Positions 1-64,000 of a stretch of DNA of 64,000 bases are shown here, in pieces; position 1 is the stretch's first letter, and each line of letters starts with the position of its first letter. The notes beneath the pieces were generated by a model. It made no database searches. It was given only the letters and a program-made list of their open reading frames with translations, and had not been told where the DNA came from. The translations under genes and the position numbers were made by a program. Source of the stretch: Gossypium raimondii (taxonomy: Eukaryota; Streptophyta; Magnoliopsida; Malvales; Malvaceae); NCBI RefSeq assembly GCF_025698545.1, contig NC_068566.1:45611192-45675191 (forward strand), in the 5' to 3' direction.

Positions 1-880
1 TTCAGGCCAAGAGGTAAACGCGATAATTGAGAATTGAGGGAAGAGGACCAAAATCGATGTTGCGGAGGTGAAATCCCTACTAAAATGGTTCTGACAAAAA
101 ATGATAAATAGAGGATTAATCATATGAGATTCAAAGGAAAGACACAAAGGAGCTTGGAATTATTGTGAGTTCCACGCTAAAGAAGGTCATGAAATCCAAG
201 AATGCGTTGAGTTCAGGGCCCTAGTGCAAAATTTGATGGATAACAAAGAAATTGAATTTTATGAAGATGTCAAGGGCTTAGAAGAAGAAGATGTGTGCAC
301 CTCAGAAGAAGGGTCGATAGAGAAGGTCTATAAGGTCAACCACCCAGTGGTGATTATTTTACGGCCGATAAATTATGAAGCAGGGACACAAGTTGCACCG
401 AGAGTCATTATTCAGAAACCCGTGGCTTTTCCTATAAAGGTAGCAAAAGGGTTCCATGGAATTATGACTGCAACGTGATGATCCCGGGAGAGGAGAACCC
501 GATTAGCACTTCAGATGAGGGCCAGGATATGGGTTTCTACACGCGCAGTGGGAGGTGCTATGATCCTGCAAATACAAAAACCGAGCTTGTTAAAGGAAAA
601 GCCTCGGCGGTCGAACATAAGAAAGAAAAGACGGCTAGACTTGAATCACCTGTTAATGAGCCGGTACCTGAGAAAGAGGCTAAGAAATTCTTGAAATTCT
701 TAAAGTATAGTTAGTATAGTGTTGTAAAACAGCTACACAAACAACCAGCTCGCATATCAGTACTAGCTTTGCTCTTAAGCTCAGAGACATATCGTAGTGC
801 ATTGATGAAAGTGTTAAATGAAACTTATGTCACTGATGATATCTCTGTAAACAAGTTAGAATGTCTGGTTAATAATATAA
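1..880 (+). mobile_element. Ty3/gypsy-type gag-pol relic (fragment)
   Basis: Translation of the plus strand gives a zinc-knuckle-like stretch (CEFHAKEGHEIQEC, around 160-210), then an acidic linker and a stretch ending in a KVLNETYV motif around 810-830. These resemble the C-terminal gag and pre-protease part of Ty3/gypsy polyproteins of dicots. It is an old, broken fossil with several breaks. Its left part lies outside the window and no LTR is seen. Coding similarity stops near 880 at a 29-bp inverted repeat. Family placement rests on remembered motifs; the lineage within Ty3/gypsy is uncertain. Confidence 0.6.
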
Positions 881-905
881 GTTTCATTTAACACTTTCAT
901 CAATG
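800..905. repeat. 29-bp perfect inverted repeat (800-828 / 877-905)
   Basis: The two arms are exact reverse complements by eye, with a 48-bp loop. The left arm is the normal continuation of the gypsy-like reading frame; the right arm is its reverse complement and coincides with the end of recognisable coding similarity. This looks like a fold-back (snap-back) copying event at a rearrangement breakpoint. Confidence 0.85.
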
Positions 906-1172
906 TAGTTGTTAGAATGAGAGATCAATTCTTGGATTAATATTTTGTCCTTCTTTTTCAATTTAGATGTTGTATGGGATTAAATTTGGGGTTGACCTTA
1001 AGGATACTATCCTTGGGAGATCATTTCTTAACCTAAAAATCCTTTAAAGTTTAAAACAAATCAAAACAAAATTCTACCAATTCAAAAACATTAAAAAAAT
1101 ATATCAAATTATTTTAAATTTGTGTTTTTAAGATTTTAAAATCTTGAAAATGTTTTGTGAAATTTTTCATTT
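906..1172. other. AT-rich spacer, no gene seen
   Basis: No open frame or recognisable repeat end was found between the gypsy-like relic and the first long-TIR element. Confidence 0.5.
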
Positions 1173-1720
1173 AGGGTAAAGTACGCTCAAGATCACTAAA
1201 TTATTAGTAAGTTTATGTTTGGGTCACTCAACTTCAAAAGGTTACAAAATGGTCACTAAACGATTCGAAAGTTTTCATTTAAGTCAGTAGGCTATTAAAA
1301 TCACTGTTGTATAGCCTTCTCTATTTGCACCACTTGCACCAATCGAAAGCTCTCCTCTCCTCTTTTACAGTTTAGTTTTTTCATGAAACAACTTTGAACA
1401 TCACAAATTTATGAATCAAAATCCAAACAGCTTTCTTCTTCGATCTCTGACACTAACCACCAGATCGACATGGATTTAAGGTATGTCTACTTGTCAATGA
1501 GTACTGATCCTCTGTACCAATCGTTGAATCATCGCTTGGAGCTCGCTAGTCAAACTTAGAAAAACTCAACTTAATGATTTAAATAAAAAATTTTCTAATA
1601 GTTCAATGACTTAAATGAAAACTTTCGAAAAGTACAATAACTATTTTGTAACTTTTTGAAGTTGAGAGATCAAAATGTAAACTTACTAATAGTTTGGTGA
1701 CATTGGGTATAATTTACCCT
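1173..1720. mobile_element. Non-autonomous DNA transposon with long TIRs
   Basis: The first ~110 bp and the last ~110 bp are imperfect inverted repeats: one end begins AGGGTAAAGTACGC, the other ends ATAATTTACCCT, and both share CTCAACTTCAAAA and TTTCGAAAGTTTTCATTTAAG blocks in opposite orientation. Long TIRs without coding capacity fit a Mutator-like MITE. No 9-bp target duplication is visible by eye; only TA is shared at the ends, so the superfamily is uncertain. A decayed relative lies at 16352-16545. Confidence 0.7.
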
Positions 1721-1994
1721 AGAGTTTACTATTTATCCCCAAAAGAATTTAAGGTGAAACGAAAAAAACTGAAAATCTGTTGAAGTATTTTTAGTTTAAA
1801 AAAGTAGGGTCAAAACAAAATTAAAAAATTTTAACGTGTTGAACTTGTTTGAAAAAAAAATTAACGTCTTTTAACTAATTACGAGTCTTAAGCTTACCTT
1901 TTTTTATACAATACCTAAAATTAGGCATAATTCTTCCTCATTTCTTAAATAGGAACCATACTAATTCTCAACCGGCCATTCATTCTAATGCTTA

Positions 1995-2144
1995 GGGTGG
2001 GTTTAGATGGGCGATTGGGTGCGGTGCGGTGCGTTTAGTTTACTTTTTGTCTCACGCTACAGTATCGCTGCAGTGTCTAATCTCACCGCCACCACTGTTT
2101 TTACACTAACTGCAGGTAAACGCACCGCCCATCCAAACTCACCC
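1995..2144. mobile_element. Tourist-like MITE (150 bp), copy 1
   Basis: Terminal inverted repeats GGGTGGGTTTAGATGGGCG and CGCCCATCCAAACTCACCC are flanked on both sides by TTA (1992-1994 and 2145-2147), the target duplication of PIF/Harbinger Tourist MITEs. There is no coding capacity. It ends about 195 bp upstream of the TATA-like box of the C2-domain gene. A second family member is at 17050-17184. Confidence 0.85.
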
Positions 2145-2340
2145 TTAAAGTATCTTGAAGCTCCAAACCTCTTTTTAAGTAGTATACTCATACGAGGATA
2201 ACACTTAATGGGTAAATCTACTCAAGCACTTAAAACTTTTAGGAATCTTTAATAACATTGGTGCGATAAAAAGACGCATTTTTCTCTTTAAATCCTTTTG
2301 CTATTGGACGGCAAGTTGTACGGTCTCCATAATGTGTTGT

Positions 2341-2349
2341 TTTATATAG
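2341..2349 (+). promoter_or_regulatory. Putative TATA box of the C2-domain gene
   Basis: TTTATATAG lies about 95 bp upstream of the ATG at 2443, a usual distance for a plant core promoter with a short leader. It was identified by sequence and position only. Confidence 0.5.
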
Positions 2350-2442
2350 TTTAAGTCGGCTATTAGTACCTATCAATCTATCACTAAATCACCTCTTATC
2401 CAACTCCACCCAAAGCAAAAAAGGGTCGTCTCTGAAACATCC

Positions 2443-2922
2443 ATGGCCGACAATTGCTCATTGCCACAGTTCGTAATGGAGTTAACAGTCTTGCCAATTG
2501 AGAACCTTAAAAAACAAGCTTCTTGTGGTCTCTTTACTCGACATTTAAGACTCCATATATCTCTCACTAAGTTCAATGGTGTGAAAAATCTTTGCGAAGT
2601 TAATGCTGAGAAATCTACATTTGGTGAAAGCTTTGTGGTACCAATAGAATCCACCTTCTTCGCTAATAACTCTTACATAAATCTTCAACTACACACCAAA
2701 AGGCTCCTTGGTCGTAAGGATTTACTAGGTTGGTGTCAGATTCCGGCTGCTGATATTGGGGAACCGCCGGTAGGGTCAGTCCGGTACTTGAGTTACAAGC
2801 TACGGGGGAAATATGGTTCAAGGGGTAATAAGATTGTTGATCTCCGGTTAAAGTTGGAAAGTTATGGTTGCCCTATGCACGCCGGTCAGGAGGTTATTGG
2901 CACGCCGGTGGTGGCTAGGTAG
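2443..2922 (+). CDS. C2-domain protein (SRC2/BAP-like), 159 aa
   Basis: Single-exon gene. The protein is almost entirely one C2 domain (about residues 9-140): a hydrophobic first strand (FVMELTVLPIENL), a middle strand pattern, and the RYLSYKLRGKYG motif followed by KIVDLRLKLE, which is typical of plant SRC2-like and BON1-associated (BAP) proteins. Such proteins bind membranes, some in a calcium-dependent way, and act in defence and stress signalling. The acidic loop residues expected for strong calcium binding are sparse, so binding may be weak or calcium-independent (inference). The start is the first ATG after a TATA-like box. A Tourist MITE sits about 300 bp upstream. The gene is convergent with the MUN-domain gene 2.6 kb downstream. 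Confidence 0.85.
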   Translation: MADNCSLPQFVMELTVLPIENLKKQASCGLFTRHLRLHISLTKFNGVKNLCEVNAEKSTFGESFVVPIESTFFANNSYINLQLHTKRLLGRKDLLGWCQIPAADIGEPPVGSVRYLSYKLRGKYGSRGNKIVDLRLKLESYGCPMHAGQEVIGTPVVAR

Positions 2923-5540
2923 CCGCCGAGTAATTATGCCTGCCAAATCAACTGACTGAAAGAGGGTTGGTCTCATTTATTTTGTATAAAGGTCCTTGTG
3001 TTATTCTCTTTTGTGAAACCTCTTTATTATTAACATTGAAAATTGAACTTTGAACTTTCATATAATGTGTAATGTACTAATTGTATAAAGATATCGTCTA
3101 CTTTAATACTCGTAACATTCTTCTATGTATCAATACACGTTGACTTGACAACAATAAATATATCAATGTTTCTATTATTATATGATTGATTTTAATTTTA
3201 AATATAATTTTATTATTCAATTTAGCTTTTCTTTTCTAATTTTGTGTATTGCTTTAGAACAGAAATAAAAAAATTTAAATAATTTAATCAATCTAAAAAA
3301 TCACATTCAAAACCCAAAACCAAGCGTATAACATGTAACATTCATTTATGCGATTTTACAAAATTAGCAAATAAACTAAACGATATTAAAATTTTGGAGT
3401 ACACATATATGACAAAAGTGGTACCATATCCGCATTGAATGAGAGCTCAAGAACTATACGTCAAATTAACCTTTCATTTGAAATTTATATTTACATTTTG
3501 AAACTTATATTTGGCACGACTTGTTTTTAAAATTATAACATTACACCTTGATTTTATTGTTTTACTGTTAAACAAATACTATAGTGTTTCTTCTTTTACT
3601 CATTTACAATATACAAAAATTTGTTCAAAGAGTGTCATAACATAAATTTAAAAAATAAACAATATCAAATTATTTGACAAAAATTTTAAAAAAAAATCAC
3701 CTCAAAACACTAAACTCATTAAAAATGTGAATGACAGGTATCTTCTTCACTAGAACCGACAACATTAGCTGGGTTAGGGGTTGTTATCAAATAGTGGGAC
3801 GAAAAATGCATAGCTGGGTTTGTGACTGTGGTTTTGGTTTTTTGACTTTTTACGACAAATAAGAAAAAGGGATTTATTTGTTATGAATAAAAAAATATAC
3901 TAGAACGGATAAGTTTCATTACGTGGACTTCTTATCATTGAAATATATATAAAACAAATGATAATGATAATGATAATGATAATGATAATGATAATGATAA
4001 CGTGAGCTTGGAAACAATTTATCCACTTCTAACGTTCTTCCACTGTTTATATTGCAAATAATCCACAAGTTATAAACTTCTAAATAATCATAATTATGCA
4101 AAGAATCATAAAAGTTCTTTCAAATTTCTTTTTGCTCTCAACCTTTTTTTTCCGTAAATTATTATATACAAATTTACTACAGAATTTATTTATGAAAATT
4201 ATCCTCGAAATTACCACTCTTTTGCATTTGCAAATCAACAGACACAATAAAGACAAATAAAACCTTTAAAAAGTGATATAATTATACACTTTGAAACCTT
4301 TAATTTTTTTAATTATCTTATTCTTAACCCATATAAGAACGGATAATACTAAGACGAAATAATTATCCATTTTAATGAGTAGGGATAACAATAAATGAAT
4401 TCAAGTCAACCTATAACATCATCAAATAGAGCAAAGGGAAGAAAATGAATTGACACTCATTTTCGGTAATTAAAAAAAAATCCACATAATTAATGGAAGA
4501 TAATAAAAATTGATTAAAGTCGGCCTATTACATCATATAATAGAGAAAAAGGAAGAAAATGAATGAAAACCGATGTCCTTTCACTACTTCAAACCCAAAA
4601 TATTAGGATCTCTCATTCCCTTCAACAATTGCAACCAGCTAAAACATATGAAATAAGAAAAACAAGAGCCAAAAAATGAAAGTTTACAGTTTGATCACTA
4701 CTAAAACAAAACTTGGATAGGTATTTAGTTATTGGGGTAGGCCTCGTTTCTCTCGGTATTCTTGGTTTGGAGGGTAGATTTACACGAATTTGTACCGACA
4801 GAACATTACATTCATAAATAAGTTGTATGCATGATGCCTAAGTCCCTAATTAGTGTTACCACCATTGGCCTTTTTTACTTGCATGCAACTATAAATAAAT
4901 TGGATTTAGAGACCCAGCTCATTTTCTAAGCACAAGGAGACAGCTAGAATGCTCTATTGAGATTTGATGAAGATATAAATAAAGCCCTATATGCAAACAT
5001 GATTTCGCAGCTACATTACCTTCCAACATTTCTGATTTCGTTTGTTGCTCCTTGAATTTTCTTCTTCATCGATTTAAAACTACTTTGTCGTTTCTTGTTC
5101 CAGCGAATTGAGGTGCTTCGCTTAAGAACATCTGACATACGAGGCAATCTTGAGGTCGAATCCCCTAAGGGAGTATCGTCATAATCTAGTCAAGAATTGA
5201 TCAGCCAAAATTTCAGTAGATGAAAACTATTGATAACCAAGAATTAATCATCAATTCAATATGCAAACAGTTTATCGTGGCTTCCAACTCTCATGATGTA
5301 AAGCATTTGAACATACCCTAAAGCATAACAATTATCATAAGCTGCTAAATTTCTGAACATCAATTAAGCATATCTTTAGAGCTCATGTGTAGAGCAAAGG
5401 AAATACTATTACTAAACATTAATTAACGAAAACAGCCTGTAACATTAATTAAATGATAACTTTGTTCCTTGAATAGCCTGTTCTTTCGATTCATTCATAT
5501 TTCTGGTAAATTGCTTATATTTCCAATAACACTTTTGTAG
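2923..5540. other. Intergenic, AT-rich, between convergent genes
   Basis: No gene was recognised. It contains the 3' UTR of the C2 gene, a 6-bp microsatellite at 3958-4000, and presumably the 3' UTR of the minus-strand MUN gene near 5400-5540. Short open frames here are low-complexity. Confidence 0.6.
3958..4000. repeat. Microsatellite (ATAATG)n, about 7 copies
   Basis: Uninterrupted hexanucleotide repeat. It produces a spurious Tyr-His repeat frame on the minus strand. Confidence 0.95.
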
Positions 5541-8500
5541 CTACACTGCATAGAAAGTATCACCTGAAGACATGGGTAGCTGATATTGCACTTTTAAGAA
5601 CTTTGATGCCTCCCTATCTTTCTTGTGGCATAATACTCGCATTAAAATGTGAGCATCCCCCAAGTTTGTATGGCCTTGTTTGTTTGAATCTAATCCCATT
5701 GAAATGAGCTCACTTGCAGTCATTAGCATTTGAATAACAGTTTCGGTCTGCCAAAAAGCAATGATTAAACCAATGTACTACGAATTTTGCTATACACAAG
5801 AAACACTTAAAAGTATAAGCTGGCCAACCTGAAGAGAAAACATGTGAAGAATGCGTTCAGCAAATTTTGCTTCCTGCTCAACTAAAGACTCTGGAAGGCC
5901 TTCTCCATCGGCAATGAAAAATTCCTAGAATAAGACAATACACTTCTATTAGCTAGTAAATAATTCATAGAGATAATATCCTGAATACATGCATCAAGGT
6001 TGTTGGCACTTTTTATAGAAAGTGTCATGCTTATTGAACATGAAATGTATTTTTTCATGCAATACAAACCTTTAGTGTCAAAAGGTCTTCTTCCATAAGG
6101 ATGATATCCGAATCAGAGAAGGCACGGCAAGGACCTCCATCAAGTAATACCCAAACAAAGCCTTCCTGAGACATGATGGAAACAAAAAGTTAAGTTGTTA
6201 AACAAGGGCATTAACGGATCACAGGAGGACAAGCCACGAGCATACCAATGAAGCCTTATAAATACTTATAACTACAACATCTCTAACAGCATCATCTATC
6301 ACGCCACATACATTGTCCAGAACCTGCATTCAAGCTAGCCAATATTAGCACAATATATCTTTAAAGGGGTAGCAAAAAATTAAAACTAATGTGACAGAGA
6401 AAAGAAATGTTTAAAAATTCCTACAAATATTCATAGGTGCAACCATGCACACAACAAAAGAGAGAAATAGAAAGATTGGAGAAGGCAGAAGCCATCTACT
6501 TTAGTGTATTACCATGTCGAAATCGGGAAGAAAATTCTCCAAACGAGTGCTTTCAACATTGCCGCGATATAAATGAAACAGGAATGCATCTCTAAGATCC
6601 CAAAACACAACTCTTGTTCCTAGAAATTATTTAAATAGAAAGAAGTTGAAATTTAAGAATAATAGTAATAATATAATCAATCCTCAGTAGCGAAGATTAG
6701 AAAATAAAAATATTTTGCAGTCTTTAAAAGAAAATGCAAGCGGCTCACCAATCAGGTCACAAGTTTTTTGGCCAATATCTTTAGCAGTATCCCTGATGAT
6801 GTTAAAGGTCGTACCAAAGAGTTCATCTACTGTTTCGTTATGTGTTAGTGAGTCACTCTCCAAAATCTCCACAGGCTCTTCTTCAGCTGGATGAAAGGAA
6901 GGAAACTATCAAGATCATAATAACCACAAAACTGTAGAAAGGAGGGAGGGATCTAAATATAAAATAAAATACGGAAGATCCTGAAATTAATATAACCATT
7001 ATGAATAAAATGACTAAAAATGTCCTTCCAAAATCCAAATCTCAATTGTTAAGTTTCTTTTCACTTAAAAAGAAAGTTCGTGTTGTATATGGCAACGCTC
7101 TTAATGCTGTTTCATGTTGGTCTGTTCATCTCCTATAAATGATCATTCATATAAAACAACCAGAACTAGTGTGCAGTAATACTTCATCCAACTTTATGTG
7201 GTAGAGACATCTTGCCTTTTCCAGTTGTACAATTAGCTTTTACATCCAGAAATACATACATTCATGCCATCATTGCATCACAGCCTATGATTCCTGTTAT
7301 TAGTTACATGCATATATAACTTACCCTGTGTTTGGTTAAGGGATGGCCTTACAGCTGCCCAAGAGTTTCGAATGTCATCTTCAAGTACGCCAACCTGTTT
7401 CTGAATATACTGCATGGAAACAAGAATATGCCACAAGCATAAGTTGACAGTATTCTGAGAATTTTGCATTGTAATACCCAAGATATAGATACATGACCCG
7501 TTACTAGAAATTATTATCACAAATAAAAACCTAGTAATAGATATAAGTCAAGAGAGTAAAAATAATTATCTCAAGTAAAACCACAGTGAAAATGCCATTT
7601 TGGAAATCTCGTAACTGCCAATATAATTCTAAGCCAGCGTTTAAATCTTGCATACTGCAAATTTGAACCAACTCTACATCACATTTATTAAACCATGTAC
7701 TCGATCCGGATAAAAAAACAACTGGCTTACTTTTGGAGATTTACAATCAACTCTAAATGTTTTTGACAAGAAAGTAAGTAGAAATATCAAGTAATCCAAA
7801 AACAATTTGGAAAAGGACTACATCAATACCTGCTAGGTATAAGAACGAATACAACCAAATCAAAAGCAAAAACAAGTACAGAATTCTTCAAAGACAGGAA
7901 AGGAACTTTGGTATATTACGTAAAAAGTCTTAATGGATTTTGAGCAATGTTGAAATGACTGATCTTAGGCTGCATTCAGATTAGACTTTCCTGTTCTAAA
8001 CTCAATGCAGATTTAGCTCAGACTAAATAGTTTTTAGATTGAAGATAAAATTATGTGTTAAATCTTATATGTTCTTAAAAAGCTGAAAATTGATTTGCAT
8101 AATCCCAAAAGACAGTTCCTGCAACAAGAGTGAACATACCCAAAATTTGTTTATTTGTAACAAAATACATTATAAGGTAATCAATACTTTTAAAAATGAT
8201 CAGACTACCTGAAGGGTGTTCAGCCGGATGCAGAGTTTGGGTATTGTCAGTTCATTCAATCTATCAAGCATGATGTCATCTAAGACTTTGTATTCATTCA
8301 ACCTCTTCTTAATTAGTGGAATAGCTGTCTCAGTGTAACGAGTCAATGGAGGGGCCGATGGGTAGAGATGATTCTTCTCAACTGCAATATTTAATGTACC
8401 ATCATCACGTTGTAAAATATATTCGGTAATATGAGCAATTGACGAGAAGAAACTTCCATAATCTAATAATATTAACAATAATGAAGAAAAGCACTAAGAC

Positions 8501-11500
8501 TATCAATTGCAAAAAGAAAAAAACTTGAAAAGGCATGCAGAAGATCCGTGACATTAAAAACACAAGCAAATAAACAAAGAGTAATTTGGATCCAGGCTAC
8601 ATAGCTACCACTAGATGTTCAACTAGAACAAAAGAATTAGCTACACCCTAGCAGTACCAAGGATTTCAAAGAAAAGGTGTAGGCATAGAAAGGTTGCTTT
8701 CAGCTAATAACAATGAGGTAATAACCATCATGAAAATAATAACAAGATAATGCCCTAACTTTCCCAAGCACAATTCAAAGATAGGAAACAAAACATAGGT
8801 ACTACCTAACTGATTGAGAACTCTCTGCAGATATGCATCCAAACTGTGGAAAACTATAGATAGAAGGGCTTGCAGATGAGTAATGTCCAGAGGGAGATTC
8901 ATTCCAAAGAGTTGATCCACTGTCTGCAAGTTAACACAGTTAAGAGAAACAAGAAACCATAAACCACAAATACAACTAAGCAAATGAGATTCAATTATTA
9001 CAATTTAAATATAAAATAATAGAATTAAATACATGAAAAGTTATTACTATCTTTCCTGGTTGAAGGTGCATTTACAGCTTTTATTTAGCACTCATGAAAC
9101 TTAGTAAGGGTGAGATTCCTAAGGCAAGGATATCTATTGCATCAAAGAGCAATCTATGGATATGGAAATTCCCACATACAAAAAACACATAAGAGAATTA
9201 CAGGCCCTAAATCCAGAGATGGCTTACCTCCTCCAATATCCTAAAAACTTCAACTATTGATGCTGCCTGCCTTTGATGAAATGACAACGGCTCCCAATCC
9301 TGCACATTACAAAAAGTAAGATGTGGTTTAACCATTGTTCCAGAGTTCCGGCAATTTTAATTTGAAACAACTCATGATAACTGTCTGTTAGTAAGACAAA
9401 CACAGGATACTTATATTTCATACATTCAAACATGTTATCATATATCAGCATCAAATCCAATTAAGGATAAAAACAACCTACCTTGGCTTGAAAGGTAGGT
9501 CAAAATCATCATCTTCTGTCACTCATTGACAAAAGTAGCTCAAGAAAATAGAACCAAAGGGATTTGTGACCACAAAAATATTTTTAGAGGGAGAAAGAAA
9601 AGAACAGAGGCAAGAAGAAAGAAAATATGTGTGAGTCTGTGCAATGAACACAAAAAAAGAGGAAAATTAAACAAAATCAAAGACGCAACAAATAAGAGCT
9701 AGAGACAAAGAAAAAAATAAGTCAACAAGTTCAGTTGTCAATATGAGTCTATCAAATGTTTCATTTTCTCACTTTTGTCTCAAAAAATTCATAACCATGT
9801 ACAGGTACAAATCTATACAGTCTCAGTATGAATTGATACCATCCTACTATACAGAAAAAGAATAAATTAACATAATCCTACTATGGAACTAACCTCAAGT
9901 TCCAATGCTCTTCTTGTCCATTCCAGTATGTGAGTATGCTGACCAATCACCCAATCAATAATTAATGGCCCTGAGACTTTTTCAATCTGCACACAAGTAA
10001 ATCAAAATTAATACTCCACTTAGTCATCACGTTATTATCTAAACCCATACATCAAAAGCACTTTCTTTTGGAAATGTTTAGCTCCTAAATATTTCTATGT
10101 GGAACATTTTCCAACCTGCACGATACCATTACCCACTCCACTACTTGCATCAACCTAAATAATATCGGATGCACAAAGAAAATTATGTTTAAGATCATCA
10201 TTAATCCTAAATCAAAGTTTTTCTTTTATAACCAGAAGTCCACAAAACAGCAAGTGAACCAATAAGCAAAATCATGTCCAGCTGTTGTCTGTAAAGTGCA
10301 CCTCTCTGTATTTCAGTTAACATATTATTCTTAAAAAGGGACCAAATAAGGATTGAATGACATGATATCGGTCACATTTAAATTAAGATCCAGGGGGCTT
10401 TAAAAAATTGATAGAATGTTCAAATATCAGACTAATGAGTTCAGAAAGTATTTAATCCTTAGAGAAAAACAATTGCTTCTCCATTGAAAAGAAAACACTA
10501 GCTAGTAATATGTGAATCATGAACAAAGAATAACACCAGAAAAGAATAAAAAGGTAATATTGCAGGAAGCAAACAACGAGGAGAAATACAATAACAGATA
10601 CAAGATAGAATGATAATGCAGAGACATAAGTTTACAAACATGATTCAAAACACTTTGATAAGTAATACAGTATCATAAAATGCAAACAAATAACCTGGTA
10701 ATGGTCCAAATATGGTCTAGGAGAGTGCTGCACTTTCTGTTCCTCAAGAGCAGAAGTATAAAGTTGGCCAAGTTCGTTGTCCAGGGCATAGGCAGCAGGA
10801 AGCACTGATCTAGCATCTTCAGATAAAGATGAGACTCCCTTTAGGAATGTAATCTACAAATTGACAAGAATAGTCTCCCAGTAAAGATACAGCATACTAC
10901 CAAATATAATTTCAACTAAAAGAGACTGTTTCATTTAAAAGGAACAAACCAGTATTTCCCCATAAAATTGGTGTAGTTTCTGCACTGAAATCATCATAGA
11001 TTCAGAAGACCACTGACGCAATACTGGGAAAAATATTTTTAACTCCCTGTCAGCAATCAGTCTTAGTTGGTTTGCAAGTAGAGCCAACCGATGTGTCCTT
11101 TCTTTAGATTCAAGAACAGTAACTGCCACCTAAAAATATAAACAGCTTTAATTGACTATCTGTGAAGAAATCTATACATGTATATATATCTATAGTTATA
11201 AAAAGACTCACCCTCCCGATCGCAGCTTCAAGAGACCTCTCTACATAACTTTTAACTTTCTCACGAGAAGCATTGACAATTACCTGCTTGGAGGAAAAAT
11301 TGTCATTAGATATACATAAGCTTGAAAAATTGTCAATAGATATACATAAGCTTCATCCTCAAATGGTAAGGAAGAGGCAATTGTTAAACCACATCTTACT
11401 TTTTGGTGTGTCCTTATGGCTGAGCTCTTTTCAGTTGGACAATTTGGTGTTTGATCTGGGCTTTTTATGTCCAACTAAAAAGAACTCAGCCAAGAGGAAA

Positions 11501-13154
11501 ACACCGGTTCATGCTATGAGCAAATTGCTTACTCACGACAGAATTGGGTAGCCATCCGATATGACCTTAGTAATAAGAGAAAACTTTGTATATGTTCAAC
11601 TTATTGCATAATAAACCAAGTGAAGCTGTAGTCAAACACAATTATATTGTCTGACAAAGCTCAAGCCAAAAGTAACATGCTATATTGAACTTGAGATTAG
11701 CTCAATTTTTAAATATTTACATCAATACGAGCTTCATCTTTTTACAAGTTCCAGATTTTAAAAGCTTATCAGGTTATATAAATAACATGTTTCATTGAAC
11801 AACCAAACATGTATGTAACTGTGCACCATCACGGTCAACCTTACCTTATCAGCACAATCAGCAGAACTGAGCAATCCTATAGTCGAAGCCAAAGCCACCA
11901 CTTTTTTGAAGTGAACAGGTTTCTGTGGAAAAAAAGAAGTTCGTAATTAACAGGTATAGAGTTCCATATTCACCCATAATCAGACAACAATAACTAAAAT
12001 AAAATAAAATTATTGAACAAAAGGATGTGCTTGGAAATAGAACCAAGAAAAAATTTAGCCAAACTAGCAACAAACCTCACTAAAATGTAGATGATAGTCT
12101 TGTAGTTTACTGTCACACCAAGTGCCTATGGACAGGAAAATGGACTGCACCAGATTTAGCTTTTTTTGACTGCCATTTCTTTCCTTTAAACATGTTATAC
12201 TATTCATATATTGCCCTTCATTACAGTCATCTTCTTTAGCAGATACAACTCTCTGCAACTGAAGAACAGCATGCTCCAACAAAGTGCCTTCAGCAGTGTC
12301 AACAAACTTCAATAGAGAAAATACCAATGGTTAAAAAGTTCATAATGAACAATAATTTTAATGACTTGAACACATAAATGAGTCGTAAATCAAAGATGAT
12401 ATATCATTGCTAAAGGATAAAGTTATGCAACAACAAACATTACAATAACATAAGACATACCTGTTGAACAAGAGCCCACCCATATAGAGCATCGTGCAAT
12501 TTATCGGTGATGCCTAAAGTGGACCAAGTCAGTTTTATAAGTGACAGTATTGCATCTGCTTCCTAGCAAAATTTTGAAATAACAAACTCATCAACATAAA
12601 AAGTAAATATTCTAGAAGTAATCACAAAAACTGTGCAAACAAAAAATCAAGCCAACAACAATATGACTAAGGATCTGCGTTGGCACCTCTATGAGTTGGC
12701 CTTCATCAAGAATGTCAAAAACACCATTCAATAATTTCTCATAAAGTCTAATGTTCAAATGATAAGCAGCTTGCCAGTAATAGGTTTCATTTTGCAGACC
12801 AAACTTCCCCTGCTGGAAGAACGCTTTTGATGCCACCTGTCTAATAGATGATATAATCTCAACTCGTTGAGCAGGAGACATTGCAACATCCCATTCCTAA
12901 AGCATCCAATGAACCAAGAATGTCTATTTAAATAATGATAATCAAGTGACAATTACAATTGAATTTGAAGCCATCTCGGTGCCACAAGTAATTCTCCATG
13001 AATATTTAAAATCCACACAGAGCATACCTTTGTATCTCTAATCTTTGCAAGACAAGTTTTAATGATTACACGTTCTGTTTCTGGAAGTTCAGCTGAAAAA
13101 TATAGAACTTCTTCTAGTATATTCACCTACAGAAATAATAATAATAATAATAAC

Positions 13155-13185
<31 letters not shown>

Positions 13186-15957
13186 CAGCACAGTGAGTTC
13201 TATGCTTGGAGAAGTTAACCATTTTACATTCATTTTTTGTAAATTTAATAACCAGCCAATATTTAGGTTCAATATAAACAAACACGTGCATACCTGTGCA
13301 GATTTTACAACAAAGTTCTGGTAGATAACTCAAAAATATATTGTAATAGACCTAATGCTTCACTAGGGAAGTTCTTTAAGCTTAATCACCGTCTATAGAA
13401 ATATATTTTGATATAATCAAAGTTGGTTGAGGAACCATGATTTTGATGAAGTGATCCAAACAACATTCCTATATGTCAGCACAGCTACTGTGGCCTTAAT
13501 AAGTTTAGCTTTACAAATACATTATATAAGTTGCATTTATTGAAGTTCTGAACTCCAACTAAAAGATATTTAGTTCACTATATAAAAAAATAAGGCTAAT
13601 AAACAATACAAAAAAGTTTATAATACCTGTCTACTCTTCCATTGTATATAAGATTTTTCATTAGGAAAATCAGATCTGAAAATGCCAATGAGTAGCTCTA
13701 ATGAGATTTGAGGCAGATCAATTTGCCCACATGTTCTTCTTGCAGTAAGTTGTACCATATTTCGCCGAATACATGCATCCATTGCTTCTGAAATCTAGTA
13801 AAGGGGAGTATTTACTACTAAAATTTAACCAAGCAATACCAAAAAAAAAAAAAAAACACCAAAAACAAAAACAAAAGGATAAAATGATAGCAAACATAGT
13901 GCACACGAGGTTGACTGACAACAAGTTGGGACGAATAGTATGGTTGATTAACAAATTGTCGAATAACTGATCTGAATATCTTCATCAGACTTTTTTTCTT
14001 ATTCAGTACTTATGATACTTATATTTTTATTTATTGGATCACAATTAGTTAAATGGATGAGAATTAAATTTTAATACTTAGAAATTTCAAATAACTTTAC
14101 CATCATAAAACACTAACTACTAGTAGCATGATTAACTCATGACCATAAAAAGACAAGTATCAAGTCTTTTCACACCCATAGTCAACACAATATACACTTG
14201 ATACGTGGATTCAAGAAGTTTCTAAAAGACCTGGTTTCGTGTAACATGAATAGTAACAACAACTTCAAAAGAATAATTGTATTTTCTCAAACAGCTATAC
14301 CTATATCTACAAGATAAAACTGAAGTTATACCAGAAAAGGAGAAGATTTATAGCTTGCCTGCATTTGTGCACGAATAGTATCAACAAGTTCTGAATGTCT
14401 TTCTGACAGCTGAGGTCTTGAATGTGGTTTTTCCCTTTTACTCTTTAATCTAGACAAAAATTTTGAATTCTTTTCTTTCTTCCTATCCTCAACCGGAAAC
14501 ATTTCGACCCTGATAACAAAAATAAATGAGCTAGAGATGACAACCAGACATCAAGTTGAGACAAAGATTTTAGGATACAATCATCGGATTTACTTGAAAT
14601 CACATCAGATCAAATGTACTAGAACCCACTGATACTCATATACACAGGCGGAGAAAGAGAGAGAGTACCCAGAAAAAAACATAGATGCAAGCAATAACTC
14701 GTAGGCTGATTCCCGCAAGTCATCATCAGACAATCCTTCAAAAATCCTGAAGTTATGTATCAGTTTATTCAAACAAGAAATGCTAAGACAAGATATAAAT
14801 ATTAGCATCCTTATGGCATTGTTTGTACCAGTAAATACATGGCAGTAAATAAAAATTAGACAAACATTTAGTAAATGTTTTATAAACTTCTGAATTAAAT
14901 TTTAATATAAGTTTATCCAACTAATACCTGTTTTGAGGGTAGGTAACCCAAGAGAAGGTATTCCAGAATCCCTGAAAGAAGCCCTAGCTACAGCTGCTTC
15001 TACTTTCTGTTTCAAACCATAGTCATCCCCATGAGTTTCAACACTCTTCATGTCGAAAGAATCCAGCTTACTGGATGAAGATGAAGCATGGTTATTACTG
15101 CTAACACTAGTTGAAGGAGGCACCCGCCGAGGAGGAGATCCAGCTATATCTGGATCAGAAGTAAGAAAATACGAATCTCCTAATTTAGAATGAATCTGCA
15201 ATTTAAGAACCAAAAAAATTAAAAACATATATTAGTAATAGTAAAAATATAGTTTAAGACTTCAAGTCAATAGTGCATCTTTTGTTCACTGCAAGTAATT
15301 CCAGCATTAAAGACCAAACTAATTCTCCAAAATCTAATGGCACAAGTTGCACATTTCTAGTTTAGCTTAAAAACTACTCATTCCTAATAACAGTTCTAAA
15401 TTCTAATTGTTGAAAACCTAATCTAAAATTATTCCACAAGCACGTGAAAGTATTGCAATAACAAAGGAGAAAAAAATAAGTAAGTACTATTTACATATTC
15501 ACTAGAACGCAAAGCAAACAGTAAAAGACTTAATATGTACTACAACTAAAATGAGATAAGGTGATTTATTACCATTATTGGATGAGCAGATTCTGCATAG
15601 TACTTCTTAGAAGCTTCAGAAACATCAACGATTCCACCTGAAAATAAGCACATGAAAAGAAACAACTAAACACGGATGATTCTAGAAACTACTAATCACT
15701 ATTTCCAGCTGAATTCCTTCTTTTTCTTTTCCTTCTCGTCCGATTTATCGGAAATGAAAGTAAAACGAAAGGAAGCATATACCAGATTTAATACAGTGGA
15801 GGATGTAATCGGCACTGAGTTTGTCGAAGTCGGCGTCGTAGAGAGGAGTGGAGCCGGACGGCGTCCGTACTTCCTTTATCAAACCGGAAGATAACAAAAA
15901 CTCCAAGAGCTTCCGGCGATCGCGACGGTAACGTTGTAGCAGAGAATCCTGCTCCAT
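5541..15957 (-). CDS. MUN/DUF810 (PATROL1-family) protein, 26 exons, 1135 aa
   Basis: The family is named for PATROL1, a Munc13-like tether moving proton pumps to the plasma membrane. The N-terminus (MEQDSLLQRYRRDRRKLLEF) matches the At4g11670 branch as I recall it. The C-terminal third holds the MHD2-like FWDLRDAF and VWVLLDGGP motifs and ends in VRVLCHKKDREASKFLK-type sequence. Exons, 5' to 3' on the minus strand: 15957-15783, 15637-15573, 15195-14928, 14735-14669, 14509-14359, 13794-13627, 13126-13028, 12896-12687, 12562-12461, 12306-12076, 11922-11845, 11283-11212, 11129-10950, 10853-10695, 10154-10116, 9986-9894, 9299-9228, 8923-8806, 8462-8209, 7409-7325, 6886-6749, 6619-6513, 6323-6246, 6165-6070, 5924-5829, 5747-5541. 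All junctions keep frame. Intron 5 has a GC donor. Length fits the Arabidopsis relative (about 1.1 thousand residues). Confidence 0.93.
11295..11354. repeat. 30-bp tandem duplication at the intron 11 / exon 12 edge
   Basis: Two near-identical 30-bp units starting AAAAATTGTCA, period 30, lie just upstream (in gene sense) of exon 12 of the MUN gene. They differ at about two positions. Confidence 0.8.
11366..11540. repeat. Hairpin-forming palindrome in MUN-gene intron 11
   Basis: Core arms 11418-11440 and 11469-11491 are inverted repeats of 23 bp with two mismatches around a 28-bp loop. Weaker inverted similarity continues outward to about 11366 and 11540. It may be a small foldback MITE; no clear target duplication was found. 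Confidence 0.6.
13134..13183. repeat. (ATA)n microsatellite beside the exon 7 acceptor
   Basis: About 16 trinucleotide units with one interruption. On the sense strand of the MUN gene this reads (TTA)n and ends within about ten bases of the CTGTAG acceptor of exon 7 (13126), so it takes the place of the polypyrimidine tract of intron 6. Confidence 0.9.
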
Positions 15958-16351
15958 TTTTATCCGTCGCCCGGTTATACACATAAAAATTAGGCCAAGT
16001 TACAAATACAAGTCCATGTTTAATTGCTTATTGACCTAACAAATTTGAATTTTCAGACGCTTAAAAGAAATCCTTTTCCTTTCACTGTACTGATTGGGAA
16101 GAAAATGGATTTCACAAATTTCATTACAATACACACACAAAAAAGAAAAAAGTGTCCATATCGGGGAGCGCGAAAAGCCGAGTCCAAAAGGACAATTTTG
16201 ATGGCGGAGATTGTTTCTTTACCAGCCTTTTGTCCCCTGTACCCTGCTTATTTGCATTTCCCATCCTTTATGTTCTCCTTATTTATATTTTTTCAACCCG
16301 ACTTATTTTTTATTATCGCGCCGGAGATTTTCGGATGTTGTATTTATTTTA

Positions 16352-16545
16352 TGAGTAATTACACTCCTAATTATAAATTATTAGTAAGTTTATATTTTAA
16401 TTATTCAAGTTTACAAAAATATAAAATGGTCTACAAATTGTTCAAAAGCTTTCATTATTGTATGCTTTAAATGTTATTTTTAGTCTTCTCTTTTACAATT
16501 TTATTTTTTATGAAACAGCTCTTATTTTAATAAATTAATAATTTA
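16352..16545. mobile_element. Decayed one-ended copy of the 1173-1720 family
   Basis: The stretch shares AAATTATTAGTAAGTTTAT and following blocks (CAAGTTTACAAAA, AAAATGGTC, CTCTTTTACA, ATGAAACA) in the same order as the left half of the element at 1173-1720. No matching inverted end was found. Confidence 0.5.
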
Positions 16546-17049
16546 AGGGTAAATTACTCTTATTTTATTTAAATGGCTATTTGTGTTTGACCATCTCAAA
16601 CTATAATTTAAATTTTAAATTGTTTCCAATAACATCTTATCAATTTAGGTGTTAAAATCATGTTAAATCTGACCTACAGTATTTTGAAATCATCTAGATA
16701 AATTTTAAAGAATGGTGTCTTTTTCAAATAGTTCTTGAGGTATTTACATTACATGTTTTAAATACTATTTTCAACATTACATTTTAGCTTAGCTTATATT
16801 TAATGACAATACTTTAAAAATTCAATTAAAATAAAATGTTTTAAAGATTGATTTAAAATCTAGCCAACAATTTTTTAATAATTTTATTATAAATTCGATG
16901 ATATCTAGAATTACCCAAAGTCCTTTTTGCATTGACAACAATACTTATGATAATCGAGCTAAAATTAAAATAAAAATTCCACCAAAAGATCAAAAGGAAA
17001 GGAATTTTTTTGAAAAATATAATCTAAATATATATCCGAAATATAATTA

Positions 17050-17184
17050 GGGTGAGTTTGGATGGGCGAATGAGTGCGATGTGTTTAGCTTACTTTTTGT
17101 CTAACACTACAGTATCTAATCTTATCGCCATCCACTGTTTTGACACTAACCACAGCTAAACGCACCACCCATCCAATTCCACTC
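17050..17184. mobile_element. Tourist-like MITE (135 bp), copy 2
   Basis: Starts GGGTGAGTTTGGATGGGCG and ends CACCCATCCAATTCCACTC, flanked by TTA on both sides (17047-17049, 17185-17187). Internal blocks (TTACTTTTTGTCT, CTACAGTATC, TAAACGCACC) match the copy at 1995-2144. It sits 467 bp beyond the RING gene stop codon. Confidence 0.85.
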
Positions 17185-17650
17185 TTAATCTATTAAAATT
17201 TTCCGTGTATGAAAACAAAAAGTACAAATAAAAAATCTCATGGATTTTGGAAGCTGAATATTCTCATGCAAAATAGTATGTTATACATCATACTAAAACA
17301 TTTCGTAACAACAGAAAGTTTCATCTGAAGACAGTATACAGAACTACAAACAACAGAAAGAAAAGCTGGAACCGTGACCCATTCTCAACTTGGTTAGTGC
17401 TTGGATGCCCCGGGAAACATCGATATACACAACAACTCCATGAAGGACCTAGGTAAAACAAGTGCATCATTGACTGTCACAGGCACTAAAAGAAACTACA
17501 ACAACATCTACATCAACCACAACAACAACAATAATAGAATAGCCTGGATCGGTCTACGTGAAATATTCTGCATTATAATACTCTCGAGCTAAAATCCCTA
17601 TGCAAAGGTCTTAGACGTGACTGTAAATGATTGTTTTATTTTTGGTTCTT

Positions 17651-20360
17651 CTACACTTCCTCTTGGGAACTACTCTTTAAAATGTTGTACTTGCAGAGAG
17701 GACAGGTAGCATTTATGTATAGCCACTTATCTACACAGGCACAGTGGAAATGGTGGCGACAAGGAAGTTCCCTTAGCTCAACTCCATCCTCGTAAGCAGA
17801 AAGGCAGATGCAACATTCCTATAAATCAAACCAAGAATTGATATAAGTAGGGTACTTGAATAACCAAGTCGGGCAAATCATACGAGGAAGGAGAAATGAA
17901 TAAACAGGGAAAAGAGAGAGAGTGAAATCAACTCACTGCATCATCCTGGGAAAGCACTTGTTCCATGGGGGAATCAGTACCGCATTCAATCATAATTCCC
18001 CCAACAGGTCCTTGGACATCACCAGCAGGTTTCTCATTATCACCATTTTTTTGAAACTTGAATTTCGACAACTGATCAATTTCTTCCTTGGAAGCTCCTT
18101 CCTGATTCGACAGTCATATTAAGCAAGTAAAGAGAAAGGTAAACCGACACAGAGAATATAACATCCTACAAAAGATCTAAGCAAATGCCATCTTAATTGT
18201 CTTTGTAATTTTCAACTTAAACTTTCCAGTCAAATGCGGAAAGTTAAGTAAGTATCTTTTCACATGTATATATATAAGAACTGGAAGCATGGACATCAAG
18301 TAAAATTCAACATACAAAATGCGTATCTCACACAAAAGGCCGTCATTCTATTGTATCAACTTTCCGAAAATAACCTCTATCAACTTCCTTTAAATCCAGT
18401 GTGATAAGACAATCATCTCAACCGAATTGGATTCATGCACGAAAATGAAGAGGCATTCCCCATACAAACTTGATGATTCTAAGTTAACTTTAAAGTTTAA
18501 CAAGCTTTTTACCTCCACTAACCATACCATTTGAAAGACGAGCACAAAGCTAAAGCATCTAATGCACAAACAAATTAACAAGGCATATAAAAAAATCACG
18601 AAAATCTTACATGCAAATAGGATTCGAAAGTTACCTGATCTGCCACAGCATATAGGATGGCAATAATACATGGAAGACAGCAGCAAACAGCAATGCCAAT
18701 GATGCATGCCAAAGCAACGCAGAAAACAACAAAGAACACATCAAAAGCAAGAAAAATTATACAAAGCCTGCAGAAAATATAGCATTAAAAGAGTTAAGAT
18801 CGCATTACCAAGTAAACCTTTAAACACCAAAAAAGCAGCACGAAAAAATGACACAAGAACTAACCAATAAAGCTGGGGGGAGCCACGTGCCAATGCTTGG
18901 CCACCTAAAGAAACCCAATAGAATCCAGTGATCCACCAGACGAATGAAAACATAGTATTTGCAGATTCAAGATGCTTTGCAACATTGCTGAAAACATCAA
19001 TTTGAAATGATTAGCCACTAACCACAGGTTTCCAGTATCACATACAACATAAGCTATAATGGGGTTAAAGTACCATAAAGGCCCTTATATTAGGAGTCAA
19101 ATTACATTTTGCCCCTCTACTAAAAAAATGGGCAAATTAGTCCCTATACATTAGATCAAAGAGCAAAATGATCCTTCTGTTAAGATATCTATCAATTTCT
19201 ACAGTTACAAATTGGCCCCCATACGTCATCATGAGATACGCCCCTATACGTCATCATGAGAAACTCGTTATTCTAGCAGCTACGCCAGTTTTTGACAGTA
19301 GAATTGGATGAAATTTTTATCAAAAAGGACTAGTTTGCTCTTTAATCTGATGTACAAAGACTAATTTGCCTAATTTTTGCGTAAAGTGTGCAAAATGCAA
19401 ACTAGCTCTTAGTACAAGGGCCTCCATGATACTTTTACCACTGTAATGGGTGAGGTTAGATATATACATGGGACACTGTAAAACAGTCACACATGCCAAA
19501 GATCATAATAAGGATTTGCAGCACTTGATTCAACTAATGCCAACCACATAGGGCAGATTCTCATAACTCACTACAACTTCAATATCGAATTTGAATGTTC
19601 AAATCAACTCCACAAAGCACAAATAAAATTCCCAAAATGACTAATGAAACATAATCTCGGTTATCACTGCATAAGTAATATCTTCCATCTTAACCTAACA
19701 ATTAACCAATAAGAAGCAATATCTGAAAAGTAACCCAAAACTATCATTAACTTCTAAATCATCGAAGACCAATATAGCTTTTATGATCAATATAAATGTC
19801 TACCTTCCATTATCTTCTTCCAGTTGGGCAAACGTTACGTACTGCTCTGATTCAACTCCCGATCCCGAGCTCAAAACACCATCCTCCCCTGCATTAAATG
19901 GACTATAATCCATGCTCTGCCGCCTCCTACGCCGCTTGTACTCCACACAAACACAAACCATATGCAACAAACACTGAAAAGCATACCCAATTATCCAAAG
20001 CCTCAACGGCATCTCGGGGTTCTCATCACGGCTCAAGAACAAGACCCCAACTGCCACCGCAACGAAAGCAAAATTCCAGATGACATCGAGAATCACCACG
20101 GGTTTTGAATAAGCCCAATCGCTCTGGCGTTCCTCCAGCTGCTCGGCGGCGGTTTCTCGAACAAGCATAGATGGCTCGCGCATCGTTCTTCGGCTTGTGG
20201 CTCGGCGCATGAACCGAGCCGCTTCACGAAGGCTCTGACGACGCACTGATGGACGCGTGGCGGAGTCGGAACGTGACACGGTGGTTGTTGATGAGAGGAA
20301 GGGAGTGGTGTTGGTGATGTCATCGGCAGAGGATCTGTTCGTTGGAGTCGTCGAAGTCAT
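17651..20360 (-). CDS. Multi-pass membrane RING-H2 E3 ubiquitin ligase, 5 exons, 381 aa
   Basis: Exons 20360-19804, 18987-18865, 18767-18635, 18101-17937 and 17818-17651 join in frame. The protein has a Ser/Thr- and Arg-rich N-terminus (1-85), hydrophobic helices at about 88-110, 121-140, 198-214 and 228-266 with a Cys-rich CCCLPC run, a linker, and a C-terminal RING-H2 finger. The eight zinc ligands are C328, C331, C346, H348, H351, C354, C365 and C368, a complete C3H2C3 set with W358 behind the sixth. This matches the Arabidopsis At1g12760/At1g63170/At4g11680 membrane E3 group. Its role is to recruit E2 and ubiquitinate targets at an endomembrane; substrates are unknown. Intron 1 carries a MITE (19063-19439). 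The start is the first ATG of the long first exon. Confidence 0.93.
19063..19439. mobile_element. MITE with long TIRs in RING-gene intron 1
   Basis: The left end (GTTAAAGTACCATAAAGGCCC) and right end (GGGCCTCCATGATACTTTTACC) begin about 100-bp imperfect inverted repeats containing GGCAAATTAGTCC-like blocks in both orientations. There is no coding capacity and no target duplication could be fixed by eye. A sister copy lies at 31375-31702. Confidence 0.7.
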
Positions 20361-20950
20361 TTTGGTGAGAACTGTAGAACAAAATTTCCTTGAACTTTTC
20401 TGACTTAAACCTTTTTTTTTTTTTTGGACAATTCTGATTTAACTTTCGGCACATAGAATGTTTTGGATAATTAATAAAATACAAATATAACTGGATTTCA
20501 AAGGAATACAGCTTTCTAACATTTTTTATGTACTCATGGAAAAAATAAATATTTATGGAATTCTAGCAATTATTTATAAGATTTAAATCTGCAGATTAAT
20601 TTTAACTCGATTGATATGGGTATTATTATTAATATAGTAGAGTGAGTTTGAATATGCTAAAATGTATATTTCTATTAATAAGTTGAAAATGTTATAGTCA
20701 ATTCTAGATATCATGTCAAAAAGAATGATCTGATCCAAACTTATAATAAATTTATTAAAAATATAAGACTTAAATCTAAAGTATAATTAATAATACGTTG
20801 ACGATTATAGAAGTCGAGTTCAAAGTTTAATTGTTTGACCTAAGAATATATTTGGTTATTGATTCAACTAACCTACTAAATGGAAGTTGACAATCTTTAT
20901 TGAAAATGCTTTTAAGAATATTTTGAATTTTAATATTATTCTTTTGTGAT
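20361..20950. other. Upstream region of the RING gene
   Basis: AT-rich spacer; a poly(T) run lies at about 20412-20424. It contains the leader and promoter of the minus-strand RING gene. No other feature was recognised. Confidence 0.5.
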
Positions 20951-20959
20951 CTTTTTTAA

Positions 20960-22740
20960 CAGCAAGATGATCGAGTTGTTTATACCAGATACAATTTAAA
21001 ATTCTTGAAATTAGATAGATGTGTCATAGAACACTTGAAGAATATCGGTTTATATCTAACATCTACGATAGCAAAGTCCGATTTCACCCTCAAGTTGTTT
21101 GTTGCATTGTTGGAAAGATGAAGGTCGAAAACAGATGAAGATGTTGCTTTAATAAGTGGCCTTCCAATTGACAAGGTAATTGTACCTAGTGACGTTGATG
21201 TTGAGTACAAGTGCCATCGATTATTGAGTGTTGTCCCATCTATGGATAAACTTGAGAAGGACTTAGACGGGTGTTGCGTGAAGTGCACATGGTTGGAAGG
21301 CTTGTCACGTCGCCCCCTGTACCATATGCAACAATGAAGGAAATAGATTGTTACACTAGAGCTTGGATACTTTAGATGGTTTGAGGAATATTGTTGCCAA
21401 ACAAGTCTAACAATAATGTCTTTGTTTGGAAACAAGGTCTATTGCATGTATCTTCATCTATTAAATGACTTTAAGGTTGCGGATAGATTTGATTAGGGTG
21501 TTACAACTTTAGTCTACTTGTATAGAGCATTTTGCAAGGCAACCTGTGAATAGATTGATGAAATAAACAGTTGTGGCTTGCTCTTGCAAACATGGGTATG
21601 GATACAAATATTTTGATTAGCGTCCATTCCTTTCCATTATTAGGAGTTACCTTTTATTAAAAGGTAAAAATATCATATATATATTTATTTTAAATTTTAT
21701 TTTGGTATCAATACTTGAAAATTCATATTGCATTTAATATTGGAACGGATTTAGAGGCCACTTGGACCATTTGTGCTATAGGAGGGACTCGATATGAATG
21801 TGGCGAGACATTGATCGACGAACCGATGAAGAGGTATATTGATGTTGTATTTGCATCTAATGAAATTTAGTATTCCTATCAATGAATATAAATATATTTG
21901 TATATATTTGTAGTTTTAGTGGATGTCATGCCTAAACAACGAAATGTTTGCCATTATACTGGAGACTATTTTTGAACAGTATGAGTTATTCAAAGTGCGA
22001 GTGCACATCTTCTATTTCCACTTCGTGCAGTGGCAACACCCTGATCGAGTGAAAACTAGTTTGGATTCGTCCAAGAAATTCTAGTAGAGTCCTAACGTAT
22101 TAAGCAACTCCATAGGATAGATTTGATGAGGTAGAAAAGCGTTAGTCAGCAGAGCATACACCATGTGTTGAGCTTTGGAACCAACAAGATGAGTAGAGCA
22201 CATATAAGGAAATTATTTGAGACAATAATTCCAAAGCCTTTAAGGTATATATCCAATGGTTCAACCAAGTGGGCCACAAGCATTTCTATCCAATTGATGT
22301 GTCTAGTAATACGGGAATGACACATAACTCAAGTTGTTGACGAGCACATTAGCAAGGTAGTTCCTAAGCATCCCAACCTCTTTAGTTGAATCTAGTGCAA
22401 CAATTCGCCACGCTTGTTTTTCGACATACTATTCTCATGGGCATTCGTACCGTATTGGTAAGGGATCTGGTCATGGAAACAATCTTTCGTCACCGTTTGT
22501 GACTTCGACAATGAAAATGACAATCACGAATCCAAAGTTTACACAACACTTTGATCAAATGAGCTCAAGCATACTTCAACCCTTGTATTAAAGAATGAGT
22601 CGTATCTTTATTAAGATGGTCAATGAAAACTTCCAATAGTGCTAAAATGTATCGGATAATTGTCCTCCCAGACAAGACACATTTCAGTCGCATGGTTGGG
22701 TGCAGTACATATACCACACACCATGGTCAACGTTATATTT
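20960..22740 (+). pseudogene. Degraded plant-mobile-domain (PMD/MAIN-like) copy
   Basis: Plus-strand frames show scattered PMD-like segments in the expected order: a LERWRSKTDEDVALISGLPI-like block near 21110-21170, a C-terminal part recalling LLNDFKVADRF (about 21450), VYLYRAFCKAT (about 21510) and LLLQTWVWI (about 21580), then FYFHFVQWQHPDRV (about 22010-22050). PMD domains occur in DNA transposons, in some LTR elements and in host MAIN genes. The copy is heavily broken and not a working gene; which kind of carrier brought it is not resolved. Confidence 0.6.
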
Positions 22741-24450
22741 CTGACCGCCACCCAACATGCGAATGTCAAGGCTAGAAAATACTGCAACTACATATAGGAA
22801 TTAGGTGGTGTCCGCAAATATACGGGTCAAGTTGTAATATAGTTTGTACAACAGAACACTGAAGTATTTCGATAATTGTACCCAATGGAGACTAAATTAA
22901 ATAGCAATTAACGTTTACACTAACAAGTCTAAATAGTACCTACTTAAAATCATATTACGATAAATAAAGAATAGAGAGATGCTAAATGAGAACATGCAAA
23001 TTAAGAAAATAAAATAAACAATTCAAAATCACCCAATTAAACAAACAAAAGATTTACTCATTTTAGTGTTCATAATTAACTACTGCTTTCAAGGTTTCAC
23101 TTAATTAACTTAGTTATTACATTTCGGCCTCTAACTAAATTAACTAGTCAAATGATGCTAAGTAGATTATTCTTTCGACCTCATATACCTAGATAACTTC
23201 CTATAGTCGTCAAGCCTAAGGTTTAATCTCACTCAACCCAATCCAACTAATTTTAGAACAAATCTAAAATGTTCGTTAATTAATCTCATATCCACTCGTT
23301 AATCTCCTTAGAATTTTAGTTACACATGAATCTAAATGTAAACATCTCTAATTTATTTTCAAATATTAACAATAAATATTCAAAAGAGTAAAAGAGAGAA
23401 TAAAGATTTGGATCTAGAGATATCAATTGCGCGCAAAAACGTAAAATCCCGTAATAGATGTTAAGTGATTGGCGATCAAATGCAAGGAACATAAATGATT
23501 AAAGAAATAAACTAAAATTGGAATTGAAATAGAAAAGAACAAGGTTTGAATAGCCCATAATCCCAAATAACAAACCTTAATTTATATATTAAACTAAAAT
23601 CAAGGGAAAATGCCCCTTTCTAATGTTCTGAGCATTACTATTTATAGGAATCATGTCAGATGACTCATTTAAACCTAATACAATTGACGAACATAAATGA
23701 TTAAAGTTCTACGGACAAAAACACCTTTAGCAACTTAGTGGCCTCGTCGCAGTGGTGTCGCATCATTAAAGGTAGAATATTCCTTTCCACATCTAGGTTG
23801 GGTGTCGCGACATCGCATGGTTAGTATCGCGACATCAAAGACACAATGCTTCCTGGAGGTTCTGGAGTGGGTGTTGCAACATCAGAGGCAATCCACTGAC
23901 TTATTGGCCCGATTTGATGTCTTGCACGCTCAGTCAACATGTTAGTCTTTTCTTAGACCTGAGTTGCCCTAAGAGGTCATAAAACACTCAAAATTGCTAA
24001 TTTTATTAAGTAAGTACTAAAACAAAAAAATAACTAAAACAATACTAAATTGCTAGAAAATAAGCTTGCTAAGTGCTAAAAATAATCTAATTTCCCACAA
24101 TGAATTGTAGCAGATCAAATTCCTGTGCGCCAGTACAATGAATAATGTTAGCAACATCATTAAATTTAATTTCCATGGGTGATACATTTATTTCTTGTGT
24201 TCTCATTGGGTAATCAGACATAAACCCAAACATATAATAATTCATAGCCATAGCGGAATACATTCGATCGTTCATCATCTTTTTTGGTTTTTTTTTTGCC
24301 ATAAGTAGCCTTTTCTAATTATAGATCGTACTCGAGCGGTCGGTACGTCCGTACCTGGTTAAAAAGAAAACATAAAATTAGTTAACACTAGTCTCCAACG
24401 GCAATGCTAAAATTTGATGGGTTCGAGTCCACTAAAAAAAATTGTTATGC
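22741..24450. other. Repeat-derived non-coding region
   Basis: No gene found. GC-richer stretches with repeated GTCGC(G)ACATC-like words around 23740-23890 look like decayed mobile-element DNA, but no ends could be placed. The frame at 24087-24302 (minus) has no recognisable product. Confidence 0.4.
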
Positions 24451-25061
24451 TTAAACCAAAATTAAATTAAATTTGCAGTATAGTGAGTATGGTCGATCCC
24501 ACAAACACTGAACTGGTTAATTTTACGATTTCTTATGACCAAGATTAGACAAATTTTCAAAAATAAATAAAAGAGGGATTAAATCTAAATCTAAATCTAA
24601 ATCTAAATTAAATAATAAAAATTAAATAAAAATAAGTAAAACAAAATTAAATCTAAATAAAACAAATAAATGAAAACTCTAACCTCAAGTGTGATTTTGA
24701 CTCCGACTACAAACTGATCTTAGACAATGGATTTTCTCTTTCGCCTAAATCAAAATTAAATTAAATTTACAGAATAGTAACTAGGATCGATCCCACTGAG
24801 ATTGAACTGATTAATTTTACAATTTCTTATGACCAAAAGTAGACAAATCTGCTAAATTAAATTAAATAAATAATAGATCAAAATCTAAAATAAATAATAT
24901 AAATTAAATAATAATGAAATAAAAATAAGTAAAACAAAATGAAATAAAAATAAGTAAAACAAAATTAAATCTAAATAAAACAAATAAATGAAAACTCTAA
25001 CTTTAAGCATGATTTTGACTCCAGCTATGAATTGAGCCCGAACAATAGATTTTCTCTTTCA
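24451..25061. repeat. Tandem duplication, two units of about 300 bp
   Basis: Unit 1 (24451-24745) and unit 2 (24746-25061) share, in the same order, AATTAAATTAAATTT, TCGATCCCAC, GAACTG.TTAATTTTAC, ATTTCTTATGACCAA, AATAAGTAAAACAAAATTAA, AAATGAAAACTCTAAC and GATTTTCTCTTTC. Unit 2 has an extra internal repeat of AAATAAAAATAAGTAAAAC. No reading frame. Confidence 0.8.
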
Positions 25062-25864
25062 ATTGATAAATTGGTTATAGAGATCGAGGAATAGCCACTG
25101 GGGGAATAGCCCGATAGCTAGCCCTTACCAGGTGGATAACCTTAAAAGCAACTTCCACGATTTAATTTATTGGCAACCTTACGAACTAGAAGAACCTAAC
25201 TCAAATCAATGGCTTCAACTCTGTGGATTGTTTAAACTTAATCATTAACTCTCTTGACGGATCCAACCACTCACTCGATAGTGACGTCAAATTGGTTCTT
25301 CAATGAACCGAATATGATAATTATGGATCATACCAATTCACTAATGGCATGTCGTCCAATATTGAACCGAGGGATACCTTTTCTCGATTTGATGCTAAAA
25401 TGATGTTGTGAGACGACTAAATCTGTCACCTAAACCAAATAAATTTATTATTATACAAATTAAAATTATGTACAATTGAATGAAAACATTAATATCGTAA
25501 TTAATTGTCTTTAAGTGCTCGCTTTCGAAATTGGTAGGGATTAAATTGTTCCGATTTTTGAGAAAGATCAATTTGCTCAATTTTAAAATTGAGAAGGACT
25601 TGAGAGATTTTTTTACCTTTGATTAGTTCAGTAAAAATCAAATTATGCTGACATACTCATATCACAAAAATCCTTCTCCATTAGCAGGGCGTTTACAATA
25701 ATAATAAAAGTAAAGGGACAATATTGCAATTTTCAAATTTATAGACCCTCGAAACAAAATAAATACGAGCGGGGAAATGTTGTAGGTCTCGTTCTATTTC
25801 CCTCCAAATAGTGAAATACCATCGCTTTGCATTTGCAAAGCCTTTCACTGACTCAAAAATAACA
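25062..25864. other. Upstream region of RFC2
   Basis: No gene. The last about 110 bp (25760-25864) are less AT-rich and likely hold the RFC2 promoter and leader; no firm TATA box was picked. Confidence 0.5.
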
Positions 25865-28624
25865 ATGACGTCCTCTTCATCGTCCACAGCCGGCGGTTAC
25901 GACGTGCCTTGGGTAGAAAAATACAGGCCGAGCAAAGTCTCTGACATCGTCGGCAACGAAGATGCCGTGTCTCGACTCCAAGTCATTGCTCGCGATGGCA
26001 ACATGCCCAATCTCATCTTATCCGTAAGTTCTTCATAACTGTTTAAGTTCAGACCTCTGATTACGATTCAATTGCTTATTGGGTTTCTGAAATGCTTTGT
26101 CATTACTGGAATTGGCCGATTCGATTAGTTTAGTTAAAACCCTAACTCATAGTAGCAATGACTCTACTAAAATAACTGGTGGGATCTTCATTTTTTTATT
26201 GAAGAATAATAACCGGTGGATTTTCATTAAGCGCTGGAAATGTGATAAGGTTCCACAATTAAGTTAAAATTTTAGGGAAAAAAGGGTAAAGTTGCTTGAA
26301 GGACCTTAAAGTAGGCTGATGACTTGCTTTGAATGTAGTGTACCGAGATCTTGTATAGGTAAAACATATTTTTGAGTTATTTTTTAAGGATTAATGTCTT
26401 TGAGAATTAATGAATGAAAGCAAAATTAAAAAAAAAAAATCCAAGCAATGAATAAGAATTCTTAGTTTCGTGAATATTCTGCACGATATTTCTTAGGGTC
26501 CTCCTGGAACTGGTAAAACAACTAGTATTTTGGCTCTTGCACATGAGCTTTTGGGGCCAGTCTATAAGGAGGCTGTTTTGGAGCTTAATGCATCAGATGA
26601 CAGGTAAACTTTTGGTGTTCGTGGCATTTTAGTTCCTTTAACTTTTGAATTTTAAGTTGGCAAATTCCATTGTTATTTTTCTTTTTATCTTATAGGGGTA
26701 TAGATGTTGTTCGGAACAAGATTAAGATGTTTGCTCAAAAGAAAGTAACTTTACCTCCTGGACGGCACAAGATAATTATTTTGGATGAAGCTGACAGGTA
26801 AAATCTAGTGGTTATATGACATGAATCTTGATGTTGATCATGCTGCCTATTTCTTTTGATAATCTACTTGTATCTGCTAGAATTTGAATAATCAAACTAC
26901 CTTGTGTATTTATGTTTTGTTAATTTGTGCTGGGAGCTTCTTTTGATTTTGAGTTTATAATGTTAATTCACTGGGTTTCTTCTTTTCTTTCTATTAAATA
27001 TCTGGTATGCTTATATTTTTTTGCTGTTAGCATGACATCTGGTGCACAACAAGCCTTGAGGAGGACGATGGAAATATACTCAAACTCTACTCGTTTTGCT
27101 CTTGCTTGCAATACATCATCAAAAATCATTGAACCTATTCAGAGTAGATGTGCCCTTGTTCGATTTTCAAGGTTATCTGATCAGGAGATTCTTGGCCGTC
27201 TCATGGTGGTAGTAGATGCAGAGCAGGTATACTAGTTTTTTTGCAATAAGTTTTATTCCTGCATGTTACTTGATGTCTGTAGGGTACCTTTGGCCCCCCT
27301 ACTTTTCTCATTCTTGTTATCATTAAGGATGAGTCTCTATGAAATGCTAACACTTTTGCTTGTTGCCAATTTCATCACTTCTCTTTTCAAGGGGGTGCCT
27401 TTGTCTATTTGCTTTTTAAACACTAAGGGTGTGTTTGGTTGAGTGAAAAAGTGAGGATGGAAGGAGGGAGTGGAAAAGTTATAAGAAAATAAAATTTGGG
27501 TGTGCTTGGTAGGAAAGAAAATCGAGATGAAAGAAGACAAGAGAGATGATGAATTTCTATCTTAATGCATAAGAAACAAATCATTCCAAATGAGAGGTGG
27601 ATGTATTTTAGTTCAAAATTATGCATTTTACAAAGGTTTCATTTTCTGTCCTCTTATTTTTCAACTCTACCTAGCAATGACTAGAAAGAAAATTACTTTT
27701 TTTTTGATTTTCCATCTTTCCTTCCAAGCACACCAATGGAAAGAAAAATTATATTTTCCATCTTTCTATTGATCTGTTCTTCCAATTTTCTGTCCTTCCT
27801 ATTTTCTTTTCACTTTATCAAGTGAAGTCTATAATTTGCAATGATGATTCCACAGTTCCATGTGTTAGCTGAAAAATACTAAAGAGGCAGAATTTTAGTT
27901 ACTTTGAGATAACTGTTTACTGTTGAGTGGCTCAAGGATTTATTGTTCAGGACAATCAATGATGCTTTCCATTGATGCAAATGTATAGTTGACCTCACGT
28001 TTCAATCAATGCAGGTACCGTATGTTCCGGAAGGTCTTGAAGCCATCATTTTCACAGCTGATGGTGATATGAGACAGGCGTTGAACAACTTGCAGGCTAC
28101 ATACAGTGGATTCCGTTTTGTCAATCAAGAAAATGTTTTCAAGGTTATATCTCAAAAAGTACTTCTAACAAATTGGTACGATATGTCTTTGGGAATGCTA
28201 TAATATGTTTGTTTCTTTTCAGGTTTGTGACCAGCCTCATCCATTGCATGTGAAAAATATGGTCCGCAATGTACTTGAAGGGAAATTTGATGATGCTTGT
28301 TTCGCTCTGAAGCAACTCTATGATTTGGGCTATTCTCCTACTGATATAATCACTACCCTTTTCAGAATAATAAAAAATTATGATATGGCCGAGTACTTAA
28401 AACTGGAATTCATGAAGGTACACCAATCTTGCTAGGCCGGTATTTAATTTACATTTAAGTACAAAATCCAGTCTTTTGCCACAATATTTATTATTTCTTA
28501 TGATGAGTTGCAGGAAACTGGGTTTGCTCATATGAGGATCTGTGATGGAGTTGGTTCATATCTTCAGTTGTGTGGTCTTCTGGCAAAGTTTTCTCAAGTT
28601 CGCGAAACTGCTAAAGCAACATAA
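25865..28624 (+). CDS. RFC2: Replication factor C subunit 2 (clamp loader), 7 exons, 332 aa
   Basis: Exons 25865-26023, 26497-26603, 26696-26797, 27031-27226, 28015-28143, 28223-28417 and 28514-28624 join in frame. The product is an AAA+ ATPase small subunit of RFC, which loads PCNA onto primed DNA in the nucleus. Visible motifs are WVEKYRP at the N-terminus, Walker A GPPGTGKT (54-61, directly after the exon 1/2 junction), Walker B ILDEAD (117-122), sensor 1 ACNTS (148-152) and the SRC arginine-finger motif (161-163), then the collar domain ending RETAKAT. Length matches the Arabidopsis protein (about 333). The start MTSSSS is preferred over an in-frame ATG at 25811, which would add 18 residues not expected in the family. 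Intron 4 carries a MITE-like insert. Confidence 0.96.
27497..27737. mobile_element. MITE-like inverted repeat in RFC2 intron 4
   Basis: GGTGTGCTTGGTAGGAAAG at the left and CTTTCCTTCCAAGCACACC at the right are inverted repeats around an AT-rich core. A further GGGTGTGTTTGGTTG word at 27427 suggests a second, nested element of the same style. No target duplication is evident. Confidence 0.55.
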
Positions 28625-31374
28625 CTTAAGATGGTTTGTAAAATTAGAGCCTGCTGGTTTCTTACAAGAACCTTTTTTTTGTGATGATAAGCAGATTTTA
28701 GCACTAGATGTCTTAGGTTACATGCATAGAAACCTTTTTTGTTCATTTGATTGCTGAAGTTGCTTTTATATGGGCACTTGCTAGTTGCTACCGATTCCTG
28801 AGCTTATTGCCTTTTAATTGGTTTCTCCTTCATGGCCTCCTGTGTGTCATGGTAGTGAATGGCGATGGCGAATCTTTTGATCGTTTTCGGTTTAGATGCC
28901 ATTTTCCTCATGAATACCATAACGAGTTGTATAACAAAATCAAGGTTTTATTTATTTTAGCTTCAACTTTTAGTTAGTCAAAACCTGATTGTTGTTGTCG
29001 TTCATAGTTTATTCATATTGTGAAACTTAGGCAAACCAAGAAATAGAAGCAGGGTAGTTATGGCTACGGCCTAAGCCCCTGAAGTGGCTCTAGAGAAGTG
29101 GGTTGTGATTATGGTTTGTGAATTAGGCCTAGGTCTAAGGCTTTTAGGCTTTAAGTAAGTGATTATAGACATGGAATGGGCAACTCAGCTACCTAAAACC
29201 TGGCCCCTGGGTTGAGACTTGAGACATAGGAAAGTGGATCCAATGGCTCTTTTAGACCTCACTTGGGTTGGCCAAGCTTGATTCTTTTATGACTCTAATT
29301 TATTATTTATTAAAAATAAAATGTTTTTATAATTAAATTTAAATAATAATTTGGGTCAGGCTGGTTTGAAGTCCAAATTTCCATATTTAAATTCATCTCG
29401 GTTGATCTGAATTGCTCAACTCTGCTCTTGAATAGGTCGTTTTTGTGAATTTTTTAAGATAAATTATGAATCGATAAAGATTTGCATCATTGGACGTCCA
29501 ACATATTTAAGTGAAAAACAGTTTACATTTATAATGTTCGTCTTGGATGTAACTTCTATTAAAGATTTCATTTTTATCTAATCTGTAAATAAGCTTTTTT
29601 AAAATTTATTTAATGCATTGAGAATCATGAACAATCACTAATTATTTAATTTAGTAATTTCTGAAAGTATTTTAACATAAAACACTAAAAAAATTGAAAA
29701 ATACTTAGAAGGCAGGGACAAATTTTTGTCAAAATGCTTCTAAAATATTCTCGTATCGCCTGCTAAAGGGATGCTTAGTGTTTAATTATGAGTTTTAAGG
29801 CTAGAAATTAATGCCACTTGTTGTCAATCCATCTCAGTTTTATTAAGAAATAAAACGTAAAATGGAGAAGAGAGCATCCCTAATGCGTTTATTTTATTGA
29901 GGTGGACCTGTTGATTAACACCAGACATAACTAATCAAAGTTCAAAAGGAATTATTATTATCATCCCTGTCTTGGTTCAACAATAAAAGCTGAGGTGAGC
30001 AATAGTTTTCAACCTTACTATTTCCTTTTATTTTAAACTTAACCCAAATACAAATACTAAGTAATCGGAAGAGTGGTAAAAGATTTGTATTCAAATTTTT
30101 AATGAATTACGAACTTTATATATAAAAAGGACAAGAACAAACATTTAGTTCCAACTTAAGTTTCAAGACTATTGGGGAAAAAAAATTTAAGGATCAAATT
30201 AAAAGAAAGCTATCAAATTTAGGGGTTAAATATATTTTATCTCTATAAAGAAGCATAGAGATACTAAATTTAAAGTGGGTACAAAACATAGATGGAAAAT
30301 GAGAAAGGAAAGTTCCCACATGACACATAAATATAGAATGAGAGGCAGAGGTTAAAAGTGGTTTTGGTGGATGAGAGGGACTGAAGGGAAAAAAGTCATA
30401 AAAAAGAAAAGAAAAGGGGGCAGATGAGAGACAAATGGCAACGTGATGTAGATGAGAGAGTAGCTTGGAAGCAAGCAAGGCAGCCTACCATACCCATTTC
30501 ACCAACTCATACTTCAACACAATTTGTGCATGTTCTCCTGCAGATTCGATTCATATTTCACATACATATTGATAAACACACGCACACGCACACGCACACG
30601 CTTCTTACAACCAACTTCATCATCTATTCCCTCCGCCTCCGCCTAATCTCAGCTTGCGTCACCCTTCCTTTTTCCATTTTGCCTCTGCGTTTTCATCATA
30701 TCTAAATTAAAGGCACTTTAAATAGCTGGTGCGTTGATTTGTGATTAATATAAAAATAATGATGATAGCGAGATTATATATTATATCAAAAAAAATTAAA
30801 ACACGACATTAGAGATAAATGTTCATTTAAAAGGGCCTCGAGTCCCCTAAACGCGTTTAGAGATTTCATGTGGGGTTTAGGATTTCTTTTCACACTAGTT
30901 TTTGTTTCTAACTTCATTTATATTGTATGTTACAGAGAAATTATTTAAAGAATGATTAGCATTGAATAAAAAATATAAAAAAATTCTAACTATTACCCAA
31001 ATAAACATAACATAATATTTGCAAACTAAATTTAATTATACCCAAATAAACGTCTACATCCTTACAAATGACGAACAATTATCATCCACAACTTCAACAT
31101 TTAAGTTGTGATTTTCTTTATTAAATATTTTCAATTGTAGAATTAGTCATAACTTTGGACTTATATATAATCAATATTATTTCCCAATATGTTTGAAATT
31201 TAAATTTTCTTTTGCAAATTTATTAGAAATATCAATTACAAACTTAATTTTATTTTTTAAAATTGCACAAGTTTTTAAAATTAAATTAAATACAATAAAC
31301 AAATAAAAATGTGTGATAATGATAGATTTTTGTAATTTCAAAAGTGAATTAAGAAAATCAAAGTCGAATTTGAT
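28625..31374. other. RFC2 3' region and intergenic DNA
   Basis: RFC2 3' UTR, then no gene. Short frames at 28542-28977 are out of frame or beyond the stop. A GC-richer word-repeat area at 29050-29430 looks like old repeat DNA. At 30576-30601 there is an (ACACGC)n run. The 30340-30710 segment is less AT-rich but has no credible coding region. Confidence 0.5.
30576..30601. repeat. Short (CACACG)n repeat
   Basis: About four units of a six-base repeat; it encodes a spurious His-Thr run. Confidence 0.85.
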
Positions 31375-31702
31375 GGTAAATGTATTATGTAGGTCTCCGT
31401 ATTAAGAGTTAGATTACATATTGGCCTCTATACTAAAAAGGTAGGCAAATTAATTCATGTACGTTAAAGAGCAAATTAGTCATTCTATTAAAAATTTTAT
31501 CTATTTCTAAATTAGTTATTGTATATCAACATGAGGTATACGTGGCACACCAAGTGTCATTGTCTGATTTTTTTGTTAGTTATGCCAGATTTTAACAGTA
31601 CAAAAGCATAAAATTTTTACAGAAAGGACTAATTTGCCCCTTTTTAATAGACGGAGCAAAATACAATTTGATTCATAGTATAAAAAACCGCTATGATATT
31701 TG
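31375..31702. mobile_element. MITE, sister of the 19063-19439 element
   Basis: It begins GGTAAATGTATTATGTAGG and ends GCTATGATATTTGATT, with inner blocks TAGGCAAATTAATTC, AAAGAGCAAATTAG and GGACTAATTTGCCCC that match the intron copy in order and orientation. It lies in the RFC2-RBL intergenic region. Confidence 0.65.
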
Positions 31703-33578
31703 ATTAAATTGAAATTTCTGGAAATTAATGAAAGCAATTTAAAAGAAGAAAAAAAACATGTGTTTCCCCATTGGAAAAAGACTTGTGTTTTGAAATATAA
31801 TTCTTGATCTAAAGGTTACATAATTCCACCAAATATGTGATCTCATCCTATTTGAAAAATGCATTCAAAATCATTATAATTCCAACTTGGAAAAGAAAAA
31901 TCCAACTCAATAAGTGAAGTATTTAAGTGTAAATATAAATAAATAAAAAACTATTTTTTTTTTACTTTTCTACTTGTACTTGGAATCAATATTGACTTGA
32001 GCTAGTTAATAATATATAATTTTTTTGAAATTTATATAAACTAATTTTAAAATGAGAAAAGTGGGTTAATCTAATGGTAAAAATATATTTTGATCCTTTA
32101 AAATTTAAAAGAACATTAGGAAAAATGGGTAAACCAAACTTAAAATTTAATTTAAATTGGTCAAAGAAAAAAGAAAAATGAAAGAGAGGTTAAAAAATAA
32201 AATAAATGACTGAAATAAAAGAAAAATAAAGATGGAGTTAAATATGATTAAGGTGTTTATGGGCTGAATTCAAATTAATTAAAAATTATATTGATTATAT
32301 TTGAAATATATTAATATATTATAATAGTAATAAAGAAAACATGATTAAGCTTTTCCTTTTGCCCTTTCTAATATATTAAAATGATTAAAGAAGAGCTAAA
32401 AAGGATTAAAACCTTTTTATTGCTTTTCAAATCATCATTTTGTCTCCTAATCTCCCTTTTCCCCAAGTAATAATCTCTCCATCTTTTATTAGATAATTTT
32501 GCTTTCATTAAAAAATTTATATTTATTTAAAAATCAAGTTATTATTTGGATTATCATACCAATTTAAATCCAATTTAAGTGAATAAATAATTCAAAATAT
32601 TTTAAAATGTTTTTAAAATATGTATAAACTGATAAATATTTTAAAATACCTAAGTTGGTAGAGCAACTTGATTAGAGGAATAGTTTTTTGAAAGATTTAA
32701 TTAAAGGTATAATAATAAATTTAGCTCTTAATATTTACATATTTTATCAATTTGGTCTTTATTCTTTTTTGAGCTAAATTTGGTCATCAACTTTTTAAAA
32801 AGTGTAGGATTTGACCATCAATCTTTTAAAAAGTTAAATTTTGTATTTTTAAATGAAAACACTGACTAAAATATTAATTTTTAAATACAATAACCGGATA
32901 ACAATCTATATGCATTTCATGCTATTTTTTGAACTTTTATAATTTTTGAATCTTGATTTTTAATAAAATATACATGCACTGTCATGCAAGTTGGCACATT
33001 AACATCTTTAAAAGAATAATGTTTTAGTTAGCATTGACTAAATTTAACTTTAAAAAGAATAAGGATCAAATTGATAAAAGATGTAAAAATTAAGGGCTAA
33101 TTTTATCGTTACTCCAAAAACAGGTCTAAATTTTGTTGAAGATAGGGGTATGTTAATAATTTCATATAGAGTACTTCCATATATTATTTATTGCATTAAA
33201 AATAGAGGAGTTAGGTTACCCTATCAACCCCCACCGCTTTACTGACAAAACTACCGAGAAGCTTCATCCCCCAACAATAGAAAGAGACAGACTGTGCTCC
33301 AAATCCTAAAAACCAAAGCGAAAATTTAGAAAGAAAACCACTCCCATGTTTTAACTTCAACGCTTTAACAACACCAATTACTTAAACAAAGCAAAACCCA
33401 ATTATTTTTTCTCCTTTTCTTCCCATTTCTAGTCATCAATTTTTCTTTTAAGCCACTCTTCTTTTGAGTTCATATAAACTTCAACTCAATCCCCCCAAGA
33501 AAACCCAGAAAAAAAAGATCACAACTTCGTTCATTAAAGAGTCAAAAAGGAAGGGACTTTTTGGTTTTTGAAGGAGAA
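31703..33578. other. Upstream region of the rhomboid gene
   Basis: Very AT-rich apart from the MITE at 32706-33115. The last about 340 bp (33240-33578) are pyrimidine/purine-rich and look like promoter plus 5' UTR. No gene seen. Confidence 0.5.
32706..33115. mobile_element. MITE (410 bp) with about 60-bp TIRs
   Basis: The left end (GGTATAATAATAAATTTAGC) and right end (GCTAATTTTATCGTTACTCC) are inverted repeats that continue through TTTACAT.TTTTATCAATTTG and its complement. No coding content and no clear target duplication. It ends about 460 bp before the rhomboid ATG. Confidence 0.7.
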
Positions 33579-35817
33579 ATGGCAAGTGGGGATCTTGAAA
33601 GAGGAGGAGGAAGTAATGTGAAGAACAGGGGGAATAGCTATAACCAATCATCTTCTTCTTCATACTATGTGGAAAATAATGAAAAACAATGGACTTCATG
33701 GCTTGTTCCAATGTTTGTAGTGGCTAATGTTGCTGTTTTTGTTGTGGTGATGTATGTTAATAACTGTCCTAGGAACAATCAGGGATTTGAAGGTGGTTGT
33801 GTGGCTAGGTTCCTTGGCAGGCTTTCTTTTGAACCTTTGAAAGAAAATCCTCTCTTTGGTCCTTCTTCTAATACGTATGTACCATGTTCCCCCTATCTTT
33901 AAATTTCACTTCTTTTTGCTGTCTCTGGTTTTCTGAGATTTTGTTCAGTTTTTTTTTTTTTTAATGTGATGGGAAATTGGGTTGGAATTGAAGTTGAGGG
34001 TCCTTTTGCAGCTTTCAATTCTAAAGAAGGGGAAAAAAATTGCTTGCAAGTTTTAGATATGGACTGTTGGTATCTTTTAGAAGTTGTTCATGTAGGAAGT
34101 TATTATTTGATGATTCAACTGCAGTTCCCAATTGATCTTCTATAGGATTATCCTTGGATCATGCTAAAGGATATATCAATCTGTGATTTATTTTGATTCT
34201 ATTGGAAATTTGTGTCTGATTTGATTGATTTATTATTAGATTTGCTCTTCCTTGTTCATTTAGCAGCAATAGGAATTCTCAATATGAAATGTCATGGTTT
34301 GCTTTGTCTATAGTAGGGGTGTAAAGGTGCTTGCAAACTACTTGAAGAAAGACTCGAACTCGGTCGAGCTATCAATTGAGTCAAATTTGAGCTTTGTTAA
34401 AAAATGGCATGTCTGGAAATCATGGACTGGGTAATGAAGTTAGTTGCTTTGTTAATTTAAGGATTAATGGTTTTATAGGAACTTAAGTTAGTTGCTTTGT
34501 TAATTTGGGTAATGAACTTTGTCTGGAAATCAAGGACTGGTTAATGAAGTTAGTTGATTTGTAGCTTTATTTTTGTTTTTGTATGGTCTAATGCAAATCC
34601 TAATATTTCTGATAGTAACTGGGTAGAAGTTCGGTTTTGGCTATTGTCATTCGGTATGTAAATGAAGTCGAACATGTTATATCCTTATGGCTTAGCAACC
34701 CTTTTTTTAATTATGCCATGTCGTCGTTGATAATCGCGAGTTGTGTAATTTTATGTTGTTCTTTCTCCTTCTTCAGATTGGAAAAATTGGGAGCCTTAAA
34801 CTGGGACAAGGTAGTGCATGGCAATCAAGCGTGGAGGCTTATCACTTGCATCTGGCTGCACGCTGGTGTTATTCATCTGCTTGCAAACATGTTGAGCTTG
34901 ATCTTCATTGGAATTCGCCTTGAGCAACAATTTGGATTCAGTATGTTATCTGTTCCCTTTTGCAATTGTATAATATTTCTAGAATATGTAACATTTATAA
35001 GCGTTTTGTCAGTCTTTGGTTGGTTTTTTAATTGACATATGTTCTTTATCCTGGCAGTACGTGTTGGGCTTATCTATCTATTGTCCGGTTTTGGTGGTAG
35101 CGTACTATCGTCTCTTTTCATTCAACGTAGCATTTCTGTTGGTGCCTCTGGTGCTTTATTTGGCCTTCTTGGAGCAATGTTGTCGGAGCTGCTGACTAAT
35201 TGGACTATCTATACAAATAAGGTAATATTAGTTGCCTCGGGTTCCTATCTACTTAGAAATGCAATGAAGGGAAACCAGGGTTATAGGTGATTGCTTTTTT
35301 CATGTGGCTTGAAAAGTAATAGAGGATATTGATTTTTTACCTTAATTTGTAGGCTGCAGCTCTGATCACACTCATGGTCATCATTGTCATTAACTTAGCA
35401 GTGGGGATTCTTCCTCACGTCGACAACTTTGCGCATATTGGAGGTTTCTTAACCGGTTTTCTCCTCGGGTTCGTTTTGCTGCTTCGTCCCCAATTCGGGT
35501 GGGTGGGACGTAAACATCTTCCTGCCGGTGCTCGTGTAACATCTAAGCATAAGGCATACCAATACCTATTTTTGGTGATCGCTATGGTTTTACTCATTGT
35601 TGGGTAAGTTCTCTCAACCCTACATTATTAGTTTAGCAGCTCGTGTTTATAATTCTGGTCCCGTTTGTTTAATCTCCTCTGTTTTCCTTTTTCGAATGAT
35701 GACAGTTTCACAGTGGGGTTGGTAATGCTGTTTAGAGGAGAGAATGGACATGACCATTGCAGCTGGTGCCATTACCTGAGCTGTGTTCCTACATCAAAAT
35801 GGCACTGTGGGAACTAA
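33579..35817 (+). CDS. RBL2: Rhomboid-like serine protease (RBL2 type), 5 exons, 328 aa
   Basis: Exons 33579-33874, 34777-34940, 35058-35221, 35353-35603 and 35706-35817 join in frame. The protein is a polytopic Golgi/endomembrane intramembrane protease. Seen are a hydrophilic N-terminus, a first membrane helix at about 44-61, the [16 protein letters not shown] segment with the conserved Asn (about 136), GASGALFG with catalytic Ser184, [10 protein letters not shown] with catalytic His236, and a Cys/His-rich tail (WCHYLSC). The Ser-His dyad is intact, so it should be active. The order and the segment ECVARFLGR-like/[12 protein letters not shown] match the Arabidopsis RBL2/RBL6 proteins (about 317 aa). 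The start is the ATG of [11 protein letters not shown]; no upstream in-frame ATG was used. Confidence 0.94.
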
Positions 35818-36239
35818 GCAGACCTTTATTACATATCGTTCACTGATTCTTTTCTGGTTTCCTTTACATTTTTTACATTTGTTAATTTCTTGGTGTTGTT
35901 ACGTGCCTATGTGTATATATATACATACATACGTACATGGTTAGTTTTTAGACTTCGAGTTATTTTATACACTGTTGTTATGTGATTTGACATTTTATAC
36001 ACAGCTTGGTCTAAATATATATTATAAGCGATTTTACTTGAAGAAAATACAAGAATATCTTTCAGTTTTTCCCTATAGTTTTAGCTAAAGGTTTTGGCTT
36101 TGCATTTTTGTCTGTGCTGAGATCAATATTTACTTTCTCTGTTGTCGTATCTATAATCTGTCTCTTTGCACATTAAAGGATGAAAGTTTAATTATTAGAG
36201 ACAATATCTCTAGTTTCCGCATTAAATCGTTCAATCGGC
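35818..36239. other. 3' region of the rhomboid gene
   Basis: Likely 3' UTR and terminator of the rhomboid gene. No further gene seen before the LINE piece. Confidence 0.5.
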
Positions 36240-36876
36240 CGATAGTATGTGATAAAGAGGAGCGGTTCTTATCTTGCAAAGAAGCAGCACAACAAGCCAC
36301 CTTATCCATAACCTCACTCAGATCCGATCATCTCCAACTCTCCTGAATCACCCTCATAAAACCCTCAAGCGAGAGCCATTTGTATTCACACGCCATAATG
36401 GAGCCATCGTTGAACCATGCAGTTTTATTGGACTATGATCAGAATAAGAACAAGCTAAATTAAACAAACTATGAAAAGGAAATAAAGCCGCCCGCCCTTG
36501 ATTAGAAAGCTCTGTCAAGGCGTTCCCGAACAAAAGCAGCAGACCCCCGACCTCTTTCCTAAGTAAATAGAAACCTAGTTAATGGAATTTCAACAAGCTC
36601 ACAATCCAAAATGCAGTCCTTGAACCCCTCAAGCCAAGCAGTCGGGTAATCACCTACACCCCTTTTGTCATTAAGAGAAAGGAGATTGTTAAAATCACCA
36701 ATGCATACCCAAGGTAACTCTGAAGTACTTGCTAGAGAACAAAGAAGAGCAAAACTAGCAGCTTTACGCGTAGACTCGGGAGAACCGTAGAATCCCGTGA
36801 GACGCTATTTACCCAACAACTCATCAGCCACAGTTGCAGCAATGTAATTTCTATAACTGATTGTTGAGATATTGGT
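36240..36876 (-). mobile_element. LINE (L1-type) relic, endonuclease second part
   Basis: The minus strand encodes the later part of an apurinic endonuclease domain: RLTGFYGSPEST, then WVCIGDFNNLL with the GDFN catalytic signature, FKDCILDCELVEIP, and a later SDHSP-like region. The frame is interrupted by several stop codons, so it is dead. It is the downstream half of the element whose beginning is at 44609-45020; the 7.7-kb block between was inserted into it. Confidence 0.8.
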
Positions 36877-39800
36877 TGTAACACTCCTTACTTGGGCTAA
36901 CCCGAGCAACGAGTGTCACACTTGGACACTAAGAGCATTAAACTTGAACATCATCAAAATTCAATTCATTTTTAACCAAATTAAGCTCATTTGGAGTGGT
37001 CCGAGTCATTTTCAAGCTATTTTCAAAATTTGGTTGCAATTGGAACACATTCGGAACTTCTTTAGAGCAAAACAGGCCAAACTAGGTGATCTGTACTAGT
37101 TGTCCCGATACAACCATGACTTGTACCGATACAAGTGCCTTGAAATTGTTCATTGGGGCATTCTGTCTACTTGTATTCATACAAGCCTGACTTGTTGAGA
37201 AATAAGTGTGCAAGGGCCCCCAAAACATGTCCGAAACACCTAAAATCAAGCCAAAACCATTACCAATCATTCCCCAATATTTCTAAACATTATAAAACAT
37301 AAAACGCCATCAAATCAACATATATTCCAAATAAAGCTCAACCAAGGTCACAGAGCTAACAAAATATTCAAGATATGATGAGATGAGTTAAGATGATAAC
37401 TTCACTCTAAAGCTTTAAGTCGAGCCTTTACCTACGCATTGAAAAAATAATGCATTAAGCTTGTAAAAATTTAGTAAATAGTCAAGAATTAAGCTTTGCC
37501 TTTGCAAGTAATCAATATTAAACATATAAATACCTTGTTTATGATATATTAAAATGGAATTAAGTAGACATTAAGCATTAAGATTCTCAAAACTATTTAT
37601 TATATGTTACTCATCAATTCACTAATAAATTTCACTTACCGTTTCATTTTAGCCCAAATATAGATTTAATAGGACATAAGGATATGTGGATAGAACACTG
37701 AATCACTAGAACAAATGTGCGTACACTGCTATTGCACCAAAGTGCAAAGTCACTGAAATGCATCGAAGTGTCATTATCATTCGCACTGAAGTGCGGTATT
37801 GCTGAATTGCATCAAAATGCCACTATTGCTGGCACACATAAGATTTCTTAATGACATGCCATCTATATCCTACTTCAAATATTGTCTACATCAAGATTTA
37901 ATATGTTAAAATCATCACATTCACTAAACAATTAATAACAATGCAAGCTTTATACTTTTTACAATTTAGTCATTAATCTCATGAAATTCAATAATCATCA
38001 AAATTTCACTTGGCATATAATTTAATATAATTAAAAATTCATTTAACCTTTCTATTATAATATTTTATTTCAGTCCTCTAATTTTTATACACATTGCAAT
38101 TTAGTCCTTACATCAAGAAACATAATCTATTCACTTTGTTATTTAAATTAAACTTATATCAACTTTTAACTTTAGATCAATTTCATAACAATTATTAACA
38201 TGTTATTTTATATATTAATCTCATAAATATTTACATGACAAATTTAACAAAATTTTTACTTAGGTTTTATTAGGTAAAGGTAAAACTTTTGAGGTACTTA
38301 CAACCAAATGCTTGGATGAGCTTTCTTCTTCTTCTTTCACTCTTTAGCTATTTCCCCCCTTTGTCAACACATTGAAGTTCACCTTTCTTCTCTCTCTCTT
38401 AATCAACATAACACATATGCACAAAATTTAATATTAAAATAATGATAAACTGTAACCGTCTGAAAGTTAGTGGTGTCGAAAACGGTGATTTCAGAACCCC
38501 ATTTCTGATGTCTGGGCCCATAAATATTATTATTTAATATTTACAAGTCTAATTTAGAGGTATATTGAGTTTTGGTCCCTTAATTTTATTGAATTGATGG
38601 CTAGTTAAGTTATAAGGACTAAATTGAAAAGTGAAAAAATTAATCGCTATAAATTTTTAATTGGCCAAAGGTTTAAAAGATTTATATAGTAAATAAATTA
38701 AGGTTTTAAATGGAAAATAGGCCATTTTTTAAGTGTAGTGGACGATTGGTGGATGTATTTTTAAGCTCCAAAGGTTCGACCATAAGCATGATAAGGGATT
38801 CAAAGTAAATTTTATATTTTTGAGATCGTAGAAGCTCGATTTAGCTAACTTTTGTTTTATTATTCAAAACTGTTAAATTTTTCAAATGTTACCATTGTTG
38901 AATTTGAAGCTTTTGGTACTAAATTGTTAGATTTTAAGCTTAGATATGAAAAATGACTAGTTTGTAAAGTGAAATTTGTTAGTTTTGAACATAGAAACTA
39001 AAGTGTGAATAATTCGAAACTAGCATGGAATTTCTATAAAGATAGATATTAGAGGATTGTAGAAGGATGAAATTGAGATTAGTTTCATAATCGAAGTTCA
39101 AGTTTGAAAGATTATGACAAATTCGGTTTTAGGGACTAAATTGAATAAAATCTAAAAATTTTGAGAACTTCTAAAAATAAAATTTTATAATGTCATATGC
39201 ATATAACTAAATGTTATAAGGTATTTGGAATTGATAAATTGAAATAAATTTTTAGATAGATCGTGAATTAAATCAACCGGGGATAACCAAGGAAAAAGAA
39301 AAATTGTAGTTTAGCCCTCACGTGTGTGTTGTTTTTGACAGGTAAGTTCATATGGAACTTACTATATTAGTTCTTGTTATTGTTTTTAATATTTTATTTT
39401 ACTTTTTATTTGAGTTGATGTGAATTTAATGATTTTTGGGATTGTATTGACTAAATTGTATGGCGTATGTGGCAATTAAGGGCATATATGATGTATCGAG
39501 TGGATACGAAATGTTTTTAAGATGAGATGATATGTACATCATGACACTACAATGATTTCAAGGGGTAGAATACCATATTAATGCCCGTGTGAACATAGTA
39601 AACAATTGGCATGCCAATAGGGTAATTTTACGCGCTTGTACGAGTTTTGCACTTTGGTGCTCTCTATTTAGCACTTCGAAGCTGTTTGCTTAGCATCTGG
39701 TGCTCTCTGCTTGACACTTCAGTGCTCTCTGTTTAGCACTACAATGCTCTTTGGTGTGGTGTATTTACCCGTGTATCCAAATTTATTTACTAGCGTTCAT

Positions 39801-41626
39801 TGGGCTAATTGGTAAAATGGAAAACGAGAATAAAAAAAATGGAATCATATGATAAATATATATGGATGGTTAAATGTTGAAAGGATACTAAAAATAGTAA
39901 TTGGATTGTTAATTTCATATGAATATCATTGACTTGAAATGTTAAATGTTTATATTGTCATATAATATGTTTTATGAGGGACTCACTTTGTTAAATGTAT
40001 TACCATGTATAGGCCTGTTATCAAGTTGAGTAATTTATTACATTTATGTGTAAAATTGAGGTAAGTTGTTATTCATTACTTATGAACTTACTAAGTATTC
40101 GAAATACTTACTCTGTTGTTGTTGTTTTTTTTTTTTTTTTTGTAATTGTTAGCTTGTGGGATGTGTCAATCGGATTAACTCGAAGATCACACTATCCAAC
40201 CTTTGATTTGGTAGCTTTTGATAGTTTTATGTCCAGTTATGTGACATGCATATAGGGCTAATATATGTTATTTTGAATGGTAGTCTTGGTTTGAATCTTG
40301 ATGAATGTTGAATTTTGAATTGGTAATGCTTATATGATAATGTGAATACGATGGTAGATTGTTAAATGATATAAGTATTACTTGTATGGAAAATTTGGCA
40401 GTTATATGACATGAATTATTTGATGGTGCATTGGTATGAATTGAATATCAAAATGACATAGTATGTAATGACCCAAAATTCACAAGCATCGGAAAAAAAA
40501 GTATATTATCGGGTCTCCGTCTTAGTAAATTGAGTTCGAAAATAATTATTAGAAATATTTACTAGACTAGTTGTGTGTTTAATTAGGTATTAATTGGGTG
40601 AATTTAGTTTAATTAAGAGAAATTAAGAAAAGGACTAAAGTGATCTAGGGTAAAAGTTGAATTATAGATTAATAAAAATAAAAAGGATTAAAATGGCAAT
40701 TAAGCTATTAATAAGAAATGGGATTTGTAAAAGTGATAAAATCTTAGATTTTTATGTTTTATATATATTATTCTATTATATAATATAATATATTATATTG
40801 TATTATATTATATAAATTAAATAGATGACAAATGTATGGTAAAGATTAAGACAAGTGTAATAGTAATAATTACATAGGTACACTTGTAATAAAAATAAAT
40901 ATATGCTTAAATAATAAGTAAAAGATTTTTATTTTTATTAATATTATTAGTTATAATAAAAGAAATAAAGTAAAGTAAGTAAAATAAAAAGACAAAGAAA
41001 CAAAAGAAGAACATAATAGAAACAGAGAAAGCGACGAAAAACAGGGGAAGAAAAAAGGAAAGAAAAAGAAAAGGGGAAATTGAGATTTTAAAGCTTCAAG
41101 TTAATTGGTAAGCTAAATTTAGCCCTTTTCTCTTCATTTTGATGTTTTAGAAGCTTTAAAACAAAGTTTTGTTGAAATTAAGTGGAGGTTATGGAAGTTC
41201 ATAGGTTTTTGAACATGATTCATTTTGAACTAGTTGTTAAATTAGGGGTTTAGTTGATAGAATTTCTAGTTAGAATAGATAAAAAGATTGATTTGTAAAC
41301 TAAGTTGTAAGTTTTACATAGTTGGGATTAAGTTATAAAAAGCCTTAAATTAGGGTTTATATTGAATAAATGAGGGAATTGAGGGTTTATTTGATAGAGT
41401 TTCTAGTTAGAGTTGATAAAAGGATTAAATTGTGAACTAAACTATAAGTTTTGAATTTTAGGAATTAAATTGAGGAAATTTGAAATTTGTGAAAAAAATG
41501 CTGAAAAATTAGTAGATAAATTTGAGTTTAGAAGAAATTTGAGTAGAAATAGAGTGTGAATTAAGTTAGAAAAAAAAATAAGTAAGCTTAGTTAAAATTA
41601 AATTGGGAATAAGTAGGAATTGAATA

Positions 41627-41633
41627 AAATTTA

Positions 41634-41671
<38 letters not shown>
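41627..41671. repeat. (TTA)n microsatellite in the solo LTR
   Basis: About 14 uninterrupted ATT units. Confidence 0.95.
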
Positions 41672-41673
<2 letters not shown>

Positions 41674-42248
41674 ATTGTAATTATTAGTGAAAATAATTAT
41701 TATTTTCGTAGCTAACAAGGAAAACGAGGCATCGGCATCCAAAGGAAAAGAAAAGATCGTTGAGGAGTAAACGCGTATTCCGGGTTTGTATTACTATAAC
41801 TTAATCTATTTAATAAATGCTATATTGAAATTGTATTCATGAGGCATTTAAAGTAAGGTAAGTGATAACATTTGAAATTAAGTAAGAATATGTGTAAATA
41901 TTGAAATATATGTGAATTGAAATAATAGATGTTTTGAATTATTTGAGTATTTGAGATTGCTGTGGAAATGAATTCGAAATTGGAAAAGTAAAATAATACC
42001 CTATTAACTTATCGGACTAGATTGGATACAAATGGCATGGTGTGTTATGGAGGATTTAAATAATTCCGGGTGTGTTTAGGTTGGATAATCTGGTGTGTTT
42101 GGGTGGAATCCGCGTATCTGTCAGAGTCCGATCTTTGTTAATAGGGTAAATAATTGAAATAAAAATTTGAAAATGAAATTGTTGATTTGTCACTATAGAA
42201 AAATACGAGAAAGAATGTATGAGTTAAATTATGAATTGAATTAGAATG

Positions 42249-42270
42249 AATATATATATATATATATATT
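42249..42270. repeat. (TA)n microsatellite in the solo LTR
   Basis: About ten TA units. Confidence 0.9.
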
Positions 42271-44608
42271 TAAAAGTTATGGAATGAGATATGAATATGT
42301 ATATTTGGTTTTTAAGTGATTTATAAAGATTATGGTCAATATTTGAAAATTTATTATTATTAAATAGTTTAATTTATAGTAATACCACTGAGTATAAAAA
42401 TACTCAGCGTACGGTTGTTTCCGTGCGCAGGTTGTAGAAGTCAAGTATTGAGCCAATATCCAAAACCAGACCCGACTTCAGCAAATTTTGGTGATGTATA
42501 TTTTCTTTTAGAATGTGGCATGTACATAGGATGTGTATAAACGTTATTATGTTATGAATATAATAGCTAAAAATGTTAGTATTATAAATCTAAGAATTTT
42601 AATGAAAGAAATTTATCCATTCCAAATTAATTAGTACATTGATAAATTTAAATTGATATTGAATTAATTGAGTTTGATTAGAATGCATTTAGAATAGAAA
42701 ATAAGAATGTGAAATGAATTGGTTGAATTGGCTGAATTGGTTATGTTTGTAAAAATTTATAGTTTTATTTGCAGGAGGTTTAGTGTAAAAGTAAGTAGAA
42801 ATGCTGCCGAAATTTTTATAAAAAAAAGTCAATTTGTAATTTTTATATGAATTTATGATTTTATCTTAATATGTTTGATATTTATTTAAGAATTATTGTA
42901 AATTATCAGATATGTCCGGTAATGCCTCGTAACCCTATTCCGGTGATGGTTTGGGGTTAGGGGGTGTTACATAGTATTATATGTTATTGCGAATGAATGA
43001 AAGAATGATAGGTAGGTTATACTTATATTAAGATGTTTGAGGTATTTTGGTGCCAAATTAAGACAAGTTATTTAGAATGATTTTGGTATATGTTAAATGA
43101 TGGATTGGTGTGTATGTTTGGAATGGTCTTAATGTAGGTTACTAAAGTGCTTCAATGCACCAAATGCTTATGTTTTTGGTTTGGGCATGAAAGGGGACCA
43201 AAATGGGAGTTTTTGACACTTTGGCTCCAAGGTATCGATACCCTAGATGAAGGTATCGGTACTTGGCACTTTTCAAATAGCTTTTCAACAAAAAAAATGC
43301 CAAAACAGAACTGATATTGGACTAAAGTATTGATACCCCACATTAGGGTACCGATACTTTACAAGTGTATTGATACATTTATACTTTGACTAGTTTTTAC
43401 AAAATAAACAAAATCGTAAAACAATATCGATACTAGAACTTGGTATCAGTACTCATTAAAAAGTATCAGTACAATAAGTCAAGTATAATTACTTGTGGTT
43501 TAAAGATGAATTTTTCAAACATCGAAGCTAATTTTGGTATCAATACCTTTCAGGGGTATAGATACTTGTTTCAAAGTTTCAAAATTTTACACTTTGGCCC
43601 TATTTCATGTTCGAATTAGCAATCAAGTCCTCGTAAGCTTGATTGAATCTTGAAAAGTCTAATTTTCTTACTATGACTGTAATTGTGAAATGTTTGTATG
43701 TTTAAATGAATTATTTTTGATATTTTCGTCTGTAGTTGCTTCGGTAACAAATGTAACATTCTGTAACTTAAACTCGGTGATCGAGTTGAGCGAGGGGTGT
43801 TACATCAATAGATTAATGATGAAACTTTATCATCCTTACCTTGTACTATTACACAAAACCCTAACTTCGCAATTCTCTCTCCTCCAATATGAGCATTAGT
43901 TGTTTTTACAAGAAACTAAACTTACTATGAAGTTGCTCTATTGATTTTACTAAAAATCTATGGGAATATTTGAAATTTTCAAGCTTGGTTTGGTTAAAAA
44001 TGGTGGAAAGGACCAAGTTGGAAAGAAAAGTTTCATTTCCTTTCATGAAATGATGGTAAGGAAGAAGAAAGAGTTTTCTACACTTTTCCATCAAAATATC
44101 TTATTAATTTAATAAATAAACCATTAAAATATTATATCAAAATCTATTTATCATCATTTTAATCCAATGGTGGAGATTTATTCTCAATTTTCAATTTAAT
44201 CCAAGGTGGAGATTTTGTCTACATAGGTAAGATTTTCCCATAATTATCTAATTAAGGAAATACCATTTTACCCCTTGAAAATATCTACAATTTTGACCTT
44301 GAGTTACTATATACCTTTGGTAAAATTACACTTCTAGTCTTTCTTATTTTTCCCTCCAATTCAATTTAATCATTTATACTTTTGATTTTCACGCTTCTTC
44401 TCTAACACTTTTCATACTCTTACGATTTAGTCTATATCCCACATTAATTTCTCTCCATACACAAGTCTTTTTAATTCTCTCCGGTATTCAACTACTTTCT
44501 CAACTAACACAAATAATTCCTATTTTATTTCTTTTGAAAATCCTAACACGTGCAATCTCGAAATAACACTATTCCCATCTCAAGGGGTGTTAGGTTAGGG
44601 ATATTACA

Positions 44609-45020
44609 TTAGTCTCTTTATCCCATAGGAGAGCAAGTCCATTGATTCAGCCTAGGCGGTCAGCACACAAACAAGAATCAAAATGTAAACTAACGGAACT
44701 CTTTTCCAACTTATTAGATGAAACAAATGTCTTAGACAAAAAATAAGACATTAGGCTTGTGAGCAGAAATGAGGTCCTTAAGGACCAGGACTGATCGGGC
44801 ATTGCCCATACCCTAACAATTCCAAGCGATGCAAATCATTGTTCTCGACAGGCTCCAAGTTTGAAGTCTATCGATATAGAAAAAGACGAAACAAATTGAT
44901 TCTCTAACTGAAAAGCTAACCCATTACCGTTTTTCGACTTATGCACAACCTTATCATCAAACACCCTAGGTCTCTTTTTCACAGCTTCAACATTGATGGA
45001 TAGATTATTGATTGATAGGA
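44609..45020 (-). mobile_element. LINE (L1-type) relic, ORF1 end and endonuclease start
   Basis: On the minus strand the end of an ORF1-like frame (KKRPRVFDDKVVHKSKNG, then SISIDFKLGACREQ) runs straight into an endonuclease start (MICIAWNC, GMGNARSVLVLKDLISAHKP) characteristic of plant L1 elements. Several stop codons interrupt it. The segment stops at 44609, exactly where the LTR-like block begins, and its continuation is found at 36876 and below. Confidence 0.75.
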
Positions 45021-45805
45021 TTAAGAGAAAAATAAACATATTATATAAATTTATATAATGGATTAGTAACACCACATTTTACTTTTTTTTATTCCACAAG
45101 CAACCTTGAAAAATTGACACGTGTCTTTTTTTTTAATATTTACTATACCCCTATAAGACATTTGCCAACCGCCTAACCCTATTTGTAGAATCTAAAAACT
45201 CCACTAACTGTGTACCAAATAATTTCCCTTATATAATTAGTCATGTATTTTATATTTATATGATTATTCTCTTTTAATATTAAATATGTACTTATCATTA
45301 TCATTTGTTGATCTTTGGTTAAATAGAAGTAATTAATAATAAATATTATATAATTTAATTAAAATTAGTATATAAAGTTGGAAAATTATTTCATATACCT
45401 CAACTCGCTTGTGAAGTTTAAAAACTCCATAAACGATATATCAAATAATTATTTTAAATAGTTTATAACCAACATTATGTAATTCAATAGGTCAAGATGT
45501 ATGGAAATTATTTATAGTAATTTTTTTCAAATAATTAAAAATAAAATAATAAAATAATATACAAATTAAAACTAAAATATATCACATAAAATTGAAATAC
45601 TATTATTATTGTGTAAAATTGTTTTAAAATAATACATAATTATATTTATACTCAAAATGTGTGAGTGCTTTTGGAAAGCTATAAGATACTTGTACTTAAG
45701 TGTAATTGTTGAACAATTAAAATTTTGTTTAAAATAAATAAACAAATTTTATTAAATAAACCACAAATAAAATAATAAATATATATGTTTCTTATTTAGA
45801 TTTAA
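45021..45805. other. AT-rich spacer, no gene seen
   Basis: Between the LINE piece and the left arm of the large inverted repeat. No reading frame or repeat end was recognised. Confidence 0.5.
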
Positions 45806-46451
45806 AATAATAAAGCTTGTTTTCTTTTAATTAAATCATCAAGTTAGTGATATGCCATAAATTGATCTGTCAAATTAGACATTGTTTATCTCTTAATGAA
45901 CTTGTTTTCAAGTGTTTTTAGTGTATTTTTAGTACTTTTACGTAATTTTAATTTTTACAAGTAGATTTACGAAATCGCCTTTTTTTTTCCTCATTTTTCG
46001 ATCCAAAATAACCAATTGTACCATTGAAGAACTTAATGGTTGATTGAATGTTGTAAGAAAGCAGTTAACTATCAAACACAACGAGTTATGCGCAATTTAG
46101 CTTGTTGGACATTTTTTAATGATGTAGACTAAAAAATTAATGATTGGGAAATCTTTGGATAACCTCCTCAATAACTTTAGAATTTAGTATAAATACACAC
46201 AAGTACTCCATAATATGAGAGTCTCTTTTTCATCTTGGTTCTAGACTCTTTCATACCCTTTCTCTACTGGCATATATAGGGGAATCTAGAAATCTTTTTA
46301 GTGAGGATTAGAATTGAATTATAAATTTTAAGAGGTCAAAATATAATTTTATTAATTTGATTATTTTTATTTCAACATTTTGAAAGGATAACTCATTTTA
46401 TAGAGCTTACAAATATTCAAATATATCTTACCTTTTTACTAAGTATATCTT

Positions 46452-47069
46452 TGTTAGAACATTTTCAAATATTTATAGTATTCCAATAACTATAAATGAA
46501 TGGGTGTAATTAATCAAAAGTTATATTATTTGATTTTTGAAAAGAATTATAACTATTTAAATAATATTATTTGAATAGTTATAATATTAAATGAATAATT
46601 ATGTGTTTATTTTAAAGACATTATTATTCAGAAAGACACCTGTTGATGAAAGATGTCTCTATGAAGAGACATGAAAATTCCTATAAATAGGAATGTGATT
46701 TCATTTGGAAAACACACCAACAAATTATAATATTCTTTCTCTCCATCCTTCATTTTCTAATATTATTAGATTATTTTATAAAGTATTACTACATAAATCC
46801 TTTATAGAAATTGAGTTTCTTGTCATACGTTGCTCAGTGTGTAGTGGGCTATTCTCGTCAATGCAAAACGCAAATAGTCATTGGCTTCATTGTATCATCG
46901 AGGTTAATTTGCTTGGAACTTATTTGCACACTGAAAATAGGTGGGGGCGAATATAACCTTAAAGATAGTGACTTGATATACCCCTTGGAGCCTTGTCCTA
47001 TTTCTTCTTTTTCTATTCGAGTTTCGTTCATGTGTTTGAGATTTTCTTCACCGGAGATTTGTACTAGCA
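46452..47069 (+). repeat. Left LTR of the copia element
   Basis: 618 bp, TGTTAGAAC...TACTAGCA; contains a TATAAATAGGAA core-promoter-like box near 46682. Confidence 0.9.
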
Positions 47070-50000
47070 GTTTTAAGGTTATATAATTCATGATGACTAC
47101 CACAACACATGAAAGTGGAACACTAAGGGAGTTGGCTTCCAACTTTGTCAAACTTGATCGATTTGATGGTGGCAATTTTCGACGATGCTAGAAAAAGATG
47201 CACTTCTTATTATCAGCTTTGAAGATTTCTTATGTTTTGGATACTCTAAGACTTGAAGAGAATGATAATGAATCTGTTGCTGCAACCCGAGAAAGAAAAA
47301 ATGGGACAATGCTGATTACATGTGCATGAGCCACATATTGAATGGTTTATCTGATGGTTTGTTCGACACCTACCAAAACGAGGTCACCGCTAAAGAATTA
47401 TGAGACAAATTGGAGACAAGATACATGACTAAAGATGTTACAAGTAAGAAATTTCTTGTCAGTCATTTCAATAATTATCAAATGGTTGATGGTCGTTCTG
47501 TTATGGAACAATTCCGTGATATTGAAAAGATGTTGAATCAATTCAAGCAATATGATATGAAAATGGATGAAATGATTGTTGTATTCTCCATAATAGACAA
47601 ACTTCTTCCATCTTGGAAAGACTTTAAAAGAAGTCTAAAACATAAGAAAGAGGAAATATCTCTTGAGGCTTTGGCAAATCATCTTCGTATTGAAGAAGAA
47701 TATCGAAAACAAGATCTGAACCTAAATTTTGAAAATGCCAAAGTGCATGTTACGGAGGAAGTACAAACTACTAAAACATTCAAGAGAAAGTTCAAACAGA
47801 CTGATAAAGCACCTAAGTTCAAAAAAAAGGGGCTCATGCTATCATTGTGGAAAGTCGGGACATTTCAAGAATGAATGTCGATTTTTAAAGAATAAATCAT
47901 CTTCTAAGGCTGATAATAACGAAAAGTTCATTGCAATGATATCTGAAATTAATATGGCACAAGATGATAATACATGGTGGATTGATACCGGAGCAACCAA
48001 ACATGTGTGCAAAGATAAAAGCATGTTCACAAAGTTCACACAATGTGAAAATGACAATGTCTTGTACATGGGAAATTCTTCCATCGTAGCAATCAAAGGC
48101 AAAGGGTCTGTTGAACTACAATTCACTTCTGGAAAGGTTTTAACCTTAAATAATGTATATTATGTACCAGAAGTTAAGAAGAATTTAGTGTCTGGGAGTC
48201 TGTTGAATAAGTTTGGTTTCAAACTTGTTTTTGAGGCATATAAGTTTATTTTGTCTAAGGGAGGAATTTTTGTGGGGAAAGGGTATATGTATGAGAGTAT
48301 GTTCAAACTCAATATCATTAATAAGAATAAAAATACTATTTATGCTTATATGGTTGAATCTTTTTGTTTGTAGCATTATAGATTAGGTCATTTGAATTAT
48401 AGAAAATTGAATGACATGTATGAGTTAGATTTAATTCCTATTTTTAATAATAATATTGAAAATGCAATACATGTATGTTGACTAAAATTACAAGAAACCC
48501 TTTCCCTAAGGTTAAAAGGAAAACAAAATTGCTTGATTTGATACATAGTGATTTATGTGACATGCATAATACTCTTACATTAGGTGGAAAGAAATATTTT
48601 GTTACTTCTATTAATGATTGTTCTAGATATTGTTATGTATATTTATTGCATTCAAAAGATGAAGCGTTTGATAAATTTAAAGTTTATAAATATGAAGTTG
48701 AACTTCATGTGAATCATTTATCAAGTGCTTAAGATTGGATAGAGGTGGAGAATATTATAATCCAAGTTATTTTGAATCCATTGAAATTATCCATTAAGTT
48801 TCAACCCCTTACACACCATAACAAAATGGTGTAGCTAAAAAGAAAAATAGAGTCTTGATGAAATGGTAAATTCAATATTATCATATTCAGGTCTTGGACA
48901 AGGTTTTTGGGGAGAAACTGTTCTAACAACTTGTCATATATTGAATAGAGTTCCTAATAAGGAAACTAAAATAACCCCCTATGAACAATGGAAGAAAAGG
49001 CAACCAAACCTTAATTATTTGAAGGTTTGGGGTTGTAGAGCTATTGTCAAAATTTTAACACCTAAACGTAAAAAGTTAGGTGAAAGAGGAATTGAATGCA
49101 TATTTATAGGTTATGCACATAATAGCAAGGCATATAGGTTCATGGTAATTGAACCAAATGATTCAATTTCAATTAATACTGTTATTGAATCAAGAGATGC
49201 TATTTTTGATGAAAATAGATTTAATTTTATATCAAGACAATTACAACCACAACAATTGATTCATTCTTCAAATGAGAATGAGATTTCATTGGAAAAAATT
49301 GATAATAATGATGAATCTTGTCAAGAATTAAGAAGTTAGATGATTAAAAAGGTCAAAGATTTTGGACCAAATTTCATTATGTTTCTTGTAGAAGGAAAAT
49401 GTGAAAGTCTTGTTGTTATAATATGAAATCTTATCCTATTGCATTTGAAGAGGCAATGAAATCTCAAGACTCTGCTTTTTGGAAAGAAGCAATAAATGAT
49501 GAGATGGATTCAATAATGGGAAATCAAACTTAGATCTTAGTTGATCTTTCACCAGGTTCCAAACCAATAGGTTGTAAATGGATCTTCAAAAAGAAAATGA
49601 AGGTTCATGACACCATTGATAAATTTAAAGCAAGGTTGGTAACCAAATGTTTTACACAAAAACAATGTATTGATTACTTTGATACCTATTCTCCAGTAGC
49701 ACGAATTGCTACAATTAGACTCTTAATATCACTTACCTCTATATATAATTTGGTTGTTCACCAAATGGATGTTAAAACTGCATTTTTAAATGGTGAATTG
49801 GAAGAGGAAGTGTACATGGAGCAACCAGAAGGATTTGTTGTTCCAGGACAAGAGCATAAGGTATGTAAGCTTGTTAAATCTTTATATGAACTTAAACAAG
49901 AACCAAAACAATGGCACCTAAAGTTTGACAAGATTGTTTTAGCTAATGGCTATAAAATAAATGAATCTGATAAGTGCATATATAGAAAATTTGAAAAATG

Positions 50001-51522
50001 GAAAATGTGTCATAATTTGCTTATATGTAGATGACATGCTCATTTTTGGCACGAATTAGGAACAAATAGAAAACACAAGGAAATTCTTGTCAAACAACTT
50101 TGCTATGCAGGATATGGGTGTAGCAGATGTTATTCTTGGGATTAGAATAACTCGAGATGGAAGCACTATAGCTTTATCACAATCACGTTACATTGAAAAT
50201 GTGTTTAAAAAGTTTGATCTTTTCAACTGTATACCAGCATCTACACCCATGGATCCTTAAATAAAATTAGTATCTAATGCTGGTAGGAAAATTGATCAAT
50301 TGAAATATACAAGTCTAATTGGTTGTCTTATGTACATAATGACTTGTACAAGACCAGATATTGCATATGCTGTTGGAAAATTGAGTAGGTACACAAGTAA
50401 TCCAAGTAGTTTGCATTGGCAAGCTTTGAATAAAGTCCTTAGGTACTTAAAGAAAACTATTAACTATGGATTGTGTTATAATAGATATCTTCTAGTTTTA
50501 GAAGGGTATTCGGATGCTAGTTGGATTAGAAGTTTGGAAGATCATGCATCTACTAGTGGATGGATCTTCAATCTTGGTGGATGAGCCATTTCTTGGGGTT
50601 CCAAGAAACAAACATGTATTATTGATTCCACCATGGCAGCGGAATTTATTGCATTAGCCGTTGCATCTAAAGAAGCAAAATGGTTAAGAAATTTGCTTTA
50701 TGATGTACCTTTATGGCCTAAGCCAATTTTACCTATTTCTATCCGTTGTGATAGTGAGGTTACTCTAGCAAAGGCATATAGCCAAGTATATAATGGAAAG
50801 TCTAGACACATTGGATTAAGACATAGTTATGTCCGACAATTAATCTTTGATGGAGTGATCACTATTATGTGAGGTCAAGTGAAAATTTGGCGGATCCTTT
50901 GACAAAAAGTCTTACTAGAGATGCAGTAAAAAAGGACCTCAAAAGGGATGAGACTCAAGCTCATTAATTAGAGTCACCTATGTTGGAAACTCGACTCAAC
51001 GCTTGATATAACGTCAAGTCTTCCATTCAATAAGACAAAGTACATCATTAGTATGTGACTGTTAGCACTATAAATAAATCCATCCTAAGATTAAAGTGCT
51101 AGGTATCCGTAATAATAAGGGAATGATGAATAATGTACTTTTAATGGACCCATAACATAAATATGTTACAGTGTTATAATTACGGGAACACTCTTGATGG
51201 GATCTATCTATGTGAGTGGAAGTGTGGCCGCTTCTAGGAGCTCAAGGGCTTAGCTATGATTCCACTCATGAAAAGAGGACATAGACACATGACCATAATA
51301 GTGCCCCTAGATACTATGCATTGACAGGTGTTGAAATCATTATGTGAGATGTGTTCGGTCAATCAAATGGAATAGTTGGTTCAAAGCTTAGTCTACCATG
51401 CAGTTTCGATTAACTTTAACATGCTTTCGCTAAGTGAAGGTTCAATCGTAAGATACCTTCATTTATGCAAATTGATTTCCAATAATATCAAAATCCAAAA
51501 TATTTTGAAAATGGGGGGAGAT

Positions 51523-52140
51523 TGTTGGAACATTGTCAAATATTTATAGTGTTCCAATAACTATAAATGAATGGGTGTAATTAATCAAAAGTTATATTAT
51601 TTGATTTTTTGAAAAAGAATTATAACTATTTAAATAATATTATTTGAATAGTTATAATATTAAATGAATAATTATGTGTTTATTTTTAAGATATTATTAT
51701 TCAGAAAGACACCTATTGATGAAAGATGTCTATATGAAGAGATGAAAATTCCTATAAATAGGAACGTGATTTCATTTGGAAAACACACCAAAAAATTCTA
51801 ATATTCTTTCTTTCATTCCTTCATTTTCTAATATTATTAGATTATGTTATAAAGTATTACTGCAGAAATCCTTTATAGAAATTGAGTTTTTTGTCATATA
51901 TTGCTCAGTGTGTAGTGGGCTATTCTCGTCAGTGCAAAACGCAAATAGTCATCGGCTTCATTGTATCCTCGAGGTTAATTTGCTTGGAATTTATTTGCAC
52001 ACCGAAAATAGGTGAAGGCAAATATAACCTTAAAGATAGTGACTTGATACACGCTTTGGAGCCTTGTCCTATTTCTTCTTTTTCTGTTCGAGTTTCGTTC
52101 GTGTGTTCGAGATTTTTTTCACTGGAAATTTGTACTAACA
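51523..52140 (+). repeat. Right LTR of the copia element
   Basis: 618 bp, TGTTGGAAC...TACTAACA; preceded directly by the purine-rich tract and followed by the ATCTT duplication. Confidence 0.9.
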
Positions 52141-52568
52141 ATCTTTTGGTCTGATCCATAAACATTTACCTAATATATGTAAATCAATGTTTTTGGAACT
52201 GGATCGGTGGTTAAATTAGTTAAACTATCAATTCTCAAATTGATCAGTTAAAATAGAATGAATTATTAAAAAATACATAAAAAAAGTTTAAATATTATAA
52301 AATCCTGTTCAAAATATTCGTACTGATTTACGAATCAATTTATTTTTCATTATGTATAGGTTGATTTTCGATCTAATTCAGAAATAATTATAAACAACCT
52401 ACATATTAATATTTATATTATTAAACTATATTTAATAATATTACTAATTGTAATATAATTGAATTGATTTTTAATCTCGAATACAAAGATGAAACATATA
52501 AAAAAAATAAGAATCACATTTCACCATTTTCATCCTTCTCTGTTTCTCAGTCTCCAGCCAAAAGGAGT

Positions 52569-53786
52569 ATGTCAAAAAGAGGCAGGTATGATCTGGACTC
52601 CATCCCCCAAGACCCACCATACCTGCAACCAGGTGCCCTGGTTGAGATTCAACCCCCCGAATTCGGTTACGAGAGTCCGTGGCACACCGCCACTATCGTC
52701 CAGCGCGCTACTCCAATATCCTCCAACAGGTTCGTGGTCCGATTCACCCATCTTTTCCAGGACCAAAAAACCGGGAATAGACCCTTAAGGATGATCAGCC
52801 TCGGCGATATACGCCCTCATCCCCCTCCACAGCGTCCAAGAAAGTTCGAGAATGGTGACCACGCGGACGCTTATCACAACAACAGCTGGTGGGACGGGGA
52901 GATTGTTCAAGAGTTGATGAATGGCAACTATCTTTTTAGGTTTACAAGTGATTATCAGTGGCCAAAGTACGTAGAGTTTGAAGTGAATCAATTGAGGCTT
53001 CATAGAACCTGGTTTCATGGGCATTGGATACCGCCATTGGAGGCATCTGAGATAGCTGTGGACGTATATAAACTCTATTTGCCTATTTCTTGTCTTTGAT
53101 TCTTTTCATCTATCTTTTGTGTATGAGCTTTCTTGGATCTTGAGTATATGCAGTTCTTGTTCCTTTGGGGGTTTTTTCCTCTAATATATGCTTGGTTCTT
53201 GGCATATAGGAAGTACAAAGGGAAGAAGAGCCAACAAAGAAAACGCTGGAGATGGAAGAGTATAATGAGAGAGCACTTGTTGAGGTGGCCAATGATGAAG
53301 ATGGTCCTAACCGTGCTTGGTATGCTGCAATCATTGTTACACCAGTGGGGAATAAAAGGTACCTCATTCAGTATACGACCATGAGAACCGACGATAACAG
53401 TGGTTTCTTTGGGAAAGTTATGGATACCTTGCACATTAGGCCTCGTCCACCTGATATTGAGGTGCCTGATCAATTTGTAATGCTTGATCAAGTTGATGCT
53501 TTCTACAAAGGTGGGTGGTGGAAAGGTGTGATAATTAAGGTCCTTTCTGATGATTCTAAATATCATGTCTATTTGGCTACACATGAAGAAATGGAATTTA
53601 AACACTCGGAATTAAGGCTACACCAAGATTGGATTGATGGAAAATGGACTAAACCTTCCCCAGGTCTGCATCTCTAAACCCTTTTGTGTATATATATATA
53701 TCAGTAGGTATGTGTTCTTCAATGAAGTTCATGTATGAGTTTTTTAACTGGTTTCTGGTTCATCATTTTTTGCTGCAGTGATATGA
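52569..53786 (+). CDS. Agenet (Tudor-like) protein A, 3 exons, 318 aa
   Basis: Exons 52569-53063, 53210-53663 and 53779-53786 join in frame. Each large exon codes for one tandem Agenet pair: about 20-84 (PGALVEIQPPEFG, WHTATI) with 93-147 (GDHADAYHNNSWWDG), and about 184-250 (ALVEVANDEDG, WYAAII) with 262-316 (DQVDAFYKGGWWKGV). Agenet pairs read methylated histone tails or bind RNA in plants; known relatives include AGDP1/ADCP1 and DUF724 proteins. Exon 3 codes only V-I-stop; without that splice the frame would end at 53677. The leader word TCTCCAGCCAAAAGGAG just before the ATG is shared with copies B, C and D. A copia element lies about 430 bp upstream. Confidence 0.85.
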
Positions 53787-54183
53787 AGCATGTGCATGAT
53801 CATAAACATAGTCAAGCTTGGAGCGTTTCTAAATATGGCATCTTTTCTCTCTCTCTCTCTTTTTTTCAGATACAATCTTTCTCTGTTTTAACTTTGAAAG
53901 AATTCAGTAACTCTTGTTTTTCTGGTTTTTCTGTACTTCATATTATATCATTGTTGCCTGCTTAAAATTGATTTTGATGTCCTTGTATTGTTGTTGAATT
54001 ACGGTTAAAAGCATTTTAGCTTTCATAGTTTAGTTCCGACTATAGTTGCTATTATTTTATTTCCATCAAATTAATAATTTTCAATGTTTACCCTTAACCT
54101 TATTTACAAAATAGGATGGTAAACGTAACACCCCATATTCGACTCGAACATTAGGTCAAAGCATCGAGATGTTACATTCTTTA

Positions 54184-55380
54184 CTACACTATTTACTTAT
54201 CAAATATTTTTTTATAAATTTTTATAACTTTTCAATTTAGTCCCTTTTTGTCATAAAAGTTCATTATTCACTAATTAATCATATTAAATTAGTTTTCTTT
54301 CTTCTTACACATTAACCACATAATTTATCTCAATATCTTGTTTGAATATCAAATTTCTATGTATTTCATTTCTATTATTTCATCTACATATTTTCTCAAG
54401 TTTAACAATTTAGTCATTGTCATCATAAAATTTCATATTTTCCACAATTTCACTTTTACAATACTTTATGCATATTTCATTCTCTCATAACACATTCATT
54501 AAGCTTTAATCATAATTACCATATTCACATATTAAATTGTTTCACACTTAAACTTTTGCATAATTTTCAATTTAGTCCCTATTACTATGTAATTTATTTT
54601 TCACCATATAAGCACTTTAATCAAATAGTTCATTATAATATCTTATTTCACATGACAAATTTTCATGCATATCACTTCTCTTATTTTAATTATAAATTTC
54701 ACAAATTTTACAATTTACCTTAATATCATGAAGATTCATTATTTACTATAATTTCACCTTAACATCACTTTGTAATCAATTCACTACTTCTTTTAAATAA
54801 GTCTCAAATGTATGTTTATTTCATTGAAAAACTTTTATAAAATATTTTCAGGAAAATATTTTACGCAGATTCATTCAAACACCGTAAAATATTAGCTTTT
54901 CCGAAAAGTAAATCGTTTCTAGAAATCATTTTCCGTAATCCATTTTCAATGAAACAAACGGAGCCTTATATTAATTATAAAAATTTGATTGTATTAGTTG
55001 TTAGGATTTGGTATCCTAAGTGTAGTATATTTATCATTCCACACTAGTAATTTTTGAATCAAATGGTTTAAAAAAAATTCATTACTCATTAATATCATTT
55101 GTATTTGCCCTTAACGATTCTTGCATGCAAAACAAAACATAAGCAAATATTAACTTTTTGATTATCTAATGTTTAATTAATATTAAGTTGCATTATATGA
55201 TTGGATCATAATGCGATAAGACAACTTATATTAGTATATAATCTAAACAGTCCGTAGTTTAATCGAAATTGAGCAAATTGATTGAAAAACTATTATGATG
55301 TCTATGAAGTCCAATTGGAGAGATACATTGTCTTAGGTATCGAAGCAAATGACTCTTATAAGATCGAGACATAGATGTGA
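54184..55380. other. Left part of the spacer between the inverted arms
   Basis: AT-rich, no gene. It starts beside a GTAACACCCCATATTCG word typical of LTR-like ends in this region and includes a small MITE at 54814-54959. Confidence 0.5.
54814..54959. mobile_element. Small MITE (about 146 bp)
   Basis: GTTTATTTCATTGAAAA at the left and TTTTCAATGAAACAAAC at the right are inverted repeats; further inner palindromic words such as AAAATATTTT and TTTTCCGAAAAG occur. The outer boundary may be a few bases wider. Superfamily not assigned. Confidence 0.55.
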
Positions 55381-55587
55381 TTGTCTACACTAACAGTACA
55401 TTGTCTTGGTGAAAACGCTGCCAATGAAGATTTATCTGTGGAAAGGTTGATCCCCAAAAAGGTTCGATTTAGAGATAAAGATGAGACTACGGATAGCAAT
55501 AAGTTGATCGATCCATCCACTGAACAACCAATCTCATGGAGAGATAATCTTGTAGGGCATCTTTCGAAGACTGATTTTAATGGCTTA
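55381..55587 (+). mobile_element. LINE ORF1-like fragment
   Basis: A short open frame contains PKKVRFRDKDE and DPSTEQPISWRDNLVG, words I associate with the N-terminal region of plant L1 ORF1 proteins. It is cut at 55588 by a hAT MITE; beyond the MITE the frame GDFNAILSP near 56090-56120 recalls an endonuclease fragment. No complete element is present. Confidence 0.4.
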
Positions 55588-56072
55588 TAGGGGTGAGCAA
55601 AATCCGATTTGATTCAAAAACCTTGATAAAAATTCAAATTTTGAATTAAATAATTTGAGTCATTTGAGTTAATTAAGTTATTCGGATAAACTCGAATAAA
55701 AAATTAAGTTTTTCAGCTTAACTCGAATATGAATTACACAATTCGAGTTATTCGAAGATCTGAATAAGAAAAGGCAAATTACGTCATTTTGATAAATGTT
55801 TACTCATTAAGTTAAAAGGCAAAACCATTATATTGTTTATGTAGTTAAATAATTTTGTACTTTGTCTATTAGTTAAATAATCAGTCCATATAAACGCAAC
55901 ATTGAGTATAAATAATAGGATTCGTTAACTCAACTCGAAATTTTTTGACTCGATTCGATTCGATTAAAAAAATTTCGGATTGGGTTTGGTTGCTAAAATA
56001 GGATTCGTCAACTCGACTAACTCAAATTTTTTTTACTCGATTCGACTCGAATCGATCGAATACTCACCCCTA
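55588..56072. mobile_element. hAT-type MITE (485 bp) with 8-bp target duplication
   Basis: Ends are TAGGGGTGAGC and ACTCACCCCTA, flanked by ATGGCTTA on both sides (55580-55587, 56073-56080), the 8-bp duplication expected of hAT elements. The interior is rich in TTCGAGTT/AACTCGAA words and non-coding. It lies in the spacer between the inverted arms. Confidence 0.85.
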
Positions 56073-56500
56073 ATGGCTTATAATGGTGATTTCAATGCTA
56101 TTTTGTCACCGTTGAACAACATGCAATTCGTTTTGAGTTATTTCTAGCTAGTAGAGTGATTGATTGGACATATATAATTAATGTTTAAATATTTTACAAT
56201 TAAGTGTCGGCTCTTCACCTATTAAATACAACATTATTTAATCATTAAGTCATTCCACTATAATACCATGACTGAACTCTCCTTATTATATATCATTTTG
56301 TCCAATGATCTTGTTATAATTGTGTTACTCTCATATATCCTTAATCTCTTTGGGATAAATTTCATTCTTCCGATATGATCATATTTTATCTAATTGTATT
56401 TATTACATCTTTCGATATAAAAAGATAAATACTATGTGTTAGTAGTAATTGTCTTTTTATATAGAAAAGTTATGAAAGTTTATAAAAAATATTTGATAAA
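56073..56500. other. Right part of the spacer between the inverted arms
   Basis: No gene; AT-rich. Only the short GDFNAILSP-like frame just after the hAT MITE is notable. Confidence 0.4.
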
Positions 56501-56813
56501 TAAAGAATGTAATATCTCAGTGCTTTGACTTGATATTCAGGTCGGGTATGAGGTGTTAATGTTTACCATCCTATTTTGTAAATAAGGTTAAGGGTAAACA
56601 TTGAAAATTATTAATTTGATGGAAATAAAATAATAGCAACTATAGTCAGAACTAAACTAGCTAAAATGCTTTTAACCATAATTCAACAACAACATAAGGA
56701 CATCAAAATCAATTTTAAGCTGGCAACAATGATGTAATATGAAGTACCGAAGAACCAGAAAAACAAGAGGTACTGAATTCTTTCAAAGTTAAAATAGAGA
56801 AAGATTGTATCTT

Positions 56814-56820
<7 letters not shown>

Positions 56821-56844
<24 letters not shown>

Positions 56845-56845
56845 A
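56821..56845. repeat. (GA)n microsatellite in the gene B 3' region
   Basis: About 12 GA units. The matching place in arm A (53839-53853) has a shorter CT run. Confidence 0.9.
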
Positions 56846-56903
56846 AAGATGCCATAGTAAGAAACGCTCCAAGCTTGACTATGTTTATGATCATGCACAT
56901 GCT

Positions 56904-58121
56904 TCATATCACTGCAGCAAAAAATGATGAACCAGAAACCAGTTAAGAAACTTATACATGAACTTCATTGAAGAACACATATCTACTGATATATATATAT
57001 ATATACGAAAGGGTTTAGAGATGCACACCTGGGGAAGGTTTAGTCCATTTTCCATCAATCCAATCTTGGTGTAGCCTTAATTCCGAGTGTTTAAATTCCA
57101 TTTCTTCATGTGTAGCCAAATAGACATGATATTTAGAATCATCAGAAAGGACCTTAATTATCACACCTTTCCACCACCCACCTTTGTAGAAAGCATCAAC
57201 TTGATCAAGCATTACAAATTGGTCAGGCACCTCAATATCAGGTGGACGAGGCCTAATGTGCAAGGTATCCATAACTTTCCCAAAGAAACCACTGTTATCG
57301 TCGGTTCTCATGGTCGTATACTGAATAAGGTACCTTTTATTCCCCACTGGTGTAACAATAATTGCAGCATACCAAGCACGGTTAGGACCATCTTCATCAT
57401 TGGCCACCTCAACAAGTGCTCTCTCATTATACTCTTCCATCTCCATCGTTTTCTTTGTTGGCTCTTCTTCCCTTTGTACTTCCTATATGCCAAGAACCAA
57501 GCATATATTAGAGGAAAAACCCCAAAGAAACAAGAACTGCATATACTCAAGATCCAAGAAAGCTCATACACAAAAGATAGATGAAAAGAATCAAAGACAA
57601 GAAATAGGCAAATAGAGTTTATATACCTCCACAGCTATCTCAGATGCCTCCAATGGCGGTATCCAATGCCCATTAAACCAGGTTCTATGAAGCCTCAATT
57701 TATTCACTCCAAACTCTACGAACTTAGGCCACTGATTATCACTGTTAAACCTAAAAAGATAGTTGCCATTCTTCAACTCTTGAACAATAACCCCGTCCCA
57801 CCAGCCGTTGTTGTGATAAGCGTCCGCGTGGTCACCATTCTTGAACTTTCTTGGACGTTGTGGAGGGGGGTGAGGGCGTATATCGCCGAGGTTGAACATC
57901 CTTAAGGGTCTATTCCCGGTTTTTTCGTCTTGGAAAAGATGGGTGAATCGGACCACGAACCTGTTGGAGTGTATTGGAGTAGCGCGCTGGGCGATAGTGG
58001 CGATGTGCCAAGGACCCTCGTAACCAAATTCGGGGGGTTGAATCTCAACCAGGGCACCTGGTTGCAGGTATGGTGGGTCTTGGGGGATAGAGTCCAGATC
58101 ATACTTGCTTCTTTTTGACAT
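56904..58121 (-). CDS. Agenet (Tudor-like) protein B, 3 exons, 318 aa
   Basis: Exons 58121-57627, 57482-57029 and 56911-56904 join in frame and have exactly the same lengths as gene A (495, 454, 8). The protein has the same two Agenet pairs. Against A, exon 1 differs at about 20 of 165 residues, while exon 2 differs at one residue (Leu to Met near residue 180) and about three bases. Without the last splice the frame would end at 57015. The gene lies on the opposite arm of the inverted repeat, pointing toward gene A across a 2.3-kb spacer (tail to tail). The upstream region lacks the copia element, so its promoter may differ in activity from that of A (inference). Confidence 0.85.
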
Positions 58122-58930
58122 ACTCCTTTTGGCTAGAGACAGAGAAGCAGAGGAGGATGAAACTGGTGAAATGTGATTCTGATTCTGAGTCTTAGTTTTT
58201 TATAATTTTCATCTAGATTAAAAATCAATTCAATTATATTATAGTTAATAATATTTTTAAATATAGTTTAATAATATAAATATTAATATGTAGGTTGTTT
58301 ATAATAAGGAAAAATAAATTGATTCGTAAATTGGTGCGAATTGATTCAACATGATTTTGTAATATTTAAAGTTTTTTAATCTATTTTTAATAATTCATTC
58401 TATTTGAACTGGTCAAATCGAGAATTGATAGTCTAAGCAATTTAACCACCGATCCAGTTTCAAAACATTAATTTACATATATTAAGTAATTGTTTATGGA
58501 TCGGACCAAAAGATATACTTGGTAAAAAGGTAAGACATATTTGAATATTTTAAGCTCTTTCAAGATAAAATGAGTTATTCTTTCAAAAGTGTTAGAAATA
58601 AAAAATTAATAAAATTATATTTTGACCTCTTAAAATTTATAATTCAATTCCAATCTTCACTAAAAGATTTCTAAATTCTCGTTTATATGCTAGTAGAGAA
58701 AGGGTATGAAAGAGTCTAGAACCAAGATGAAAGAGAGACTCTCGTATTATGGAGTACTTGTGTTTGATAGTTAACTGCTTTCCTACAACACTTAATCAAC
58801 CATTAGGTTTTTCAATGAGGAAAAAGAAGCAATTTCATAAATCTACTTGTAAAAATTAAAATTAACACATCAATTTATGGCAGATCACTAACTTGATGAT
58901 TTGATTAAAAAGAAAACAAGCTTTATTATT

Positions 58931-60625
58931 AAAAAGAAAACGGCTTGAGATATCCTACGGACTACACATGAAGGAAAAAATTCTGTCAAGTAGTCTAAAA
59001 TGCAGATGCTGACCATTAGATTCAAGACCTTGACAATGCAAGATTTGGAAACCATAGGTGAATCCTATGCAAAACTCTACGATTTGGAAACATACTAAAG
59101 AAGAATAAAACAGTAGTAAAATTAACAATAAAACAAGAATTATACACTATTCAAACAACAACAAAAAAATAGTAACAATATAATATCGAAATGACAAGAA
59201 AACAACAACAAAAAGTTTAGGCTAATCTGGCCCGGCCGGGTTGGGCCCAGGCCAAAAAATCCTACCCGAGGCCCTGCCTATTTAGGAAATAGACCTTATT
59301 TTTTTTGTCCAAACTCATTTTTTGAGCCTAAATTTTTACCCAAACCCTCTCACTTTTCGAGTAGGCTTTTGGGCCCGGGCAAGTAGCCCGACTCATGATC
59401 AGTTCTAAGCATAACTTTCTACGTCCTCTTAACTCACTTTTGTCTTTCAAAAGCTCGAAATATCCGAATATGTCTTAGTATTTTATGAAGTATATCTCCC
59501 GGTCCAATCTATAAACAATTACCTAATATACATAAACCAATGTTTTTGAAACCGTACTAGTGGTCGAACTGGTTAGACCATTGATTTTCAATCGGACTAG
59601 TCGATCTGGTTAAAATCAAATAAATTATTAAAAAATCATATTTTTTAAAAAATATTTTAAACACTATAAAATCCAGTTTAACTAATTTTTTAGCTTGGTT
59701 TGTACTAATTCTTAGATCAATCGAATTTTACCTTATTTTAGAACAATATCTTGATCGATTGTCAATATGATGTTTCAAATCGGTTTGACAATTTTGATGT
59801 AAACAACCTACATAATAATAAAAATATTATAATTTCAATTCCTCTTATAAGCATTTTAATATGTATTTTCTCAATTCATCTTTGTTTAAAGCTTTTTTTA
59901 TTTTTAATTAATATTTATAATTAATATATATATTATTAATAACTCTTTTATTTATAAAATCAAATAATAAATATGTAATTATTTTTAAAAATATCAACTA
60001 ATTCTTTAGATATATATTTCTTTATATATAATATTTATATGTCAAATATTTATTTTCTCCACCTATATTGTGGGGTATGGTGATTTCTAATATTAGAAAT
60101 TCAAATAATTATTTCAAATATGTAAAATATTTCAAATATTATTGTTTTTCATCTACATTGTGGGTATGATATTTCAAATATTTTTATATGTGAAATATTT
60201 CAAATACACATACAAAAATATATAATATGTCAATTTACATGGATTAAAATAAATATTATACATATAAATATTATATTTACTGAAAATAATTATGTTTGCA
60301 ATAATTATTTGATTTTATAAATAAAATATTTATTAATTAAAAATAAATTAAAATAAAAATTTTAAAAATTATAAACATTAACTAAAAAGCTTAAAACAAT
60401 ATAAAATAAAAATATATATATTAAAATGGGTATAAAAAGAATCAAACTTAAGCCTCAATGATAATATCACAATTCACTGACACGCCATGTAAGACACGTT
60501 TTTCTTTCCCTCTCCTAAAATAACATAAATCAGTAAATATCGGAAATTTTAACCTAATTTCTCGAATTATTTTTTCCGACATTTTCATCTTTCTCTGTTC
60601 CCAATCTCCAGCCAAAAGGAGGAGC
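58931..60625. other. Upstream region of Agenet gene C
   Basis: No gene seen. At 59220-59400 a GC-rich word cluster (GGCCCGGCCGGGTTGGGCCC) looks like an old repeat. From about 59490 the sequence resembles the upstream DNA of gene A (ATAAACAATTACCTAATATA and following), so the duplicated unit includes upstream DNA. The rest is very AT-rich. Confidence 0.55.
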
Positions 60626-61782
60626 ATGTCACAAAAAGGGAAATGCGGCATCGGCGTCAACGCCGAAGGCCCACCACACCTGCAACCAGGTTCCACAGTT
60701 GAGATTAAACCCCCCGAATTTGGTTACCAGGGTGCATGGTACACCGCCACTATCATCCAGCGCAATACTCCAATACCCTCCAGGAGGTTCATGGTCCAAT
60801 TCACCCATCTTTTCCAAGACCAAAAAACCGGGGAAAGACCCTTAAGGATGTTCAGCGTCAGCCATATACGCCCTCAGCTCCCTCCACTACGTCCAAGAAA
60901 GTTCAAGCAAGGTGAAGACGCGGACGCTTATCACAAGTACGGCTGGTGGGAAGGGGTGATTCTTCAAGAGTGGAATAATGACAACTATCTTTTTATGTTT
61001 CACAGTGATAATCAGTCGCCAAAGTACGTAGTGTTTGGAGTGAATCAATTGAGGCTTCATAGAACCTGGTTTAATGGGTATTGGGTACCGCCAGTGCAGG
61101 AATCTGAGCTAGCTGTGGAGGTATAAACTCAATTTGGGTATTTCTTGTCTCTTGATTCTTTCCGTCCTGAATCTTGAGTATATGCAATATTCTTGTTTCT
61201 TTGGGGTCTCTCCTTTAATATTTATGTTTGGTTCTTGGCATATAGGAAGTACAAAGGGAAGAAGAGTATAATGAGGGAGACCTTGTTGAGGTGCGCAATG
61301 ATGAAGATGGTTCTAACCGTTCTTGGTTTGCCGCAATTATTGCTAAACCAGTGGGGAATAAAAGGTACCTCATTCAGTATGTGACCTTGGAAACCGAAGA
61401 TAACACTGATTTCTTAGAGAAAGAAGTGGATACCTCGCACATTAGGCCTCGTCCACCGGATATTGTGGTGCCTGATCAGTTTGTAATGCTTGATCAAGTT
61501 GATGCTTTCTACAAAGGTGGATGGTGGAAAGGTGTGATTATTAAGGTCCTTTCTGGTGATTCTAAATATCATGTCTATTTGGCTACACGTGAAGAAATGG
61601 AATTTAAACACGATGAATTAAGGCTACACCAAGACTGGATTGATGGAAAATGGACTAAACCTTCCCCAGGTGTGTGCATCTCTAAACCCTTCTGTATATC
61701 AGTAGATAAGTGTTCTTCAGTGATATTCATGTACAAGTTTTTAACTGATGTCCGATTCATACTTTTTGCTGCAGTGATATGA
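60626..61782 (+). CDS. Agenet (Tudor-like) protein C, 3 exons, 308 aa
   Basis: Exons 60626-61120, 61246-61669 and 61775-61782 join in frame. It has the same two Agenet pairs as A and B (STVEIKPPEFGYQGAW, DADAYHKYGWWEGV, then DLVEVRNDEDG, DAFYKGGWWKGV). Exon 2 is 30 bp shorter because ten residues (EPTKKTLEME region of A) are absent at a repeated GAAGAG. Exon 3 again codes V-I-stop. Intron 2 is 105 bp, a multiple of three, and open in frame, so a retained intron would give 343 residues with the same stop. It is more diverged from A and B than they are from each other. The leader CTCCAGCCAAAAGGAG is conserved. Confidence 0.85.
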
Positions 61783-63219
61783 AGCATGTGCATGATCATA
61801 AACGTAGTCAAGCTTGGACCGTTGCTTAATATGGCATCTTTTCTCGTTTCTTTCCTTTTTTGACACTATCTGTCTCTATTTTAACTGTGCAAAAATTCAG
61901 TAACTGTTGTTTTTCTAACAATACAATCGGATATCAATTACCTAAAGCTTTTAGAGTGAAATAATCTAAACTTTTTTCAGAAAATAAAAACAAATATCAA
62001 ATATCCAAATTGCTTAATCTTTTCATATGTTGTCAATTTTTTCTTTAAAAAAAAATTAAATTTGAAAGTAAGAGATTATATCTTATTAAACTTATATTAA
62101 CACGATGAAAAGAAAAGTAAAGATTGGTGAGGTAGATAAATTCTTAAATCCAATCTAAGAGTTAAAAATATTTTGGTTCTCATGATTCTCATTTTAAGAG
62201 TTCTCACTATTGATGTTGAGTCCAAATTGATATTTTAAGATAGATTCAAGCAATGCTCGTACCAATTTCAACTCCTTCATGTGCATACAAAATAAATAAT
62301 ACTAAAGGTGTTTACCCAACTTGGTTTCCTAACATCTACGGGGGTTTGCCGAGAGAGAATATTTACCATCTTAGCGTATAACAAGTGATTCTAAGCTTTA
62401 ACACTCACTAGTTTAGACTTCTCATTTTTTTTTATCTAAGATCTAAACTTTTTCCCTCTTAAGTTTTTCTTTGAAAATTTAAGACTCTAACTAAGTCAAA
62501 ATAATGCACTCACACAAATATTCTTCATTGAACAAAATAAAGTGCTCTCAATCTATAGAAAACCTATACAAGTTCTCACAATATATAAGTTAGTGAGACT
62601 TGTTAACATACTCAACCTGTTACAATAAATTATCCCTCTAAATAAGCACGATAAACAACACAAATAATATCGTTTAATAGCATGAGATAGGACTTAAATC
62701 AACTGGATATCCTTCCTTCAACAACATGGGTTGATCCAATCCATAAGGGATGATGATTGATTCGATCTAATCTAAAAAAATGTCTACAATCTCTTGCTAA
62801 GTGGAGTTTGGATATAAGAGACGGGCTGGCAAGGATCTCAATCAGGTACGAAAAATACAATCTAAATATATTTGTTGCTAAAATTTGCCAACACAATCAT
62901 GACAGTTTTTCTTAGTCATCGATGCTATCGCAGATGACACTGGTCCAAGCATTGATCTCGAAACTCCTTGACCTTGTTTGCTATCCCATCAAATTAATAT
63001 TTTTCAATGTTTACGCTTGACCTTGTTTGCAAGTACAATTTTATTCTTAAATATTTATATTATTTGTATTAGTATCACAAGTTAATGAGATTAATTGAAG
63101 AATTACTAAAAATCCCATATAAAACAATAAAAATTATTGAAATAATATAAATAAAAAACTCATAATACATCATGTTCTAAAATTAGCTCAACAACTATTA
63201 GTAAGTTTTATTTGGGAAT
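61783..63219. other. Intergenic between Agenet genes C and D
   Basis: The first about 140 bp match the 3' region of gene A. The rest is AT-rich with no recognised gene or repeat end. Confidence 0.5.
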
Positions 63220-63510
63220 AATATATGACAAGTAATAAATCACACAGATGATGGATCTAATGAGGAATTTCTAAAGACTTACAAGATCATGTTGGGTAAA
63301 TGGGAACAAGTCAGTGATGTAAATGTCAACTTGTTGCATGAAAACATTCGTTTGAAGGAGGAAAATTCTAAATTGATAAAACAAGTTGAGGCTAAAGAAT
63401 CCCTGATAGCTGAAGAACTTGACAACCTGGTGAAGACCCAAAATGAGCTTGCAACAACTAAACTTGTGCTTGAAAAGTTCAATAGCAGTACTAGCAAGCT
63501 ACAATACCCC
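63220..63510 (+). mobile_element. Possible Ty1/copia gag fragment
   Basis: An open frame (from about 63244) codes for a coiled-coil-like segment (LHENIRLKEENSKLIKQ, then DNLVKTQNELATTKLVLEKF) of a type common in plant copia gag regions. It is a short, truncated fossil without LTRs nearby. A host coiled-coil fragment cannot be ruled out. Confidence 0.4.
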
Positions 63511-63811
63511 CAAAAATTTTGGAATTTTTTTTTTGTAAATTTTAATTAACCTCTTCTATTTTTTTAAAAAATATGTTAGTAGTCGAATTAATTAGAACAC
63601 CAATTTTCGGTCCGGAAAACATTGATGTAAACAACCTAAATATTAATACTTATACTATTAATAAACTATATACGTTATAATTGAATTGATTCTCAAACCA
63701 ATTCATGCGCCGTTATTTGTTAATCCAACAGTTCGTTCAATGAATATATAAAAAGCATTCATGGGCAGTTTACATCTTTCTCTGTTCACATCTCCAGCCA
63801 AAAGGAGGACA

Positions 63812-64000
63812 ATGTCACAAAAAGGGAAGTACACCATCGGCCTCGGCATCGAAGACCCACCACACCTGCAACCAGGTTCTAGAGTTGAGATTAAACCACG
63901 TGGATTTGGTTACCGGGGTGCATGGTTCTCCGCCATTATCATCAAGCGCGACACTCCAATATACTCTAACCATTTTGTGGTCAAATTCACCGATCTTTAC
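63812..64000 (+). CDS. Agenet (Tudor-like) protein D, partial (5' end only)
   Basis: The ATG at 63812 follows the same leader word (TCTCCAGCCAAAAGGAG) as copies A-C. The 63 codons present give MSQKGKYTIGLGIEDPPHLQ followed by PGSRVEIKPRGFGYRGAWFS, clearly the first Agenet unit and closest to copy C at its start. The frame is open to the window edge. Upstream DNA from about 63590 (GTAAACAACCTAAATATTAAT) also resembles the upstream DNA of A and B, so this is a fourth tandem copy of gene plus flank. Whether it is complete cannot be seen. Confidence 0.8.
   Translation, partial: MSQKGKYTIGLGIEDPPHLQPGSRVEIKPRGFGYRGAWFSAIIIKRDTPIYSNHFVVKFTDLY

Follow-up and report, generated by a model that had tools for sequence, protein, structure and literature searches.

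The second halves of two inverted Agenet genes, named A and B, were probably exchanged after the genes had diverged, and their first exons were driven apart by fast protein change. Both genes lie in the window, a stretch of 64,000 nucleotides of Gossypium raimondii (contig NC_068566.1), on the opposite arms of an inverted duplication, as the first-pass annotation had reported. The duplication is small, with arms of ~2.1 kb (2.5–2.7 kb with the part beyond a retrotransposon) and a 2.2-kb spacer, and sits in a cluster of eight Agenet genes, A to H (Table 1). Protein A matches the Agenet family (PF05641) in three stretches with 118.2 bits, against a curated cut-off of 27, and the A–H family is presumed to consist of chromatin readers.

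Table 1 Features of the Agenet gene pair A/B, its arms and the neighbouring paralogues in the window
Feature	Position	Strand	Remarks
Gene A exon 1	52569..53063	+	165 codons encoding the first Agenet pair; evolves fast; not in the presumed converted core
Gene A intron 1	53064..53209	+	within the low-divergence tract
Gene A exon 2	53210..53677	+	155 codons and stop, second Agenet pair; within the tract
Gene B exon 1	57627..58121	-	
Gene B intron 1	57483..57626	-	within the tract
Gene B exon 2	57015..57482	-	within the tract
Low-divergence tract core, arm A	52990..53665		left edge somewhere in 52965–53063; right edge gradual, reaching at most 54121
Inverted duplication, gene side of arm A	52141..54239	+	
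Outer portion of arm A, past the retrotransposon	45806..46451	+	patchy homology to B 58509–58930
Arm B, without retrotransposon interruption	56458..58930	-	empty site near 58509–58514
Spacer between arms	54240..56457		not common to the arms; small internal repeats
LTR retrotransposon splitting arm A	46452..52140		LTRs 46452–47069 and 51523–52140; relative-time marker
Gene C, control paralogue	60626..61782	+	exon 1 60626–61120, exon 2 61246–61782
Gene D exon 1 start, control paralogue	63812..64000	+	extends past the window

Alignment of A 52569–53966 with the reverse complement of 56715–58121, together with that of the wider arms, reveals a marked trough of divergence. Exon 1 differs at 20 of 165 residues, in line with the ~20 estimated by eye, and at 30 of 495 bases. 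The near-identity of intron 1 (53064–53209 against 57626–57483) is confirmed, with one substitution in 144 positions and a 2-bp indel; that of exon 2 holds as well, with a count of 5 in 468 bases (2 of 155 residues) in place of the earlier three or so in 454 bp. Seven of 183 bases differ in the 3' UTR (53678–53860) and 49 of 391 in the 5' flank; the 3' flank diverges again as announced, at 7.8% (28/361) rather than ~5%. At silent sites, intron 1 and exon 2 together differ at 4 of 238 positions (1.7%), against 125 of 1446 (8.6%) in the rest of the arms (p = 3e-5), and thus diverge less at neutral positions than the homologous sequence around them, as a conversion tract should. The same 4/238 is also low against the 3' UTR plus 3' flank (34/544, p = 0.006) and against exon 1 silent sites pooled with the 3' UTR (p = 0.035). 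Two patterns that the first-pass annotation had named as arguing against conversion are ruled out, namely even divergence along the alignment, as silent rates are heterogeneous across seven segments (χ2 = 30.6, p = 3e-5), and equal synonymous divergence in the two halves (8/103 in exon 1 against 4/238 in intron 1 and exon 2, p = 0.009). Mutation at CpG sites was considered as a source of the flank divergence and rejected, since CpG-type transitions are too rare to matter (3 of 34 differences in the outer flank, 4/49 in the 5' flank, 3/30 in exon 1, 0/6 in the tract and 5/34 on the 3' side).

The extent of the trough is less sharply defined than its depth. An interval scan for low silent divergence was matched in 0 of 2000 permutations, and its best interval, A 52970–54120, is broader than the block first described. 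Partition by BIC places breaks at 52990 and 54121 when all sites are used. With silent sites only, it yields a single block, 52510–54121, both at the BIC penalty and at a penalty of 5.0, and a break at 52964/52965 solely at the lenient penalty of 3.84. The left edge of the tract therefore lies in 52965–53063, not demonstrably at the splice border, and the right side fades: for the bounded identity block said to begin where exon 1 meets intron 1, the low divergence stands and the sharp start is not proven. The homogenised core measures ~0.7 kb, and at most ~1.1 kb.

Run-of-identity tests were carried out with our own implementations of GENECONV-type permutation, not with GENECONV itself, which had been proposed as a check. 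The exact-run test is not significant for A–B (p = 0.54 for all sites and 0.78 for silent sites), and the mismatch-tolerant version is borderline for all sites (p = 0.028 and 0.051) and negative for silent ones (0.91 and 0.79); a strict silent table gives 2/7 against 3/25 (p = 0.30). The tract counts are small and come from paralogues of one genome, and the evidence for conversion from the gene body alone is moderate. We counted against conversion the exact-run and silent mismatch-tolerant tests, the strict silent table, the lenient penalty needed by the silent-only partition and, from the comparisons below, the uneven A–D/B–D rates and the result for intron 1 alone. The same tests also pick out a stretch, 53666–53737, in which B and D are identical (p_global 0.0008 for all sites, 0.037 for the silent version), and the D-only and C-only differences shift from 51 and 19 in exon 1 to 1 and 11 in the 3' UTR (p = 4e-5), suggestive of another apparent exchange within the cluster.

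The control paralogues C and D bear on an alternative without conversion, in which exon 1 undergoes fast amino-acid change and intron 1 and exon 2 are constrained or mutate slowly. This alternative, which we find unlikely though not negligible, agrees with the high ω of exon 1 over A–H (see below), with the larger divergence of exon 1 than of exon 2 in all six pairs among A–D and with the weakness of the silent-only tests in the gene body. The silent rate of exon 1 is also higher against D: A–D/B–D silent rates are uneven, with a dS of 0.24/0.23 in exon 1 against 0.07–0.12 in intron 1, exon 2 and UTR. The D lineage may have had a higher silent rate in exon 1, or exchange may have affected the remaining segments; the uneven rates weaken the test with D as the only outgroup. 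The A–C/B–C silent rates, in contrast, are level along the gene (dS of 0.10/0.09 in exon 1, 0.11/0.10 in the intron, 0.12/0.13 in exon 2 and 0.13/0.125 in the UTR), and A and C differ at 13 of 120 positions of intron 1, which is thus not frozen. In a proportional-branch likelihood test on A–D, where C and D absorb the segment rates, the A and B tips in the tract reach 0.26 of expectation, i.e. they are ~4-fold too short (2ΔlnL = 8.7, p = 0.003); single outgroups give p = 0.0013 (C) and 0.032 (D), and for intron 1 alone proportional branches are not rejected (p = 0.20). The trough, distinct from the 3' UTR and flank too, hence goes beyond the mutation rate or constraint of the segment. Selection on the protein alone is indeed insufficient, as had been argued, with the correction that part of the exon 1 contrast does reflect positive selection.

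Near-identical adjacent inverted repeats can be miscorrected, and during assembly or polishing reads from one arm could have overwritten the other where the two are most alike. We consider such an artefact very improbable: the six substitutions and the indel are dispersed along intron 1 and exon 2, and B equals C and D at three of the six and at the indel, and equals D at a fourth where C is gapped, a pattern that fits genuine later changes in A and not a pasted copy. Polarisation of the tract, counting position 53063, assigns five substitutions (one weakly) and the indel to A, one (weakly) to B and one to conflict; reading a donor direction from these differences was rejected, as they are later mutations and not donor marks. 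It is equally improbable that one arm received its exon 1 and 5' flank from a third paralogue. The apparent exchange in the 3' UTR gives this idea a precedent within the cluster, but the 30 exon 1 differences are scattered along the exon, with 14 that look derived in A, 10 in B, five in conflict and one matching neither (strict and weak assignments pooled). Moreover, 34 sites group AB|CD, the two alternative groupings have 4 between them, and the 5' flanks of A and B align with C or D only at chance-like identity.

We infer that the trough was made by conversion, and the first-pass proposal of arm-to-arm exchange remains the best explanation on the rate-corrected silent trough, tempered by the moderate gene-body evidence and the non-significant exact-run test. 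The retrotransposon, flanked by a 5-bp target duplication (ATCTT), has LTRs that differ by 38 substitutions in 613 positions (6.2%), and arm B retains its empty site; the A/B duplication is older than the insertion. Judged by divergence only, the conversion would be younger than it. The history that we regard as quite likely therefore runs from duplication through insertion to non-allelic conversion of the tract, with positive selection on exon 1 as an independent process across the cluster. A and B would have arisen by inverted duplication inside the Agenet cluster, and the arms would have diverged before the retrotransposon landed in arm A. Copying of one arm onto the other would then have extended from the 3' end of exon 1 through intron 1 and exon 2, and perhaps some way into the 3' UTR, resetting the silent divergence of the tract to ~1.7%; one or a few events may suffice.

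Conversion between the arms of large sex-chromosome palindromes is well known, and A/B would share with them the exchange between inverted arms. The likeness to large palindromes that had been drawn does not extend further, since A/B lack long near-identical arms with a short spacer: their short arms mostly show 8.6% silent divergence and are homogenised over the core only. Conversion between neighbouring duplicates is equally familiar, so that the A/B tract is one more case, albeit one that carries its own relative clock of duplication, retrotransposon insertion and conversion. Segment-limited concerted evolution by non-allelic conversion is described for three human gene pairs (PMC2720389), where an intron-including segment is likewise more alike than expected and protein constraint alone is insufficient; those pairs were homogenised over 100 million years, whereas A/B are compared as paralogues only. 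The RPP8 NLR duplicates of plants combine intergenic conversion with selection (PMC6771003): paralogues exchange sequence there too while selection keeps differences, but A/B are Agenet genes, their repeats are inverted and not direct, and they are compared as paralogues of one genome rather than with population data.

Exon 1, which encodes the first Agenet pair, evolves with an ω of 1.6 over A–H (eight genes, 152 gap-free codon columns). Model M2a is favoured over M1a with 2ΔlnL = 32, a value that none of 55 null simulations attained, and is also favoured for exon 2 (seven genes, 134 columns; E is without exon 2). The codon likelihood code is our own, validated by null simulation only (55 of 60 planned runs), each simulation having one M2a starting point and the observed fits two or three. 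M2a can be inflated by exchange between paralogues, to which the whole-exon ω is less exposed. By these models, positive selection acts on exon 1 throughout the cluster and would have enlarged the A/B protein contrast in this exon; the contrast between exon 1 and exon 2 would have two causes, conversion and positive selection. Among 13 Agenet-like ORFs from seven other loci, only three pairs, all of them within one C13 cluster, cleared a threshold of 55% identity over 90 residues, with ω of 0.65, 0.89 and 0.07; none exceeds 1, and they are too few to call the A–H cluster special.

In a family presumed to read chromatin, an ω above 1 across the entire first Agenet pair is less expected, and such a fast-evolving Agenet cassette is more interesting than ordinary conversion. 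One Agenet gene of Eucalyptus camaldulensis is given a Ka/Ks of 1.9 (PMC3472208), a precedent for replacement exceeding silent change; its row holds counts of 3 and 0 from within-species SNPs, whereas A–H form a tandem cluster analysed by site-model tests. Ka/Ks values listed for wheat DUF724 genes are all below 1 (PMC10531524). Among the matches listed, in a search with most subscription journals outside it, there is no report of an Agenet cluster with conversion, with positive or diversifying selection or with rapid evolution after tandem duplication, and those on cotton or on conversion in plant or inverted duplicates hold nothing on the A–H cluster.

The selected residues were compared with the groove of AGDP1, described as a tandem Agenet reader of H3K9me2 (PMC6208443). 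Four radii were tried around 12 mapped groove contacts. At the contacts themselves the enrichment in selected-site posterior is not significant (p = 0.08); the posterior is higher within one residue of them (33 of 152 sites, p = 0.004), and at radii 2 (p = 0.017) and 3 (p = 0.016). Should the histone groove be lined by the selected residues, the A–H cluster would be a place to ask what such a reader races against. A bolder picture, which we hold to be rather unlikely, is that of a two-speed chromatin-reader array: the exon 1 pair would be in an arms race altering the histone-peptide groove, and the second pair would be spread among neighbours by conversion, with selection purging tracts that enter exon 1, hence the tract end near the exon border. 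The sequences encoded by both exons can be aligned to the solved tandem Agenet cassettes (PDB 5zwx and 5zwz), whose cage consists of Tyr122, Trp127 and Phe144 with Glu149 (PMC6208443), but the first pair keeps this cage only partly. The Tyr122 position reads H, H, H, H, Y, F, Y, C in A–H, and the Glu149 position, which adjoins an alignment gap, is Glu in 0 of 8. The first pair of A carries H, W, F, K in place of the AGDP1 cage, and its second pair, in a by-eye comparison of the printed sequences only, carries Y, W, L, E.

The window belongs to contig 2 of a 750.8-Mb genome. A family search of this genome returned 42 Agenet matches, and eight related genes, A to H, lie in the window and the fetched neighbouring sequence. 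Their gene models were predicted from the sequence, using open frames and splice consensus. A and B share the same organization, a 165-codon exon 1, a short intron and a 155-codon exon 2, and solved tandem Agenet cassettes can be aligned to each exon. In gene E (67207-68141 in window coordinates), the larger part of exon 2 is missing, since the alignment with H skips from H 77380 to H 77826, and one Agenet pair is left. On another contig, ORFs at C13:908500-911500 are 87-89% identical at the protein level to the exons of gene F and perhaps represent a relocated cluster member.

Features of the Agenet cluster, in window coordinates
Feature	Position	Strand	Remarks
LTR retrotransposon	46452-52140		38/613 substitutions between the LTRs; 5-bp target-site duplication ATCTT
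Gene A	52569-53677	+	open frames and splice consensus; exon 1 52569-53063
Gene B	58121-57015	-	open frames and splice consensus; exon 1 57627-58121
Gene C	60626-61782	+	open frames and splice consensus; exon 1 60626-61120
Gene D	from 63812, past window end	+	open frames and splice consensus
Genes E-H	downstream of D, beyond window		fetched neighbouring sequence

A and B are mirror-image genes within an inverted duplication, one on each arm; A 52141-54239 pairs with B 58514-56458, and the sequence of the 2.2-kb spacer between the arms is not common to both. The A arm stops at 52140 because the retrotransposon sits there. Past the element, homology to B restarts (46197-46452 versus 58763-58509, then patchy to 45806), and B, uninterrupted through the insertion site, represents the unsplit form of the site that the element splits in the A arm; the duplication therefore predates the insertion.

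A tract of low divergence between A and B, as proposed in the first-pass annotation, is real. Over all sites, the arms differ at 49/391 positions in the 5' flank, 30/495 in exon 1, 7/183 in the 3' UTR and 28/361 in the 3' flank, with 1/144 substitutions and a 2-bp indel in intron 1 and 5/468 differences in exon 2. The recount confirms the 20 of 165 residue differences estimated for exon 1, against 2/155 in exon 2. At silent sites, the differences are 34/413 (outer flank), 49/386 (5' flank), 8/103 (exon 1), 1/144 (intron 1), 3/94 (exon 2), 7/186 (UTR) and 27/358 (3' flank), and homogeneity is rejected (p = 3e-5), so that divergence is not even along the arms. Intron 1 and exon 2 together (4/238) fall below the remaining arm segments (125/1446, p = 3e-5), exon 1 (p = 0.009) and exon 1 silent sites plus the 3' UTR (p = 0.035). 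The best interval of a scan, A 52970-54120 with 22 differences at 699 silent sites, was equalled in 0/2000 permutations. Within the 5' flank, 14 arm-to-arm differences fall in a patch of only 30 bases (52480-52509), perhaps a local misalignment or replacement.

The edges are fuzzy. Partition on all differences places the breaks at 52990 and 54121; with silent differences only, exon 1 is split from the block at the lenient penalty only. The final silent difference of exon 1 is at 52964 and the final two of any kind are at 53016 and 53063. The data thus allow the claimed start at the border between exon 1 and intron 1 and do not prove it. On the 3' side, divergence climbs stepwise (1.7%, 3.8%, 7.5%) with no sharp end. 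Five A-derived-looking substitutions at the tract (53063, 53162, 53246, 53332, 53666) are all changes to C, possibly by chance.

Ordinary non-allelic gene conversion accounts best for the tract. The GENECONV-type check suggested with the original claim gave no support: exact A-B runs were not significant (p = 0.54 all sites, 0.78 silent). A mismatch-tolerant run at A 53017-53636, with 5 mismatches at 92 polymorphic sites, reached p = 0.028 or 0.051 by penalty; neither its silent-only version (p = 0.91 or 0.79) nor a strict table of silent sites (2/7 versus 3/25, p = 0.30) was significant for A-B. The run test is poorly suited to a sister pair in which conversion was followed by fresh mutations; its failure nonetheless counts. 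Silent rates between A or B and C stay at 0.09-0.13 throughout exon 1, intron 1, exon 2 and UTR, and those to D are uneven (exon 1 dS 0.24 for A and 0.23 for B, versus 0.07-0.12 elsewhere in the gene). In a likelihood test on A to D, which gave each segment its own rate and common branch proportions, proportional branches were rejected for exon 1 versus intron 1 plus exon 2 (2dlnL 8.71, p = 0.003), where the A and B tips have 0.26 of their expected length. The same test was significant for exon 2 alone (p = 0.005) and with a single outgroup (p = 0.0013 for C, 0.032 for D), and not for intron 1 alone (p = 0.20) or the 3' UTR (p = 0.83).

The tract is superimposed on strong positive selection acting on exon 1. 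NG86 dN exceeds dS there in A-C, B-C and C-D (omega, or dN/dS, 2.0, 2.1 and 1.7; one-sided p = 0.026, 0.028 and 0.050), and not significantly in A-D (p = 0.38). The A-B pair itself has omega 0.71 for exon 1 and 0.17 for exon 2, and the 28 pairs of A to H range from 0.61 to 2.07 in exon 1. Among codon site models for exon 1 of A to H, M0 gives omega 1.61, above 1 with 2dlnL 11.1, and M2a improves on M1a by 2dlnL 32.3 and assigns omega 3.1 to 38% of codons; the maxima in 55 null simulations were 1.3 (M0, favouring omega > 1) and 6.7 (M2a). Exon 2 as a whole does not differ from 1 (1.13 for seven genes, 0.88 for A to D), and a minority of its sites exceed that value (2dlnL 11.3 and 12.9). Exon 1 has therefore been pushed apart across the cluster. 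The statement that selection on the protein alone does not explain the contrast holds in that silent divergence is also low in the tract, but part of the exon 1 contrast comes from this positive selection.

The first Agenet pair, encoded by exon 1, was compared with RsAGDP1 AGD12 (5zwx) through the printed alignment and the contacts named in PMC6208443. At the cage positions, the residues from A to H are H,H,H,H,Y,F,Y,C at Tyr122; W,W,W,W,F,Y,Y,Y at Trp127; F,F,F,F,L,M,I,M at Phe144; and K,K,K,K,K,M,R,M at Glu149, which adjoins an alignment gap, so the cage appears only partly kept. Of the 15 sites with posterior > 0.9, seven are no more than one residue away from a contact, a distance that takes in 33/152 sites, and one is at a contact itself, which hints at a concentration near the histone groove. 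Segment-limited conversion (PMC2720389) and plant paralogue exchange alongside selection (PMC6771003) are already known. Ka/Ks is listed as 1.9 for one Agenet gene of Eucalyptus (PMC3472208) and is < 1 for all wheat DUF724 pairs (PMC10531524).

Silent divergence is 8.6% between the arms outside the tract, 6.2% between the LTRs and 1.7% in the tract, which, if neutral rates are similar, gives the order duplication, insertion, conversion. Faster LTR mutation would make the insertion younger, still older than the tract unless rates differ more than ~3.6-fold. The tract would thus have been copied between A and B by non-allelic gene conversion after the duplication and insertion.

Exchange in the cluster probably extends past A and B. 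Among A to D, D stands alone at 51 sites and C at 19 in exon 1, versus 1 and 11 in the 3' UTR (p = 4e-5), and B and D share a long stretch free of differences at 53666-53737 (p_global 0.0008), which on silent sites spans 53684-53737 (0.037). D is unexpectedly near A and B in the 3' UTR, although these are nearer C in exon 1, perhaps owing to a second exchange.
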